Made by a program: the position numbers and the translations under genes. Below, one piece after another: positions 1 through 64,000 of a stretch of 64,000 nucleotides of DNA. Under the pieces are notes generated by a model. The model was not told the origin of the DNA, searched no databases, and saw only the letters and a program-made list of their open reading frames with translations. This DNA comes from an uncultured Aquabacterium sp. (lineage in GTDB: Bacteria; Pseudomonadota; Gammaproteobacteria; Burkholderiales; Burkholderiaceae_C): assembly GCF_947366995.1 (NCBI RefSeq), contig NZ_CANBCC010000003.1, forward strand, positions 1 to 64,000, written 5' to 3'. Position 1 is the first letter of the stretch. Each line of letters opens with the position of its first letter.

Positions 1-34
1 GGTGAAGGCATTGTGCGCCCGGCGCGCCAGGGGC

Positions 35-814
35 TCACACCCCGGTGCCCCGCTTGACAAGCGGGAAATACCACGCATGCGGCAGGTGCTGCATCAGCTT
101 GAGCCACAGGGTGAAGCGGCGGGGGAAGTGGATCTCGTAGTGCCCGCGTTGCCAGCCCTGCACGATGGCCTCGGCGGCCTGCGCCGGCGTGAGCAGGGCC
201 GGCATCGTGAAGTCGTTGGCTGCGGTCATGGGGGTCTGCACGAAGCCGGGATTGACGACGGACACGCCGATGCCGAGCGGCGCCAGGTCGAGGTAGAGTA
301 CATCGGCCAGGTTGTGCAGCGCCGCCTTGGTCGGCCCGTAGGCCAGCGCCTTGGGCAGACCACGGTAGCCTGCCACGCTGGCCACGAGGCTGAGGTGGCC
401 GCCGCCCTGCGCACGCAGCGTAGGCAAGACCGCCGACACCAGACGCAGCGCCCCCTCGTAATTCACCTGCAGGTGGCGCAAGGCCTCGTCAAGATCGAAG
501 TCCTCGGCGCGCATGGGCTGGTAGTGGCCGGCACAGTAAGCGACAAGGTCGAGCCGGCCAGAAGGCGACCACGCCATCAGCCGATCATGGGCGGCCTGCA
601 GCGCGCCGGGCTCGGTCGCATCCACCGACAGTGCGAGGCTGCCCGGGTGGGCCCGGGCAAAAGCATCGAGCGCCGCCGTCTGCCGCCCCGACACCGCCAC
701 CCGCGCGCCCAGCGCATGCAGCCGGGCGGCGGTGGCCTGGCCGATGCCACTGGACGCGCCCACCAGCCAGACGGTGCGGCCCTGCCAGTCGGTCACGGGG
801 GGGTTGAGCGCCAT
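35..814 (-). CDS. SDR family NAD(P)-dependent oxidoreductase
   Basis: A classical short-chain dehydrogenase/reductase of 259 residues, which is full length for the family. The cofactor loop GASSGIGQ lies at residues 19-26. The catalytic pair is Y159 and K163 (YGPTK), with the serine at S142 or S146. The usual NNAG is altered to YCAG (93-96). It is the last gene visible in a leftward operon with a DUF3833 lipoprotein, an MFS carrier, a Cfa-like methyltransferase, DUF1365 and an FAD oxidase. The same set co-occurs in light- or singlet-oxygen-induced clusters of other Proteobacteria. The substrate cannot be read from sequence; a lipid-derived alcohol or ketone is an inference from context. Confidence 0.9.
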   Translation of the reverse strand: MALNPPVTDWQGRTVWLVGASSGIGQATAARLHALGARVAVSGRQTAALDAFARAHPGSLALSVDATEPGALQAAHDRLMAWSPSGRLDLVAYCAGHYQPMRAEDFDLDEALRHLQVNYEGALRLVSAVLPTLRAQGGGHLSLVASVAGYRGLPKALAYGPTKAALHNLADVLYLDLAPLGIGVSVVNPGFVQTPMTAANDFTMPALLTPAQAAEAIVQGWQRGHYEIHFPRRFTLWLKLMQHLPHAWYFPLVKRGTGV

Positions 815-835
815 GCGAACAGCTCCTGCGAGGCG

Positions 836-1432
836 TCAGGGTTTGTGGAAAGACAGCGTGACCTCGCCCAGCGTGATGCCGAACTTGCTCATCACCGCCT
901 TGTTGAGCATCACGTGCTCGTCCATGAGGTACATCCAGTCGTCGAACTGCACGTGGTAGATGCGGCCGTCGACCGGCAGCGCCAGCGTGTAGCGCCAGTT
1001 CAGCGCATTGCCGGCCGATTGCCCCATGGCCTGGCCGACCACATCGTCGGCCTCGCCCTGCCAGCGGCCCTGTCCCAGGTCCGTCAGGCGCCAGACACGG
1101 CGCTGCGTGGTGCCGTCGCTGTAGACAAAGTCTTCTTCGAGCACGCCATGCGCGCCGCCCCAGCGGCCTACGAGCTTCACCGTGAAACGCTTGACGACGC
1201 GGCCCGAGCGGTCGGTGAAGACGCCATGCGCAGTCAGCGGGCCATTGAAGTAGCTGCGCAGATCGAGCACCGGCTCTTCGGTGGCGTAGTCGGACGGCGC
1301 CGGGGCGGAGGCACAGCCGGCCAGACCACCGATCAGCGCCAGGCCACCGGCCCCGATGGCGGACAGCATGCGGCGGCGCCCCGGCGAGGGGGGGAGGGCC
1401 TGGGCGAAATCGGGCAGAGGATGAGGTTTCAT
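836..1432 (-). CDS. DUF3833 family lipoprotein
   Basis: A 198-residue protein with an arginine-rich N-terminus (PGRRRM), a hydrophobic stretch and a lipobox LAGC whose cysteine is residue 40, so it should be a lipid-anchored envelope protein. The rest matches the DUF3833 family, which has no assigned reaction but recurs beside cfa, DUF1365 and FAD-oxidase genes. An in-frame GTG 12 bases upstream would add four residues. I chose the ATG because neither start has a clear ribosome site and the ATG gives the usual N-terminus. It lies 21 bases from the SDR gene and 39 bases after the MFS gene, in the same operon. Confidence 0.8.
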   Translation of the reverse strand: MKPHPLPDFAQALPPSPGRRRMLSAIGAGGLALIGGLAGCASAPAPSDYATEEPVLDLRSYFNGPLTAHGVFTDRSGRVVKRFTVKLVGRWGGAHGVLEEDFVYSDGTTQRRVWRLTDLGQGRWQGEADDVVGQAMGQSAGNALNWRYTLALPVDGRIYHVQFDDWMYLMDEHVMLNKAVMSKFGITLGEVTLSFHKP

Positions 1433-1471
1433 GGTGTCCACCACAGCAGGTTGAATCAGGCAACGGGACGC

Positions 1472-2734
1472 TCAGGCCAGCGTCGGGTGGTGCCGCCAGC
1501 GCCAGCACAGGGCCAGCGCCACGAGCTTGAACAGACAGGGCAGGCCGCCATAGACCAGCCCCAGGGCCAGCAGTGCCTCGGGGTCGCGCGCGCCGGGCGT
1601 GTAGCCCAGGGCCTGCAGCAGGGGTAAGGCCAGGCCGGCGGCCAGGGCCAGGTTGAGCTTGGTGGCCCACAGCCACCAGCCGGCAAAGGCCCCCTCGGCC
1701 TGGCCAGCCTGGCCTGCGCGCTGCACCACGCCGGTCAGCAGCGTGCCAGGCGCCGTGAGATCGGCCCCCAGCGCCCAGCCTGCCGCCACACACACCAGCA
1801 GGTAGCCGGTGGTGTCGCCGGCGCCCAGCGCGTTCACGCATGCAAAGGCCGCGGTGGCCAGCGCCATGCCCAGGGCCCAGCTGCGCATCGGCCCCAGCCG
1901 GGCCAGCACGCGCAGCCACCAGGGCACGCTGAGTGCGCCCACCAGGAAGTAAGCACCCAGACACAGCGGCGCCCAGGCAGGGGCCTGCAGGCGGTCGTGG
2001 ATGAAGAACAGCACCAGTGTGGCCGGCACGGCGCTCGCAATGCCGTTGACCAGGAACAGCGCGATCAGCCGCCGGAACCCGGCAAAGCGCCACGGTCGCC
2101 ACAGCGTGCTGGCCGGCAGGGTGGCATGGGCGTCGCCGGTGTGCGCCACCGGGGTCGGCCCGCGCCACAGCGCGAGCAGGCCGATGGCCAGCGTGCAGGC
2201 CAGTGCCACGGCCGTCCAGCCCGGGCCGGCCTGCGTGGCCAGCACGTTGGCGAGCAGCACACCGGCCAGCCCGAAGCCTTCACGCCATGCCACCAACCGC
2301 GCCCGCTGCACCGGCACGCCACCCAACCGCGTGCCCCAAGCCAGATGCGCCACGCTGGCCAGGCTGTAGGCGCCAAACGTGACCAGCAGCGCGACAGCAC
2401 ACCAGCCCAGCAGCGCTCCCTGCCCCCGCACCGGCGGAAAGAACAGCGCCACAAAAGCGAGCACCAGCACGGCGGCGCTCGCCAGCACGGCACCGCGGGC
2501 GCGCGCGGGGCGGCGCAGCAGCCGGTCCACCCACCCACCCAGCCAGGGGTCGATCAAGGCGTCGCCCAGGCGGGTCAGCAACAGGATGGCGCCCAGCAGG
2601 CTCAGGGGCACGCCCAGCGTCTGCCCGTAATGCTGCGGCAGCACCACGTACAGCGGCACCGCCACGAACGCAAGCGGCAGGCCCAGCAGGCCATAGCGCG
2701 CGCTGGCGGCGTGGGGCAGCGGCGTGTCGCTCAT
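1472..2734 (-). CDS. MFS transporter, GPH/MelB-like
   Basis: A 420-residue, highly hydrophobic protein with about twelve predicted membrane helices. Early in the protein it carries RLGDALIDPWLGG, the pattern of the glycoside-pentoside-hexuronide:cation symporter branch of the major facilitator superfamily. The reading frame stays open upstream into the methyltransferase gene, but that stretch is low-complexity antisense sequence. The ATG 10 bases after the cfa-like stop is the credible start (MSDTPL). Carriers of this branch recur in DUF1365/cfa clusters, where their cargo is unknown. Transport of a lipid precursor or pigment is inference only. Confidence 0.85.
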   Translation of the reverse strand: MSDTPLPHAASARYGLLGLPLAFVAVPLYVVLPQHYGQTLGVPLSLLGAILLLTRLGDALIDPWLGGWVDRLLRRPARARGAVLASAAVLVLAFVALFFPPVRGQGALLGWCAVALLVTFGAYSLASVAHLAWGTRLGGVPVQRARLVAWREGFGLAGVLLANVLATQAGPGWTAVALACTLAIGLLALWRGPTPVAHTGDAHATLPASTLWRPWRFAGFRRLIALFLVNGIASAVPATLVLFFIHDRLQAPAWAPLCLGAYFLVGALSVPWWLRVLARLGPMRSWALGMALATAAFACVNALGAGDTTGYLLVCVAAGWALGADLTAPGTLLTGVVQRAGQAGQAEGAFAGWWLWATKLNLALAAGLALPLLQALGYTPGARDPEALLALGLVYGGLPCLFKLVALALCWRWRHHPTLA

Positions 2735-2744
2735 GTCGCGCGCG

Positions 2745-4028
2745 TCAACCCGGCTTGCGCAGCGTGTACTGCACGACGTCGGTGTTGCCCATGTCGAAGG
2801 CGGCTTCGCAGTAGGCCAGGTAGAACTCCCAGATGCGCTGGAAGCGCTCGTCGAAGCCCAGGCGCTGCACCTGCTGGATGTGGCGGTGGAACTCGGCGCG
2901 CCAGCGACGCAGCGTCTCGGCGTAGTCCGGCCCGAAGGCCAGGCTGTTGACCACCTCCAGCCCGGCGCGCGCCGCCTCGGCACGGAAGGCCGCGTCGCTC
3001 GGCAACATGCCCCCCGGGAAGATGTACTGCTGGATGAAGTCGGTCGACTTCACATAGCGGTCGAACAGGTCATCGCGGATGGTGATGGTCTGCAAGCAGG
3101 CGCGCCCACCGGGCTTCAGGCAGCGGTTCAACGTCTGGAAGTAGCTGCCCCAGTACTCCTTGCCCACGGCCTCGAACATCTCGATGGAGACGACGGCGTC
3201 GAAGGGCTCGTCGGCGATGTCGCGGTAGTCCTGCAGCCGCAGGTCGGCCCAGGCCGCCAGTCCGGCGCCCGCCATGCGGTCGCGGGCCCATTGCAGTTGC
3301 TCGGTCGACAGCGTCACCCCGGTGACGTGCGCGCCGCATTCGCGCACGGCGATCTCCGCCAGGCCGCCCCAGCCGCAGCCGATTTCCAGCACGCGCTGGC
3401 CGCCCCCCTCGGCGCACACCCCCGCTTCGCGCAGCGCCCGCCGCACCTTGGCATGCTGCGCGTCGGCCATGGGCTGGTCGAGGTTGCCCTCGAACCAGGC
3501 GCTCGAGTAGCTCATCGTGTGATCCAGCCACAGCCGGTAGAAGGCGTTGCCCAGATCGTAATGCGCGTGGATGTTGCGCCGGCTGTTGGCCCGCGTGTTG
3601 CGGTTGAGCAAGTGACGGATGCGGTAGGCCAGCCGCCCCCACCAGCGCCCGTAGACGGCCGACTCGATCTGCTCGCGGTTGGCAATCAGCACCTTGAGCA
3701 GCGCGGTCAGGTCGGGCGTGGTCCAGTCGCCGGCGATGTAGCCTTCGGCAAAGCCGATGTCACCGGATTTGAGCGCGGCCGAGCACATCGACCAGTTGTG
3801 CAGCCGCAGGCCGGCACGCAACCCGTCGGCACCTGCGCGGGCCTCGCCGAAATGGGCGGTGCTGCCGTCCGGCCATTGGACGTCGAGCACGCCGACGTGC
3901 ATGCGCTTCAGCAGGCGCCACACCATGCGCGCCGCCTGCGGGGCATCGGCCGGCAGGTCGTGCGCGGCGCGGAGGGGCGTCGCAGGCTCGGTCGACGCAG
4001 AAGAAGCCAGGAGGGTGCTGCGGTTCAT
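2745..4028 (-). CDS. Cfa-like SAM-dependent fatty acid methyltransferase
   Basis: A 427-residue member of the cyclopropane-fatty-acyl-phospholipid synthase family. The SAM-binding motif VLEIGCGWGG is at 213-222, HYDLGN at 156-161 and YIFPGG at 335-340. Two residues known to bind the catalytic bicarbonate in E. coli Cfa differ: the cysteine of its YSCAYW is a serine here (YSSAW, S176), and the histidine of its LHTIG is a glutamine (LQTIT, Q313). This leaves open whether the product is a cyclopropane or a methylated fatty acid, as made by the Rhodobacter Ufa enzymes. Its start overlaps the DUF1365 stop by four bases (ATGA), indicating translational coupling. Confidence 0.88.
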   Translation of the reverse strand: MNRSTLLASSASTEPATPLRAAHDLPADAPQAARMVWRLLKRMHVGVLDVQWPDGSTAHFGEARAGADGLRAGLRLHNWSMCSAALKSGDIGFAEGYIAGDWTTPDLTALLKVLIANREQIESAVYGRWWGRLAYRIRHLLNRNTRANSRRNIHAHYDLGNAFYRLWLDHTMSYSSAWFEGNLDQPMADAQHAKVRRALREAGVCAEGGGQRVLEIGCGWGGLAEIAVRECGAHVTGVTLSTEQLQWARDRMAGAGLAAWADLRLQDYRDIADEPFDAVVSIEMFEAVGKEYWGSYFQTLNRCLKPGGRACLQTITIRDDLFDRYVKSTDFIQQYIFPGGMLPSDAAFRAEAARAGLEVVNSLAFGPDYAETLRRWRAEFHRHIQQVQRLGFDERFQRIWEFYLAYCEAAFDMGNTDVVQYTLRKPG

Positions 4029-4855
4029 GGTGTGCGCGGTCCTTGAGGGCTCGGTGCCGGGCTGCCCGTGACGAAGTCGGCGGGCGGATGTGGGGGTTTG
4101 GTGTGAAAGGGCACGCGCTTGAGCCACAGCTGCAAGGCCTGCCAGTGGATGCGGGCCACGACACCCCAGGTCATCAGCGGCCAGCGCCAGATCGCACGGC
4201 GCACCGCCCGGGGCGTGAGGGGCTCGAGCGCCCCGCTGAGCGCGGTCTCGATCAGCGGGCCGTGTGCGTCGTCGTGGTCCACGCGGGCCACGACCCGGTT
4301 GCCCGTGCGCAGGAAGCGAAAGCGGTACCGCCCGCCCAGCGCGCAGAACGGCGATACGTGGAAGACCTTGGCCGCCCGCTGCTCCCGTCCCCACCCGAGC
4401 GACGGCCCCTGCAGGAGGTAGCAATGGCGCTCGCCAAAGGTGTTGTTGACCTCGGCGACGATGGCGTGGAGGGCGCCGTCGGCCCGGTGCACGTACCAGA
4501 AGCTCACGGGCTTGAAGGCATAGCCCAGCACACGGGGGTAGGTCTGGAGCCAGACTTCGCCGCGCGTCAGCGTTTCATCCCAGGCGCCCGCCTCGCGCAG
4601 CAAGCCGTCCAGCCAGGCCAGTGCGTCGGGCCCGCCCGCGCCGTGGTCGGCATCGTGAAAGCTCAACCAGCCGCGCGCATTGCGTCGCACGGCGTCCACG
4701 GGTTGCCTGGCCAGCGCCCGCAGCGGCAGCATCCAGAAGTAGCTCGGGTAGGCGAAGGCGTGCCGCGCCGGCCGAAGCCGTGTGTGGCGCACCTGGCCAA
4801 AGCCGATCAGCGGGCGCACCAGCCCGACGAGATCGGCGGCTTGCGCGAGGCTCAT
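4025..4855 (-). CDS. DUF1365 domain-containing protein
   Basis: A 276-residue protein of the DUF1365 family, starting MSLAQAAD. DUF1365 proteins are almost always encoded between an FAD amine-oxidase-like gene and a cfa-like gene, as here. Homologues in Rhodobacter belong to the singlet-oxygen (RpoE/ChrR) response and are implicated in unusual membrane fatty acids. A GTG nine bases upstream is in frame, but the ATG overlaps the preceding stop as ATGA, so I prefer it. The gene overlaps its neighbours by four bases on both sides. No catalytic motif can be assigned. Confidence 0.88.
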   Translation of the reverse strand: MSLAQAADLVGLVRPLIGFGQVRHTRLRPARHAFAYPSYFWMLPLRALARQPVDAVRRNARGWLSFHDADHGAGGPDALAWLDGLLREAGAWDETLTRGEVWLQTYPRVLGYAFKPVSFWYVHRADGALHAIVAEVNNTFGERHCYLLQGPSLGWGREQRAAKVFHVSPFCALGGRYRFRFLRTGNRVVARVDHDDAHGPLIETALSGALEPLTPRAVRRAIWRWPLMTWGVVARIHWQALQLWLKRVPFHTKPPHPPADFVTGSPAPSPQGPRTP

Positions 4856-6222
4856 GCCGCGCACTCCTGGCTCGCCCGCGCCGGGCCTGCGGAGACGCCC
4901 TCGCGGGACAGCAGGCCGTCGGCCACCGACAGGCCCGACTTGAGGCCGTCCTCATGGAAGCCGTAGCCCGTCCACGCGCCGGCAAACCACAGGCTGCGGC
5001 GGCCCTGGATGCCGGGCAGCGCCTGCTGGGCATCGATCGCGGCCTGGTCGAAGACCGGGTGGGCGTAATCGAACTCGGCCAGCACCTGGGCCGGATCCGG
5101 CTCACGCAGCGGATTCAGCGAGACCACCACCGGCCGGGCCCAGGGCAGCGGTTGCAGGCGGTTGATCAGGTAGTGCAGGCACACGCCGCGGTCTTCCTCG
5201 GTGGGCGTGGGCGCGCGCTCGTAGTTCCAGGCAGCCCAGGCCTTGGGGCGACGCGGCAGCAGCGCGGTGTCGGTGTGCAGGACCGCGCGGTTGCGGTGGT
5301 AGCCGATGGCGCCCAGCACGTTGCGCTCAGGGTCGGTGGCCCCCGCGCCCAGCAAGGTCAGCGCCTGATCGGAGTGACAGGCGAAGACGACCTCGTCAAA
5401 GCGCTCGCCGCCGGCGGCGGTGTGCACCATCACGCCGGCCTCGCCGTGTTCGCCCAGCACCTGGACGCGCTCGACCGGCGTGGCCAGCCGCGCGTCGGCC
5501 AGGCCGTCGAGAACGCGGCGCACATACTGACGCGAGCCCCCGGCCACGGTGTACCACTGCGGTCGGTTTGCCACCTGCAGCAGACCATGGTTGTGACAGA
5601 AGCGGATCAGCGTGGCGATCGGGAACTGCATCATCTGATGCACCGGGCAAGACCAGATGCAGGCCACCATGGGCAGCAGGTAGCCTTCGCGGAAGGACGC
5701 GCTGAAGCCGTGTTCGTCCAGGAAGGCGCCGATCGGCTGACGCAGCGCGGCTTCACTGCCACGCTGGGCCAGTTCAGTGGTGAGCCGGTTGAAGCGCAGC
5801 AGGTCGGACAGCATGCGCCAGAACGCCGGGGACACCAGGTTGCGCCGCTGGGCGAACACCGTGTTCAGCGAGGAGCCGCACCATTCCAGGCCGGCACGCA
5901 GCCCGGCCAGCCCCTGAACCTGGTCGGGGATCTGCACGGAGAACGACATGTCGGACGCGGCGGTGGCCACGCGCAGTTCCTTGAACAACGCGATGAGCTG
6001 CGGATAGGTGCGCTCGTTGAAGACCAGAAAGCCCGTGTCCACCCCATGGGTGACGGGACGCCCGCTGGCGTCAGGCAAGGTCACATCGACCGTGTTGGCA
6101 TGACCGCCAAAATGGCGTCCTGCCTCGAACAGCGTCACGTGGCGGGCGCCAGATGCCTGGCTCAGCCGGTGCGCGGCACCCAGGCCGGCAATGCCGGCGC
6201 CGATGATGGCGATGCGTTTCAT
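4852..6222 (-). CDS. FAD-dependent amine oxidase family oxidoreductase
   Basis: A 456-residue flavoprotein beginning MKRIAIIGAG, with the dinucleotide-binding motif GAGIAGLGAA at residues 8-17 and the downstream FEAGRHFGGHAN stretch typical of the amine-oxidase/desaturase-like branch. It is the first gene of the lipid operon. AGAGGA lies about 10 bases before the ATG, and a promoter region with a strong dyad lies upstream (6265-6297). Family members beside DUF1365 and cfa are thought to oxidise or desaturate acyl chains, but the reaction here is not established. Confidence 0.88.
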   Translation of the reverse strand: MKRIAIIGAGIAGLGAAHRLSQASGARHVTLFEAGRHFGGHANTVDVTLPDASGRPVTHGVDTGFLVFNERTYPQLIALFKELRVATAASDMSFSVQIPDQVQGLAGLRAGLEWCGSSLNTVFAQRRNLVSPAFWRMLSDLLRFNRLTTELAQRGSEAALRQPIGAFLDEHGFSASFREGYLLPMVACIWSCPVHQMMQFPIATLIRFCHNHGLLQVANRPQWYTVAGGSRQYVRRVLDGLADARLATPVERVQVLGEHGEAGVMVHTAAGGERFDEVVFACHSDQALTLLGAGATDPERNVLGAIGYHRNRAVLHTDTALLPRRPKAWAAWNYERAPTPTEEDRGVCLHYLINRLQPLPWARPVVVSLNPLREPDPAQVLAEFDYAHPVFDQAAIDAQQALPGIQGRRSLWFAGAWTGYGFHEDGLKSGLSVADGLLSREGVSAGPARASQECAA

Positions 6223-6264
6223 GGGTGGGGTCCTCTGGGCCGACCGGCAGGGCTGCCGATTAAA

Positions 6265-6297
6265 TTACTGTTCGGTCATATCATAACCGAACGGTAA
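6265..6297. promoter_or_regulatory. Dyad operator candidate upstream of the lipid operon
   Basis: Two 12-base arms, TTACTGTTCGGT (6265-6276) and ACCGAACGGTAA (6286-6297), pair at 11 of 12 positions around a 9-base spacer. On the minus strand the spacer holds TATGAT (6285-6280), a good -10 element, about 60 bases before the FAD-oxidase start. A regulator bound here would cover the promoter. The nearby LitR/CarH-type protein is the natural candidate; that link is inferred. Confidence 0.6.
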
Positions 6298-6335
6298 CAG
6301 ATGCGCCACGGGTGGCGCTGGAATAGCAGGTTTCT

Positions 6336-6932
6336 TCAGCGAGCCTGGCTCAGCAGACGCTCGATGTCCTGGACAAACTCCTTGTCGTCCGGCGAAGTCA
6401 TGCTGCTGTAAGCACTCACCGAGCGCCCATCCCGGGCGATGAGGTACTTGTAGAAGTTCCACTTAGGCGAGGTACCGCTGAGCGCGGTCAATTCCTTGTG
6501 CAACGGGTTCGCCGCACTGCCCCGGACGCTGCTTTTCGCAAACATCGGGAACTTCACGCCGTAGGTGTTGTTGCAGAACTCGGCGATCTCCTTCGCCGCG
6601 CCAGGTTCCTGGTTGCCGAAGTCGTTCGACGGGAACCCGAGCACCACCAGGCCTCGGTCCTTGTAACGGCTGTACAGCGCCTCCAGGCCGGCGTACTGCT
6701 TCGTGAAGCCGCAGTAGCTCGCGGTGTTGACCACCAGGACGACGCGACCGCTGTACTGACACAGCGACTGCGGCTTCTCGTCCTGCAGGCGGGGAAAGGT
6801 CTTGTCCAGCAACGCCGGGCAGGCCGCCGGACTGGACGCTGGCACGGGCGGCGGCGCGGCGAGCGCAGACAGGGAAGCCGACAGGCACGCGGCCGTCACG
6901 AGCATGAACCGCTTGAGGGCGTGTGGCTTCAT
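6336..6932 (-). CDS. Exported glutathione peroxidase (cysteine type)
   Basis: A 198-residue glutathione-peroxidase-family thiol peroxidase with an N-terminal signal peptide (cleavage near ALAA, residue 26). The peroxidatic cysteine is C74 in NTASYCGFT. GFPSNDFGNQEPG and the WNF element (PKWNFYKYL) complete the active site. Bacterial members usually use thioredoxin-like reductants rather than glutathione. Export suggests it reduces lipid or other peroxides in the periplasm. It points the same way as the lipid operon and is divergent from the LitR-like gene, so it plausibly belongs to one photo-oxidative stress response. AGGA lies about 10 bases before the ATG. Confidence 0.92.
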   Translation of the reverse strand: MKPHALKRFMLVTAACLSASLSALAAPPPVPASSPAACPALLDKTFPRLQDEKPQSLCQYSGRVVLVVNTASYCGFTKQYAGLEALYSRYKDRGLVVLGFPSNDFGNQEPGAAKEIAEFCNNTYGVKFPMFAKSSVRGSAANPLHKELTALSGTSPKWNFYKYLIARDGRSVSAYSSMTSPDDKEFVQDIERLLSQAR

Positions 6933-6950
6933 CTTGTCATCCTTTTTGTC

Positions 6951-6979
6951 TTGGTCAAAACGCCGGTTGGACCTATATT
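6951..6979 (+). promoter_or_regulatory. Candidate promoter of the LitR-like gene
   Basis: TTGGTC (6951-6956), a 17-base spacer and TATATT (6974-6979) on the plus strand, about 125 bases before the regulator start. Its -10 overlaps the -10 of the opposing promoter proposed for the peroxidase gene. Confidence 0.4.
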
Positions 6980-7003
6980 AGCGACTCGACCAGTGTTCGG
7001 CAA
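6975..7003 (-). promoter_or_regulatory. Candidate promoter of the glutathione peroxidase gene
   Basis: On the minus strand, TTGCCG (7003-6998), a 17-base spacer and TAATAT (6980-6975), about 43 bases before the peroxidase ATG. The -35 region overlaps TGTTCGG, the core also present in the dyad at 6265-6297, so one regulator could act on both. Confidence 0.45.
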
Positions 7004-7103
7004 TGGCGCGTCCAGTGCGCCGTGACCCTGCACACGGTTTGTCCAGTCTTGTCGAGTCAGGGGCTGATACGCGGGCCCCGCCGTTCCGGATGCAGCCACC
7101 AGC

Positions 7104-8132
7104 ATGAACCCGCCCCTGATGATGTCGATCGCCGCCGTCGAACGCGACACCGGCCTGAGCAAGGACACCTTGCGAATCTGGGAGCGCCGCTACGGTTTCC
7201 CGAATCCGGCGCGGGATCGCCAGGGCGAACGCTGCTACCCCGTCGAACAAGTGGAGCGCCTGCGCCTGATCAAGCGGCTGCTGGACGTGGGACACCGCCC
7301 GGGCCGCATCGTGCAGTTGCCCACCGACGACCTGCAGACACTGGCCGATCGCAGCGCCGACGCACAGGGCCTGGGCCGCATGTCGCCTGCTGGACGCTCG
7401 CGCCTGGAAACCGCGCCGACCTGGGCGCCCGGTGCCATCGTCAGCATGCCCGCCCATGCCGACGAGACCTGGGTCGGCCCTTGCCTCGCGTTGATCGATC
7501 AGCACGATCACCATGGGCTGCACCGCCATCTGCGGCATGCAGTGGCTTCGCTGGGTCTGCTGTCCTTCGTCACCGCGGTGGCCACGCCGCTGCTGGCCCT
7601 CGTGGGCGATGGCTGGCTGCGCGGGCGCTTTCAGATCGCGCAGGAGCATTGGGTGAGTCAGCTCGTGCAGCAAGTGCTGCAGGGCGGACTGTCGACCCTG
7701 CCCGAGCCCCTGCCCCAGCAGGCGCCCCGCGTGCTGCTGACCACCTTGCCGGGCGAGCCCCACGCGCTCGGGGTGCTGACGGTCGAAGTGGCACTGGCCG
7801 TCTGGCAGGCGCAGCCCATCAACCTGGGCGCCCAGACCCCGCTGTGGGATCTGGTGCATGCGTGCGCCGCACACCGCGCCGACGTGGTCTCACTGGGCTT
7901 CAGCAGCGCCGCCCCCGCCACGCTCATCCAGGACCTGCTGCCCGAACTGCGCGCCAAGCTGCCCGCCTCGGTGGCGGTGTGGGTCGGTGGACGGCACCCC
8001 ATGCTGGCGCGGCGCCCCGTGCCCGGCGTCACCGTGCTCGGCGACCTGTCAGCGTTGCAGGAGGCCCTGCTGCGGTGGCGCCAGGGGCGGCTGGCCCCGG
8101 CGCGGGCAGTGCCCTCCCCTGAAGGCGACTGA
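7104..8132 (+). CDS. LitR/CarH-type MerR regulator, predicted B12 photoreceptor
   Basis: A 342-residue regulator with an N-terminal MerR helix-turn-helix (residues about 8-75; SKDTLRIWERRYGFP) and a C-terminal B12-binding region. The key CarH residues are present: the W-x9-EH motif as W171, E181 and H182; the ExHxxG loop as E218, H220 and G223, with H220 the expected cobalt ligand; S263 in VSLGF; and GG at 295-296. In CarH, adenosylcobalamin holds a repressor tetramer in the dark and light breaks it. The gene is divergent from glutathione peroxidase and the lipid operon, its likely targets. Alternative ATGs exist at 7119 and 7122, none with a good ribosome site. Confidence 0.85.
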   Translation: MNPPLMMSIAAVERDTGLSKDTLRIWERRYGFPNPARDRQGERCYPVEQVERLRLIKRLLDVGHRPGRIVQLPTDDLQTLADRSADAQGLGRMSPAGRSRLETAPTWAPGAIVSMPAHADETWVGPCLALIDQHDHHGLHRHLRHAVASLGLLSFVTAVATPLLALVGDGWLRGRFQIAQEHWVSQLVQQVLQGGLSTLPEPLPQQAPRVLLTTLPGEPHALGVLTVEVALAVWQAQPINLGAQTPLWDLVHACAAHRADVVSLGFSSAAPATLIQDLLPELRAKLPASVAVWVGGRHPMLARRPVPGVTVLGDLSALQEALLRWRQGRLAPARAVPSPEGD

Positions 8133-8140
8133 CATGAAAA

Positions 8141-8169
8141 TGCCTGCCGCGGGCAAGCCGGGGCAGGCA
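8141..8169. terminator. Hairpin between convergent genes
   Basis: TGCCTGCC (8141-8148) and GGCAGGCA (8162-8169) form a perfect 8-bp stem with a 13-base loop, just after the LitR-like stop and ahead of the convergent PEP-CTERM gene. No T-run follows, so it is only a weak terminator candidate. Confidence 0.4.
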
Positions 8170-8296
8170 AGGCGATGCCCTCGGCGCGCTCACCTGCGGG
8201 CAGGCGAGGCGTCGTGCATCGGGTCGGACGCGTGCGGCGGCCTCAGGGTCGCCGGGACGTCACAGGCTGTTGTTCTGATGCGCCGCAGGGCGCGGA

Positions 8297-8833
8297 TCAG
8301 GCGTTGGCAGCGGCGCGGCGACGCTTGTACAGCGCGGTGCCGACCAGGCCCAGGCCGCCCAGGGCCAGGGTCAGGGACTCGGGCTCGGGGACGGGGGCTG
8401 CGGTGATTTCCATCGAGTACGAACCCAGCGGGCCGGGGCCGGTGCCGATGACGTTGCCTTTGACAATCAGATAGAAGTGCGACGTCGGCGTCGTGAAGGT
8501 GTCCACGCTGAGCGAGTCAGCGCCAGCAACCGACGAAGGGGTGCCAGACCACAGCGGCGTGCCGGTGCTCGTATAGAAGGTCACGGCATCGGTGCCGAAG
8601 GTGATGTCCTTGACGTTCTTGAACTTCAGTTCGGTGAAGGCCCAGCCCACTTCGGCCTGCTGGTCCGGGAAGGACACCGGATCCAGGTAGTAGTCGTAGC
8701 GCTGCGTGAAGGTACCTGCCGTGGAGAACGTGGTGCTCGACTTGTAGACCTCGTAGGCCACCAGCGTTTCGGCCGAAGCGGCTGCGGCGGTCAGCGACAG
8801 GACTGCGGCAAGAGCCAGAGAAGACAATTTCAT
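8297..8833 (-). CDS. PEP-CTERM sorting domain-containing protein
   Basis: A 178-residue exported protein: signal peptide to about residue 21 (AAAASA), a beta-rich central part of unknown function, then a textbook C-terminal PEP-CTERM tail. The tail has VPEP at 148-151, a hydrophobic helix at 153-169 and KRRR at 170-173. Such tails are processed by exosortase (EpsH/XrtA type) in bacteria that make exopolysaccharide. The GSYSMEI stretch before the tail resembles the FxDxF-type PEP-CTERM group. No exosortase gene is in the window. GGGAG precedes the ATG. Confidence 0.88.
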   Translation of the reverse strand: MKLSSLALAAVLSLTAAAASAETLVAYEVYKSSTTFSTAGTFTQRYDYYLDPVSFPDQQAEVGWAFTELKFKNVKDITFGTDAVTFYTSTGTPLWSGTPSSVAGADSLSVDTFTTPTSHFYLIVKGNVIGTGPGPLGSYSMEITAAPVPEPESLTLALGGLGLVGTALYKRRRAAANA

Positions 8834-9162
8834 GAGGAACTCCCGGGTTGATGGAGAAGGAGAATTTCTTGGGCGTGCGTCCGTGACAGATCACACGATT
8901 TGATGCTGCCGATACATCCGGGGCCGGTCATTGCGAAACCGCAATCGGAAAAGCCCCCCCCCTCGGATGAAGGGGACCGGCACTCGACCTTCGGGGGAGA
9001 AGCAATGCCGTTTGCGGCATCCGCGCCGCTTAGGCGTAACCGCATGCAAGGCATTGCCATCCGACACATTTCATGGTCAAACTTGATGCTGGCTGTTGAC
9101 CCGCAGCAGCCCCGCAGCCCGCGCGGAAGACGGGCGTTCTGACAAACTTCAGGAGTGCCCCT
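8834..9162. other. 329-base intergenic region with several dyads and a C9 tract
   Basis: Divergent promoter region between the PEP-CTERM gene and the FNR-like regulator. It contains CGTGA-N4-TCACA (8882-8895), ATTGCG-N4-CGCAAT (8930-8945), ATGCCG-N4-CGGCAT (9005-9020), a run of nine C (8954-8962), and a wider repeat GCAATGCC/GGCATTGC (9002-9009 and 9050-9057). No gene is supported here. Confidence 0.6.
8930..8945. promoter_or_regulatory. Crp/FNR-type operator candidate
   Basis: ATTGCG-AAAC-CGCAAT is a perfect 6-4-6 dyad. The TTG-N8-CAA geometry with a 4-base centre is that of FNR, Dnr and NnrR sites. It lies between the PEP-CTERM gene and the gene for an FNR-like protein, which may bind it. 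Confidence 0.5.
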
Positions 9163-9882
9163 TTGACCGCCCTGCCCCCGCGCCTCCGCGCGTTGCCAGG
9201 CTCCGTGCACGACGCCATGCCGGCCTGCGCTGCATGCCCCACCCGGGGTACCTGCCTGTTCACCGGGCTGGGCGAGGGCCCGCTGGCCGACGGCGCACGT
9301 TCGAGCGTCACCAGCCGCGCCCTTCGTCTGGCCGAGCAGGTCGAGCGCGAAGGGCAGCCCGGCCTGCGGGTGCACGTGGTGCGGCAGGGCACGATCAAGC
9401 TGCAGCACCAGCACCCCAACGGCCACGTGCGGATCGTGCGGCTGCTGGGGCCCGGCCATGTGTTCGGGCTTGAGGCGCTGCTGCACGAGCCCTACAGCCA
9501 CGATGCCGCGGCCGTGGGGCAGGTCACCGTGTGCTCGGCGCCCAGCGGCGCGCTGCTGACGTGGGCAGACCATGACCCCCAGGCCTACGCCAACCTCATG
9601 CGGCACTGGAAGGCCAACGTCGACCAGGCCGATTTCGTGATCGACAGCCTGTCGACCGGCACGGCACGCGAACGCGTCTGGCGCCTGCTGCATCACCTCG
9701 CGCGCCACCAGCCGGGTGGCGCGTTCGTGGCCCCCTCGCGGGCCGACATGGGTGCGCTCCTGGGCCTGACGACGGAAACAGCGAGCCGCACGATGGCCGC
9801 GTTTGCCCGCGAAGGGGTGCTCACGGAACGGCGTGGGCTGATGTACCTGACCGCAGGGCGAGGTCACGCCGACGCGGCCTGA
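9163..9882 (+). CDS. FNR-like Crp/Fnr regulator with four iron-sulfur cysteines
   Basis: A 239-residue regulator. The effector domain carries C22, C25 and C31 (C-x2-C-x5-C) and C124. These match the spacing of the E. coli FNR ligands C20, C23, C29 and C122, including the 93-residue distance to the last one, so a [4Fe-4S] oxygen-sensing cluster is expected. The C-terminal helix-turn-helix includes GLTTETASR (about 201-209), keeping the E-x2-SR contacts of FNR. The start is TTG with AGGAG about 8 bases upstream. The gene converges on the CoA-transferase gene. The regulon is unknown; dyads in the upstream gap suggest autoregulation. Confidence 0.88.
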   Translation: MTALPPRLRALPGSVHDAMPACAACPTRGTCLFTGLGEGPLADGARSSVTSRALRLAEQVEREGQPGLRVHVVRQGTIKLQHQHPNGHVRIVRLLGPGHVFGLEALLHEPYSHDAAAVGQVTVCSAPSGALLTWADHDPQAYANLMRHWKANVDQADFVIDSLSTGTARERVWRLLHHLARHQPGGAFVAPSRADMGALLGLTTETASRTMAAFAREGVLTERRGLMYLTAGRGHADAA

Positions 9883-9888
9883 TGCCCT

Positions 9889-10929
9889 TCAGGCCACCGT
9901 GGCCCAGGGCGTCCCGCTGCGCTCCGCAAACAGCGGGTGACTCCGGGCTTCGGCCTGCGTCAGGACGGGGGTCACGCAGGCATCGGCGGAGGCGAAGCGC
10001 ACCGACCACTCGGCCAGCGTGCGGCCGCGCACCCGCGCGGCCACCTCGCCGCACAAGGCCCGCGCATCGGGGGCACCGGGCGGAATGCCGCGTTGCCAGT
10101 GGCGCTCCACCCAGTCAGGGCGCTCGAACACGGCACAGGCGGCACGCCAGAACTTGTGCTCCAGCGCCCCCACCGCGAGGTGGCGCCCGTCAGCCGTCTC
10201 GTAGAGCCGGTAACAGGGCAGGCCGCCGTTGAGCATGTCTTCACCCGCGCCAGGCGGGTGCCCGAGCACCGGGGCGAGCAAGGCGGCCGTGGCCTGCGGC
10301 ATCACCAGATGGGCGTGCAGCGCATGCGCCATGCTGACGTCGATGTGGCGGCCACGGCCGGTGCGCTGCGCCGCATGGAGGGCCGCCAGCACGGCAATCA
10401 CCGCCATCGAAGCCCCACCGGCCAGATCGCCCCACTGCACGTTCGGCAAGGCCAGCTCGCCGGTGGGCGCGCGGATCTGGTCCAGCACGCCCGACAAGGC
10501 CATGAAGTTCAGGTCGTGCCCGGCCTTGTCCGCCCACGCCCCGGTCTGGCCATACCCTGTGATGGACACCATCACCAGCCGCGGATGGCGCGCGTGCAGC
10601 GTGGCCGCGTCCAGGCCCATGCCGGCCAGCACGCCAGGGCGGAAACTGTCGAGCATCACGTCGGCGGTGGCCAGCAGGTCGCGCAGGCGCGCCAGGTCGT
10701 CCGGCGCGCGAAAGTCGATCTGGCGCGTGGCCTTGCCGTGGTTCAGCGCAGCAAACAGCGCGGGCAGGGAGCGGGCCGGATCCCCCTCCGGCGGCTCGAC
10801 CTTGATGACGTGGGCGCCCAGGTCGGCCAGCATGCGGGAACCAAAGGGCCCGGGCAGGTTGCGGCTCAGGTCCACCACGGTCACGCCCTCGAGCAGACCG
10901 ACCAGGCCGGCACCGGCCAGCGCGCTCAT
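9889..10929 (-). CDS. CaiB/BaiF family (type III) CoA transferase
   Basis: A 346-residue family III CoA transferase or alpha-methylacyl-CoA racemase relative, starting with the VVDLSRNLPGPF stretch and later IKVEPPEGDPAR. The HIDVSM motif carries the aspartate that forms the acyl-anhydride intermediate in this family. It is somewhat shorter than the usual 380-400 residues, which fits the racemase-like subgroup. Its start overlaps the bifunctional beta-oxidation gene stop by four bases (ATGA). It probably activates or epimerises the acyl chain that the operon degrades. Confidence 0.88.
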   Translation of the reverse strand: MSALAGAGLVGLLEGVTVVDLSRNLPGPFGSRMLADLGAHVIKVEPPEGDPARSLPALFAALNHGKATRQIDFRAPDDLARLRDLLATADVMLDSFRPGVLAGMGLDAATLHARHPRLVMVSITGYGQTGAWADKAGHDLNFMALSGVLDQIRAPTGELALPNVQWGDLAGGASMAVIAVLAALHAAQRTGRGRHIDVSMAHALHAHLVMPQATAALLAPVLGHPPGAGEDMLNGGLPCYRLYETADGRHLAVGALEHKFWRAACAVFERPDWVERHWQRGIPPGAPDARALCGEVAARVRGRTLAEWSVRFASADACVTPVLTQAEARSHPLFAERSGTPWATVA

Positions 10930-13076
10930 GCGGTGCCCTCGAACAGGCGGCCCTCATCGGCCATCTGCACCACACAGGCCGCAGGCTCAAAGCGTGAGCC
11001 ATGTCGCTGCGCCAGCTCACGTGCCCGCTCGACAAAGCGCGCCGGACCCACCGCATTGATGAACTGCAGCGCGCCGCCGTGGTGCGGCGCAAAGCCCCAG
11101 CCGAAGATCGAGCCGATGTTGGCATCGGCCACCGAGCGCACCACGCCCTCTTCGAAACAGCGTGCCGCTTCGTTGGCCTGGGCGTAGAGCAGCCGGTCCA
11201 CCAGCTCGGCCTGAGCGGGCTGGTCGACACACGGCGGGTACAGCGTAGTCAACGCAGGCCACAGGCGCTTGTCCTTGCCGCTGTAGTCGTAGAAGCCCTG
11301 GCTGGCCTTCTTGCCGACGCGGCCATGCGTGGCCCCCACATTCACCAGCACCGCATGGGCCGGGTGCACGGGCACCGGCTTGCCTTCCGCTTCCAGGTCC
11401 TTGCGGGTCTGCTCGGCAATGTGCAGCGACAGGCTCAGCGAGACCTCGTCCTGCAGCGCCAGCGGCGGCATCGGCATGCCGGCCTTCAGCCCGGCCACCT
11501 CGATCGAGCGCGGGTGCACGCCCTCGCCCAGCATCGCAATGCCCTCCATGATGTAGGTGGCGAACACGCGCGAGGTGTAGAAGCCGCGCCGGTCGTTGAC
11601 CACGATGGGCGTCTTGCCGATCTGGCGCACATAGTCGAAGCCGCGGGCGAGCGTGGCGTCGCTGGTCTTCGCACCCACGATGATCTCGACCAGCGGCATC
11701 TTGTCGACCGGCGAGAAGAAGTGCAGTCCGATGAACTGGTCCGGCCGGACACTGGCCTCGGCCAGGCCGGTGATGGGCAGCGTCGAGGTGTTGGACGCAT
11801 ACACCGCCGTGGCCGGGATCACCGCCTCGGCCTGCTCCGTGCAGCGGGCCTTGATGCCCCGGTCTTCGAACACGGCCTCGATGACCAGATCGCAGCCGGC
11901 CAGGTCTTCATACCGCGTGGTGGGCTGGATGCGGGCCAGCAACGCATCGCGCTTGTCGGGCGTGCTCTTGCCGCGTGCGATGGCCTTGTCCAGCAGGCCT
12001 TGCGAATAGGCCTTGCCCTTGTCGGCCTGCTCGATGGTGGTGTCCAGCAGCACCACCTCGATGCCGGCCTTGGCCGACACATACGCAATGCCCGCGCCCA
12101 TCATGCCGGCGCCGAGGATGCCGACCTTCTTCACCGTGGACTCCGGCAGACCGGCCGGGCGCGACTGGCCCTTCTTGATGGCGTTGAGCTGGTGCCACAG
12201 CGTGCCGATCAGGTTGCGGCTGGTCTGCGAGACGACGCAGGCGGCGAAGTAGCGCGACTCGATCTGGCAGCCGGCGTCGAAATCGAGCAGGCCACCTTCG
12301 AACAGGCAGCTCATGATGTGGGTGAGCGCCGGATGGTTGCCGTGCGCCTTGGCATTCGCCATCGAGGGCGCGATGGCCAGCACCTGCACCACCGCCGGGC
12401 TCTTGCTGTCGCCACCGGGGATGCGGAAGCCCTTGGTGTCCCACGGCTGCGTGGGCTTCGGGTTGGCACGACACCACGCCCTGGCCTGGGCGAGCAGATC
12501 GTCACGGGTGGCGGCCAGCGCCGTGACGAGGCCCATCTCCAGCGCTTTCCGGGCACCCAGTTCCTTGCCCTGGGTGATGAGGTCCATGGCCTTCTGGATG
12601 CCCACCAGCCGCAGCACACGTTGCGTGCCGCCGCCCCCCGGCAGCAGGCCCAGCTTCACTTCGGGCAGGCCGAGTTTCAGCTTCGGATCACTGAGCGCGA
12701 TGCGGGCGTGGCAGGCCAGCGCCAGCTCCAGGCCACCGCCCAGCGCCGTGCCGTTGAGTGCGGCCACCACAGGCTTGCCACAGGTTTCCATGCGGCGCAG
12801 CAGGCGCTTGAGGTCTTCGCACAGCGCAAAGGCTTCTTCCGCCGTGCGGATCTGGGCGAGCTGGTCGATGTCGGCGCCCACCACGAAGGTCGGCTTGGCC
12901 GAGGTCAGCACCAGGCCCTTGAGCGTGGCGTCGGTTTCCAGCTGGTCCACCAGCCGGGCAAAGGGTTCGAGCAGCACCGGGTTGAGCACGTTCATCGCGC
13001 GGCCCGGCATGTCGAGGGTCACGAGGCCGATGCCGTCGGCGTCCACCTCGAGCGTGAAGGCGTTGTTCTGGATCAT
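10926..13076 (-). CDS. Bifunctional enoyl-CoA hydratase / 3-hydroxyacyl-CoA dehydrogenase (FadB/FadJ type)
   Basis: A 716-residue two-domain beta-oxidation enzyme. The N-terminal crotonase domain has ALGGGLEL with E117 and [14 protein letters not shown] with E139 as the hydratase glutamates. The NAD-binding dehydrogenase domain begins near residue 317 with GAGMMGAG at 322-329. Length matches FadJ. The frame extends 22 codons further upstream, but MIQNNAFTL with AAAGG about 9 bases before it is the sound start. It is coupled to the CoA transferase downstream and lies 17 bases after the thiolase gene. It hydrates enoyl-CoA and oxidises the hydroxyacyl-CoA. Confidence 0.93.
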
Positions 13077-13093
13077 GTGATGAGCCTTTCCGT

Positions 13094-14299
13094 TCAGACG
13101 CGTTCGATGACGGTGGCGATGCCCATGCCGGCACCGATGCACAGCGTGGCCAGCGCGGTGGCCTTGCCGGTGCGCTCGAGTTCATCCAGCGCGGTGCCGA
13201 GGATGATGGCGCCGGTGGCACCCAGCGGGTGGCCCAGCGCGATGGCGCCACCGTTGACGTTGACGCGGTCCAGCGGCACGCCCAGGTCGCGCGCCGTCTT
13301 CATCGGCACGGTGGCAAAGGCCTCGTTGATCTCCCACAGGTCGATGTCGCCCGGCGTCATGCCGAGCTTGTCGAGCGCCTTGCGACAGGCCGGCGTGGGG
13401 CCGGTCAGCATGATGGTGGGCTCGGAGCCGATGACGGCACACATGCGCACGCGGGCGCGCGGCTTGAGGCCTGCCTTGTCACCGGCCTGCTTGCTGCCGA
13501 GCAGCACCAGCGCCGCGCCATCGACGATGCCCGACGAGTTGCCGGCGTGGTGCACGTGCTGGATCTGTTCGAGGGTGGTGTACTTGTCGAGCGCGGTGGC
13601 GTCGAAGCCCATGTGGCCCATCATCTCGAACGACGCGTTCAGCTTGGCCAGCGTCTCGACCGAGGTGCCGGGGCGCACGGTCTCGTCGCGGTCGAGCAGC
13701 ATCAGGCCGTTCAGATCGTGCACGGGCACGACCGACTTCGCAAAGCGACCCTCGGCCTGCGCGGCGGCCGCACGGCGGTGGGATTCGGCGGCATAGACGT
13801 CGAGCTCGGTGCGGCTGAAGCCTTCCAGCGTGGCGATCAGGTCGGCGCTGATGCCCTGCGGCACGAAGGCCGTGCCGGTGTTGATGCGCGGGTCCATGAC
13901 CCAGGCGCCGCCGTCGCTGCCCATGGGCCAGCGGCTCATCGATTCGACGCCGCCGGCCACGACCATGTCTTCCATGCCGGACATGATCTTGGCGGCGGCC
14001 AGGTTCACGGCCTCGAGGCCCGAGGCACAGAAGCGCGACAGCGTCACGCCGGCCACCGTCTGGGCCCAGCCGGCATCGAGCACGGCGGTGCGCGCGATGT
14101 CGGCGCCCTGCTCGCCCACCGGCGTCACACAGCCCAGCACCACGTCGTCCACCAGCGCGGTGTCGAGCTGGTTGCGCTGCTGCAGCGCCCGCAGCAGCGT
14201 GCGCAGCAACCACACCGGCGTGGCCTGGTGCAGGCTGCCGTCCTTCTTGCCCTTGCCGCGCGGCGTGCGCACGGCGTCGTAAACATAGGCTTCGGTCAT
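13094..14299 (-). CDS. Acetyl-CoA C-acyltransferase (thiolase)
   Basis: A 401-residue thiolase. The nucleophilic cysteine is C91 in [10 protein letters not shown], the histidine lies in [15 protein letters not shown], and the second active-site cysteine is C387 in CIGAGMG near the C-terminus. GAGGA sits five bases before the ATG. It carries out the final cleavage of 3-ketoacyl-CoA for the same acyl-CoA as its operon partners. With the neighbouring dehydrogenase and FadJ-type enzyme, one complete beta-oxidation cycle is encoded together. Confidence 0.94.
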
Positions 14300-14361
14300 G
14301 AGGGTTCCTCGGCTACAGAATTTCGTGGGTGAACTCGGCCTCTCGGGCGGATGCAGCCGCG

Positions 14362-15516
14362 TCACAAGAAACGAGAAGCCAGTTCCTTCATGATCTCGTT
14401 GGTGCCGCCATAGATGCGCTGCACGCGCGCGTCGGCCCACACACGGGCGATCGGGTACTCGCGCATGTAGCCATAGCCGCCGAACAGCTGCAGGCATTCG
14501 TCGGCCAGCTTGAACTGGTGCTCGGTCACGTAGTACTTCAGCAGCGCCGCACGGTCCACGCCCAGCTTGCCCTGCAGGTGGGCCACCACGGCCGCATCGG
14601 TCATGGCCTGGCAGGCCAGCAGCATGGCCTGGCACTCGGCCAGCTTGAAGCGGCTGTTCTGGAAGCTGAACACCGGCTTGCCGAAGGCCTTGCGCTCCTT
14701 GGTGTAGGCCAGCGTCTCCTTCATCGCGAACTGCATCGCGGCCACGCCGGCCAGCGCCACGATCAGACGCTCCTGCGGCAGCTCCTGCATCAGCTGGAAG
14801 AAGCCCTGCCCCTCGGTGCCGCCCAGCAGGTTTTCCTTCGGCACCACCATGTCGTCGAAGAACAGCTCCGAGGTGTCCTGCGCCTCCATGCCCAGCTTGT
14901 CGAGGTTGCGCCCGCGGCGGAAGCCCTGCACCTCGTCGGTCTCGACCACCATCAGCGACACGCCGTGCGCGCCCTCGTCCTTGTTGGTCTTGGTGACCAC
15001 GATGACGAGGTTGGCCAGTTGGCCGTTGGTGATGAAGGTCTTGCTGCCGTTGATGCGGTAGGTGTCGCCCTCGCGCAGCGCCAGCGTGCGCACGCCCTGC
15101 AGGTCCGATCCGGTACCCGGCTCGGTCATCGCGATGGCGCCCACCAGCTCGCCGGTGGCCAGGCGGGGCAGCCAGCGGCGCTTCTGCTCTTCGGTGCCGT
15201 AATGCAGGATGTAGGGCGCGACGATGCCCGAATGCAGCGAGCCGCCAAAGCCGCTCTGGCCGGCCGCGCCCTGCGCCAGGATCAGCGCGGCCTCGTGCCC
15301 GAAATCGCCGCCACCACCGCCGTACTCCTCGGGGATGCCGGCGCACAGAAAGCCCTGCTCGCCCGCCTCACGCCAGGCCGCCCGGTCCATCATGCCCTGC
15401 GCGCGCCAGGCCTCGTCACGCGGCCCCCATTGCTCGGTGAAGAAGCGGGTGGCCGAGTCGAGCAGCATCTGGTGTTCGTCGGTCATCCACGGGGCGGCAA
15501 AGCAGTCGATGGTCAT
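14362..15516 (-). CDS. Acyl-CoA dehydrogenase
   Basis: A 384-residue flavin-dependent acyl-CoA dehydrogenase of normal length. It has the family signature region [13 protein letters not shown] and the C-terminal [27 protein letters not shown] block that carries family flavin and substrate contacts. It is the promoter-proximal gene of the beta-oxidation operon; AGGAG lies just before the ATG. A TetR gene is divergent upstream, with matching operator candidates in the gap. It catalyses the first oxidation of the pathway; chain specificity is not evident. Confidence 0.93.
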
Positions 15517-15589
15517 GGTGTCTCCTGAAGGTCGGGCCGCACACGGCCGCGTTGGGCATGCCCCGCCGCATGAGACCCGGCCCAAAACA

Positions 15590-15603
15590 GTAATCTGGAT
15601 TAC
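15590..15603. promoter_or_regulatory. TetR operator candidate, operon side
   Basis: GTAATCTGGATTAC has perfect 6-base arms around TG. It lies 74 bases upstream of the acyl-CoA dehydrogenase start. A related copy is at 15768-15781. Confidence 0.6.
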
Positions 15604-15767
15604 CGCACGAAGAGCGGGTCGCCACTCGGGCTTCGGGGTGCCGCCGCGACACCGATGTCGCAGCGGATCCCTTTGCAGCAAGGTTCTTGTCGGGTTCCGA
15701 TCTTGGTGAGCTGGACGCCCTCCGGCAAGAGGCCGAACCCGCTTTTCTTCAAACAGGCGTTCATTTG

Positions 15768-15781
15768 GTAAGATGGATTTC
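15768..15781. promoter_or_regulatory. TetR operator candidate, regulator side
   Basis: GTAAGATGGATTTC matches 11 of 14 bases of the palindrome at 15590-15603. It overlaps TAAGAT, a -10-like element 30 bases before the TetR ATG, so binding would block the regulator's own promoter. Confidence 0.5.
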
Positions 15782-15803
15782 CACTCTGGAACGCAGTCTT
15801 GCC

Positions 15804-16478
15804 ATGAAGTCCGCCGCCGCATCGCCCGACATCGGGCGCGCGCCCCCTCCGTCCGATGCGGACGACCGCCGTGCGGCCCTGGCCCGCATGCGCCCCGAAA
15901 CGCTGGGCCGCATCGAGAAGGCGGTGCTGTCGCTGTTCTCGCAACGCGACTTCCACGAGGTGAGCCTGCTCGACGTCGCCAAGGCCGCCAACGTGTCGCT
16001 GCAGACCATCTACAAGTACTTCGGCAGCAAGGAAGTGCTGGTCTACGCCATGCTCGACGTGATGCTGGGTCGACTGGCCGAGCGCATGATCGACCACCTG
16101 CAGGGCATCGACGACGCGCGCGAGCGGCTGCGCAAGACGTGCTGGGTCACGCTCGACTACATGGACAAGCATCCGGCGGTGATGCTGCTGCTGTTCACCG
16201 CCGTGCCCGTCTCGCGCCATCGCCACATCCGCGTGTACGAAAGTCCGGAGCTGATGGGCGCCTTCCTGGGCGTGTTCAAGGACGGGCAGGCCCGGGGGGT
16301 GCTGAACAACCAGGTGTCCCACAAGGTGCTGCTCGACGTCTTCATGGGCATCGTCGGCCGGGTGGTGCTGATGCACATCGTGCGGGGCGAGCAGCAACCG
16401 CTCGTGGCCCAGTTCGACGCGCTCTTCGGCATCCTGTGGCGGGCGATGTCCATGCCGGACGAACGGCCTGCGGGCTGA
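15804..16478 (+). CDS. TetR family regulator of the beta-oxidation operon
   Basis: A 224-residue TetR regulator with the helix-turn-helix SLLDVAKAANVSLQTIYKYF in its N-terminal third and a divergent ligand-binding C-terminus. I start it at MKSAAASPD because a -10-like element and an operator candidate lie just upstream. An in-frame start at 15687 would put the promoter inside the gene. It is divergent from the acyl-CoA dehydrogenase operon and probably represses it until an acyl-CoA ligand binds, by analogy with FadR/PaaR-type TetR proteins. Confidence 0.87.
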   Translation: MKSAAASPDIGRAPPPSDADDRRAALARMRPETLGRIEKAVLSLFSQRDFHEVSLLDVAKAANVSLQTIYKYFGSKEVLVYAMLDVMLGRLAERMIDHLQGIDDARERLRKTCWVTLDYMDKHPAVMLLLFTAVPVSRHRHIRVYESPELMGAFLGVFKDGQARGVLNNQVSHKVLLDVFMGIVGRVVLMHIVRGEQQPLVAQFDALFGILWRAMSMPDERPAG

Positions 16479-16553
16479 ACCCCACGCCGCCCACGGCGGA
16501 GCCTTTCTAGAATGGGGCAAGCCCACGCCCCCTCACGCAGGAAAGACCCCGCC

Positions 16554-18287
16554 ATGCACCATGACGTGTCGCTGATTTCGACGCTGGCCGCCGGTTTCGC
16601 CCTCGCCCTGGCCTTGGGCTTCGTCGCCTCGCGCCTGAAGGTGCCGCCGCTGGTGGGCTACCTGCTGGCCGGCGTGGCCATCGGCCCGGCCACCCCCGGT
16701 TTCGTGGCCGACGTGCAGATGGCCGGACAACTGGCCGAGATCGGTGTGATGCTGCTGATGTTCGGCGTGGGGCTGCACTTTTCGGTGGCCGAACTGCTGG
16801 CCGTGCGCAAGGTCGCCGTGCCGGGCGCCATCGTGCAGATTGCGGTGGCCGTGGCGCTCGGCTTCGCCGCCACCCACGCCTGGGGCTGGTCGATCGGCGC
16901 GGGCGTGGTGTTCGGCCTGTGCCTGTCGGTGGCCAGCACGGTGGTGCTGCTCAAGGCGCTGGAAACGCGCGGCCTCGACGAAACTGTCAACGGCCGCATC
17001 GCCGTGGGCTGGCTCATTGTCGAAGACCTCGTCATGGTGCTCGTGCTGGTGCTGCTGCCCGCCTTTGCCCCCATGCTGGCTGCATCGGGCGAGGGCGCCT
17101 CGGCCGAGCCGCCCGCCAACCTGGGCAGCACCATCGCGCTGACCCTGGCCAAGGTTATCGGCTTCATCGCACTCATGCTGGTGGTGGGCCGGCGGGTGTT
17201 CCCGCGCATGCTGTGGTGGGTGGCACGCACGGGCTCGCGCGAGCTGTTCACGCTGTGCGTGGTGGCCAGCGCCGTGGGTGTGGCCTATGGCGCGGCCCGC
17301 CTGTTCGATGTGTCGTTTGCGCTGGGCGCCTTCTTCGCCGGCATGATGATGCGCGAGTCGGCCTACAGCCACCGCGCAGCCGACGAATCGCTGCCGCTGC
17401 GCGACGCCTTCACCGCGCTCTTCTTCGTCTCGGTCGGCATGCTGTTCGACCCGGCCGTGCTGTGGACCTCGCCCGGCAAGCTGGCGCTCACGGTGGCCAT
17501 CATCGTGGTCGGCAAGACGGTGGCGGCCGTCGCCCTGGTGCTGCTGCTGCGCTACCCGCTGAGCACCGCCCTCACGGTCGGCACGGGGCTGGCCCAGATC
17601 GGCGAGTTCTCCTTCATCCTGGCGGGTCTGGGCATGTCGCTGCAGTTGCTGCCCAAGGAAGGGCAGGATCTGGTTCTCGGCGCCGCCCTGCTCTCGATCG
17701 CCCTCAACACCGCGCTCTTTGCTGTGCTCGAGCCGCTGCGGGACTGGCTGGGCGAGCGCTCCGAGCTCGCCCGCCGCCTGGGCGCTCGCGACGACCCGCT
17801 GGCCGAGCTGCCGACCAGCGTCGACGCGGCCCGCCTCACGGGGCATGTGGTGCTGGTCGACCATGGCGAAGTGGGGCAGCGGGTGGCGGCGCTGCTGCAC
17901 GCGGATCAGGTGCCATTCGTGGTCGCCGATGGCAACCGCGCCGTGGTCGACCAGCTGCGGCGGGAAGGGGTGGCCGCCGTGGCCGGTGACCCGACCGACC
18001 CGGCCGTGCTCATCCAGGCGCACATCGCCCGCGCCTCGGTGCTGCTGGTGACCGGCGACGACACGCTGCGCGCGCGCCGCATGGTGGACATCGCCCGCCA
18101 GCTCAATCCGGCCATCCAGGTCCTGCTGCATGGCGCCAGCGAGGACGAGGCTGCCCTGTTGCGGGAGGCCACCCAGGGCACCGTGTGCGTGCCCTCGGCC
18201 GCACTGGCAGACGGCATGGCCGCCCAGGTTCTCAGCTGGATGCGCCCGGCCGCCACGCGCCCCCACGGGGCCACCGCCGGCAGCTGA
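16554..18287 (+). CDS. KefB/YbaL-like monovalent cation:proton antiporter
   Basis: A 577-residue CPA2-family antiporter: about twelve membrane helices (residues 5-385) followed by a cytosolic TrkA-N/RCK domain beginning at VVLVDHGEVGQ. Overall it resembles E. coli YbaL/KefB. The first glycine of the usual GxGxxG is replaced (DHGEVG), so nucleotide binding may differ from Kef. The ATG at 16554 has AGGAAAG about 10 bases upstream; an ATG at 16512 has none. It should exchange potassium or sodium for protons across the inner membrane. Confidence 0.9.
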   Translation: MHHDVSLISTLAAGFALALALGFVASRLKVPPLVGYLLAGVAIGPATPGFVADVQMAGQLAEIGVMLLMFGVGLHFSVAELLAVRKVAVPGAIVQIAVAVALGFAATHAWGWSIGAGVVFGLCLSVASTVVLLKALETRGLDETVNGRIAVGWLIVEDLVMVLVLVLLPAFAPMLAASGEGASAEPPANLGSTIALTLAKVIGFIALMLVVGRRVFPRMLWWVARTGSRELFTLCVVASAVGVAYGAARLFDVSFALGAFFAGMMMRESAYSHRAADESLPLRDAFTALFFVSVGMLFDPAVLWTSPGKLALTVAIIVVGKTVAAVALVLLLRYPLSTALTVGTGLAQIGEFSFILAGLGMSLQLLPKEGQDLVLGAALLSIALNTALFAVLEPLRDWLGERSELARRLGARDDPLAELPTSVDAARLTGHVVLVDHGEVGQRVAALLHADQVPFVVADGNRAVVDQLRREGVAAVAGDPTDPAVLIQAHIARASVLLVTGDDTLRARRMVDIARQLNPAIQVLLHGASEDEAALLREATQGTVCVPSAALADGMAAQVLSWMRPAATRPHGATAGS

Positions 18288-18347
18288 CGCCCGCGGGCGA
18301 CAATGGCCGCCGTGCTCCACCCCCCTCGCCCTCTTCCGATGCCCGCC

Positions 18348-18737
18348 ATGAGCCTGTTCGATCGCCTGCGCACCTGGGCGCGCCGCATGAAACGCGATGT
18401 CGCGCTGGTGTGGTTTGCCGCCCGTGACCCGCGCACCCCGACCAGCGTGCGCCTGCTGGCCCTGGCCGTCACCGCCTACGCGCTCAGCCCCATCGACCTG
18501 ATCCCCGATTTCATCCCGGTGCTCGGTTACCTGGACGACGTGATCCTGGTGCCGCTGGGCATCTGGCTCATCGTGCGGCTGCTGCCCCCCGCGGTGCTGG
18601 CCGATGCCCGCGCGCGCGCCGACGCCCTCACCGAACGGCTGCCCCGGGTGGCTGCCATGGCGGGGCTGTTCATCCTGATCTGGGTGCTCGGTGCGGCCGC
18701 GTTCGGCTGGTGGCTGTGGGGACAGATGACCTCCTGA
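18348..18737 (+). CDS. YkvA/DUF1232 family membrane protein
   Basis: A 129-residue protein with the YkvA (DUF1232) core, including [21 protein letters not shown], followed by hydrophobic segments ([17 protein letters not shown] at the end). The family is small, membrane-associated and of unknown function. In-frame starts at 18303 and 18339 would lengthen it, but family members usually begin at the SLFDRL stretch. It follows the antiporter gene closely in the same direction. Confidence 0.78.
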
Positions 18738-18759
18738 GCCACGCCCGACAAATGGGGGG

Positions 18760-19578
18760 ATGTTGCCCGTGCTCCTGCTGATCCTCACCGCGCTGGTCCT
18801 CGCCGTGCTGGTGGGCCGCCCGATGTGGGTGGCCCGCCAGCGCCAGCGTCTGCGCGCCCAACCGCTGCCCGCCTTCTGGCTGCGCGTGCTACAGCGCCGT
18901 GTGCCGCTGGTGGCCCGCCTGCCGGCCCCGCTGCAGGTCGCACTGCATGCCCGCATGCGTGTGTTCCTGGCCGACAAGGCCTTCATCGGCTGCCAGGGGC
19001 TCGAGGTCACCGAGGAAATGCGCGTCACCGTGGCCGCCCTGGCCTGCCTGCCCATTCTCGGCCGCGACGACGGCGACTACGACCGCGTACGCCAGATCCT
19101 GCTGTACCCCGACGCCTTCGTGGTGCGCCTGCGCCACCAGGATCGCGCCGGCGTGGTTTTCGATGGCGAGGAAGCCCGCGCCGGTGAATCCTGGCACGAA
19201 GGCCAGGTCGTGCTCTCGTGGGCTGACACGCTGGACAGCGCCGCAGTGCCAGACGACGGCTACAACGTGGTCATCCACGAGTTCGCCCACCAGCTCGACG
19301 ACGCCCACGGTCTCAGCGTCGACCTCGAAGCGCCGCCCGCCGGCCACAACTGGGCCGCCGTGCTGGGCGAGGCCTACCAACGCTTGGTGGACGCGGCCGA
19401 CCGGGACGCCGCCACGCTGCTCGACCCCTACGGCGCCACCGACCCGTGCGAGTTCTTCGCCGTGGCCAGCGAGGCCTTCTTCGAGCAGCCGGCGCAGCTC
19501 GCAGCCGGGGAACCGGCGCTCTACGCGCAACTCCAACGCTTCTACCGGCTCGACCCGGCCCGCTGGGCCGAGGCTTGA
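18760..19578 (+). CDS. MtfA-like zinc metallopeptidase (M90)
   Basis: A 272-residue M90 peptidase with the zinc motif HEFAH at 173-177 and the glutamate-bearing FFAVASEAFFEQP helix downstream. An N-terminal hydrophobic segment (residues 1-25) could anchor it in the membrane, whereas E. coli MtfA is cytosolic and activated by binding Mlc. The start ATG directly follows a GGGGGA run. Neighbouring genes give no clue to its substrate. Confidence 0.88.
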   Translation: MLPVLLLILTALVLAVLVGRPMWVARQRQRLRAQPLPAFWLRVLQRRVPLVARLPAPLQVALHARMRVFLADKAFIGCQGLEVTEEMRVTVAALACLPILGRDDGDYDRVRQILLYPDAFVVRLRHQDRAGVVFDGEEARAGESWHEGQVVLSWADTLDSAAVPDDGYNVVIHEFAHQLDDAHGLSVDLEAPPAGHNWAAVLGEAYQRLVDAADRDAATLLDPYGATDPCEFFAVASEAFFEQPAQLAAGEPALYAQLQRFYRLDPARWAEA

Positions 19579-19629
19579 GTTCCCGCCCGATCCGGCCGAT
19601 AAGGCTGGCAATTCCCGCAAGGTTGCGCC

Positions 19630-20652
19630 ATGCCCTCCATCCCGCTTGACACCGCCCTGAGCCCCGACGAAGCCGAGCGCCTCGACGCCCTGCACGACCA
19701 CGCCATCCTCGACACGCCGCCCGCGGCCGATTTCGACGCGCTGGCCCGCCTCGCCGCCCACGCTTGCGGCACCCCCGTGGCCGCCATTGGCCTGCTCGAC
19801 CGCGACCGACTCTGGTTCAAGGCCCGCGTAGGGGTGGCGCATGCGGCCCTGCCGCTGGAATCCAGCCTGGCCGAGGACACCGCCCGGGCGCTGGGCCTGC
19901 TGTGCGTGCCGGACCTCGCCGAAGACCCGCGCTTTCGTGACCACCCCGTGCGTCAGATGCTGCCGGACTGGCACTTCTACGCCGGCGCGCCGATCGAGGA
20001 CGAAGCCGGCCACGTGCTCGGCGTCATCTGTGTGGCCGCGCCCGAGGCCCGCGGGCTGGACGCCGGCCAGCGCCAGGCCCTGACCGACATCGCCCGCCTG
20101 AGCTGGTACGCCATCGACGCCCACGCGCAGCGCCGCACCCTGGCGCGCCAGGCCATCACCGACCCGCTCACCGGGCTCGCCAACCGCGCCCACTTCGATC
20201 AGGCGCTCACGGTGGAACTGGCGCACGCCATGCGCCGCGGCGAACCTTTCACCGTGCTCGTCATGGACCTCGACGGCTTCAAGGAGGTCAACGACGGCTT
20301 CGGCCATGCCGCTGGCGTGGAGGTGCTGCGCGCCGTGGCCGAGCGCATCCAGGCCCAGGTTCGCACGGGCGACGTCGTGGCCCGTTTCGGCGTCGACGAG
20401 TTCGGCGTGGTGATGCGCCACGGTGGCCGCGACGACGCCCAGGTGCTCGCCCGCCGCATCGTGCGGGCCGTCGCCAACCCCATCGCGCTCTCATCGGGCG
20501 ACACCGTCGGCGTCGGCATTTCGGTGGGCATCGCCGCCTACGACGACGACGTCGACAGCCCCCGCACCCTGCTCGCGCAGGCCGACCAGGCGCTGTTCGA
20601 AGCCAAGCGCGAGAACGAAAAGCGCTGGAAGCTCTTCATCGGCATCCGGTGA
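19630..20652 (+). CDS. GAF domain GGDEF-like protein with degenerate GVDEF site
   Basis: A 340-residue cytosolic protein: a GAF sensor domain (about 25-165) joined to a GGDEF domain (about 172-335). The DPLTGLANR entry motif is present at 178-186 and MDLDGFKEVND at 212-222. The signature loop is GVDEF (254-258), with the second glycine of GGDEF replaced by valine. Most changes at that glycine abolish diguanylate cyclase activity, so it may instead bind GTP or act as a receptor. Activity cannot be decided from sequence. Confidence 0.88.
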   Translation: MPSIPLDTALSPDEAERLDALHDHAILDTPPAADFDALARLAAHACGTPVAAIGLLDRDRLWFKARVGVAHAALPLESSLAEDTARALGLLCVPDLAEDPRFRDHPVRQMLPDWHFYAGAPIEDEAGHVLGVICVAAPEARGLDAGQRQALTDIARLSWYAIDAHAQRRTLARQAITDPLTGLANRAHFDQALTVELAHAMRRGEPFTVLVMDLDGFKEVNDGFGHAAGVEVLRAVAERIQAQVRTGDVVARFGVDEFGVVMRHGGRDDAQVLARRIVRAVANPIALSSGDTVGVGISVGIAAYDDDVDSPRTLLAQADQALFEAKRENEKRWKLFIGIR

Positions 20653-20653
20653 A

Positions 20654-20669
20654 ACCCGCTCCTGCGGGT
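20654..20669 (+). terminator. Short hairpin after the GGDEF gene
   Basis: ACCCGC and GCGGGT form a 6-bp stem around TCCT, two bases after the stop codon. There is no T-run. Confidence 0.35.
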
Positions 20670-20714
20670 GGGCGGTGGTGTCGCACGACCACCCCTGCAC
20701 AAGGGCCGCCCATT

Positions 20715-20741
20715 TTGACAACGCGGCGTTTCAAATATAGA
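20715..20741 (+). promoter_or_regulatory. Promoter candidate of the monooxygenase gene
   Basis: A perfect TTGACA (20715-20720) is followed after 15 bases by TATAGA (20736-20741), in an AT-rich patch about 125 bases before the monooxygenase ATG. Spacing is short; a 17-base spacer gives TAGAGT instead. Confidence 0.55.
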
Positions 20742-20865
20742 GTCCGGCTCGTTCCCCCCGTTCAACGGGGGTCGGTCACGAGCCCGCCTGCGCCCTCCTG
20801 AGTACCCTGCGGCGGCCCTCTGCCGGCCCTCCCCTCACCGACCGCCGTGTCGCAGGAGCCCCCGC

Positions 20866-22353
20866 ATGTCCGAACACTTTGACGTCCTGATTGTTGGCGC
20901 CGGCCTGTCCGGCATCGGCGCGGCCCGCCACCTCAAGACCCAGTGTCCCGGCAAGACCTTCGCCATCCTCGAAGGGCGTGACACCATCGGCGGCACCTGG
21001 GACCTGTTCCGCTACCCCGGCATCCGCTCCGACTCGGACATGTACACCCTGGGCTACAACTTCAAGCCCTGGACCGAGAAACAAGTCATTGCCGACGGCC
21101 ACCGCATCCGCAACTACATCCAGGAAACGGCGCGTGAGAACGACATCGAGCGCCACATCCGCTTCGGCAGCAAGGTGACCGCGGCAGACTGGCACAGCGA
21201 GACCGCCACCTGGACCGTCACGGTACAGAAGACGTCAGGCGAAACCGTGCAGCTCACCTGCGGCTGGCTGATGATGTGCTCGGGCTATTACAACTACGAA
21301 GAAGGCTTCACGCCCGAGTTCAAGGGCCGTGACGCCTTCAAGGGCCAGGTCATCCACCCGCAGTTCTGGCCCGAGAACCTCGACTACAGCGGCAAGCGCG
21401 TCGTGGTCATCGGCTCGGGCGCCACCGCCATCACCCTCATCCCCTCGATGACGGACAAGGCCAGGATGGTGACCATGCTGCAGCGTACGCCCAGCTACGT
21501 GATCTCGGTGCCGCAGTTCGACCCGATGGTGCGCTTCCTGCTGAAGTTCCTGCCCGCGATGACGGTCTACAACATCAGCCGCGCGCGCAACAACTTCATC
21601 ACCCAGGGCATCTTCAAGCTCTCGCGCAAGTACCCCAACTTCATGCGCAAGCTGCTGCTCAAGCAGGTCAAGGCGCAGGTCGGCCCCAACTTCGACATGA
21701 AGCACTTCACGCCGCCCTACAACCCGTGGGACCAGCGTCTGTGCGCGGTGCCCAATGGCGACCTGTTCAAGGCCATCCGCAAGGGCAAGGCCAATGTCGT
21801 GACCGACCACATCGACCGCTTCGTCGAGAAAGGCATCCTGCTGAAGTCGGGGCAGGTGCTGGAGGCGGACATCATCGTCACCGCCACCGGCCTGAACCTG
21901 CGCCTGTTCGGGGGCATGCAGATCAGCGTGGACGGTCAGGCCATCCAGATGAACCAGCATATCTCGTACAAGGGGCTGATGTTCAGCGACATCCCCAACT
22001 TCTCGAACACGCTGGGCTACACCAACGCCTCGTGGACGCTGAAGGCCGACCTGATTGCCGAGTACGTGTGCCGCCTGCTCAAGCACATGGACCGCACCGG
22101 CACCCGCATCGCCGTGGCCGAGCGCAAGGATCCGAACGTGCGGCCCGCACCGCTGCTGGACATGACGTCGGGCTACGTGGCCCGCGCTGAAGCGCATCTG
22201 CCCAAGGGCGCCGACCGCGCACCGTGGAAGCTCTATCAGAACTACGCCCTCGACATGGACCAGCTGCGCAACGGCGAGCTGGAAGACGGCGTGATGCAGT
22301 TCAAGAAGCCCGGCGCGGTGGGGGCAACCGGCAAGGCCCGGCTCGCCGCCTGA
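20866..22353 (+). CDS. Baeyer-Villiger flavin monooxygenase, EthA-like
   Basis: A 495-residue class B flavoprotein monooxygenase. The FAD motif GAGLSG is at 11-16, the Baeyer-Villiger fingerprint at 158-169 (F-x-G-x3-H-P-x2-WP), and the NADPH motif GSGATA at 183-188. The HPQFWP variant and the length place it nearest the EthA/alkane-ketone branch. It should insert oxygen into ketones or oxidise sulfur compounds using NADPH and O2. AGGAG precedes the ATG and a good promoter lies upstream. A TetR gene converges on it and may regulate it. Confidence 0.9.
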   Translation: MSEHFDVLIVGAGLSGIGAARHLKTQCPGKTFAILEGRDTIGGTWDLFRYPGIRSDSDMYTLGYNFKPWTEKQVIADGHRIRNYIQETARENDIERHIRFGSKVTAADWHSETATWTVTVQKTSGETVQLTCGWLMMCSGYYNYEEGFTPEFKGRDAFKGQVIHPQFWPENLDYSGKRVVVIGSGATAITLIPSMTDKARMVTMLQRTPSYVISVPQFDPMVRFLLKFLPAMTVYNISRARNNFITQGIFKLSRKYPNFMRKLLLKQVKAQVGPNFDMKHFTPPYNPWDQRLCAVPNGDLFKAIRKGKANVVTDHIDRFVEKGILLKSGQVLEADIIVTATGLNLRLFGGMQISVDGQAIQMNQHISYKGLMFSDIPNFSNTLGYTNASWTLKADLIAEYVCRLLKHMDRTGTRIAVAERKDPNVRPAPLLDMTSGYVARAEAHLPKGADRAPWKLYQNYALDMDQLRNGELEDGVMQFKKPGAVGATGKARLAA

Positions 22354-22411
22354 GCACGCCGGCTTCGCGGCCAAGGCCGGTGCCCATCGGGGTCGTAAGG
22401 CACGAGCGCGG

Positions 22412-23176
22412 TCAGGCCTGCGGGCGCCCGCCCTCCAGGTGGCCCAGATAGGCCTGCACCGCCTGCACGGCCGCGGCCTCCAGCGCGTCCACGGCAAAGG
22501 GCAGCGGCCGCTGCGACGCCGTCACCCAGGCGGAGTGGGCGAGGCCGTCGGCCATCTGCAGCGAGACCCAGGCGGCCACATCCAGCGACACGCCCGCCGC
22601 CCCAGGGCCGACAAGTCCTGCGAGTGCGGAACGCCAGCAGGCCCACAGCCCTCCCGCTTGCGTCATCGTCTCCGCCTGCCCCGCCAGCACACCACGCGGC
22701 CCACACATCGAAGCCGTGTCCGCCACGGCCTCCCGCGGCGGCAGGTCGACAAAGGGCGCCTCGGCTTCCAGCTGGGCGTGCAGGGTCGGGTCGAGCGCAT
22801 GGGCTGCAAACAGCCCCCGCACCAGGGCCGCCACCGCCTCGGACAGCGAGGCCGGCGCTGCATCGCGCCACGCAGCGTAGACGGCATCCCCCATCTCGTT
22901 GGCATGCCGCTGTCGCAAGGCCACCAGCAACGCCGCCTTGTCCGGGAAGTACTGGTAGATCGCCCCCACACTGACGCCCGCCTGGCGAGCGACCTCGTTC
23001 GTGCTCAGGCCCGCCAGCCCGCGCGCGCGCAACACCTCGGCCGTGGCCTGCAGCACCACTTCGGTGAGGCGACGCGCGCGGGACTGCCGCGGCGCGCGTC
23101 GCACCGGGCGCGCAGCTTCGACCAGCGTGTCGGCCGCTTCGACGGCGGCCACTTCGGACTCGGTGGGGTGACGCAT
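22412..23176 (-). CDS. TetR family regulator
   Basis: A 254-residue TetR protein with helix-turn-helix GLSTNEVARQAGVSVGAIYQYF and a long, unrelated C-terminal ligand domain. The frame is open far upstream, but MRHPTESEV is the first start that gives a normal N-terminus. It converges on the Baeyer-Villiger monooxygenase gene. A perfect 9-bp inverted repeat (23177-23185 and 23212-23220) sits directly before its start and could be its operator or a leader hairpin. Confidence 0.85.
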   Translation of the reverse strand: MRHPTESEVAAVEAADTLVEAARPVRRAPRQSRARRLTEVVLQATAEVLRARGLAGLSTNEVARQAGVSVGAIYQYFPDKAALLVALRQRHANEMGDAVYAAWRDAAPASLSEAVAALVRGLFAAHALDPTLHAQLEAEAPFVDLPPREAVADTASMCGPRGVLAGQAETMTQAGGLWACWRSALAGLVGPGAAGVSLDVAAWVSLQMADGLAHSAWVTASQRPLPFAVDALEAAAVQAVQAYLGHLEGGRPQA

Positions 23177-23220
23177 GGGGTGCGGATTGTCGCAGCAAGC
23201 GTGCATCCGAGCCGCACCCC
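23177..23220. repeat. 9-bp inverted repeat at the TetR start
   Basis: GGGGTGCGG (23177-23185) and CCGCACCCC (23212-23220) are perfect complements separated by 26 bases, immediately upstream of the TetR ATG. Confidence 0.5.
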
Positions 23221-23301
23221 GCCCCCTCCGATGGGCGACGGCCGTCACACCGGACCGGCCGCACGGCATGATGCGGCCCTGAACAGCGCCCGCCCACTGC
23301 C

Positions 23302-23982
23302 ATGCCGATGTCTGCCCTGCCCCGCGCCCTTGCCCTCGCCAGCCTGCTGCTGCTCGGCGCCTGCTCGATGCTGCCCAAAGGCCCGGACACCAACCGGCAG
23401 CGCGCACAGGACGCGGGCGTCACCAACCGCATGGGCCACGCGGCCATGACGCCGCTGGGTGACCTCAACCTGGTGCAGACAGAGATTCCGGCGGCGCTCA
23501 AGGAAGCGACCGCCGGCCCCTATGCCGTGCCGGGCGACCTCACCTGTCCTCATCTCAACGAGATGATCGGGGCGCTCGACGACGCCCTGGGGCCCGACCT
23601 CGACCGCCCTCGCAACGGCAAGGACACCGACCTGCTCGACCAGGGTGTCGACATGGCGGAAGACGCCTCGGTGTCGGCCGTGCGGCGCACGGTCGAAGGC
23701 TTCGTGCCGTTCCGGAGCTGGGTGCGCAAGCTCTCGGGGGCCGAGCGCCACAGCAAGCGCGTGAGCAGCGCCATCACGGCCGGAACGATGCGGCGCGCCT
23801 ACCTCAAGGGCCTGCGACAGGGCCAGGGCTGCACGCAGACCGTGCCGGAGCCCAAGCCGGCCCTGACGGCAACGGCGTCCACCCCGATCGCGCCCCCGTC
23901 CAGCGAGGCCCCCACGCCGGCGCCTTCCGCATCCGCGCCCGCTGGCACCGACGCCAGTGCAAGCGCGCAGGCCCGGCGCTGA
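23302..23982 (+). CDS. Uncharacterised lipoprotein
   Basis: A 226-residue protein with a lipobox LLGAC (lipid-accepting cysteine C21), so it should be anchored to the membrane. The body contains acidic and basic helical stretches and the C-terminal 50 residues are rich in proline, alanine and serine, which looks like a flexible linker or cell-wall-proximal tail. I do not recognise the family. An alternative start is the second ATG two codons in. It is divergent from the TetR gene. Confidence 0.7.
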   Translation: MPMSALPRALALASLLLLGACSMLPKGPDTNRQRAQDAGVTNRMGHAAMTPLGDLNLVQTEIPAALKEATAGPYAVPGDLTCPHLNEMIGALDDALGPDLDRPRNGKDTDLLDQGVDMAEDASVSAVRRTVEGFVPFRSWVRKLSGAERHSKRVSSAITAGTMRRAYLKGLRQGQGCTQTVPEPKPALTATASTPIAPPSSEAPTPAPSASAPAGTDASASAQARR

Positions 23983-23986
23983 CGCG

Positions 23987-24487
23987 TCAGGCCTCGAAGC
24001 CCAGCGTCCAGGAGACGGAAGCGGCCGCGGCCTCACCACGCTGCTCGCGCACCAGGGCAATCACCTGCCGTGCCACCGCACACAGCGCCTCGCGCCCTTC
24101 GGCCTGCTCGATGGCCAGCGTCAAGCGCAGGCCCTGCACCAGGCCCAGCTGCGCCTTGACCACGCCATTGAGCCGCTCGTAGAGCGCATCGTCGTCCAGG
24201 CTGGTCTCACCGGCCGGCCGCAGCACGCTGTCCTCGCCGCGCTCGGACCGGGAAGAACGGGCAGGTGCCGCCACCGACGCTGCCGGCGCCTGAGCCCGTT
24301 CGATGAGGCCCGCCTCCTCCAGCGCGGCCAATGCACCGGCTTCGGCGCCGTGCACCATCTGCAGCCAGTCCTCCCCGTCCCGGGATGGATCGATGATCAA
24401 CAACAGGTTGCGCGTGGGGCGATCGAACGCCATCTTGCGCGCCGCGATCTCCTCGCGGCCAAGCTGGGTCTTGGTAAAGCGTGCCAC
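23987..24487 (-). CDS. Hypothetical protein with a winged-helix-like N-terminal segment
   Basis: A 166-residue cytosolic protein that I do not recognise. I start it at a GTG because AGGAG lies 10 bases upstream, whereas ATG starts further out lack a site. The segment LLLIIDPSRDGEDWL followed by LAALEEAGLIE resembles the small 'GKR-L..L...GLI' module seen in assorted betaproteobacterial proteins. The C-terminal half is a separate helical domain (about residues 92-155) after an Ala/Ser-rich linker. It lies downstream of the pnt operon terminator, on the same strand. Confidence 0.6.
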   Translation of the reverse strand: MARFTKTQLGREEIAARKMAFDRPTRNLLLIIDPSRDGEDWLQMVHGAEAGALAALEEAGLIERAQAPAASVAAPARSSRSERGEDSVLRPAGETSLDDDALYERLNGVVKAQLGLVQGLRLTLAIEQAEGREALCAVARQVIALVREQRGEAAAASVSWTLGFEA

Positions 24488-24611
24488 CGAAGTGGTTCTC
24501 CTGAATGCGTACTTCTTGAGCCGCGAAGCTTCCCACATCGCCCCTGGCGCCTGGCTCGGGAAGAACCCGCGACATGCCGACCGGCATCGTGAACGGCCGC
24601 ACTGAAATGGC

Positions 24612-24636
24612 GAAACCGGGCACAAGGCCCGGTTTC
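24612..24636 (-). terminator. Terminator-like hairpin after pntB
   Basis: GAAACCGGG and CCCGGTTTC form a perfect 9-bp stem with a 7-base loop, 39 bases beyond the pntB stop. The following minus-strand bases are GCCATTTC, so the T-run is poor. Confidence 0.6.
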
Positions 24637-24674
24637 AGCGTGGAAAGGCGGTGGCCCGATTCAGGCCAGCCGGC

Positions 24675-26129
24675 TCACTCCACGGCCTTCACCATGTCCT
24701 CGACGACCTTCTTCGCATCGCCGAACACCATCATGGTCTTGTCCATGTAGAACAGCTCGTTGTCCAGGCCGGCGTAGCCGCTGGCCATCGAGCGCTTGTT
24801 CACGATCACGGTCTTGGCCTTGTAGGCTTCGAGAATCGGCATGCCGTAGATCGGACTGCCCTTGACGTGCGCCGCCGGGTTCACCACATCGTTGGCGCCC
24901 AGGATGATGGCCACGTCGGCCTGGCCGAACTCACCGTTGATGTCTTCCATCTCGAAGACCTGGTCGTACGGCACTTCGGCCTCGGCCAGCAGCACGTTCA
25001 TGTGACCGGGCATGCGGCCCGCCACCGGGTGGATGGCGTACTTCACGCTGATGCCCTTTTCCGTCAGCTTGGCGGCCAGCTCCTTCACGGCGTGCTGCGC
25101 GCGGGCCACGGCCAGGCCGTAACCCGGCACGATCACCACGGTCTCGGCGTTGCCCAGCACGAAGGCGGCGTCGTCGGCCGAGCCGCTCTTGACGCTGCGC
25201 TGCTGCTGCGCGCCACCGGTGGCGGCCGCACCGGCGTCGCCACCGAAGCCACCCAGGATCACGTTGAAGAACGAGCGGTTCATCGCCTTGCACATGATGT
25301 AGCTCAGGATCGCACCCGACGAGCCCACCAGCGAACCGGCAATGATCAGCATCGGGTTGTTCAGCGAGAAGCCGATGCCGGCGGCAGCCCAGCCCGAATA
25401 GCTGTTGAGCATGGACACCACCACCGGCATGTCGGCGCCGCCGATCGGGATGATGATGAGCACGCCCAGGATGAAGCTGAGGGCGATCAGCGCGACGAAC
25501 AGGTCCATGCGCTGCGTGGCCATGAAGCCTGCGATCAACGCCAGCGCCACCAGGCCCAGCACCAGGTTCAGCATGTGCTGGCCCTTGAAGATGACCGGGG
25601 CACCCTGGAACAGGCGGAACTTGTACTTGCCGCTCAGCTTGCCGAACGCGATCACCGAGCCCGAGAAGGTGATGGCGCCGATGGCGGCACCCAGGGCCAG
25701 CTCCAGGCGGTTGCCCACCGGGATCTCGGCCAGCGCGTCACCAATGGGCTTGGCGGTGATCTGGAAGGCGTACGGCTCGGCCACCACGGCCACCGCGATG
25801 AACACCGCGGCCAGGCCGATCATGCTGTGCATGAAGGCGACCAGCTCGGGCATCTTGGTCATCTCGACGCGCTTGGCCATGATGGCGCCAGCGCCGCCGC
25901 CGATCACCAGGCCGGCCAGCACGTAACCGATCCCGGCGCCAAAGTTCAGGCTCAACGCCTGAGCCTGGCCGTGGATCAGGCCGATCGTGGTCAGCACGGC
26001 GATCGTCATGCCGGTCATGCCGAACACGTTGCCGCGGATGGAGGTCGTCGGGTGGCTCAGGCCCTTGAGGGCCTGGATGAAGAACACCGAGGCGACCAGG
26101 TACAGCAGGGCGATCAGGTTCATGCTCAT
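24675..26129 (-). CDS. pntB: NAD(P) transhydrogenase subunit beta
   Basis: A 484-residue PntB: an N-terminal membrane domain of about nine helices, then the NADP(H)-binding domain III with VPGYGLAVARAQH, the family's nucleotide loop, and the late GANDVVNPAA stretch. It works with PntAA and PntAB in the inner membrane, using proton-motive force to reduce NADP with NADH. Its ATG directly abuts the pntAB stop codon. This is the last gene of the operon; a strong hairpin follows. Confidence 0.96.
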   Translation of the reverse strand: MSMNLIALLYLVASVFFIQALKGLSHPTTSIRGNVFGMTGMTIAVLTTIGLIHGQAQALSLNFGAGIGYVLAGLVIGGGAGAIMAKRVEMTKMPELVAFMHSMIGLAAVFIAVAVVAEPYAFQITAKPIGDALAEIPVGNRLELALGAAIGAITFSGSVIAFGKLSGKYKFRLFQGAPVIFKGQHMLNLVLGLVALALIAGFMATQRMDLFVALIALSFILGVLIIIPIGGADMPVVVSMLNSYSGWAAAGIGFSLNNPMLIIAGSLVGSSGAILSYIMCKAMNRSFFNVILGGFGGDAGAAATGGAQQQRSVKSGSADDAAFVLGNAETVVIVPGYGLAVARAQHAVKELAAKLTEKGISVKYAIHPVAGRMPGHMNVLLAEAEVPYDQVFEMEDINGEFGQADVAIILGANDVVNPAAHVKGSPIYGMPILEAYKAKTVIVNKRSMASGYAGLDNELFYMDKTMMVFGDAKKVVEDMVKAVE

Positions 26130-26438
26130 TTACTTGCCTTCTGCCTTCTTGTCTTTCTTCTTGAACATCTCGAGCATGCGGCGGGTGACGAGGAAGCCCC
26201 CGAACACGTTGACCGCAGCGAGCGCGACGGCCAGCACACCCATGACCTTGCCCAGCGTGGTCACCGTCAGCGCAGCGGCCAGCATGGCGCCCACGATGAC
26301 GATGGCCGACACGGCGTTGGTCACGGCCATCAGCGGCGTGTGCAGGGCGGGGGTCACGTTCCAGACCACGTGATAGCCCACATAGATGGCCAGCACGAAG
26401 ATGGTCAGGTTGATGACGACGTGGGAAATGGCTTCCAT
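26130..26438 (-). CDS. pntAB: NAD(P) transhydrogenase subunit alpha, membrane part
   Basis: A 102-residue membrane protein with three to four helices corresponding to the C-terminal membrane segment of E. coli PntA. It contains the conserved HTPLMAVTNAVSAIVIVGA region and a lysine-rich C-terminus (KKKDKK). Splitting alpha into PntAA and PntAB is common outside enterobacteria. It is separated from pntAA by panD, which is unusual. Confidence 0.95.
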   Translation of the reverse strand: MEAISHVVINLTIFVLAIYVGYHVVWNVTPALHTPLMAVTNAVSAIVIVGAMLAAALTVTTLGKVMGVLAVALAAVNVFGGFLVTRRMLEMFKKKDKKAEGK

Positions 26439-26529
26439 CGCGTTGTCTCCTGGGCAGGGGAAGTTGAGAAACGGGAGGCCGGGCTGGCGCCTCGTGCGGG
26501 CGCCTCGACCGGCCGGACCGGCACGCCGG

Positions 26530-26895
26530 TCAGTCGAACTTGCGGATTTCCTTGATCGCGTTGCCGGCGTCCAGCAGCACGACCTTGGGTTTGTAGGTGC
26601 TGATCTCCGCCTCGTTCATCGGGGCGTAGGTGCAGATGATGAGCAGGTCGCCCACGGTGGCCTTGCGGGCCGCCGCGCCATTCAGCGAGATCGTGCCCGA
26701 GCCGCGCGGCGCCTTGATGATGTAGGTGGAAAAGCGCTCGCCGTTGTTGACGTTGTAGAGCTCGATGTACTCGAACTCCTTCATGTCGGCGGCGTCCATC
26801 AGGTCTTCATCGATGCCGCACGACCCTTCGTAATCCAGGATGGCTTCGGTGACGGTGGCTCGGTGCAGCTTGGCACGCAGCATGACGCGTTGCAT
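26530..26895 (-). CDS. panD: Aspartate 1-decarboxylase
   Basis: A 121-residue PanD proenzyme. The self-cleavage site Gly-Ser is in YEGSCGID (G24-S25), which yields the pyruvoyl group. [12 protein letters not shown] and NGAAA are further family landmarks. It decarboxylates aspartate to beta-alanine for pantothenate and coenzyme A. I start at the ATG giving MQRVML, as in homologues; a TTG three codons upstream is in frame. It lies between pntAA (40 bases) and pntAB (91 bases), all leftward, so it is probably co-transcribed with the transhydrogenase. Confidence 0.96.
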
Positions 26896-26935
26896 GGTCT
26901 TCAATCTCTCGGGAATTGCGCTTGTCGGGAACTGC

Positions 26936-28051
<1,116 letters not shown>

Positions 28052-28354
28052 TCGAGTCTCCTACTGGTCAGAACCGCCCGCGGACAGGGACGGCGCTTGT
28101 CTTTACCAAACGTGTCAGCATACACAAGGTTTGTGGCGCGTTCGCGTCCCTTCGGGCCCCCGATCGCACGGTCGTTCGCTTTTCCGTCGCCCCACGGCCG
28201 CACATCTGGGAACATTTGTTGTCAGTTCAAGTGCACGAGCGCGTCCAGCGTGCGTCGACCCCGTCCGGAAAACGCGGGCTGTCCCGCCCATTCGGTGGGG
28301 CCTCAGGCAGATTGCCACACGTTCGTCACAGGCTTGACGGATAATCCTTCGGCC
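28052..28354. other. Divergent region between pntAA and nudJ
   Basis: A 303-base gap with no credible gene. A weak leftward promoter candidate is at 28100-28127, and GATAAT at about 28340 could be a -10 for nudJ, though no matching -35 is clear. Confidence 0.4.
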
Positions 28355-28909
28355 ATGAACACCGCAGACATTCTGGAGGCGGCGCCTCTGCCCAAGCCGG
28401 TCCACGCGCCGAAGGTGCGGTGGAAGCCCAATGTCACCGTGGCCGCGCTGATCGAGCGCAACGGGCGCTTCCTGCTGGTCGAGGAAGACACGTCCGACGG
28501 TCTGCTGCTCAACAACCCAGCGGGTCACCTGGACCCGGGCGAGTCGCCCATCGAGGCGGCGGTGCGCGAAACGCTGGAAGAAACCGGCCGGCACTTCACG
28601 CCCGAAGGCTTTCTCGGGATGTACATGTCCCGCTTCCGCCGCACGCGCACGGGCGAAGACATCACCTACCTGCGTCTGGCCTTCTTCGGCTCGGTCTCCG
28701 AGGCCGACCCGGCGCTCGAGCTCGACGAGGGCATCGTCCGCACGGTCTGGATGACGGCCGACGAGATCCGCGCCTGCCCAGAACGCCATCGCAGCCCGCT
28801 GGTACTCGAGTGCATCGAGGCGTACCTGGCCGGCCAGCGTTATCCTCTCGGCATCCTGACGGTGCACGACAGCGTCTTCAGCGCCCCGGCCCACCACCGC
28901 GAGGCCTGA
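28355..28909 (+). CDS. nudJ: Nudix hydrolase, NudJ-like phosphatase
   Basis: A 184-residue Nudix protein. The box at residues 57-79 keeps the full G-x5-E-x7-RE-x2-EE-x-G pattern that binds magnesium (RETLEETG). It lies just before mnmA, as E. coli nudJ (ymfB) does, which supports the name. NudJ hydrolyses nucleoside tri/diphosphates and thiamine-precursor pyrophosphate. The N-terminus from MNTADILE is about 25 residues longer than in E. coli. The open frame reaches further upstream but has no credible start there. Confidence 0.88.
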
Positions 28910-28982
28910 GCGCCCGCCGCGCGCCGCCTTCACTGTGTCCGTTCCAGCCGCCCGCGTGGCGGCTGTCGCTTTTGGTGATTCC

Positions 28983-30116
28983 ATGAGTCTCAAGCATCGC
29001 GTGGTCGTCGGCCTCAGCGGCGGGGTCGATTCCGCCGTCACCGCCTGGCTGTTGAAGCAGCAGGGCCACGAGGTCATCGGCATCTTCATGAAGAACTGGG
29101 AAGACGACGATGACAGCGAATACTGCTCGTCGCGCCAGGACTTCCTGGATGCCGCTTCGGTGGCCGACGTGATCGGCATCGAGATCGAGCACGTCAACTT
29201 CGCGGCCGACTACAAGGACCGCGTCTTCGCCGAGTTCCTGCGCGAGTACCAGGCCGGCCGCACGCCGAATCCGGACGTGCTGTGCAACGCCGAGATCAAG
29301 TTCAAGGCCTTTCTGGACCACGCGATGCGGCTGGGCGCCGAAAAGATCGCCACCGGGCACTACGCCCGGGTGCGCGGCGTGGCCGACGCGTCTTTCGAAG
29401 GCGGCCAGCGCTTCGAGCTGCTCAAGGGCCTGGACCCCCTGAAGGACCAGAGCTACTTCCTGCACCGGCTGAACCAGGCCCAGCTGAGCAAGACGATGTT
29501 CCCGGTGGGCGAGCTGCCCAAGACCGAAGTGCGCCGCATCGCTGCGGAAATCGGGCTGCCCAACGCGAAGAAGAAGGACTCGACGGGGATCTGCTTCATC
29601 GGCGAGCGCCCCTTCCGCGAGTTCCTCAACCGCTACCTGGCCAACCAGCCGGGGCCGATCAAGGACGACCGGGGCCGCAAGCTGGGCGAACACGTCGGCC
29701 TGAGCTTCTACACGCTGGGGCAGCGCAAGGGCATCGGCCTCGGCGGGGTGAAGGAAAAGGGGGCGCCACGCGGCGGTGGCGAGCACGATCCGTGGTTCGT
29801 CGCCCGCAAGGACATGGCCACCAACACGCTGTACGTGGTGCAGGGCCACGACCACCCCTGGCTGCTGCAGCACACGCTGGCGGCCGACGACCTGAGCTGG
29901 GTTGACGGCCGCGGCCCGCAGGTGGGTCAGGCCGGTGTGGGAGCCAAGACGCGCTACCGCCAGGCCGATGCGCCCTGCGCGGTGACGGCGGCCAGCGCCA
30001 GCCAGATCAGCCTGCACTTCCCCGAGGCGCAATGGGCCGTCACGCCGGGGCAGTCGGCCGTGCTGTACGCCGGCGAGGTGTGCCTGGGCGGTGGTGTGAT
30101 CACGGGCGCCGCATGA
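28983..30116 (+). CDS. mnmA: tRNA-specific 2-thiouridylase MnmA
   Basis: A 377-residue MnmA. The PP-loop SGGVDS is at 12-17, the catalytic cysteines are C101 ([11 protein letters not shown]) and C204 ([11 protein letters not shown]), and KDQSYFL is at 154-160. It installs 2-thiouridine at position 34 of tRNAs for Lys, Glu and Gln, using ATP and sulfur relayed by the Tus proteins. I start at the ATG giving [10 protein letters not shown]; a GTG 16 codons upstream is less likely. Its stop overlaps the start of a PIN-domain gene (ATGA). Confidence 0.96.
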
Positions 30117-30643
30117 GTGAGCGCCCACTGACGGATGGCGGTCATTGCCCGCCCATTGCCATCCTCGACACGAACGCGCTGCTCGACTGGCGGGTGTTCA
30201 AGGACCCGGCTGCCACACCTGTGGCCGAGGCGCTGGCGGCTGGCACGCTGCGCTGGCTGGCAAGCCCGGCCATGGAAACCGAGTGGCACCAGGTGTGGCC
30301 GCGCAGCGCCTTCGCCCGCTGGCAGCCCGACCCGGCCCTGACGACCACCGTGTTCGACCGCGCCGAGCGGGTGGCGGAGCCGCCCCGCGGACCACTGCGC
30401 TGCAAGGACCCCGATGACCAGGTCTTCATCGACCTGGCCCTGCACGTGGGCGCCACCTGGCTGTTCACGAAAGACGCCGCCCTGCTGAAACTCGCCGGGC
30501 GCGCCCGCCGCCTGACCGGCCTGCGCGTGCTGAGCCTGCAGGACTGGGTGGCCAGGCACGGCGCCAGCCTGCGCCCGCTGGACGCACCGCCCACATCCCT
30601 CTCACCGGACCGACCGCCATGCACCACGCCGCTGCCTGCCTGA
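30113..30643 (+). CDS. PIN domain ribonuclease-like protein
   Basis: A 176-residue protein with a PIN fold. Likely metal ligands are D19 (ILDTNALLD), E55 (METEW), D102/D107 ([13 protein letters not shown]) and D121 (FTKD). It belongs to the putative toxin-antitoxin PIN group, but no antitoxin gene is next to it. Instead it is translationally coupled to mnmA by a four-base overlap, and its 3' end overlaps the lipoprotein gene by 25 bases. A role in RNA, possibly tRNA, turnover is an inference from fold and context. Confidence 0.82.
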
Positions 30644-31200
30644 CCCGACGCCGCCTGCTGTCCCTGACCGCGCTGCTGCCCGCGGCCCTCACCGTGGCGG
30701 GCTGTGCCAGCCTGCTCGGCCCGCGCACCGTGGTGATCACCCGCGAAGAGCTGCTGCGCAAACTGGGCCAGCGCTTCCCGAGCACCAAGCGGCTGCTCAA
30801 CCTGCTCGACGTGCAGGCCGGCCTGCCCGAGCTGACGCTGCAGCCGCAGGCCAACCGCGTGCTGGCCGCCGTGCCGCTGCAGGCGCGCGACCTGCTGATG
30901 GGCCAGTCCTACACCGGCAAGGTGGCGCTGAGCTTCGGACTGCGTTATGAACCGCAGGACCTGAGCGTGCGGCTGAGCCAGGTCCGCGTCGAGGAGATCA
31001 ATGTGAACGGGCTGCCGGCCGCAGCGCGGCAGCACCTGACCCGCCTGGGCGCCTGGCTGGCCGAGGAACGGTTGCAGGATCAAATCATCCACCAGTTCAA
31101 GCCGGAAGACCTGCGCACCGCCGACCGCATGGGCTACGAGGTCGGCGGCCTGCGCGTGACCGACACCGGCCTGGCGATCGACCTGCAGCCCCGCCGCTGA
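30619..31200 (+). CDS. DUF1439 (YceB-like) lipoprotein
   Basis: A 193-residue lipoprotein with a twin-arginine-like TRRRLL start and lipobox VAGC (C29). The mature part matches DUF1439, the YceB family, with the strand-rich core and QIIHQFKPEDL near the end. Its function is unknown; structures of YceB-like proteins suggest lipid or hydrophobic-ligand binding. It starts inside the PIN gene and follows it in the same operon. Confidence 0.82.
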   Translation: MHHAAACLTRRRLLSLTALLPAALTVAGCASLLGPRTVVITREELLRKLGQRFPSTKRLLNLLDVQAGLPELTLQPQANRVLAAVPLQARDLLMGQSYTGKVALSFGLRYEPQDLSVRLSQVRVEEINVNGLPAAARQHLTRLGAWLAEERLQDQIIHQFKPEDLRTADRMGYEVGGLRVTDTGLAIDLQPRR

Positions 31201-31316
31201 AGGGAGCACGGCGCTTACCGTGACGGAAAGCGCCATTACCTTTTGCGTGCCGAGCCCGCCACGGTGTGACCCGCTGTGGACAATGCCGCTTTTCGCTGTT
31301 CCGACACCGACGCGCC

Positions 31317-32297
31317 ATGGACATCTTCTCGAACAACGGCCGCTTGCAATGGGTGGAGGCCTTCATCAAGGGCATCCCGTACGCGCAGGCCTCCGGCATG
31401 TACGTCACCGAAATCGGCGAGGGCCGCGCCGGCCTGGGCCTGCCCGCGCGCGACACCTGGACGGGTGACACCGAGCGCGGTCTGATCCACCCCGGCGTAC
31501 TGAGCGTGCTGGCCGACACCGCGTGTGGCGTCGCCGTGGGCACCGCGCTGGCCGAGATCGAGCCGTTCGCCACGCTTGACCTGCGCATGGACTACCTGCG
31601 CCCGGCCGTGGCCAATCAAGAGATCGTCTGCCGCGCCGAATGCCATCGCCTGTCGCGCAGCGTGGCCTTTGTGCGGGGCGAGCTGTTCCAGCCAGGGCGC
31701 GCCGAGCCGGTGGCCATGGTGAATGCGACCTTCATGCGCGCCACGGCCAACAAGCGCCGCGCCGGGGGCGAGGCCACGCCCGCACCGAATCAGCCCGTGA
31801 GCCCGGCACAGGCCGCGGCCTCACTCGGGTCGCCCGCCAGCATCGAGCCCAGTCAGGTGTTTCGCAGCGAGCCGGCCGACCTGCCGGAAACGCTCGCCAT
31901 CCCGCCGGGCCGCTCGCCGTATGTCGACTTTCTGGATGTGCGCCAGCAGCCGCAGATCGACGCTGGGCCGGTGTTCCGCATGCCGTTCAAGCCGGAGCTG
32001 ATCGGCAACCCGATCCTGCCGGCGCTGCATGGCGGCGTGCTGGCCGGCTTGGGGGAAACGGGCATGATCCTGCATCTGCTGGCCACCAACCCCAGTCTGC
32101 AAGGCGCGCCGCGCGGGGTTGACTTCGCCATTGCCTACCTGCGCTCGGCCAAGCCCGTCGACACGTTCGTGCAGGGCACCACCGTGCGCCAGGGCAACCG
32201 TGTGGCACTGGTGCAGGTCAACATCTGGCAGGACGACCCACAACGTCCCGTTGCCCAGGCCCGCGGTCACTGCCTGATGCCTCGCGACACCGATTGA
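31317..32297 (+). CDS. Tandem hotdog (PaaI-like) thioesterase
   Basis: A 326-residue protein with two hotdog domains. The first (about 10-135) contains HPGVLSVLADTACGVAVGTAL and LRMDYLRP. The second (about 190-320) contains HGGVLAGLGETGMILHLL and VDFAIAYLRSAKP. A proline/alanine-rich linker joins them. Each half resembles a PaaI/YbgC-type acyl-CoA thioesterase, and a fused pair can form one active dimer-like unit. I start at MDIFSNNG, since the upstream extension is arginine-rich and unlike the family. Substrate unknown. Confidence 0.85.
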   Translation: MDIFSNNGRLQWVEAFIKGIPYAQASGMYVTEIGEGRAGLGLPARDTWTGDTERGLIHPGVLSVLADTACGVAVGTALAEIEPFATLDLRMDYLRPAVANQEIVCRAECHRLSRSVAFVRGELFQPGRAEPVAMVNATFMRATANKRRAGGEATPAPNQPVSPAQAAASLGSPASIEPSQVFRSEPADLPETLAIPPGRSPYVDFLDVRQQPQIDAGPVFRMPFKPELIGNPILPALHGGVLAGLGETGMILHLLATNPSLQGAPRGVDFAIAYLRSAKPVDTFVQGTTVRQGNRVALVQVNIWQDDPQRPVAQARGHCLMPRDTD

Positions 32298-32322
32298 CGC
32301 CCCGTTCGGGCCGCGGCGACGC

Positions 32323-33978
32323 TCAGGCAACGGCCCGGCTCGACCACCACGCGGCATCCGGTTGTCCGGCACAGCCTGTGTGCTGTCGCGCGAACCAGTC
32401 GGCCAGCACCGCATGCTGTACGGCGGTGGTGCGCAGTCCCAGCTTGCTCCGGCGCCACAGCACGTCGTCGGCCGTGAGGGCCCACTCGTGGCGACGCAGG
32501 TGGTACAGCTCGGCCTCGAACAGATCGGGCAGCACCTCGTCGCCCAGGTCGCCCCGGCCCCGCATGCCGTCGAGCAGACGCAGCACCCGGCTGCCATAGG
32601 CCCGCGTCCAGCGGCGCAGCAGCGGCAGCGGCAGCCAGGGGTGAACCTGCCGCAACCGGGACTGAAAGGCGATCAGGTCCAGCTCGGGCGACACCGTGTG
32701 GTCGAGCAGCTCGCCCCACTGCCCGCCGGGCAGGGCTGCGTCCGCCGTCCAGGCCAGACGCCGTTCGCCCAGCAGGTCGCCCACCTGGTCGGCCGCCTGC
32801 TCGGCCAGCAGCCGGAACGACGAGAGGCTGCCGCCCCACACCGTGAGCACCGGAGCCGGTCGGGCGTGAAGCTGGAGCTGGTGCCGACCGTGCGCGCCCT
32901 CCTCGCCCCGCCCCGGCGCCTTCAGTGCACCGCGCAGGCCGGCATAGGACCACACCACGTCGCCCGGCTGCACCGGCCGGCGCAGATAGCGGCTCGCCTC
33001 CTGACACAGGGCCATGACCTCGTCCGGCTCGGCCGCCACGCCGTCGGGCGGGCCATCGTGCGGCTGCTCGGCCGCACCGATCAGGGTGAAGTGACGCTCG
33101 TAAGGCAGCGCGAAAATGAAGCGCCCGCCGCGTGTGTGGAACACGCAGCCGTGGTCATGCTCCACACAGCGGGGCACGACGATGTGGGTGCCTTTCAGCC
33201 ACGCGAGGCTAGGCGGCTCGCCTCCCTTGCGCGCAGCCGCTGCGGGCGGCACCTGCAAGACCCCACTGAGGACCGACGACGCCCAGGCCCCGGCCGCGTT
33301 CACGACCACCCGTGCCTGAACGGTCAGCCGCTGCACGACGCGGCCGTCTTCCGGGTGCCGGCGGGCCAGCCCGACGCGCCAGCCGCCGCCATGCGGCACG
33401 GCCTGGTCGCACCGCGTGCGGGTCAGCACCAGCGCGCCGCGTTCCGAGGCATCGCGGGCACACAAGGTCGTCAGCCGCGCATCGTCGGCCATCACCTCTG
33501 TGTAAACGAAGGCGCGCGTCCAGGCCGGTTGCAGCGAAGCCCCCAGGCGCGAGCGCCGCAAGGTCACGGCCTCACTGGGCGGCAGCCCGTTGCCGGCCGC
33601 CAGGCGGTCGTGCCACCACAACCCCAGCCGGATGAGCGCGCCCGTGCGCATGCCGTCGTCGTGCGGCATCAGCAAACGCACCGGCGTCATCAGGTGGGGC
33701 GCACACTGCAGAAGGCGGGCGCGCTCCTGCACGGCCCGGCCCATTCCGCCCAGGTCGAGCCGGGCCAGCTCGCGCAGCCCGCCGTGCACCAGCTTGCCGG
33801 TCGCGCCCGACGCATGGGCTGCCAGGTCGTCCTGCTCGCACAGCGCCACGCGCCAGCCACGGCCGGCCAGATCGCGGGCCACGGCCGTGCCATGCAGGCC
33901 CCCGCCCACCACCAGCACATCACAGAGGTGGTCCACGGCCTCATCGGGCGAAGAGGCAAGCGACGACAGCATCGACAT
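32323..33978 (-). CDS. glpD: Glycerol-3-phosphate dehydrogenase
   Basis: A 551-residue FAD-dependent GlpD. The FAD motif GGGLHG is at 25-30, with GATGKLVHGGLRELARLD shortly after and a C-terminal helical domain (YHLRRHEWALTADDVLWRRSKLG). It oxidises glycerol-3-phosphate to dihydroxyacetone phosphate at the inner membrane and reduces quinone. I start at the ATG with GGAG 11 bases upstream; an ATG 11 codons further out lies in the divergent control region. A GlpR-like gene is divergent. Confidence 0.93.
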   Translation of the reverse strand: MSMLSSLASSPDEAVDHLCDVLVVGGGLHGTAVARDLAGRGWRVALCEQDDLAAHASGATGKLVHGGLRELARLDLGGMGRAVQERARLLQCAPHLMTPVRLLMPHDDGMRTGALIRLGLWWHDRLAAGNGLPPSEAVTLRRSRLGASLQPAWTRAFVYTEVMADDARLTTLCARDASERGALVLTRTRCDQAVPHGGGWRVGLARRHPEDGRVVQRLTVQARVVVNAAGAWASSVLSGVLQVPPAAAARKGGEPPSLAWLKGTHIVVPRCVEHDHGCVFHTRGGRFIFALPYERHFTLIGAAEQPHDGPPDGVAAEPDEVMALCQEASRYLRRPVQPGDVVWSYAGLRGALKAPGRGEEGAHGRHQLQLHARPAPVLTVWGGSLSSFRLLAEQAADQVGDLLGERRLAWTADAALPGGQWGELLDHTVSPELDLIAFQSRLRQVHPWLPLPLLRRWTRAYGSRVLRLLDGMRGRGDLGDEVLPDLFEAELYHLRRHEWALTADDVLWRRSKLGLRTTAVQHAVLADWFARQHTGCAGQPDAAWWSSRAVA

Positions 33979-34059
33979 GGGCAGCGGGCTCCAGCGCGGA
34001 AGAGCTCCCATTGGACTGCAAGCCGATGACCCCTGAGTGCGCGTTTGTCTTCTTTTGTG

Positions 34060-34076
34060 TTCGGATTTTTTCGGAT
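34060..34076. promoter_or_regulatory. GlpR-like direct-repeat operator candidate
   Basis: TTCGGAT occurs at 34060-34066 and again at 34070-34076, ten bases apart (one helical turn), between glpD and the DeoR gene. TTCG-based tandem half-sites are typical for GlpR/DeoR proteins. Confidence 0.5.
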
Positions 34077-34088
34077 ACCCTCGACCGG

Positions 34089-34889
34089 ATGAGCGACAAC
34101 AGCCCGATCCGCCCGGCAGCCCCCTGGAGCCCCAACCCGCGTCAGGTGGCGCTGCTGGAAGAGGTGCGCGCGCGCGGCGCCGTGTCGGTCGAACGCCTGG
34201 CCCAGCGCCTGGACGTGACGATGCAGACGGTGCGCCGCGACGTGCAGCGCCTGGCCGACGCCGGCCTGCTGGCGCGCTTTCACGGCGGCGTCAGCCTGCC
34301 CCGCGAGCCGGCCCGCGTGGGCGCCTGGAAGGAGCGCCAGGCCATGCAGGCCGACGCCAAGGCGCGCATCGCCCGCTCGGTGGTGGCCGCCATCCCTGAC
34401 GGCGCCACCCTGATGCTGGGCGTAGGCACGACCGTCGAGGCCGTGGCCCGCGAACTGCTGAACCGCCCGGGCCTCACCGTCGTGACCTACAACCTCCACG
34501 TGGCCCAGGTGCTCAACGAGCACCGCGACTGCAAGGTGCACGTGGCCGGCGGCACCCTGCGCTCGCGCGACAGCGCCATGGAAGGCGACAGCACGGTCGA
34601 CTTCCTCAGGCAGTTCAAGGTCGACCTGGCCATTCAGACCACGCTGGGCATCGACCCCGACGGCAGCCTGCGCGACCGCGACCAGCGCGAACTGCCTGTT
34701 GCGCAGGCCATGCAGGCCCAGGCCCGCGCCACCTGGCTGGTCGCCGACGTCAGCAAATTCAGCCAGACGGCGCTCGCCCGCGTCGGCCACCTGAAGGACA
34801 TGCGCCGCGTGTTCACCGAAGCCCTGCCCCCGCCGCCCTTCCCGCAGCTGCTGCAGGAATGGGACGTCGCCCTGACGATCGCGCCATGA
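34089..34889 (+). CDS. glpR: DeoR/GlpR family regulator
   Basis: A 266-residue DeoR-type regulator. The helix-turn-helix is near residues 20-60 (SVERLAQRLDVTMQTVRRDVQRL), followed by the sugar-phosphate sensor domain with MLGVGTTVEAVARELLNRPGLTVVTYN. Divergence from glpD and tandem TTCG repeats in the gap point to GlpR, which in other bacteria is released by glycerol-3-phosphate. Its stop overlaps the start of a PACE efflux gene (ATGA). The symbol rests on context rather than on residues specific to GlpR. Confidence 0.85.
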   Translation: MSDNSPIRPAAPWSPNPRQVALLEEVRARGAVSVERLAQRLDVTMQTVRRDVQRLADAGLLARFHGGVSLPREPARVGAWKERQAMQADAKARIARSVVAAIPDGATLMLGVGTTVEAVARELLNRPGLTVVTYNLHVAQVLNEHRDCKVHVAGGTLRSRDSAMEGDSTVDFLRQFKVDLAIQTTLGIDPDGSLRDRDQRELPVAQAMQAQARATWLVADVSKFSQTALARVGHLKDMRRVFTEALPPPPFPQLLQEWDVALTIAP

Positions 34890-35317
34890 ACGCCGGCATG
34901 CAAGGCGTCCGGCGCAAGGTCGTTCACGCCACCCTGTACGAGGGCGTCGCCATCCTGATGCTGGCCGTGCTGATGCAGCCGGTCACCGGCAAGGGCCTGG
35001 CCGACACCGGGCCGTTCGCCATTGCCTGCTCGGTGATCGCGGTGCTGTGGAACATGGCCTTCAACACGCTGTTCGAGGCGTGGGAGCGGCGGCAGGCCGA
35101 CCGCCGACGCACCCCGCGCCGGCGCGCGCTGCACGCGATCGGCTACGAAGGCGGGCTTGTGATGATGACGCTGCCGGTGATCGCCTGGTCGCTCGACATG
35201 GGCTGGTGGGACGCCTTCCTCACCGACCTCGGGCTGGTGGCGCTGTTCCTCGTCTACACCTTCTGCTTCAACTGGGTGTTCGATCACCTCTTCGGGCTGC
35301 CGGCCTCGGCGCACTGA
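34886..35317 (+). CDS. PACE family efflux transporter
   Basis: A 143-residue membrane protein with two copies of the bacterial transmembrane pair domain. HATLYEG and HAIGYEG open the repeats, and WNMAFNTLFEAWE and FNWVFDHLFG close them. This is the AceI-like proteobacterial antimicrobial compound efflux family. The glutamate in each YEG corresponds to the membrane-embedded acidic residue needed for proton-coupled transport in AceI. Substrates of the family include chlorhexidine and short diamines. It is translationally coupled to the GlpR-like gene. Confidence 0.9.
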   Translation: MNAGMQGVRRKVVHATLYEGVAILMLAVLMQPVTGKGLADTGPFAIACSVIAVLWNMAFNTLFEAWERRQADRRRTPRRRALHAIGYEGGLVMMTLPVIAWSLDMGWWDAFLTDLGLVALFLVYTFCFNWVFDHLFGLPASAH

Positions 35318-35422
35318 AACGGGGGGTGTGGCGTCGTGCGGGCGCCCCGAACGTCGCCGTCGCAGCCCCCATGACGCCAGCAGGTCCCTACCATGGGTGG
35401 TTTCCCCTCGAGGTCTCCGCCC

Positions 35423-36355
35423 ATGCCCTCCGCCCTCGTTCCCCGCACCCGCCTCGTTCCCGGTCCCGACGGCCCGCTGGCCGTGCAGCAATGGGGTGAA
35501 AGCGGGCGCAGCACCATCGTCCTCATCCACGGCTACCCCGATCACAGCGGCATCTGGTCGAAGATCGCGCCGCTGCTGGCCGACCAGTGGCACGTCGTCG
35601 CCTACGACGTGCGCGGCGCCGGCGCCTCGTTCGTGCCCGCCAGCACCGCCGACTACCGCCTGCCGCGGCTGGTGGCCGACCTGCGCGCCGTGATCGACAC
35701 CACCAGCCCCGACCGACCCGTGCACCTGGTTGCGCACGACTGGGGCTCGATCCAGGGCTGGGACGCCGTGACCGACCCGACCCTGCGCGGCCGCATCGCG
35801 TCCTACTCCAGCTGCTCGGGGCCTTGCCTCGACCACGCTGGCCACTGGATGCGCGACCGCCTGCGCCGCCCCACACCACGCCATCTGGCTCAGTACCTGA
35901 TGCAGGGCCTGCGCTCCTGGTACATCGCCTTCTTCCACCTGCCGGTGCTGCCCACGGTGATGTGGCACACGGTGATGGGCCCGCACTGGTCGCGCTGGCT
36001 GCGCTGGCTGGAGCGCACGCCGGCAGAACAACGCGCTGGCCAGACGGCCGACGGCGTGCGCGGCATGCGGCTGTACCGCGCGAACATGCTGTCGCGCATG
36101 CTGCGCCCCGGCGATCGCCATGCGCACGCACCAGTACAGGTCATCGTGCCGCTGCGCGACCGCTACGTCGGCCCGGCGCTGAGCGACCCGGCCCACCTGG
36201 CGCGCTGGGTGCCGCAGCTTCACCGCGTCGAGGTCGACGCCGGGCACTGGCTGCCGCTGCAGCAGCCGGCGTTGTTTGCGCGCCTGGTGCGCGGCTTCGT
36301 GCGCCGGGTGGAGCGGCAGCGGCGCCAGACCGCGGGCCAACGCATCAAGGCCTGA
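35423..36355 (+). CDS. Alpha/beta hydrolase, epoxide-hydrolase-like
   Basis: A 310-residue alpha/beta hydrolase. The oxyanion HG motif is at 36-37 (LIHGYPDHSG). The nucleophile elbow reads HDWGS, making D106 the nucleophile, as in epoxide hydrolases and haloalkane dehalogenases rather than serine esterases. H275 (DAGHW) completes the triad. A cap domain (about 130-215) is tryptophan- and arginine-rich. An ATG ten codons upstream is possible. It is free-standing and its substrate cannot be named. Confidence 0.85.
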   Translation: MPSALVPRTRLVPGPDGPLAVQQWGESGRSTIVLIHGYPDHSGIWSKIAPLLADQWHVVAYDVRGAGASFVPASTADYRLPRLVADLRAVIDTTSPDRPVHLVAHDWGSIQGWDAVTDPTLRGRIASYSSCSGPCLDHAGHWMRDRLRRPTPRHLAQYLMQGLRSWYIAFFHLPVLPTVMWHTVMGPHWSRWLRWLERTPAEQRAGQTADGVRGMRLYRANMLSRMLRPGDRHAHAPVQVIVPLRDRYVGPALSDPAHLARWVPQLHRVEVDAGHWLPLQQPALFARLVRGFVRRVERQRRQTAGQRIKA

Positions 36356-36437
36356 TCGGCACAAGCCCTGACGCCCGGGTGGGAATTGCGCAGGCGGCAG
36401 ACAATCGCCCTGCCTTCTTCACCTGAGGAGATCCCCC

Positions 36438-37043
36438 TTGAAGCTTTATTTCTCGCCTGGCGTCTGCTCGCTGTCGCCGCACATCGTGCTGGAAGAATCC
36501 GGTCTGTCTTTCGAGACCGAGCAGGTCGATCTGCGCAAGAAGACCACGGCCAGCGGCGCCGATTACAGCGAAATCAACCCCAAGGGTTACGTGCCGGCCC
36601 TGGTGCTCGACAACGGCGTGCTGCTGACCGAAGGCCCGGCCATCGTGCAGTACCTCGCCGACCAGGTGCCCGACAAACAGCTGGCGCCCGCCAACGGCAC
36701 GCTGGCGCGCTACCAGCTGCAGAGCTGGCTGACCTTCATCGGCACCGAGGTGCACAAGAGCTTCACGCCTTTTTTCAAGCCCGACTCCACGCCCGAGATG
36801 AAGGATGCCGCGAGGGCCAACCTGGAACGGCGTCTGGGCTACATCAACACCGAATTGGCTGGCCGCGAATACCTGCTGCCCGAGGGCTACAGCGTGGCCG
36901 ACATCTACCTGTTCGTCGTGCTGGGCTGGTCGCGCCTCATCAAGCTGGACCTGACCCCATGGCCCCAGCTGCAGGCCTTCCAGGCGCGCGTCGGCGCCCG
37001 GCCAGCGGTGCAACGCGCGTTGAAGGCCGAAGGGCTGGCGTAA
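36438..37043 (+). CDS. gstA: Glutathione S-transferase, beta class
   Basis: A 201-residue beta-class glutathione transferase. C10 (SPGVCSLSP) and H106 (EVHKSF) match the Cys10 and His106 of E. coli GstA. The N-terminal thioredoxin fold has the EGPAIVQYL glutathione-binding motif. The start codon is TTG with GAGGAG eight bases upstream. It conjugates or exchanges glutathione with electrophiles in the cytosol. It lies alone upstream of leuS. Confidence 0.92.
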   Translation: MKLYFSPGVCSLSPHIVLEESGLSFETEQVDLRKKTTASGADYSEINPKGYVPALVLDNGVLLTEGPAIVQYLADQVPDKQLAPANGTLARYQLQSWLTFIGTEVHKSFTPFFKPDSTPEMKDAARANLERRLGYINTELAGREYLLPEGYSVADIYLFVVLGWSRLIKLDLTPWPQLQAFQARVGARPAVQRALKAEGLA

Positions 37044-37073
37044 GGCGGGTGCCGGGCCGCGCGCCCGGTTCCT

Positions 37074-37079
37074 ATAATC
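37074..37079 (+). promoter_or_regulatory. -10 element of the leuS promoter
   Basis: A perfect TATAAT lies 86 bases before the leuS ATG. The -35 region is GC-rich and poor, and a CCGGG/CCCGG repeat, possibly the gstA terminator, occupies the spacer. Confidence 0.55.
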
Positions 37080-37092
37080 CCCGGATCCGTGA

Positions 37093-39890
<2,798 letters not shown>

Positions 39891-39891
<1 letters not shown>

Positions 39892-40544
39892 TGGCACACC
39901 ACCCCACCTCTGTCTCGCGCCGTACCTGGCTGGCTCGCTGGATGGGCCTCGGCCTGGGCGGGCTGGCGCTCGCCGGCTGCGGTTTCCGCATGCGCGGTCA
40001 GTACGGCATGGCCTTCCAGACCATCCAGCTGACCGGGTTTGCGCGCACCTCGCCGCTGGCCACCGAGCTCGCCCGTGCCCTTGAGAACACCGGCGTGCGC
40101 GTGGTGGGCAGCACGCTGGAAGCGGCCCAGGCCGCCTCGAGCGCCAGCGTGCCCGTGGGCCACATTGTCTTCGAAGCCCTGGGCGACACCCGCGACATGG
40201 TGGTCAGCTCGACCACCCGCTACGGCCAGGTCCGCGGCATGACGGCCCGCATCAAGCTGCGCTTTCAGGTGCGGCGCAGTGACGGCAGCATCCTCGTGCC
40301 CGCCAGCGACATCGCCATGGCCAACGACCTGACCTACACCGAGCAGGACGCGCTGGCCAAACAGGACGAGTCCGAGGCCCTGCAGAGGGCCATGCAGACC
40401 GACATCGTCAACCAGGTGCTGCGTCGCCTGGCCGCGATCGACCCGGCCCAGCTGCCTTCGCCGCCCGAGCCGATGGCCGCCCCGGCCGAGCCCGACCGCC
40501 GCGTGCCCACACCCGCCACGCCGTCGCGCGACAGCGCCCGCTGA
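39891..40544 (+). CDS. lptE: LPS assembly lipoprotein LptE
   Basis: A 217-residue outer-membrane lipoprotein of the LptE (RlpB) family with lipobox LAGC (C30) followed by GFRMRGQY, the hallmark start of mature LptE. It plugs the LptD barrel and helps insert lipopolysaccharide into the outer leaflet. The leuS-lptE-holA order is the same as in E. coli. The C-terminal 35 residues are proline-rich and probably disordered. Confidence 0.93.
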
Positions 40545-40556
40545 CTTCCGCCGCCG

Positions 40557-41627
40557 ATGCAACTGCGCCACGACCAGCTTGCCGCCCACCTGCAGAAGTG
40601 CGGCGGCACGCTCAAGCCGGTCTACACCCTGCACGGGGACGAGGCCCTGCTGGTGCAGGAGGCCGGTGACGCCATCCGCGCTGCCGCACGCGCCGCGGGC
40701 CACACCGAGCGCCAGGTGCACACCGTCAGCGGTGCGCACTTCGACTGGTCCAGCCTGCTGGGCGCGGCCAGCGAGATGTCGCTCTTCGGCGACCGCCAGT
40801 TCATCGACATCCGCATCCCCTCGGGCAAGCCGGGCAAGGACGGCTCGCAGGCGCTGCAGCAGTACTGCGACACGGCCGCCGGCAACGACGCCGTCGTCAC
40901 GCTGATCACGCTGCCGCGGCTCGACAAGACCCAGATGAGCAGCGCGTGGTTCACCGCGCTCGACGGCATCGGCGTGACCCTGCGCTGCGACCCGATCGAG
41001 CGCGCCCAGCTGCCGGTCTGGATCGCCCAGCGCCTGGCCGCCCAGGGCCAGCAGGTCGAAGCCGGCGAGGCCGGGCAGCGCACGCTGGCCTTCTTTGCCG
41101 ACCGGGTGGAAGGCAACCTCCTGGCCGCACACCAGGAAATCGTCAAGCTCGGCCTGCTGCACCCGCCCGGCACGCTCACCATCGAGCAGATCGAGGAGGC
41201 CGTGGTCGACGTCGCGCGCTTCAACGTCTTCAAGCTCAGCGAAGCGGTGTTGTCGGGCCAGCTGCACCGCACACTGCGCATGATCGACGGCCTGCAGGCC
41301 GAGGGCGAGGCGCCGGTGCTGGTGCACTGGGCGCTGGCCGACGACATCCTCGGGCTGTACCGCGCCCGTCAGGCGCTCGATGGTGGCAAGCCGCTGCCCA
41401 TGGTGCTGCGCGAGCAGCGCGTGTGGGGCCCGCGCGAGCGCCTGTTCGAACGCATCCTGCCCAAAGCCCGGTTGGGCACGCTGGCCCGCCTGGTGGCCAA
41501 TGCCAGCATCGTCGACGGCATCGTGAAGGGCCTGCGGCACCCGCAATGGCCGGAAGACCCGTGGGACGCGCTGCGCCGGCTGGCACAGCAACTGAGCCGC
41601 ACGGTGGCGCCACCGGCCCGCGGCTGA
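40557..41627 (+). CDS. holA: DNA polymerase III subunit delta
   Basis: A 356-residue HolA, the clamp-loader subunit that opens the beta sliding clamp. Landmarks are the N-terminal YTLHGDEALLVQEAGDAIR, the clamp-contacting segment EMSLFGDRQFIDIR, and the FFADRVEGNLLAAHQEIVKLGLL stretch of domain II. It follows lptE by 12 bases in a conserved leuS-lptE-holA arrangement. Confidence 0.96.
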   Translation: MQLRHDQLAAHLQKCGGTLKPVYTLHGDEALLVQEAGDAIRAAARAAGHTERQVHTVSGAHFDWSSLLGAASEMSLFGDRQFIDIRIPSGKPGKDGSQALQQYCDTAAGNDAVVTLITLPRLDKTQMSSAWFTALDGIGVTLRCDPIERAQLPVWIAQRLAAQGQQVEAGEAGQRTLAFFADRVEGNLLAAHQEIVKLGLLHPPGTLTIEQIEEAVVDVARFNVFKLSEAVLSGQLHRTLRMIDGLQAEGEAPVLVHWALADDILGLYRARQALDGGKPLPMVLREQRVWGPRERLFERILPKARLGTLARLVANASIVDGIVKGLRHPQWPEDPWDALRRLAQQLSRTVAPPARG

Positions 41628-41780
41628 CGCTTAGGCGGCCCCCTCAAGCTCGGGGTGCCCGCCAAGGAAAGCCCTGAGGGGCCGGCCAGCCGGCGCTGGA
41701 TACAGTGGATCGCACGGCATTCAACGCGCCGCCGCACCGGGGCCCGCCCCCGCCTTGCCCACGATCCGAGACGTACCGCC

Positions 41781-43130
41781 GTGAGCCACGCCGACGACTT
41801 CCAGGCCCTCAACCGCTCCGAGCACCTCTACTGGGCGTGCGAGGGCTATCTGGGCTCGATCCACCAACCCTATGTGCTGCGCTTCAACGGCGCGCTCGAT
41901 CCGGCGCGGGTGCGCCAGGCGCTGCGCGAACTGACGAGCGCCTGCCCGCGTCTGCGCGGCGTCATGGAGCCCACCGCGTTCAGCCACGCGCTGCGCATCC
42001 TGCCCGACGACGCCCACATCGACGCGCTGCTTGACGACGCCTTCCAGGTGCAGCACGACGTGGACGGCACCTCGCGCGCGGCGCTGCAGGCCTGGCACAC
42101 CCGGCTGCTCAACGACCCGATGCCGATGGAGCGCGGCCTGCCGTGGCGCGCCCGCCTGCTGCCCCACCCCACCCAGCCGGTGCTGGCCTTCTCGGCCCAC
42201 CACATCATCGGCGACGGCCGCTCGATGGTGCAGTTCGTCGGCGCGCTGGTGGCCCGGCTCAATGGCCACCCGATCCCGCCCATGCCGCTGCAGAGCGAGT
42301 CGATGGCGCCCGCCGTGCGCCCGAAAGCCTGGTGGCAGTGGCCGGCCAGCATCGCCCGCTTCGTGCGCCAGACGCGCGCCGACGCCCGCGAGGCGGCCGG
42401 CACCCGGGTGCTCGGCCTGGCCAGGCGCGCCTCACCGCGCTTCACCACGTGCACCGTTCACCATCACGAGCTGGCCGTGCCGGCCGAGGCCATCAAGGCG
42501 CTCGCCAAGGCCCATGGCACCACCGTCAACACGCTGCTGCTGGGTCTGGTCGCCCAGGTCTTCCTGCAGCAGGCCCCGGACGACCCGAGCGCGCGCGCTG
42601 CGATCCGGCTGTCCGTCGACCTGCGTCGCCATTTCCCGGCCGGTCAGGCGCCCGAGATCGGCAACCACGTGCACTCCTTCGTGGTGCAGGGCCGACGCCA
42701 GGATGACCTGCCTGCCCAGATGGCCTCGCTCGACGGCCAGGTGCGCGACCAGCTCGCCCGGTACGAACGGCGCGACTATGCACTGCCCCTGACCGTGTAC
42801 GAATGGCTGCCGCTGATGGGACGCCGGCTCTACAGCCGCCTCATCGTGCAGGCCAAGCGCCGTCAGCGCTTTGCGCCCGTGAGCTGCCACCTCACCAACC
42901 TGGGCTCGGCCGAGTTCATCAACCCGAAGGACGCCACCCTGCGCGTCACCGAGTTCTGGCCGGCCACCGTGAGCACCGCCGTCCTGATCGGGACGCTGAG
43001 CCTCAACGGTCGCCAGCTGCTCACCGTGATCCACCAGAACGACGAGGTGGATGCGGCCGACGTGCGCGACTTCCTGGCGCGCCTGGATGCCGAACTGCGC
43101 CACACGCTGCAAACACGCGCGGCCGCGTGA
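41781..43130 (+). CDS. Condensation-domain (HHxxxDG) acyltransferase-like protein
   Basis: A 449-residue stand-alone protein of the condensation/WS-DGAT/PapA acyltransferase fold. The catalytic motif HHIIGDG is at 140-146. A C-terminal half-domain carries a GNHVHSF element reminiscent of the second conserved region. No adenylation, carrier or polyketide gene is near, so it may esterify a free acceptor such as an alcohol or glycolipid. The start is taken as GTG because the frame upstream is unlike the family. No good ribosome site is visible for it. Confidence 0.72.
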   Translation: MSHADDFQALNRSEHLYWACEGYLGSIHQPYVLRFNGALDPARVRQALRELTSACPRLRGVMEPTAFSHALRILPDDAHIDALLDDAFQVQHDVDGTSRAALQAWHTRLLNDPMPMERGLPWRARLLPHPTQPVLAFSAHHIIGDGRSMVQFVGALVARLNGHPIPPMPLQSESMAPAVRPKAWWQWPASIARFVRQTRADAREAAGTRVLGLARRASPRFTTCTVHHHELAVPAEAIKALAKAHGTTVNTLLLGLVAQVFLQQAPDDPSARAAIRLSVDLRRHFPAGQAPEIGNHVHSFVVQGRRQDDLPAQMASLDGQVRDQLARYERRDYALPLTVYEWLPLMGRRLYSRLIVQAKRRQRFAPVSCHLTNLGSAEFINPKDATLRVTEFWPATVSTAVLIGTLSLNGRQLLTVIHQNDEVDAADVRDFLARLDAELRHTLQTRAAA

Positions 43131-43475
43131 GCTTCCGCACGAACAGACGGGGTTTGGTGGGTCTTCTGCCTATGTCGGGGACGTCAAGGATCGGTCAAGA
43201 TGACCGATAACAGCAACAAGCTCTTACACCTGACGTCGCCACATCATGTCCACCCGCACGCCCCGGTCCCCTCAGCCCGCCGGCCGCGCCCCGAGTGCGG
43301 CGCCGCCTTCCGCCGGGCAGGGCAGTTCGCACACGGCAGCAGCGGCCAACGGACACTGGCTTCATCGCGCCATGGCCGTGTGGGTCCGCGATGACGCATC
43401 ACACCCTGTGCCGCCCGCCCCGTGGCATGGCCCTGGTCGCGCGCCCTGACACGCCCCCCTGAAGCCCTGGCCGGC
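43131..43475. other. 345-base gap before the GGDEF-EAL gene
   Basis: It holds a perfect 6-3-6 palindrome (43192-43206) beside GATAAC (43206-43211), a possible -10. A short open frame at 43246-43449 has no homology I recognise and no ribosome site, so I do not call it a gene. Confidence 0.45.
43192..43206. promoter_or_regulatory. Palindrome CGGTCA-AGA-TGACCG
   Basis: Perfect 6-base arms around three bases, in the gap upstream of the GGDEF-EAL gene. It overlaps a GATAAC -10-like element. The protein that binds it is unknown. Confidence 0.45.
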
Positions 43476-45896
43476 ATGCCCGCCATCCTGCGCAGCCTCC
43501 AGGCCCGCATCGTCGCGGTCTTCCTGGGTCTCATCGTCGCCATCCAGCTCGCGGCGTGGTGGGTGATTGACGAGCACATCGAGCGCAACGCGCGCAAGGA
43601 CATCCACACCGAGTTGCAGACCGCCGAGCGCGTGCTGGAACGGCTGCTGAAGCAGAACGACGACAACCTGCGACAGGCCACCCAGGTGCTGGCGTTGGAC
43701 TACGGTTTCCGTGCTGCGATTGCCAGCGGCGACGCGGACACTGTCCAGTCGGCGCTCGCCAACAGCGCAGAGCGTGTCCAGGCCGCCGTGGCGGCCTACA
43801 CCGATGCCGACTTCCGCCTGGTGGCCGCCACCGACCCGCGCGGAGCGCGCTTCGTACAGGCGATCGAACGCTACGCGCGGCGCAACGTCGAAGGGCAGGC
43901 CGACTCCTCGCTGTTCGAGGTAATCGACGGGCAGCCCTACCAGATCGTCGCCGTGCCGGTGCGCGCGCCGGCCGTCATCGGCTGGGTTGGCATGGCCTTC
44001 GCGGTGGGCAACACCCTGCTGCAAGACGTGAAAAGCCTCTCCGGCCTGGACGCCGCGCTGATGCACAAGCAGGCCGGCGCCCCGTGGCACACACTGATGT
44101 CGACCCGCCAGGCTGCGGAGTTGCGCGAGCTGGGTGCCGCCTGGCAGCCCGAGGCCGCCGACTTCGATGTGCAGCGGCAGGACCGCCACCGCACCGTGCG
44201 GCTGGGCGATGCCGAGTTCGACACCCGCGCCATGCCCCTGCCCGGCGTCGAGGGCGCCGCCCCGGTCAGCGCCCTGCTCATGCGGTCGGTGACCGAGGCC
44301 CTCGCACCCTACGCGCAGCTGCAGCAGGTGCTGCTGGCGCTGTCGCTGATCGGGGTTGCCGTGTTTGCCGTCGGCAGCGTCATCACGGCGCGCCACATCA
44401 CCACGCCACTGCGGGTGCTGTCGAAATCGGCGCGCCGGCTGGAAGAAGGTCATTACGACGACGCGGTGTCTCTCCACAGCCGCGACGAGATCGGCGAGCT
44501 GGCCCGATCCTTCGAAACCATGCGGGTGGCCTTGCAGGTGCGTGCCCGCGAGGTGCGCCGCCTGGCCTATGAAGACCAGCTGACCGACCTGCCCAACCGC
44601 GAGCAGTTCCGGCTCGACCTGCGTGCCGCGGTGGAGGTGGCGGCCGCCACCGGCGCGCCCTGCGCCGTGCTGATGCTCGACCTCGACCGCTTCAAGCACG
44701 TCAACGACGTGCTGGGCCACCGCTTCGGAGACCGCCTGCTGCGCGCCGTGGCCGAACGCCTGCGGCACAGCGTGTTGTACGGCCGTCCCGCGGTGCTGGC
44801 CCGCCTGGGTGGCGACGAATTCGCCATCCTGCTGCCCGACCATGGCGCCACCGAGGCCGAGGCGGTTGCGGCGGCCATCCTGGCGGACTTCGAGCAACCC
44901 ATGACGCTGGATGACCACACGGTGGACCTGGGCGCCGGCATCGGCATCGTCGTATGCCCCGAACACGGCCGGCAGGCCGACGAGCTGCTCGCCCGCGCCG
45001 AGGTGGCCATGTACGCCGCCAAGCAGCGTCAGGCCGGCATCGTCGTCTACCAGGCGGGCCTGGACTCGGGCAGCCAGGAATCGCTGACGCTGCTGGGCGA
45101 GTTGCGCCACGCGGTCGACCACGGGCAGCTTCGCCTGTTCCTGCAGCCCAAGCTCGATCTGCGCACGGGCCGGGTGGTTGGCGCCGAGGCCCTGATCCGC
45201 TGGCTGCATCCGGAGCGGGGCATGGTGCCGCCCATGCGCTTCATTCCCTTTGCAGAGCAGACAGGCTTCATCCGCGTCTTGAGCATGTGGGTGCTCGAGG
45301 CCGTCGCCGATGCCGCACAGGCCCTCGCCGCCCGCGGCCACACGCTGAAGATCGCCGTCAACCTCTCGACGCGCGACCTGATGGACCAGGAGCTGCCCGC
45401 CAAGATCGAATCGCTGCTGGCGCGCCACGCCATCGACCCCGCGGGGCTGGTGCTCGAGATCACCGAAAGCGCCATCATGGACGACCCGCAGCGTGCCCTC
45501 CACACACTCGACCGCCTGCATCAGATGGGCCTCAAGCTGTCCATCGACGACTTCGGCACCGGCTACTCGTCGCTGGCCTACCTCAAGCGCCTGCCGGTCG
45601 ACGAACTGAAGATCGATCGGTCCTTCGTGATGAACATGGAAAGCGACGTGCAGGATGCCAAGATCGTGCGCTCGACCATCGACCTGGCGCACAACCTGGG
45701 CCTCACCGTGGTGGCCGAAGGCATCGAAAGCGTGAAGGCGCTGCGCATTCTGGCCAGCCTGGCGTGCGACGAGGCCCAGGGCTACTTCATTGCCCGGCCG
45801 ATGCCCGCCGACGAGTTCGCCGACTGGCTGGCCGACTGGACGCCGCCCGACCTACGGCTGGAAACCAGCCTGCTCGAACCGACCGCCGTGTCCTGA
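43476..45896 (+). CDS. Membrane-bound GGDEF-EAL protein with periplasmic sensor
   Basis: An 806-residue c-di-GMP enzyme. A first membrane helix (about 10-30) is followed by a periplasmic sensor of about 250 residues, a second helix (LLALSLIGVAVFAVGSVITA), a HAMP linker, then GGDEF and EAL domains. The cyclase signature GGDEF is intact at 445-449 and the phosphodiesterase motif is EALIRW from 571, with the NLSTRDL and DDFGTGYSSLAYL elements kept. It may be bifunctional. I start at MPAILRSL; an ATG 18 codons upstream adds a proline-rich stretch. Confidence 0.92.
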   Translation: MPAILRSLQARIVAVFLGLIVAIQLAAWWVIDEHIERNARKDIHTELQTAERVLERLLKQNDDNLRQATQVLALDYGFRAAIASGDADTVQSALANSAERVQAAVAAYTDADFRLVAATDPRGARFVQAIERYARRNVEGQADSSLFEVIDGQPYQIVAVPVRAPAVIGWVGMAFAVGNTLLQDVKSLSGLDAALMHKQAGAPWHTLMSTRQAAELRELGAAWQPEAADFDVQRQDRHRTVRLGDAEFDTRAMPLPGVEGAAPVSALLMRSVTEALAPYAQLQQVLLALSLIGVAVFAVGSVITARHITTPLRVLSKSARRLEEGHYDDAVSLHSRDEIGELARSFETMRVALQVRAREVRRLAYEDQLTDLPNREQFRLDLRAAVEVAAATGAPCAVLMLDLDRFKHVNDVLGHRFGDRLLRAVAERLRHSVLYGRPAVLARLGGDEFAILLPDHGATEAEAVAAAILADFEQPMTLDDHTVDLGAGIGIVVCPEHGRQADELLARAEVAMYAAKQRQAGIVVYQAGLDSGSQESLTLLGELRHAVDHGQLRLFLQPKLDLRTGRVVGAEALIRWLHPERGMVPPMRFIPFAEQTGFIRVLSMWVLEAVADAAQALAARGHTLKIAVNLSTRDLMDQELPAKIESLLARHAIDPAGLVLEITESAIMDDPQRALHTLDRLHQMGLKLSIDDFGTGYSSLAYLKRLPVDELKIDRSFVMNMESDVQDAKIVRSTIDLAHNLGLTVVAEGIESVKALRILASLACDEAQGYFIARPMPADEFADWLADWTPPDLRLETSLLEPTAVS

Positions 45897-45905
45897 GCGC
45901 CGCGC

Positions 45906-46289
45906 TCAGCGCAAGGCCGCCGCCAGCGCCCCGTAAGCCTCGGTCTGGTCGTCGGGCAAGCCGAGCACCGGCTGTGCCGGCGTCTGCCCGGCCGCCACCC
46001 AGGCCCCGACGCGCTCGGCCTGCACGGCCAGCAGGCGCTGGGCATCGCCCAGGCGGGGCAGCACGGGTCCGGCGAACAGCACACGGCCCTGCCACGCCAC
46101 CATCAGCGTGGGAAAGGTCTCGACGTCGATGTCACCCACCAGATCGGCCTCGTCCTCGATGTCGATCCAGCGGTAGCGGTGACCGGGCGCGCTCTGCTGC
46201 AGGGCGGCAAACAGGGCTTCGTACTCGCGGCAAGTGCCACACCAGGCGGCACACAGGCAGACAACATCAAGAACGGGCGCAGCGGACAT
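45906..46289 (-). CDS. Thioredoxin-like protein
   Basis: A 127-residue thioredoxin-fold protein with active site WCGTC (C17 and C20) and the cis-proline in ETFPTLMVAW. It lacks a signal peptide, so it is probably cytosolic. It is longer at the C-terminus than thioredoxin 1. The CGTC variant differs from the usual CGPC, which tends to raise or shift redox potential. It converges on the GGDEF-EAL gene with a nine-base gap and is divergent from the PA2779-like gene. Confidence 0.85.
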   Translation of the reverse strand: MSAAPVLDVVCLCAAWCGTCREYEALFAALQQSAPGHRYRWIDIEDEADLVGDIDVETFPTLMVAWQGRVLFAGPVLPRLGDAQRLLAVQAERVGAWVAAGQTPAQPVLGLPDDQTEAYGALAAALR

Positions 46290-46440
46290 GACCGAGATTC
46301 TGGCCGCAAAACCGCCCGGCCGCCTCGTCACGCTTGCTTACCGATCCGCCTGGTGCAGGGCCGCCCCCCGGCAGTATGCTTTCGCGACAAGGCGCCCCGC
46401 CCCGGGTGCGCTGCCCCTCCCCTCGAGACAAGGAAGTACC

Positions 46441-46842
46441 ATGAACAAGCAGAAGAAGTGGGTCGCCTGGATGGTGGCCGCCGCCCTGAGCCACACGGCC
46501 GGCCTGCAGGCCGCCCACGCCGGGATGATCGCCACCGAAGCCGTGGCCGGCCAGGCCGCACAGGCCGAGTCGTCCCAGCGCCGCGCCCATGTGCTGGCCA
46601 CGCTGGAGCGTGCCGACGTCGCGGAGGCGCTGACCGCCAAGGGCGTGAACATGGATGACGCCCGCGCCCGCATCGCGTCCTTGAGCGACGCCGAAGTGGC
46701 CCAACTGGCCGACACGCTGGACACCGCCCCGGCCGGCGCAAGCGACGTGCTGGGCACCATCGTGTTCATCTTCCTCATCCTGCTGGTGACGGACATCCTG
46801 GGCCTCACGAAGGTCTTCCCCTTCACCCGCTCGGTTCGCTGA
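46441..46842 (+). CDS. PA2779 family protein
   Basis: A 133-residue exported protein: signal peptide to about residue 28 (QAAHAG), a helical acidic middle part, and a strongly hydrophobic C-terminal segment (IVFIFLILLVTDILGL) followed by a short basic tail. It matches the PA2779 family, whose function is unknown. AAGGAAG lies seven bases before the ATG. It is followed after eight bases by a PA2778-like peptidase gene, its constant partner in other bacteria. Confidence 0.85.
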   Translation: MNKQKKWVAWMVAAALSHTAGLQAAHAGMIATEAVAGQAAQAESSQRRAHVLATLERADVAEALTAKGVNMDDARARIASLSDAEVAQLADTLDTAPAGASDVLGTIVFIFLILLVTDILGLTKVFPFTRSVR

Positions 46843-46850
46843 ACCACGCC

Positions 46851-47852
46851 GTGCGGGCAAGGCAGGCCCGCCTGTGGCCGCGGCTCACACGGGCCGCGCT
46901 CACGGCGGTGGTGGCGCTCGGCCTGGCGGGCTGCGGCACGCTGACGGGCTTTGAAGCGCGACAGACCGAGGCCGTGCTGGCGCAGCCGCCTGCCGACCTG
47001 CCCCGCCGCTTGAACCTCGCGGCGGTGCCGTTCTTCCCGCAGACGGCGCTGCAATGCGGCCCGGCAGTGCTGGCGACGCTGCTTCAGCACGCCGGCCGGC
47101 CCGTGAGCCCGGACACGCTGGCACGCGCCGTGTTCGTGCCCGAGCGCGGCGGCAGCCTGCAGTTGGAAATGCTGGCGGCCGGGCGCGCGCACGACGTGGT
47201 GCCAACCCCGCTGCCGCCCCGGCTCGAGGCCGTGCTGCGTGAAGTGGCGGCCGGCCACCCGGTGGGCGTGCTGCTCAACCTGAGCCTGCCGATCGCACCG
47301 ATGTGGCACTACGCCGTGGTGGTGGGCTACGACCTCGACCAGCGCGAGATCGTGCTGCGCTCGGGCGAGACCCGCGAGCAGCGCATGCCGCTGGCCACCT
47401 TCGAACACACCTGGGCCCGCTCGCGGCACTGGGCCTTCGTGGCCCTGCCGCCCGGCGAACTGCCCGCGACGGCGGAACCCGCCGCCGTGCGCGATGCGCT
47501 GCTCGGCTTTGGCCTGGTGGCACCCCCTGCGCGGGCCGTGACAGCCTGGGAAGCCGCCGCCACCCGCTGGCCCGACGACCCGGTGCTGGGTCTGGGGCTG
47601 GGCAACAGCCATGTGAGCGCCGGCGACCTGCCCCGTGCGGCCGCCGTCTTTGCCGCGGTGGCGCAGCGCACCGACAGCGCCGCCGCATGGAACAACCTCG
47701 CGGCCGCGCGGCTGCATCTGGGTGACCTCCCCGCCGCAGAGGCCGCCGCCCGGCGCGCCGTGCAACGCGCCACCGAGGCCGAGCCCGCGTGGCGCGAGGC
47801 CGCACTGGCCACGCAGTCCGAGGTCGCCGCGGCGCGGGCTGCCGCCCGCTGA
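46851..47852 (+). CDS. PA2778 family cysteine peptidase, lipoprotein
   Basis: A 333-residue lipoprotein (lipobox LAGC, C28) with a C39-like papain-fold peptidase domain. The nucleophile is C69 in ALQCGPAVL and the histidine is H153 in MWHYAVVVGYD. The C-terminal half (about 230-330) is built of tetratricopeptide-like repeats (AAWNNLAAARLHLGDLPAAEAAARRA). The start codon is GTG. Its pairing with the upstream PA2779-like gene suggests that protein is its substrate or partner, but no reaction is established. Confidence 0.85.
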   Translation: MRARQARLWPRLTRAALTAVVALGLAGCGTLTGFEARQTEAVLAQPPADLPRRLNLAAVPFFPQTALQCGPAVLATLLQHAGRPVSPDTLARAVFVPERGGSLQLEMLAAGRAHDVVPTPLPPRLEAVLREVAAGHPVGVLLNLSLPIAPMWHYAVVVGYDLDQREIVLRSGETREQRMPLATFEHTWARSRHWAFVALPPGELPATAEPAAVRDALLGFGLVAPPARAVTAWEAAATRWPDDPVLGLGLGNSHVSAGDLPRAAAVFAAVAQRTDSAAAWNNLAAARLHLGDLPAAEAAARRAVQRATEAEPAWREAALATQSEVAAARAAAR

Positions 47853-47856
47853 GGCA

Positions 47857-49383
47857 TCACGCCCCTTCGAGCCGGATCCAGGTCGTCTTCAATTCGGTGT
47901 ACTTGTCGAGCGCGTGCAGGGACTTGTCCCGCCCGTTGCCCGACTGCTTGACGCCGCCGAACGGCACCGTGATGTCGTCGTCGTCATACTGGTTGACGTG
48001 GACCGTGCCGGCCCGCAGGGCGCGCGCCACGCGGTGGGCGCGATCGAGGCTGCGGCTCCACACGCTGGCCTGCAGGCCGTACGTCGAATCGTTGGCCAGG
48101 CTCACCGCCTGAGCTTCATCGGCAAAGCGGATCACGCTGAGCACCGGCCCGAAGATCTCCTCCCGCGCGATCGCCATGTCGTTGCGCACGCCATCGAACA
48201 CCGTAGGCTCGACGTAATGGCCCCCGGTCTCGGCCAGCGCCTGGCGCCCGCCGGCCAGCAGCCGAGCGCCCTGCTCCACGCCCTGGGCGATGTAGCCCGT
48301 CACCGTGCGCAGCTGCCCTTCGTCGACCAGCGCGCCCATCACGGTGGCCGCCGACAGCGGATCGGCCGGCTGGTAGCGCGGCGTCAGCGCCACGATGCGC
48401 TCCACCACCGCATCGGCAATGGCCTCGTGCACCAGCAGACGCGACGGTGCGTTGCACGACTCGCCCTGGTTGAAGAACAGGCTGCCTGCCACCGTGGTCG
48501 CAGCACGGTCCAGGTCATCGAAGTCGTCGAACAGCAGCACGGCCGACTTGCCACCCAGTTCGTTGAACACACGCTTGAGGTTGCTGCGCCCGGCGTACTC
48601 CAGCATCTTGCGGCCCACGCGGGTCGAGCCCGTGAAGCCCAGGGCGTCGACGTCCATGTGCAGCGCGAGCGCCTCGCCGGCCTCGTGCCCGTAGCCCGGC
48701 ACAACGTTGAACACGCCCTCTGGCACCCCGGCCTTCAGCGCCAGCTCGGCCAGCCGCAGCGCGGTCAGCGGCGATTTTTCCGAGGGCTTCAACACCACGC
48801 TGTTGCCGCACGCCAGCGCGGGGCCCAGCTTCCAGGCCGCCATGATCATGGGGTAGTTCCACGGCACGATGGCACCCACCACGCCGACCGGCTCGCGCTG
48901 GATCAGCGCCAGCGAGTTGGCGGGTGTTGGTGCGATCTCGTCGTACACCTTGTCGATGGCCTCGGCATACCAGGCGATGCAGCGCGCCGCGGCGGGCACG
49001 TCCACGCTGAGGCTGTACTGGATGGGCTTGCCCATGTCGAGCGTTTCGAGCAGCGCCAGCTCGTCCTTGTGCTGCGTGATCAGCTCGGCAAAGCGCAGCA
49101 GGATGCGCTTGCGCACCGCCGGCGCCTTGCGCGCCCAGCGGCCATCGTCGAAAGCGCGGCGTGCGGCACGCACCGCGGCATCCACGTCCGCCTGCTGGCC
49201 CCGCGCCACCGCCGTCAGCAGCCTCCCGTCGATCGGTGAGTGGCAGGCAAAGGTCTGGCCGTCGGCCGCGGCCACACGTTCGCCGCCAATCAGCGCGCGG
49301 CCGTCCAGTCGGCCTTCGGCCAGCAGCGCATCGGCACGGTCGCGCCACAGGCGGGCGCTGGGGGTCGGGGGGCTCGTCGTCAT
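47857..49383 (-). CDS. puuC: Gamma-glutamyl-gamma-aminobutyraldehyde dehydrogenase-like ALDH
   Basis: A 508-residue aldehyde dehydrogenase. The general base is E275 (NELGGKS) and the nucleophile C310 (FFNQGESC). The C-terminal GRDKSLHALDKYTELKTTW closely follows the ending of E. coli PuuC, and the window also carries puuA and potFGHI, so oxidation of the glutamylated putrescine aldehyde is the likely role. AGGAG lies nine bases before the ATG. It is about 8.5 kb from puuA. Other aldehyde substrates cannot be excluded. Confidence 0.88.
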   Translation of the reverse strand: MTTSPPTPSARLWRDRADALLAEGRLDGRALIGGERVAAADGQTFACHSPIDGRLLTAVARGQQADVDAAVRAARRAFDDGRWARKAPAVRKRILLRFAELITQHKDELALLETLDMGKPIQYSLSVDVPAAARCIAWYAEAIDKVYDEIAPTPANSLALIQREPVGVVGAIVPWNYPMIMAAWKLGPALACGNSVVLKPSEKSPLTALRLAELALKAGVPEGVFNVVPGYGHEAGEALALHMDVDALGFTGSTRVGRKMLEYAGRSNLKRVFNELGGKSAVLLFDDFDDLDRAATTVAGSLFFNQGESCNAPSRLLVHEAIADAVVERIVALTPRYQPADPLSAATVMGALVDEGQLRTVTGYIAQGVEQGARLLAGGRQALAETGGHYVEPTVFDGVRNDMAIAREEIFGPVLSVIRFADEAQAVSLANDSTYGLQASVWSRSLDRAHRVARALRAGTVHVNQYDDDDITVPFGGVKQSGNGRDKSLHALDKYTELKTTWIRLEGA

Positions 49384-49504
49384 CGGTCTGGCTCCTGGGT
49401 GCTCGCTGCCCCCACTCTATCCAATCCGGCGGCCGCGTCCACACCCCGCGGCCAAGCCCCCGCGCTTGCGCCACAATGCCCTGGTCCGCACAGGGAGGGT
49501 TGTC

Positions 49505-50125
49505 ATGCCGGTGATCGTGGTCGCCAATCCGAAAGGCGGCGTGGGCAAGTCCACGCTGTCGAGCAACATCGCGGGGTACTTCGCACGGCAGGGCCACGCC
49601 GTGATGCTCGGTGACGTCGACCGCCAGCAGTCGTCGCGCCTGTGGCTGCGGCTGCGCTCGCCTGAACTGCCGCGCATCGTCACGTGGGACATCTCCGCCG
49701 ACCACATCGCGCGGCCGCCCAAGGGCACCACCCACGTGGTGCTCGACACACCGGCCGGCCTGCACGGCAAGGGGCTCGATGCGGTGATGAAGCTGGCCGA
49801 CCGGGTCATCGTGCCGCTGCAGGCCAGCCTGTTCGACATCTACGCCACGCAGGACTTCCTGGCCGCATTGGCGCGCAAGGGTCGCGCCGAGGGCAAACAG
49901 CTCGGCGTGGTCGGCAACCGCATCAAGGACCACACCAAGGCCACCGAGCACCTCTGCACCTTTCTCGACACGCTCGACATCCCGCTCATCACGCTGCTGC
50001 GCGACACGCAGAATTACGCCCACTTGGCCGCCCACGGCCTGAGCCTCTGGGACGTCCCCGCCGCCAAGGTCGAAAAGGACCTGGCGCAGTGGGCCCCGCT
50101 GCTCGGCTGGCTGGGCGCACGCTGA
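49505..50125 (+). CDS. ParA family ATPase
   Basis: A 206-residue ParA/MinD-like ATPase with the deviant Walker A motif KGGVGKST at 10-17 and HVVLDTPAGL as the Walker B region. There is no N-terminal DNA-binding extension and no ParB gene nearby, so it is an orphan of the short type. Such proteins position plasmids, carboxysomes or chemosensory clusters. The next gene, convergent, encodes a chemoreceptor. GGGAGGG lies eight bases before the ATG. Confidence 0.88.
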   Translation: MPVIVVANPKGGVGKSTLSSNIAGYFARQGHAVMLGDVDRQQSSRLWLRLRSPELPRIVTWDISADHIARPPKGTTHVVLDTPAGLHGKGLDAVMKLADRVIVPLQASLFDIYATQDFLAALARKGRAEGKQLGVVGNRIKDHTKATEHLCTFLDTLDIPLITLLRDTQNYAHLAAHGLSLWDVPAAKVEKDLAQWAPLLGWLGAR

Positions 50126-50177
50126 AGACGGCTCCGGCTGCTGGCAACCTTCACAGGGGCCGCACCGGAGCCTCCCG

Positions 50178-50205
50178 GGCAGGCGGCGTTTCCGCGCGGC
50201 CTGCC
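50178..50205. terminator. Hairpin between convergent parA and chemoreceptor genes
   Basis: GGCAGGC (50178-50184) and GCCTGCC (50199-50205) make a 7-bp stem with a 14-base loop. Another repeat, GGCTCCGG/CCGGAGCC, lies at 50130-50137 and 50165-50172. Neither has a T-run. Confidence 0.35.
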
Positions 50206-50215
50206 GAGCGTCTGA

Positions 50216-52030
50216 TCAGAACGTTTCCCAGTCGTCGTCCGACGGCGCGGTGGCCGCCACGGGCCGGGCCGGCGTAGCAGGCACCGATGGTGCGGCGGCC
50301 ACAGCCGCAGGCCGGGCCGGTGCGCGAGCCGACGCCTTGGTGAGGTCGGTCCGCGTCGGCGCCTTGGCCACCTGGGTAGACGCAACCGGCAGGGTGCCGG
50401 CACGGGGTGCGGCCACGCGGGGCGCCATGCTGGAAGCCGGCTGCGCAACCGGGGCGACGGCGGCGGGCAGGGCCGCCATCGCGCCCGCCCCGCCGTCGAG
50501 CCGGAACACCGCCACCGCATCGACCAGCTGCCGCGCCTGCTGCTTCAGGCTTTCGGCCGCGGCCGCGCTTTCCTCGACCAACGCGGCGTTCTGCTGCGTC
50601 GCCTGGTCCATCTGCGACACCGCCTGGCCGACCTGGCTCACGCCGGTGCTCTGCTCGGTGCTGGCGGCGCTGATCTCGGCCACGATGTCGCTGACACGGC
50701 GGATCGCATCGACGATCTCGCCCATGGTCTGTCCGGCCTGGTCGACCAGCGTGGTGCCCTGATCGACCTGTTGGAGGCTGTCGGTGATCAGCGTCTTGAT
50801 CTCGCGAGCGGCACTGGCGCTGCGCTGGGCCAGCGCCCGCACCTCGCCGGCCACCACGGCAAACCCGCGGCCCTGCTCACCGGCCCGCGCGGCTTCCACC
50901 GCGGCATTCAGCGCCAGGATGTTGGTCTGGAAGGCGATGCCGTCGATCACCGAGATGATGTCCCCGATCTTCCCGGAGCTCTGCTGGATGCCGCGCATGG
51001 TGTCCACCACCTGCCCCACCACCTCGCCACCGCGCTGGGCCACGCTCGACGCACCCGATGCGAGCTGGTTGGCCTGGCGCGCGTTGTCTGCGTTGTGGCG
51101 CACGGTGCTGCTGAGTTGGTCCATGGTGGCCGCGGTCTGTTGAAGGGCGGCGGCCTGGGTCTCGGTGCGCTGGCTCAGGTCCAGGTTGCCATGGGCGATT
51201 TCGCTGCTGGCGGTCGCCACGCTCTCGGCGTTGCCCCGCACGCGGCCGACCACGGCCACCAGCCGCTCCTGCATGTCGTGCAGCGCGCGCAGCAGCACGC
51301 CGGTCTCGTCGGCACGCCCCGTCTCCAGGCGGCCGGTCAGGTCGCCCGCGGCCACGCGCTGGGCGGCCTTCACGGCTTCGTGCAGCGGCGTGGTGATGCT
51401 GCGTGTGATCAGCCAGGACACGGCCCCGCCCAGCAGCAGCGTCAACGCACCGAGCGCCCACAGCAGGCGCGCGCTCGCGGCATTCAGCGTGGCGATGCCC
51501 TTCGCCCGGTGGTCGATCTCCTCGCGCTGCAGCGCCTGCAGGGCCTGCATGCCACCCAGGTAGGCCTTGGCCGCCGGCATGAAATGCTGCGTCAGATCGG
51601 CGCTGGCCTCGTCGACGCGGCCGGCCTTCTTGTGCTCGGCAATGCGGTCGCGCACCGCGATGAACTGCTTGCGATGCGTTCCCACCTCGCCAAAGACCTC
51701 GCGTTCACGCGGCGTGGACAGCAAGGCCTCGATCGACTTCTGATAGTGGCTGGACGCCTTGCTGGCCTCGGCCACGTCTTCGGCGAAGAACGCCACCAGC
51801 GACGGGTCGCTGCTGCGCGCAATCGCGGCGGTGCGGCGCACACCGGCGTTCACGTTGGCATACCAGTCGCTGACGAGGCGCTCCTTGGCCAGCGGGGTCT
51901 GCATCATGTCGGCCGTCTCACGGGCTGTTTCGTGCAGGCGCCACAGGCCGATGCCGGTGGTCAGGACGCAAAGAAAGAGAACGAGGGCAAAGCCCAGGGC
52001 CAGCCGCTGACCGATGGACAGACGTGACAT
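50216..52030 (-). CDS. Methyl-accepting chemotaxis protein
   Basis: A 604-residue chemoreceptor: first membrane helix (about 8-30), a periplasmic four-helix-bundle ligand domain, second helix near 190-210, a HAMP domain, and a long signalling coiled coil with the conserved hairpin [29 protein letters not shown]. The C-terminus after an Ala/Pro-rich linker ends DDWETF, very close to the NWETF tail that tethers CheR and CheB. AGGAG lies six bases before the ATG. No che genes are in the window. Confidence 0.94.
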
Positions 52031-52161
52031 ACACACTCCTGAAAGTGCAGCCACGTGCCCGAGCGGAAAGGACGGTTCCTGCCATGGCCCGGCTGCTGCG
52101 TGTGACATCGGTCAGAACGCAGGCAACTTGAACGCCCTCGTGCCGCGCCGTGCCGGAGTGC

Positions 52162-53658
52162 TCAGAAACTGACGACGACCGCCGTGCCGAAGAGCTGGTT
52201 GCTCTTCTTGTAGTCGTTGGACTTCGTGTCGATGAACACCGGGCCGGACGCCCAGTCGTAACGGTATTCGAACTTGAACAGCGTGTTGAGGTTGAAGGCG
52301 TAGTTCATGCCGAGACTGAGGGCGCCGCGATCGACACCGCGAGCGCCGCCGTTGGCCGCCACCCATGCCCCCGACTCATCGCGCACCCGCGCCGGGCCGA
52401 TGCCGTTGAACGTGTCAGCCACCGCATAGGTCAGGAGACCGCCGCCATTCTTGCCGTTCCAGATGTAATCCGCACGGGCGGCCAGTTCCAGCCAGGGCTC
52501 GATCTTGTAGGCGAACAGGCCAGAGACGCCGGACCAGTAGGCATCGCGCAGGCGGCCCGTTTCGGGGTCCGGCGTGATGGACGCTTTCAGTTGTCGCCCG
52601 AACGACACCTGGCCCTGCAGCGTCAGCGGGCCGCGGATGAAGTAGGCATCGAACTCGAAGGTGTCGACGCGGGAGTCGCGTTGGGCAATCGGCTGCTGGG
52701 CCGACTCGACCACGCCCGTGATCGGATTGAGCACACTCACCGTCTCCGTCGCGCTTTCCGAGAAGTTCGCCGCCCGCCCATGGATCCCTGCAAACCCGAA
52801 GCCCTGGAACTCGCCCTTCGCATAGTCCACCCGATAGGCCAACACCGGCGTCTTCTCGTTCGGCTGCCGGCGGCTGGCCGCCATGTTGGCCACCACGGCC
52901 TTGGTCAGCCACTTGCCACGCAGGATCTCGAAGCCCGCGCCGGTGTAGGACGCGGGCAGCGTGGTGTCGAACAGCAGGTTGTGCGTCACGAACTTGTTGA
53001 GCGTGGGCTGCAGCATCTCGTAGCCCGACCAGTCCGGGATGTGCCCGGCAATGAAGCGGGTCTGCAGGTCGGTGATGGGCACCGACACCGAGGCCTCCTG
53101 CACCGGCGAACTCGTGCCTTCCGACACCGCCTGCGTGCTGCGCTGGGGCACCAGCGTCAGGCGCCAGCGTGCACCGCTGTCGGTCTCCTTGACGATGTCG
53201 AGCGCCACCGTGCCGATGTAGGACGTGTCGTAGTAGTAGCCTCCCTCGTCCACCGGGTTGAGGAACTGGAAGCCCGCGCGGTGCTGCCGCTGGTTGAAGA
53301 CCCAGGTCGGGTCCATGTAGCCCCCGATCTTCAGGCCCTTGAAGCCCAGCATGTCACGCGAGTCTTCCAGCGCCTCGGCCTTCACGGCGATGCGATTGAA
53401 GTCCTGCTGCTGCTCGGGCGTCATGCCCGGGGCCGGCGCCGCCGCGGCCGCCTCGGCCTGCTTCGTCTCCTGTGCCTCGAGCTTCTTTTCCAGCTCGGCC
53501 ATGCGCGCCTTCAAGGCCTTGAGCTCCTGCAGCAACTCGGCGTTCGACTGCGCGGCCGCCGGCAGCGGAAAGGCCGCCGCAAGGGCCAGCGCCAGCGCGG
53601 TGGCAGCCGGCCAGGCGCGGCCGGGACGGGCCGCAGGGGATGAGGACACGGTGTTCAT
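52162..53658 (-). CDS. DUF3138 family outer-membrane porin-like protein
   Basis: A 498-residue exported protein. After the signal peptide (cleavage near AAAQS) comes a short coiled coil (ELLQELKALKARMAELEKKLE), a proline/alanine linker, then a beta-strand-rich domain ending in phenylalanine (VVVSF), the usual signal for outer-membrane barrels. It matches DUF3138, a betaproteobacterial family without assigned function. AGGAG precedes the ATG by 10 bases. It is encoded 69 bases downstream of potI on the same strand, so it may be the outer-membrane channel serving polyamine uptake. Confidence 0.82.
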   Translation of the reverse strand: MNTVSSSPAARPGRAWPAATALALALAAAFPLPAAAQSNAELLQELKALKARMAELEKKLEAQETKQAEAAAAAPAPGMTPEQQQDFNRIAVKAEALEDSRDMLGFKGLKIGGYMDPTWVFNQRQHRAGFQFLNPVDEGGYYYDTSYIGTVALDIVKETDSGARWRLTLVPQRSTQAVSEGTSSPVQEASVSVPITDLQTRFIAGHIPDWSGYEMLQPTLNKFVTHNLLFDTTLPASYTGAGFEILRGKWLTKAVVANMAASRRQPNEKTPVLAYRVDYAKGEFQGFGFAGIHGRAANFSESATETVSVLNPITGVVESAQQPIAQRDSRVDTFEFDAYFIRGPLTLQGQVSFGRQLKASITPDPETGRLRDAYWSGVSGLFAYKIEPWLELAARADYIWNGKNGGGLLTYAVADTFNGIGPARVRDESGAWVAANGGARGVDRGALSLGMNYAFNLNTLFKFEYRYDWASGPVFIDTKSNDYKKSNQLFGTAVVVSF

Positions 53659-53727
53659 GGGGCTGGGCTCCTGGTGTCGTTGCAATCGGTTGTGCTTGTG
53701 AGGGATGAGGGATCGTGGCGGCCCGCC

Positions 53728-54582
53728 TCAGCCGAGGGCCGCCTTCGCCATGTCCTGCTGCCGTCGCCGCTCGGCACGGGCCAGCGCATAGCTGCCGCCC
53801 ACCACCGCCAGCGCCACCACGGCAATCACCACCGTGGCCACCGCGTTCACGCTCGGGTCGACACCCAGCCGCGCACGCGAGAAGATCACCAGCGGCATCG
53901 TGGTCGAGCCCGGGCCGGACAGGAAGGCCGCGAGCACCACGTCGTCGAGCGACAGCGTGAAGGTCAGCAGGAACGCCGAGGCCAGCGACTGCGCGATCAT
54001 GGGCAGCGTGACCAGAAAGAACACCTGCGCCGGCCGAGCGCCCAGGTTGAGTGCGGCCTCTTCCAGCTGCGGGTTCAGCGTCTGCAGCCGCGCCTGGATC
54101 ACCACGGTGGCATAGGCCAGCCCCACCAGCAGGTGGCCCAGCCAGATCGTCACCATGCCGCGCTCGGGAAAGCCCAGCCAGCGCTGCAGCGACACCAGCA
54201 TCAGCAGCAGCGACAGCCCGACGATGACCTCGGGCATCACCAGCGGCGCGTTGATCATGCCCACCATCAGCGTGCGCCCGCCAAAGCGCTTGAAGCGCAC
54301 CAGCGCCAGGGCGGCCAGCGTGCCCAGCACCACCGCCGCGCAGGCCGTGAAGAAGGCGATGCGCAGCGACAGCCACAGCCCCTGCAGGATCTCGGTGTCA
54401 TCGGCCAGCTTGCTGAACCAGCTCAGCGTGAAGCCACCCCACACCGAGGGCAGCGGCGACGCGTTGAACGCAAACACCACCAGCATCGCGATGGGCAGGT
54501 ACAGAAACGCGAAGCCCAGCGCCAGCCAGGTGCGCGACACCCAGCGGCCCCGGCGCAGGTAAGACGGCAGCCCCTCGCTCAT
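53728..54582 (-). CDS. potI: Putrescine ABC transporter permease PotI
   Basis: A 284-residue inner-membrane permease with six helices and the EAA loop (LEEAALNLGARPAQVFFLVTLP), which docks the ATPase PotG. It is the second permease of the PotFGHI importer. Its ATG overlaps the potH stop (ATGA), so both permeases are made together. Confidence 0.92.
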   Translation of the reverse strand: MSEGLPSYLRRGRWVSRTWLALGFAFLYLPIAMLVVFAFNASPLPSVWGGFTLSWFSKLADDTEILQGLWLSLRIAFFTACAAVVLGTLAALALVRFKRFGGRTLMVGMINAPLVMPEVIVGLSLLLMLVSLQRWLGFPERGMVTIWLGHLLVGLAYATVVIQARLQTLNPQLEEAALNLGARPAQVFFLVTLPMIAQSLASAFLLTFTLSLDDVVLAAFLSGPGSTTMPLVIFSRARLGVDPSVNAVATVVIAVVALAVVGGSYALARAERRRQQDMAKAALG

Positions 54583-55499
54583 CGCCCGCCCTCCTGCGCT
54601 TCGGCCTGTACCTTGTTGAACCACGCCAGCGGCACGATGATCAGCAGGATCATCACCACCGCCACGCTCGAGGCCATGGGCCAGTCGTTGTTCGCAAAGA
54701 ACTCGTCCCACAGCACGCGGCCGATCATCAGCGTCTGCGGCCCGCCCAGCAGCTCGGGGATCACGAACTCGCCCACGCACGGGATGAACACCAGCATCGA
54801 GCCCGCCACGATACCCGCGCGCGACAGCGGTACCGTCACCTTCCAGAACGCGACCCACGGCGTGGCGCCCAGGTCGTAGGCCGCCTCCAGCAGCCGCAGA
54901 TCCATCTTCGACAGGTTGGCGTAGAGCGGCAGGATCATGAACGGCAGGTAGGTGTAGACCATGCCCAGCACCAGCGAGAACGCCGTGTTCAGATACTGCC
55001 CGGGCCCGGGGATCAGGCCGAGCGTCATCAGCAGCTGGTCTGCGTGCACCGCGTTGAGCGCCATCGCGGCCCAGCCGCCCTCGCCCAGCAGGCCTTTCCA
55101 CGCATACACGCGCAGCAGAAAGCTGGTCCAGAACGGCAGCATCACGGCCATCACCAGCGCCGGCTGCACGCTGCGGTCCGCCCGCGCCATGAAGTAGGCA
55201 AAAGGGTAGCCGATGGCCAGACACAGCACGGTCGTGATCGCGGCGTACTTCAGGCTGTTCAGGTAGGTCAGGAAGTACAGCTCGTCCTGCGTGATGAACA
55301 GGTAATTGCCCAGCTTCAGGCTCAGCTGCAGCACGCCGTCCTTCCAGGTGATCAGGTCCTTGAAGCTCACCACCTCCATCTCGGAGACGCTGATCTTCAT
55401 CACGATCAGAAAGGGCAGCAGGAAGAACACCAGCAGCCACGCATACGGCACGCCGATCAGCGTGCGGTCCCGCCAGTTCAGCTTGGGGTGATGGGCCAT
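54579..55499 (-). CDS. potH: Putrescine ABC transporter permease PotH
   Basis: A 306-residue permease with six helices, including PYAWLLVFFLLPFLIVMKIS at the start and the EAA loop LLEAAYDLGATPWVAFWKVTVP. It pairs with PotI in the membrane. It follows potG by ten bases. PotH and PotI together form the polyamine path across the inner membrane. Confidence 0.93.
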   Translation of the reverse strand: MAHHPKLNWRDRTLIGVPYAWLLVFFLLPFLIVMKISVSEMEVVSFKDLITWKDGVLQLSLKLGNYLFITQDELYFLTYLNSLKYAAITTVLCLAIGYPFAYFMARADRSVQPALVMAVMLPFWTSFLLRVYAWKGLLGEGGWAAMALNAVHADQLLMTLGLIPGPGQYLNTAFSLVLGMVYTYLPFMILPLYANLSKMDLRLLEAAYDLGATPWVAFWKVTVPLSRAGIVAGSMLVFIPCVGEFVIPELLGGPQTLMIGRVLWDEFFANNDWPMASSVAVVMILLIIVPLAWFNKVQAEAQEGGR

Positions 55500-55509
55500 C
55501 GCCTTCGCC

Positions 55510-56643
55510 TTACTGCGTCAGCACCACCTGGGCCGACGGAGCCCAGCTGGCATGGGCTTCGTCGCCCCAGGTCAGCGCGTCGTCGACGTGGCGCTGCGTG
55601 TTGCCCTGGCTCACCTTCAGCACGGCCCCGCTGGGCAGGGCCAGGTGGTACACCGTGCTGTCGCCGAAGTACACGATGTCCTTCACCGTGCCCTTCACCC
55701 GGTTCAGCGGCGCAGCCGGTTCGCCGGCCAGCGGCTCGGGCGGGCGCTTGCCGATGCGGATCTTCTCGGGGCGCAGCGCCACCGTCACCGCCATGCCTTC
55801 ATGGCCCGTGATGCCGTGGCCCACGAAGTGCCGCACATCGGCACAGGCCACTTCGCAGTGGTCGGCCTCGTCCACCACCAGCGTGCCATCCATCAGGTTG
55901 ACGTTGCCGATGAAGTCGGCCACGAAGCGCGTCGACGGCGTCTCGTACACCTCGTGCGGCGAGCCCACCTGCAGGATGCGGCCCTCGCTCATGATGCCGA
56001 TGCGGCTGGCCATGGTCATGGCCTCTTCCTGGTCGTGCGTCACCATCACGCAGGTCACACCCACCGACTCGATGATGTTGACCAGCTCGATCTGCGTCTC
56101 TTCGCGCAGCTTCTTGTCGAGCGCGCCCAGCGGTTCGTCCAGCAACAGCAGCTTGGGCTGCTTGGCCAGGCTGCGCGCCAGCGCCACGCGCTGCTGCTGT
56201 CCGCCCGACAGCTGGTGCGGCTTGCGCTGCGCGAACTTCGTCAGCTGCACGAGCTTCAACATGGCCTCCACCCGCTCGGCCATCTGGGCGCGCGGCATGC
56301 CTTCGCGCTTCAGGCCGAACGCGATGTTGTCCCACACGCTGAGGTGCGGAAACAGCGCGTAGCTCTGGAACATCATGTTGATCGGCCGCTCGTAGGGCGC
56401 CAGCCCGGCCAGATCCTGACCGCCCAGCATCAAGCGCCCCGATGTGGGCGCATTGAAGCCCGCCAGCATCCGCAGCAGCGTCGTCTTGCCGCAGCCGCTC
56501 GAGCCCAGCAAGGCGAAGATCTCACCCTGCCGGATCGACAGCGACACGTTGTCCACCGCCCGGAAGCTGCCGCCGTCCGGGCTCACGAAGTCCTTCACCA
56601 CCCGGTCGATGACCAGGTAGCCCTCCCCTGTCCTGCTGTTCAT
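55510..56643 (-). CDS. potG: Putrescine ABC transporter ATP-binding protein PotG
   Basis: A 377-residue ABC ATPase: Walker A GSSGCGKTT at 47-55, signature LSGGQ at 145-149, Walker B LLLLDEP near 166-171, and a C-terminal TOBE regulatory domain. It drives the PotFGHI importer. Eight bases separate it from potF. Confidence 0.94.
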   Translation of the reverse strand: MNSRTGEGYLVIDRVVKDFVSPDGGSFRAVDNVSLSIRQGEIFALLGSSGCGKTTLLRMLAGFNAPTSGRLMLGGQDLAGLAPYERPINMMFQSYALFPHLSVWDNIAFGLKREGMPRAQMAERVEAMLKLVQLTKFAQRKPHQLSGGQQQRVALARSLAKQPKLLLLDEPLGALDKKLREETQIELVNIIESVGVTCVMVTHDQEEAMTMASRIGIMSEGRILQVGSPHEVYETPSTRFVADFIGNVNLMDGTLVVDEADHCEVACADVRHFVGHGITGHEGMAVTVALRPEKIRIGKRPPEPLAGEPAAPLNRVKGTVKDIVYFGDSTVYHLALPSGAVLKVSQGNTQRHVDDALTWGDEAHASWAPSAQVVLTQ

Positions 56644-56651
56644 TCTGTTCT

Positions 56652-57776
56652 TTACAGGCCGGTCTTGAAGGACGTGTAGATGCGCGTCATCTGGCGGCGA
56701 ATGTCGTTGTTCAGCGCCTCGGGCTGCGCCATCTTCTTCATCTCGGCCTCGGGCGGGAACACCGCCGGGTCATTGGCCACTTCGGGCTTGATGAACTTGC
56801 GCGACGCCAGGTTCGGGTTGGCGTAGAACACCTTGTTGCTCAGGCCCGCATGCACCTCGGGGCGCAGGATGTAGTTGATCCACTTGTGGGCGTTCTCGGG
56901 ATGCGGCGCATCGGCCGGAATCACCATCGAATCCATGAAGATCACGCCGCCGGTCTTCGGCGTCATCGTCTGGATGTGCTGGCCCGTCTTGCCCTCGATC
57001 GCACGGTTCTTGGCGATGTTGATGTCGCCCGAGTAGCCGAACACCGCGCACAGCTGCCCGTTGGCCAGGTCGTTGATGTAGCCGCTCGAGCTGAACAGCG
57101 TCACGTACGGGCGGATGGTCTTGAGCAGCGGCGGCACGGCCTGGTAGTCGGCAATGTTCTTCGAGTACGCCGGTTTGCCCAGGTAGTGCAGCGCCGCCGG
57201 GATCACCTCGGTGGGCGAATCCAGGAAGGACACGCCACAGCTCTTGAGCTTGCTGATGTACTCCGGCTTGAAGATCAGGTCCCAGGCGTTGTCGGGCATG
57301 GGCGTGCTGCCCAGCGCGGCCTTCACCTTGTCGACGTTGATGCCGACCGTGGTGTAGCCCCACATCCAGTTGACCATGTACTGGTTGCCCGGGTCGAGCC
57401 GACCGAGCTGCGCCAGCATCGCCGGATCCAGGTTCTTCCAGTTCGGGATCTTGCTCTTGTCGATCTTCTGCAGCAGTCCGCCATCGGCCTGCAGCTTGCC
57501 CCAGTACGACGAGGGCACGACGATGTCATAGCCCGTCTTGCCGGCCACCAGCTTGGCGTGCACGATCTCGTTGTTGTCGAACACGTCGTAGCGGACCTTG
57601 ATGCCCGTCTCCTTCTCGAAGTTGGCAATCGTGTCCGGTGCGATGTAGTTCGACCAGTTGTAGATGTTGAGCACCTTCTCTTCCTCGGCGTGGGCGCCCA
57701 GGGCTGCCGCCATGCCGAAGGCCAGGCCGCACGTCAGCCGGATCAGGGAAGGCATTGCACTCATCTTCAGGTTCAT
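56652..57776 (-). CDS. potF: Putrescine-binding periplasmic protein PotF
   Basis: A 374-residue exported polyamine-binding protein with signal peptide to about residue 30 (GAHAEEE) and the family start of the mature protein, LNIYNWSNYIAPDTI, whose tryptophan and serine contact the diamine in PotF. Further landmarks are DIVVPSSYW and GYSGDINIAKNRA. I start at MNLKMSAM, with GGAGA just upstream, rather than 20 codons earlier. It delivers putrescine to PotHI. It lies 117 bases after puuA. Confidence 0.93.
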   Translation of the reverse strand: MNLKMSAMPSLIRLTCGLAFGMAAALGAHAEEEKVLNIYNWSNYIAPDTIANFEKETGIKVRYDVFDNNEIVHAKLVAGKTGYDIVVPSSYWGKLQADGGLLQKIDKSKIPNWKNLDPAMLAQLGRLDPGNQYMVNWMWGYTTVGINVDKVKAALGSTPMPDNAWDLIFKPEYISKLKSCGVSFLDSPTEVIPAALHYLGKPAYSKNIADYQAVPPLLKTIRPYVTLFSSSGYINDLANGQLCAVFGYSGDINIAKNRAIEGKTGQHIQTMTPKTGGVIFMDSMVIPADAPHPENAHKWINYILRPEVHAGLSNKVFYANPNLASRKFIKPEVANDPAVFPPEAEMKKMAQPEALNNDIRRQMTRIYTSFKTGL

Positions 57777-57893
57777 GGTGATCGTCTCCAGCGCGGGGCC
57801 GCGAACAGGTTCAGGTGCGCACCCGGACAGGTGCATCGGTTCAATTCGAAATTGTGACGCGCCGATGTGGTGCGGACGCCGCAGGGCGCCCGC

Positions 57894-59261
57894 TCACACA
57901 TGCAGCAGCAGGTGCTCGCGCTCCCACGGCGAGATCACCTTCATGAATTCGGCGTACTCCACTTCCTTGATCTCGGTGTAGACCGTGACGAACTCGTGGC
58001 CCAGCACCTCGGCCAGGTCGGCTTCATCGCGCAACAGGGCGAGCGCCTCACCCAGGCTGCGGGGCAGGCCGTAGTCCCCGAGGTAGGCGTCGCCCCGGCA
58101 TTCCGGCGCCGGCTCGATCTGCTTGACCATGCCGAGGTAGCCGCAGGCCAGCGTGGCGGCCAGCGCCACATACGGGTTGGCATCCGCCCCGATCACGCGG
58201 TTCTCGATGCGGCGCGAGGCCGGGGTGGCCACGGGCGATCGGAAGCCCACCGTGCGGTTGTCCGAGCCCCACTGGATGTTGATGGGCGCTGCGGTGGCCC
58301 GCACCAGCCGGCGGTAGCTGTTCACATAGGGCGCCATCAACGCCATGGCCGCGGGCACATAGCGCTGCAGCCCGCCGATGAACCAGTGAAACGCCTTCGA
58401 CGGGCTGCCGTCCGGGTTGCTGAAGATGTTCTGCCCCGTGGCCGTGTCGACCACGCTCTGGTGCACGTGCATGGCGCTGCCCGGCTCGTTGGCCATGGGC
58501 TTGGCCATGAAAGTCGCGTACATCTCGTGGCGCAGCGCCGCCTCGCGGATCGTGCGCTTGAAGAAGAACACCTCGTCGGCCAGGCCCAGCGGGTGGTCGT
58601 GAAAGAAGTTGATCTCCATCTGCCCCGCGCCCACCTCGTGGATCAGCGTGTCGACGTTCAACTCCATCTTCTCGCAGTAGTCGTAGATGTCCTCGAACAG
58701 CGGATCGAACTCGTTGACCGCGTCGATGGAGTAGGCCTGCCGCGAGGTTTCGGCCCGACCGCTGCGCCCCCGGGGCGGCCTCAGCGGCATGTTGGGATCG
58801 GTTGACCGCTCGATCAGGTAGAACTCCAGCTCGGGCGCCACCACCGGCGACCAGCCCTTGTCGGCATACAGCTGGCACACCCGCTTGAGCACCGAGCGCG
58901 GCGCATACGGAATGAGGTTGCCCTCGCGGTCGAAGCAATCGTGGATGACCTGCGCCGTGGGGTCGGAGGCCCACGGCACGATGCGCACCGTGGCCGGGTC
59001 CGGCTGCAGGTGCATGTCGCGGTCGGTCGGGGTGATGACGTCGTAGTACGGGCCGCTGGCCGGGAACTCGCCCGTCACGCCGATGGCCACGATGCCCTCC
59101 GGCAGGCGCATGCCGCGGTCTTCGGTGAACTTCTGGCGCGGCAGGATCTTGCCGCGGGCCACCCCCGTCAGGTCAGGGACGAGGCATTCGATTTCGGTGA
59201 CACGCCGCTCGTTGAGCCAATGCTCCAGATCGCTGAAACTGCCGGGTAGCTTGCCTTGCAT
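57894..59261 (-). CDS. puuA: Gamma-glutamylputrescine synthetase-like glutamine synthetase
   Basis: A 455-residue glutamine-synthetase-fold ligase. The metal-binding glutamates lie in APELEFYL, GAGQMEINF and ENRVIGADANPY, with the nucleotide loop GSAMHVHQS. Context with potFGHI and puuC points to ligation of glutamate to putrescine, the first step of the Puu route. Length fits PuuA (472 in E. coli). GAGGA lies six bases before the ATG giving MQGKLPG. It appears to lead the puuA-potFGHI operon. A related ethanolamine or other amine specificity is possible. Confidence 0.9.
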   Translation of the reverse strand: MQGKLPGSFSDLEHWLNERRVTEIECLVPDLTGVARGKILPRQKFTEDRGMRLPEGIVAIGVTGEFPASGPYYDVITPTDRDMHLQPDPATVRIVPWASDPTAQVIHDCFDREGNLIPYAPRSVLKRVCQLYADKGWSPVVAPELEFYLIERSTDPNMPLRPPRGRSGRAETSRQAYSIDAVNEFDPLFEDIYDYCEKMELNVDTLIHEVGAGQMEINFFHDHPLGLADEVFFFKRTIREAALRHEMYATFMAKPMANEPGSAMHVHQSVVDTATGQNIFSNPDGSPSKAFHWFIGGLQRYVPAAMALMAPYVNSYRRLVRATAAPINIQWGSDNRTVGFRSPVATPASRRIENRVIGADANPYVALAATLACGYLGMVKQIEPAPECRGDAYLGDYGLPRSLGEALALLRDEADLAEVLGHEFVTVYTEIKEVEYAEFMKVISPWEREHLLLHV

Positions 59262-59358
59262 CAGGTCCTCGGTGGATGGGGTGCAGGCCGGTTGCCCGGC
59301 TGCCAGCCGGGGTGCTCGCAAGGCCCGTACCAGGGTGCATGCCGGACCAGTGTGCCAA

Positions 59359-59376
59359 ACGGTCAAACCGTGTCAA
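59359..59376 (-). promoter_or_regulatory. puuA promoter -35 with overlapping dyad
   Basis: On the minus strand, TTGACA (59376-59371) adjoins the inverted repeat ACGGT-CAA-ACCGT (59359-59371), about 110 bases before the puuA ATG. The -10 is poor, suggesting activated or tightly controlled transcription. No PuuR gene is visible. Confidence 0.45.
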
Positions 59377-59550
59377 GCCGCACGGCCCCGGAGCTCTCGT
59401 CACATCGGACACAAGTTCTTGCACTTTTGATGTGCGCGCGGGGCCCCCAGGCGGGTGCCCATGCATGGTGCACGGCGGCTTTTGCGCTACCGTCGCCGCA
59501 TGACCAGCCCGTGCATCCGCACACGGGTGACAGACACATCAGGGACGACC

Positions 59551-62529
59551 ATGACCGACCATTCCGGCATCCAGCATGCGCTGGGTGACGCTGCGCGCAG
59601 CGTGCTCGATGGCCTGCTGGCCGAGCTCAGCGCCTTCGGCCCCAACCAGCACACCCGGCTGCTGCGCCTGCACACTCCGCTGGGCCCAGACGTGCTGCTG
59701 GCCGAGCGCGTGCAGATCCACGAAGGGATCGGCCCCGGCGCCGCGCTGCTGCCCGACACCCTCGATGCCCCCGTCGGCCCGCACCCTGCCCCGTCGGTGG
59801 AGGCGCCCCCCACGGGTCAGCGCATCGAATTGCTGGCGCTCAGCACCCGTGCCGATCTCGCTCCCGTGGACCTCCTCGGCCACCCTGTCCTGCTGGAGCT
59901 GCTCACTGCCGGCCCGGGCGGTACGCTTCGCCCCTTCCACGGTCACGTCACCGCCTTCGAACTGCTGGGCGCCGATGGCGGCCATGCCCGCTACCGCCTG
60001 CGCATCGAACCCTGGCTGGCCTTCCTCGGCCACCGCACCGATGCCTGGGTGTTCCAGGACATGAGCGTGCTCGACATCACCGAAGCGGTGTTCGCCGACT
60101 ACGCCGCACAGGGCAAGCTGGTGCCCGCCTGGCGGTTCGATCTGGCCGACCGCAGCGCCTACGCGCGCCGCTCGCTGTGCGTGCAGTTCAACGAAACCGA
60201 CCTCGCCTTCCTGCAGCGCCTGTGGGCCGAAGAAGGCCTGTTCATCTGGTTCGAGCACGAGGGACGCCCCGCCGACGCCCCCCACCTGGGCCGCCACACC
60301 CTGGTGATCGCCGACCACAACGGTGCCTTCGGCCCCAACGCGCAGCCGCGCGTGCGCTTCACCCAGCCCGGCGCCGTGATGAAGGAAGACAGCCTCACGC
60401 GCTGGCACGGCCTGCGCCGCATCAGCCCGGCCACGCTGCACACCGCAAGCTTCGACTACCGGGCCGTGGCCAACCACGGCGCCAGCGCCACCACCGACGC
60501 CGGCCACGACCAGCCCTTCGATCTGGTCCACGCCGACCAACCCGGCACCTATGCCTACGAGACCCCGGCCCAGGCCGAGCGCCGCGCCTGGGTGCAGATG
60601 CAGTCGCTCGACGCGGCGCGCAAGCGCTTCGTGGGTGAAGGCACCGTGCGCACGCTGGCGCCAGCCACCACCTTCACCTTGCTGGACCATGCCGAGCACG
60701 ACGTGGGGATCCTGCTGGCCGGCAGCACCGAGAACCAGTTCGTGGTGCTGGGCGTGGTGCACGAGGCGCGCAACAACCTGAGCGCCGATGCGCAGGCTGG
60801 GCTGAAGCGCCTGCTGGGCGATGCCGTGCTGGGCGCCCTGGCCGCCGCCGGTGACGGCGAAGCCCAGGCCAACGACTCGGACGCGCCCCTGTACCGCGCC
60901 CGCGTGACCGCCCAGCGCCACAGCGTGCCCGTACGCGCGCCCATGCGCGGCGCCGACGGACGGCTGCTGCACCCGCGCCCGGTGGTGCACGGCGCCCAGA
61001 CGGCCGTGGTCGTGGGCCTCGGCGAGCCGGTGCACACCGACCGTGACGGCCGCATCAAGGTGCAGTTCCACTGGCAACGCGGCGCTCAGGGTAGCCACCG
61101 CCTGAGCGCCCCGGCCGACGACAACGCGCCCGCCTCCGCTGCCTCCGGCACCTGGGTGCGGGTCGCGCAAGACTGGTCCGGCCAGAACTGGGGCAGCGTC
61201 TTCATCCCCCGCCTGGGCCAGGAGGTCATCGTCGGCTTCGTCGAAGGCGACATCGACCGCCCCGTGGTGGTGGGCGCGGCCTACAACGGACAAGGCGCCG
61301 CCGATGCGCAGGGCAACCAGGTGGCCGCCGGCAGCGCCACGGCCACGGGCAACGCCCCCGCGTGGTTCCCCGGCAGCCAGAAGGCCGGCGAGCTGGAGGG
61401 CCACGCCCACACGGCCACACTGAGTGGCTTCAAGAGCCAAGCGCTGGATGCCTCGCAGACGGGGAGCGGCGGGCACAACCAGCTCGTGCTGGACGACACG
61501 CCAGGACAAGGCCGGCTGCTGGCGCACACCACCCAGCACCAGACCTGGCTGCAGATCGGCCACCTGCTGCAACAGCATGACAACCAGCGCCTGGCGCACC
61601 GCGGGCACGGGCTGGAGCTGCACACGCTGGCACAAGGCGCCCTGCGCGCCGCGTCGGGGCTGCACCTGTCGAGCTTTGCGCGCGCCGGTGGCACCAGTGC
61701 GCAGGCCCGCCCGATGGACACGCGCGAAGCACAGGCTCAACTGGTGAGCCATGCCGCCCTGGTGCGGACGCTGGCCGGCAACGCCCGCACGCACCAAGCC
61801 AACCTGCCCAACGAGGCGGAAGCCGACAAGCTGCCCGCGCACCAGGCCATGCAGGCCACGGTGCGGAGCTTGAAGGGCACGGAAGGCAACGGCCAGGGCA
61901 GCGAAGCCGATGGCGCATCGGGCGAGGTGGTGCCCATCGGCGGCGGGCACGGCAGCATCCCCGTCACCGAGCGACCGGATCTGGTGGCCAGCGCCGCCGG
62001 AGACATCGCCGGCATGACGCCTGCCCATACGGTGCTGAGCGCCGGCCAGCACACCACGATGAGCGCCGCGCAAGACACCAACCTGCTGGCCCAGCGCCAT
62101 CAGGCCTGGGCCGTGAAAGACGGCATCAGCCTGTTCACCCGCGGCGAGGCGAAGAACGAACAGCGCGCCGTGAAGGACGTCGGCATGAAGCTGCATGCGG
62201 CCAGCGGCAACGTGAACGTGCAGGCTCAGAGCGGCGCGTTTTCGCTGACGGCGCTGAACGCGGTCGATGTGCAGAGTACGGCGGCGGATGTGGTGATCTC
62301 GGCGCCCTCGCGCATCGTGCTCAATGGCGGCGGGGGCTACGTGAAGATCGACGGCGGCAACATCGAGATCGGCACGAGCGGGATGGCGCAGTTCAAGGCG
62401 GCGATGAAGGAGTTGACGTCGGGGGGAAGGCCCTCGGGAGATGGGCCCCCATTGAAGAAGATCGGATCGCTGAAAGGGTGCTCCGAGAAGGTCGTCGATG
62501 CGGCGCTGACTGGCTCCGCGGTGATCTGA
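59551..62529 (+). CDS. vgrG: Type VI secretion spike protein VgrG
   Basis: A 992-residue VgrG. The gp27-like base (SVLDITEAVFADYAA, FNETDLAFLQRLWAEEGLF) is followed by the gp5 OB domain (VVVGLGEPVHTDRDGRIKVQFHW, WGSVFIPRLGQEVIVGFVEGDIDRP) and a DUF2345 needle extension near the C-terminus (SGNVNVQAQSG, GGGYVKIDGGNIEIG). It forms the trimeric tip that carries effectors into target cells. AGGGA precedes the ATG. It is followed by an adaptor and an effector gene, so this is an orphan cargo island rather than the core T6SS cluster. Confidence 0.95.
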   Translation: MTDHSGIQHALGDAARSVLDGLLAELSAFGPNQHTRLLRLHTPLGPDVLLAERVQIHEGIGPGAALLPDTLDAPVGPHPAPSVEAPPTGQRIELLALSTRADLAPVDLLGHPVLLELLTAGPGGTLRPFHGHVTAFELLGADGGHARYRLRIEPWLAFLGHRTDAWVFQDMSVLDITEAVFADYAAQGKLVPAWRFDLADRSAYARRSLCVQFNETDLAFLQRLWAEEGLFIWFEHEGRPADAPHLGRHTLVIADHNGAFGPNAQPRVRFTQPGAVMKEDSLTRWHGLRRISPATLHTASFDYRAVANHGASATTDAGHDQPFDLVHADQPGTYAYETPAQAERRAWVQMQSLDAARKRFVGEGTVRTLAPATTFTLLDHAEHDVGILLAGSTENQFVVLGVVHEARNNLSADAQAGLKRLLGDAVLGALAAAGDGEAQANDSDAPLYRARVTAQRHSVPVRAPMRGADGRLLHPRPVVHGAQTAVVVGLGEPVHTDRDGRIKVQFHWQRGAQGSHRLSAPADDNAPASAASGTWVRVAQDWSGQNWGSVFIPRLGQEVIVGFVEGDIDRPVVVGAAYNGQGAADAQGNQVAAGSATATGNAPAWFPGSQKAGELEGHAHTATLSGFKSQALDASQTGSGGHNQLVLDDTPGQGRLLAHTTQHQTWLQIGHLLQQHDNQRLAHRGHGLELHTLAQGALRAASGLHLSSFARAGGTSAQARPMDTREAQAQLVSHAALVRTLAGNARTHQANLPNEAEADKLPAHQAMQATVRSLKGTEGNGQGSEADGASGEVVPIGGGHGSIPVTERPDLVASAAGDIAGMTPAHTVLSAGQHTTMSAAQDTNLLAQRHQAWAVKDGISLFTRGEAKNEQRAVKDVGMKLHAASGNVNVQAQSGAFSLTALNAVDVQSTAADVVISAPSRIVLNGGGGYVKIDGGNIEIGTSGMAQFKAAMKELTSGGRPSGDGPPLKKIGSLKGCSEKVVDAALTGSAVI

Positions 62530-62533
62530 CACC

Positions 62534-63454
62534 ATGTCCTTGGAAACCTCACCCGCTCTGAATGCGGTCGCACGCCTTCACGAAGCCACGGAGCGCGTGC
62601 CGGGCCAGAGTCTCTACCTGCTGGTAGACCCCGTCACATGGTCTGAAGAAGAACATGCCCGCTGGTCCGGCCGGCCCGTGGAATGGGCCGCAGTGCCTGT
62701 GCGCCACCCTGATGTGGAACCGGATCAAACGCCACGCCTGTTGCAGCTCGCACCCGGTACGGCGTCTGCCGACGACCTGCTTCTGAAGGAGTCTGTTTCG
62801 TTGTCACTGGATGAGGTGCTGCGCCCTGCCGAAGCCGGTCGCAAAGCCCGCTCGTACTGCGCGTGGATTGCGTCGAGCGTGTCAAAACAAGCGCTGGCCA
62901 ACGCGATCGCCGGGGCCTGCTGGCAACACATCGAGGAGCGCCGTCGCTTGGTTCGAATCTGGGACCCTCGGCTTCTCTCCTCATGGGCGGATGTCTGCCG
63001 CCAGGAAGAAATGGCCCTGGATGCGGCGCCCAGCGAATGGTTCTTCTTCGACTGGTCCGGCGACTTGATTCGCCTCCACGCCAGCGGGAACCGGGGGCAC
63101 GTCATGGCCTGGCATGAACAGCGCCTGGTTCAACTCGGCGCCTTCAATCGGCTGATGCAATTACTCATACCTCGTCAGAAAGCGCCTGCGCGCGCGCTTG
63201 GGGCAGAGGTCTGGAGAACCCTAGCCCTGGTCGGGCAACTGAATCTGCTTCATGAAGATGACCGATTCAGGGTGGCGCGCGATTGCTTGCTGCATGGCAA
63301 CGCCATCAGGCACTCAAGCCGATTTGCCGACCTCCTCGCCACGGCACGCGAGCATCCCGGCAGCTACGGGGTGATGACATCAGAAATGGACTCGGCGGAC
63401 TGGAGGGAGATGGTCCGTGAAGGTGCATCGGCACTGCGCAGCCACAACCCATAG
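62534..63454 (+). CDS. DUF4123 type VI effector adaptor
   Basis: A 306-residue protein of the DUF4123 family (Tap/TEC), which loads a specific effector onto its VgrG. The N-terminal YLLVDPVTW opening and the WFFFDWSG stretch in the middle are typical. It starts five bases after the vgrG stop and is followed by the effector gene. Its codon use looks less GC-biased than that of neighbouring genes, which suggests acquisition with the effector. Confidence 0.85.
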   Translation: MSLETSPALNAVARLHEATERVPGQSLYLLVDPVTWSEEEHARWSGRPVEWAAVPVRHPDVEPDQTPRLLQLAPGTASADDLLLKESVSLSLDEVLRPAEAGRKARSYCAWIASSVSKQALANAIAGACWQHIEERRRLVRIWDPRLLSSWADVCRQEEMALDAAPSEWFFFDWSGDLIRLHASGNRGHVMAWHEQRLVQLGAFNRLMQLLIPRQKAPARALGAEVWRTLALVGQLNLLHEDDRFRVARDCLLHGNAIRHSSRFADLLATAREHPGSYGVMTSEMDSADWREMVREGASALRSHNP

Positions 63455-63472
63455 AGAGAAAGTCGGAACACC

Positions 63473-64000
63473 GTGTCAGAAACCAAAGACTGCAAGTTCT
63501 GCAATCGCAGGGGGCTGCCTCTGTTGCCCCTTCGCTTTGCGTACCTGCCAGACGGCGGAGGGCAACTCCCCCCGGGCATGTCAGCAGCAAAGTCGCTGGC
63601 AGGCGCCCTGGGGACAGGACAGTACGTCTTGCGCACCATCACCGAGGGCTTCGTGTACAGCTACGACACGCGAGCGCATGTCGGGTGGCGCTGTTTCGCC
63701 GCGACGCCCGACGGACGATTCCGCGAAGTGACGATCGCCGATGAGGATCGCCCCAAGGAGGCGCCAACGTTTCGCTGTGCGACTCAAGGACACGGTGTGG
63801 CGGCCTCGGTCATCTCGGTGGAAGACGCTCTTTCAGGGAGCGAGACGTGGGTCGGCTACTTCCGCACCTGGTTGACCCGAGATGCCCGAAAGACGCTGCG
63901 CGACAGCCTGGCCTTGCGGCAAAAGACCATGGTCAAGCTCGATCCCCGCAGCCTGGTCACGGGGGGCAGCCTGCCCGTGACGGACGGGTTTCGCATCGAC
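63473..64000 (+). CDS. Type VI effector, VasX/BTH_I2691-like N-terminus (partial)
   Basis: An open frame of 176 codons that runs off the window. It begins at GTG after a purine-rich stretch (AGAGAGAAAG). The N-terminus has CKFCNRRGLPLLPLRFAY, then LRTITEGFVYSYD and a glycine/tryptophan stretch, the pattern of the toxin VasX N-terminal domain and BTH_I2691-type effectors (Cys-x2-Cys, 'GLPLLPVRYA', 'L..GYLYVYD'). Position right after vgrG and DUF4123 fits an effector. The toxic C-terminal domain and any immunity gene are outside the window. Confidence 0.75.
   Translation, partial: MSETKDCKFCNRRGLPLLPLRFAYLPDGGGQLPPGMSAAKSLAGALGTGQYVLRTITEGFVYSYDTRAHVGWRCFAATPDGRFREVTIADEDRPKEAPTFRCATQGHGVAASVISVEDALSGSETWVGYFRTWLTRDARKTLRDSLALRQKTMVKLDPRSLVTGGSLPVTDGFRID

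Follow-up and report, generated by a model that had tools for sequence, protein, structure and literature searches.

A LitR/CarH-type regulator, a peroxidase gene and a putative furan-fatty-acid operon in Aquabacterium: conserved neighbourhood and candidate operators

At one end of the window (the whole 64,000-nucleotide stretch of Aquabacterium DNA that was analyzed), a gene for a LitR/CarH-type MerR regulator lies beside a peroxidase gene and a set of lipid-modification genes. The locus raises two questions: whether a B12-dependent repressor releases these genes in the light, as a first-pass annotation had suggested, and which lipid the genes would make.

Conserved gene neighbourhood

All eight genes were found to belong to the families named in the first-pass annotation, at the positions given there, and an ATG was checked at each start.

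35..814, minus strand: SDR oxidoreductase, final gene of the operon within the window (Pfam adh_short, 118.4 bits; same operon in relatives)
836..1432, minus strand: DUF3833 protein (Pfam DUF3833, 229.5 bits)
1472..2734, minus strand: MFS_2/GPH-type transporter (Pfam MFS_2, 140.7 bits)
2745..4028, minus strand: CFA-like SAM methyltransferase, proposed UfaM (Pfam CMAS, 275.3 bits)
4025..4855, minus strand: DUF1365 protein, proposed UfaO (Pfam DUF1365, 260.2 bits)
4852..6222, minus strand: FAD-binding amino-oxidase-type protein, proposed UfaD (Pfam Amino_oxidase and NAD_binding_8)
6336..6932, minus strand: glutathione-peroxidase-type protein (gpx) with a signal-like N-terminus (Pfam GSHPx, 117.3 bits)
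7104..8132, plus strand: LitR/CarH-type MerR regulator (litR) with B12-type domains (Pfam/NCBIfam profiles, CarH alignment)

Neighbours among the first six genes either share 4 bp or are separated by gaps of 10–39 bp, a spacing that fits a single operon. Its downstream end is cut, since base 1 of the window is also base 1 of contig C3; in a relative whose LitR is 95% identical (G013), a SnoaL-like gene comes next after the SDR gene. The gpx gene lies 113 bp upstream of the FAD gene on the same strand, with litR divergent from it. A hairpin is present between gpx and the FAD gene, and a search of 6150–7200 found no terminator-like site. The peroxidase had been described as exported; its family and position were borne out, and the putative export was judged by eye from the N-terminus. 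All matches of this protein to the NCBIfam Gpx models were under the cut-off.

To describe the neighbourhood more widely, we used 80 named litR loci, the best 80 of at least 575 confirmed candidates. They were picked by LitR similarity, so that linkage was measured among close LitRs only, and the closest of them are from Aquabacterium and other Burkholderiales, although this set may omit records that are nearly identical to the window. The loci are related by descent and the counts are therefore given without significance claims; many loci also end at contig edges. The neighbours of litR in these best 80 loci included the FAD gene (73), DUF1365 (70), CFA (67), MFS (52), DUF3833 (50), a ferritin-like gene (49), GPX (48) and SDR (48), as well as a DPRP photolyase (15) and FolE2 (14). 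Among the 69 of these loci with more than 3 kb of upstream sequence, the FAD gene was divergent to litR in 68, the sole exception being L219, and DUF1365, CFA and GPX were found in 68, 67 and 42, respectively. Within the genus, a LitR of the window's type occurs in 13 of 37 genomes (its own included; one is split over contigs) and a DUF1365 match in 33 of 37. The order litR, gpx, FAD gene, DUF1365, CFA-like gene was present in all 13 LitR-bearing Aquabacterium genomes (the window and 12 relatives). The litR–gpx–operon arrangement is thus real and conserved, and the linkage of litR with gpx and the FAD operon extends across Burkholderiales. A photolyase was rejected as a LitR-specific partner, as PF04244 was found in 28 of 61 genomes, LitR-less ones included.

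Candidate operators and control of the operon

Four elements were located in the two intergenic stretches that flank gpx.

6946..6958, no strand assigned: proposed LitR box TTGTCTTGGTCAA (palindrome TTGWCYWRGWCAA), an exact match, conserved upstream of litR
6952..6979, plus strand: promoter-like site toward litR, its first hexamer overlapping the box (consensus scan, 9/12 matches)
6975..7003, minus strand: possible gpx promoter TTGCCG-17-TAATAT, read by eye and absent from the consensus-scan output
6267..6295, minus strand: candidate TetR-type operator, two ACYnnnnRGT palindromes upstream of the FAD gene; tracks a TetR gene

The palindrome TTGWCYWRGWCAA is common to litR–gpx intergenic stretches, and in the window the box is just downstream of the gpx promoter read by eye and overlaps the predicted litR promoter. 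With no more than one mismatch, the palindrome was found upstream of litR in 66 of the best 80 named loci (37 exact) and was missing from 14, whereas the same search matched 3 of 1600 dinucleotide shuffles and 3 of 80 control stretches from within litR, with no exact match in either control. The region searched reached at most 260 bp ahead of the start of the tblastn match, with start codons unverified, and the box test was not blind because the palindrome had been written down after viewing the Aquabacterium and several order-level loci. For the same reason the figure outside Aquabacterium (58 of 72 loci, 29 exact) is not a strict hold-out. Of 37 box pairs within loci, 23 were spaced 62–65 bp, and a TATA-type string lay between the boxes in 15 of those 23; in the window, the partner box about 63 bp upstream is reduced to a half-site.

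The box also tracks the regulator gene. Among Aquabacterium loci with gpx, it was upstream of gpx in 13/13 with litR and in 0/6 without, and neither G037 nor G053, the two order-level loci that carry both genes, had it upstream of gpx. In a tree built from the three Ufa-like proteins and read by its branching order alone, the six litR-less gpx loci formed two groups nested among LitR-bearing species, a pattern that fits two losses of litR together with the box.

Four exact boxes were found in the window's genome, including the one at gpx and those at C4:61013 and C30:16049, and a large LitR regulon was set aside on this basis. The fourth lies between two ORFs that we take to be gmk and rpoZ. 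Exact palindromes outnumbered a reversed control by 54 to 14 in the 13 LitR-bearing genus genomes and stood at 58 versus 59 in the 24 others, but as the 54 include the gpx boxes and composition is uncorrected, this count was not used as proof of a regulon.

The operon has a candidate operator of its own, which bears on how far LitR control would extend. The TetR-type element that precedes the FAD gene was found in 20 of 23 Aquabacterium loci from genomes with one particular TetR gene, the exceptions being G025, G012 and G010, and in 0 of 9 from genomes without it; these 32 loci, the window included, come from the 33 genus genomes with a DUF1365 match. At the order level (n = 9) it was present in 2/3 loci with the TetR gene and 0/6 without, and 40 regions were retrieved from the 45 genomes with a DUF1365 match. 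It matched 1 of 8200 mononucleotide shuffles, in a test that was not blind given that the element was defined after viewing the stretches upstream of the FAD gene. The window's genome carries its TetR gene on another contig (C26). The distribution of the two regulators points to three designs in the genus: one with TetR alone, one with LitR alone, in which gpx almost abuts the FAD gene, and a combined one, which the window has. The stretch at 6267–6295 folds better than shuffles (z −2.79); the element may have a role as RNA, a reading that was considered but not adopted.

The presence of this element and its association with the TetR gene support an explanation in which the six-gene operon answers to the TetR-family regulator, LitR controls only gpx and itself, and the neighbourhood is inherited without being a single light regulon. 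Besides the association of element and gene, it is favoured by the many LitR-less species in which the TetR and FAD genes diverge from each other. Conversely, gpx points the same way as the FAD gene and lies close to it with no terminator-like site found, in seven Aquabacterium genomes without the TetR gene the two are nearly adjacent, and other Burkholderiales without the TetR gene still have litR divergent from the operon. The element itself was defined post hoc and is missing from three genomes that bear the TetR gene. We regard complete independence of the operon from LitR as unlikely, although it is a serious contender. The TetR-type operator does imply that, in this species, LitR probably controls the operon indirectly or jointly with another regulator: light would probably act directly on gpx and litR and reach the operon by read-through, with control of the operon probably shared with the TetR regulator.

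Regulator residues and the predicted lipid

The proposal of light control depends on the properties of LitR. Of the residues listed for it earlier, W171-x9-E181-H182, E218-x-H220-x2-G223 and G295-G296 are present as described, and S263, although present, is not conserved. In an alignment of 81 LitRs (the window and the best 80 of at least 575 named loci), G168, W171, E181, H182, E218, H220, G242, G295 and G296 were invariant, P246 was found in 80, G223 in 79, and position 217 was Gly in 43. S263 was ruled out as a motif residue, being Ser in 1/81 LitRs and in 2/18 sequences of another alignment; a Ser of CarH aligns at position 265, which is Gly in the window and Ser in 63/81. The protein matches CarH chains in both its head and its B12 region, and its key residues align with W131, E141-H142 and H177 of Thermus thermophilus CarH (CarH numbering from papers). 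The MerR_1 head matched at 54 bits, above the Pfam cut-off; the two B12-type domains were matched by E-value (B12-binding 1.6e-6; B12-binding_2 1e-4) at scores below their cut-offs (28.4 vs 32.1 bits and 22.9 vs 23 bits). The NCBIfam CarH equivalog model scored 115 bits, far below its cut-off of 400, but that model is narrow and its low score bears on identity as CarH rather than on membership of the wider family. The GxxW, EH, GxxH and GxxxP signature, which the accessible part of PMC11796333 gives for light-responsive B12 domains, is present as G168-W171, E181-H182, G217-H220 and G242-P246. A BtuR/CobO-type adenosyltransferase is encoded in the window's genome; a PduO-type enzyme was looked for and is absent from it.

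A second explanation accepts the B12 pocket but not CarH-type photorelease, such that LitR would sense the form of cobalamin, redox state or oxidants. His132 of CarH is the light-state ligand that gives the bis-His state, and an H132A variant is described, in the available sections of PMC10442372, as remaining mostly tetrameric in light. The equivalent residue is Leu172 in the window and is His in none of the 81 aligned LitRs, and PMC5241685 (seen in part) proposes that, under blue light, a MerR-like regulator of Vibrio cholerae reacts to oxidants. However, CtMerR has Arg at this position and is nonetheless reported to be light-responsive, and the residue is variable among other light-responsive B12 domains (PMC11796333); Leu172 would accordingly alter the expected photochemistry with photoreception still possible. 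The clustering of light-related genes with litR (the photolyase and FolE2 neighbours counted above) also argues against this explanation, which we judge to be improbable. Light regulation is a plausible hypothesis that now has a candidate operator. The B12-domain signature, the adenosyltransferase, the litR–gpx–FAD gene linkage and the litR-associated palindrome at gpx/litR speak for it; the probably indirect or shared control of the operon and the missing His132 equivalent qualify the original reading.

The product of the operon had been called unknown, and this was not borne out: a published pathway for furan fatty acids (PMC7380195) is matched by the core genes, both in their families and as a set. 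In the accessible part of that report, UfaM methylates vaccenate, UfaD desaturates the product and UfaO, the DUF1365 protein, is needed for insertion of oxygen derived from O2, yielding a 9M5-furan fatty acid that is lost on exposure to singlet oxygen. We propose that the FAD, DUF1365 and CFA-like proteins correspond to UfaD, UfaO and UfaM, respectively. The three types are adjacent in the window and occur together in relatives, and the DUF1365 gene is single-copy in the window's genome (profile search, E up to 0.001). We take RSP1089, RSP1088 and RSP1087 of Rhodobacter sphaeroides to be MFS, DUF3833-like and SDR proteins, an assumption that their lengths of 402, 186 and 245 residues fit. Those lengths are given in PMC7380195, in which RSP1087-1089 are reported as dispensable.

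That the operon instead yields some other acyl-chain modification (a cyclopropane, a methyl branch or a diene) seems to us rather unlikely: the Ufa assignment is by families and the CFA-like protein has cyclopropane synthases as its best NCBIfam hits, each under the cut-off, but all three pathway enzyme types are together here and in relatives, DUF1365 is the domain of UfaO (PMC7380195), and a second CMAS gene at a separate site in the genome could supply cyclopropanes.

Joint model and comparison with known systems

We lean towards a model that combines these elements. In the dark, LitR loaded with AdoCbl would occupy TTGWCYWRGWCAA in the litR–gpx divergent region and repress gpx and litR. 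In the light, the cobalt–carbon bond would be broken, LitR would leave the DNA and both genes would be transcribed, with transcripts from the gpx promoter reading through into ufaD-ufaO-ufaM-MFS-DUF3833-SDR. The UfaM/UfaD/UfaO-type products would methylate, desaturate and oxygenate phospholipid-bound vaccenate to form a furan fatty acid, which may quench singlet oxygen as the peroxidase clears peroxides. Given the TetR-type operator in the operon's upstream stretch, light would be one of two inputs to the operon in the window's species. Weighing against the model are the B12-domain and CarH-model scores under their cut-offs, the missing His132 equivalent, the operon's own TetR-type element, the hairpin between gpx and the FAD gene, the reduction of the partner box to a half-site, the named and order-level loci that lack the box, and a Ufa assignment made by families and gene set.

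We speculate further, and more tentatively, that Burkholderiales have a distinct and widespread subclass of B12 light repressors that lacks the bis-His state, in which TTGWCYWRGWCAA boxes about six helical turns apart bracket overlapping divergent promoters and a single LitR assembly would silence both gpx and litR in the dark and switch on an antioxidant-lipid programme under light; as a whole, this proposal is possible but falls short of even confidence. In the literature within reach (most subscription papers were not), we found no report of any Burkholderiales in which furan-fatty-acid genes adjoin a B12-type LitR, nor any of a TTGWCYWRGWCAA operator. If correct, the model would link furan-fatty-acid genes throughout this order to a B12-based light sensor and would provide a concrete operator, open to gel shift, and a predicted lipid. 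It would also add CarH-like proteins for which the ligand switch proposed for His132 is unavailable, with consequences for ideas of how release is triggered by light.

Compared with class I LitR/CarH of T. thermophilus, the window LitR is alike in its MerR head, B12 domains and Trp/Glu-His/His ligand set, but it lacks the His at the His132 position and has a different proposed operator. The role of class I proteins is mainly control of carotenoids as reviewed in PMC9758184 (seen in part), whereas the neighbours here are gpx and Ufa-type genes.

The ufaM, ufaD and ufaO genes of Rhodobacter and Rhodopseudomonas encode the same CFA-like, FAD and DUF1365 protein types, and in R. sphaeroides three accessory genes likewise follow ufaD-ufaO, but ufaM is apart (RSP2144) and the pathway is raised there by loss of ChrR (PMC7380195). 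Control by ChrR/RpoE as in Rhodobacter or Shewanella was rejected for the window's genome, in which TIGR02451 (ChrR) had no match at E up to 0.001; across 61 genomes, this model gave weak matches in 28, none above the cut-off. The RpoE2-ChrR regulon of Shewanella is similar in placing a periplasmic glutathione peroxidase, PgpD, and cfa under one photo-oxidative regulator, the peroxidase and a cfa/phrB operon being predicted members, and differs in its sigma/anti-sigma control and in having the genes at separate loci (PMC4336711, accessible part). When V. cholerae responds to blue light, both a MerR-like protein and ChrR are involved and cfa is induced (PMC5241685).

The class II LitR of Pseudomonas is thought not to bind B12 and partners a LOV protein, and its operator TGTACA-N12-TGTACA (PMC9758184) was rejected as the operator here, as TGTACA is absent from 6933–7104 of the window. 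It is alike in that a LitR-family repressor governs a light-induced operon with SDR, FAD oxidoreductase and ufaM genes, together with folE and photolyase genes. In the portions of PMC9758184 available, phrB and ufaM are light-induced and their cluster also holds the SDR and FAD genes, and in the LitR system of Pseudomonas mendocina light induces ufaM 25- to 33-fold.

Genes beside litR

Two further genes lie beside litR in the window:

Window 8297-8833: PEP-CTERM protein
Window 9163-9882: CRP/FNR-type regulator

Genes for both proteins were also found near litR in the relatives' genomes G013 and G007 and at locus L173. A gene for a ferritin-like protein, with weak matches to FA_desaturase_2/AurF, was present in 49 of the 80 named litR loci (the best 80 of 575 candidates) and often followed litR, as at L074:11797-12681; it does not adjoin litR in the window, G013 or G007. 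Two MAG records titled Bordetella parapertussis (L222 and L235) carry litR loci like those of other Burkholderiales and are possibly mislabelled.

The TetR gene and candidate LitR boxes elsewhere

The TetR gene that tracks the element upstream of the operon was located on another contig of the window's own genome:

G000:C26:31059-31661 (region L102): TetR gene

In the window's species this gene has moved away from the operon. It follows a gene that resembles, by eye, one for a PhoD-type phosphatase. An exact TTGTCCAGGACAA was identified in the same genome at G000:C4:65080-65092 (about 1500 in region L166), flanked by ORFs resembling gmk and rpoZ, and this copy may be a chance occurrence. In the relative G025, an exact candidate LitR box (C55:65698-65710, L079) lies upstream of the FAD gene itself, in the place where others carry the TetR-type element.

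FolE2 genes between litR or gpx and the FAD gene

Fourteen of the 80 named loci, again the best 80 of 575 candidates, contain a FolE2-type GTP cyclohydrolase gene, positioned between the FAD gene and litR or gpx (e.g., L093 and L094). Its presence at litR loci parallels Pseudomonas, where folE is light-related according to PMC9758184.
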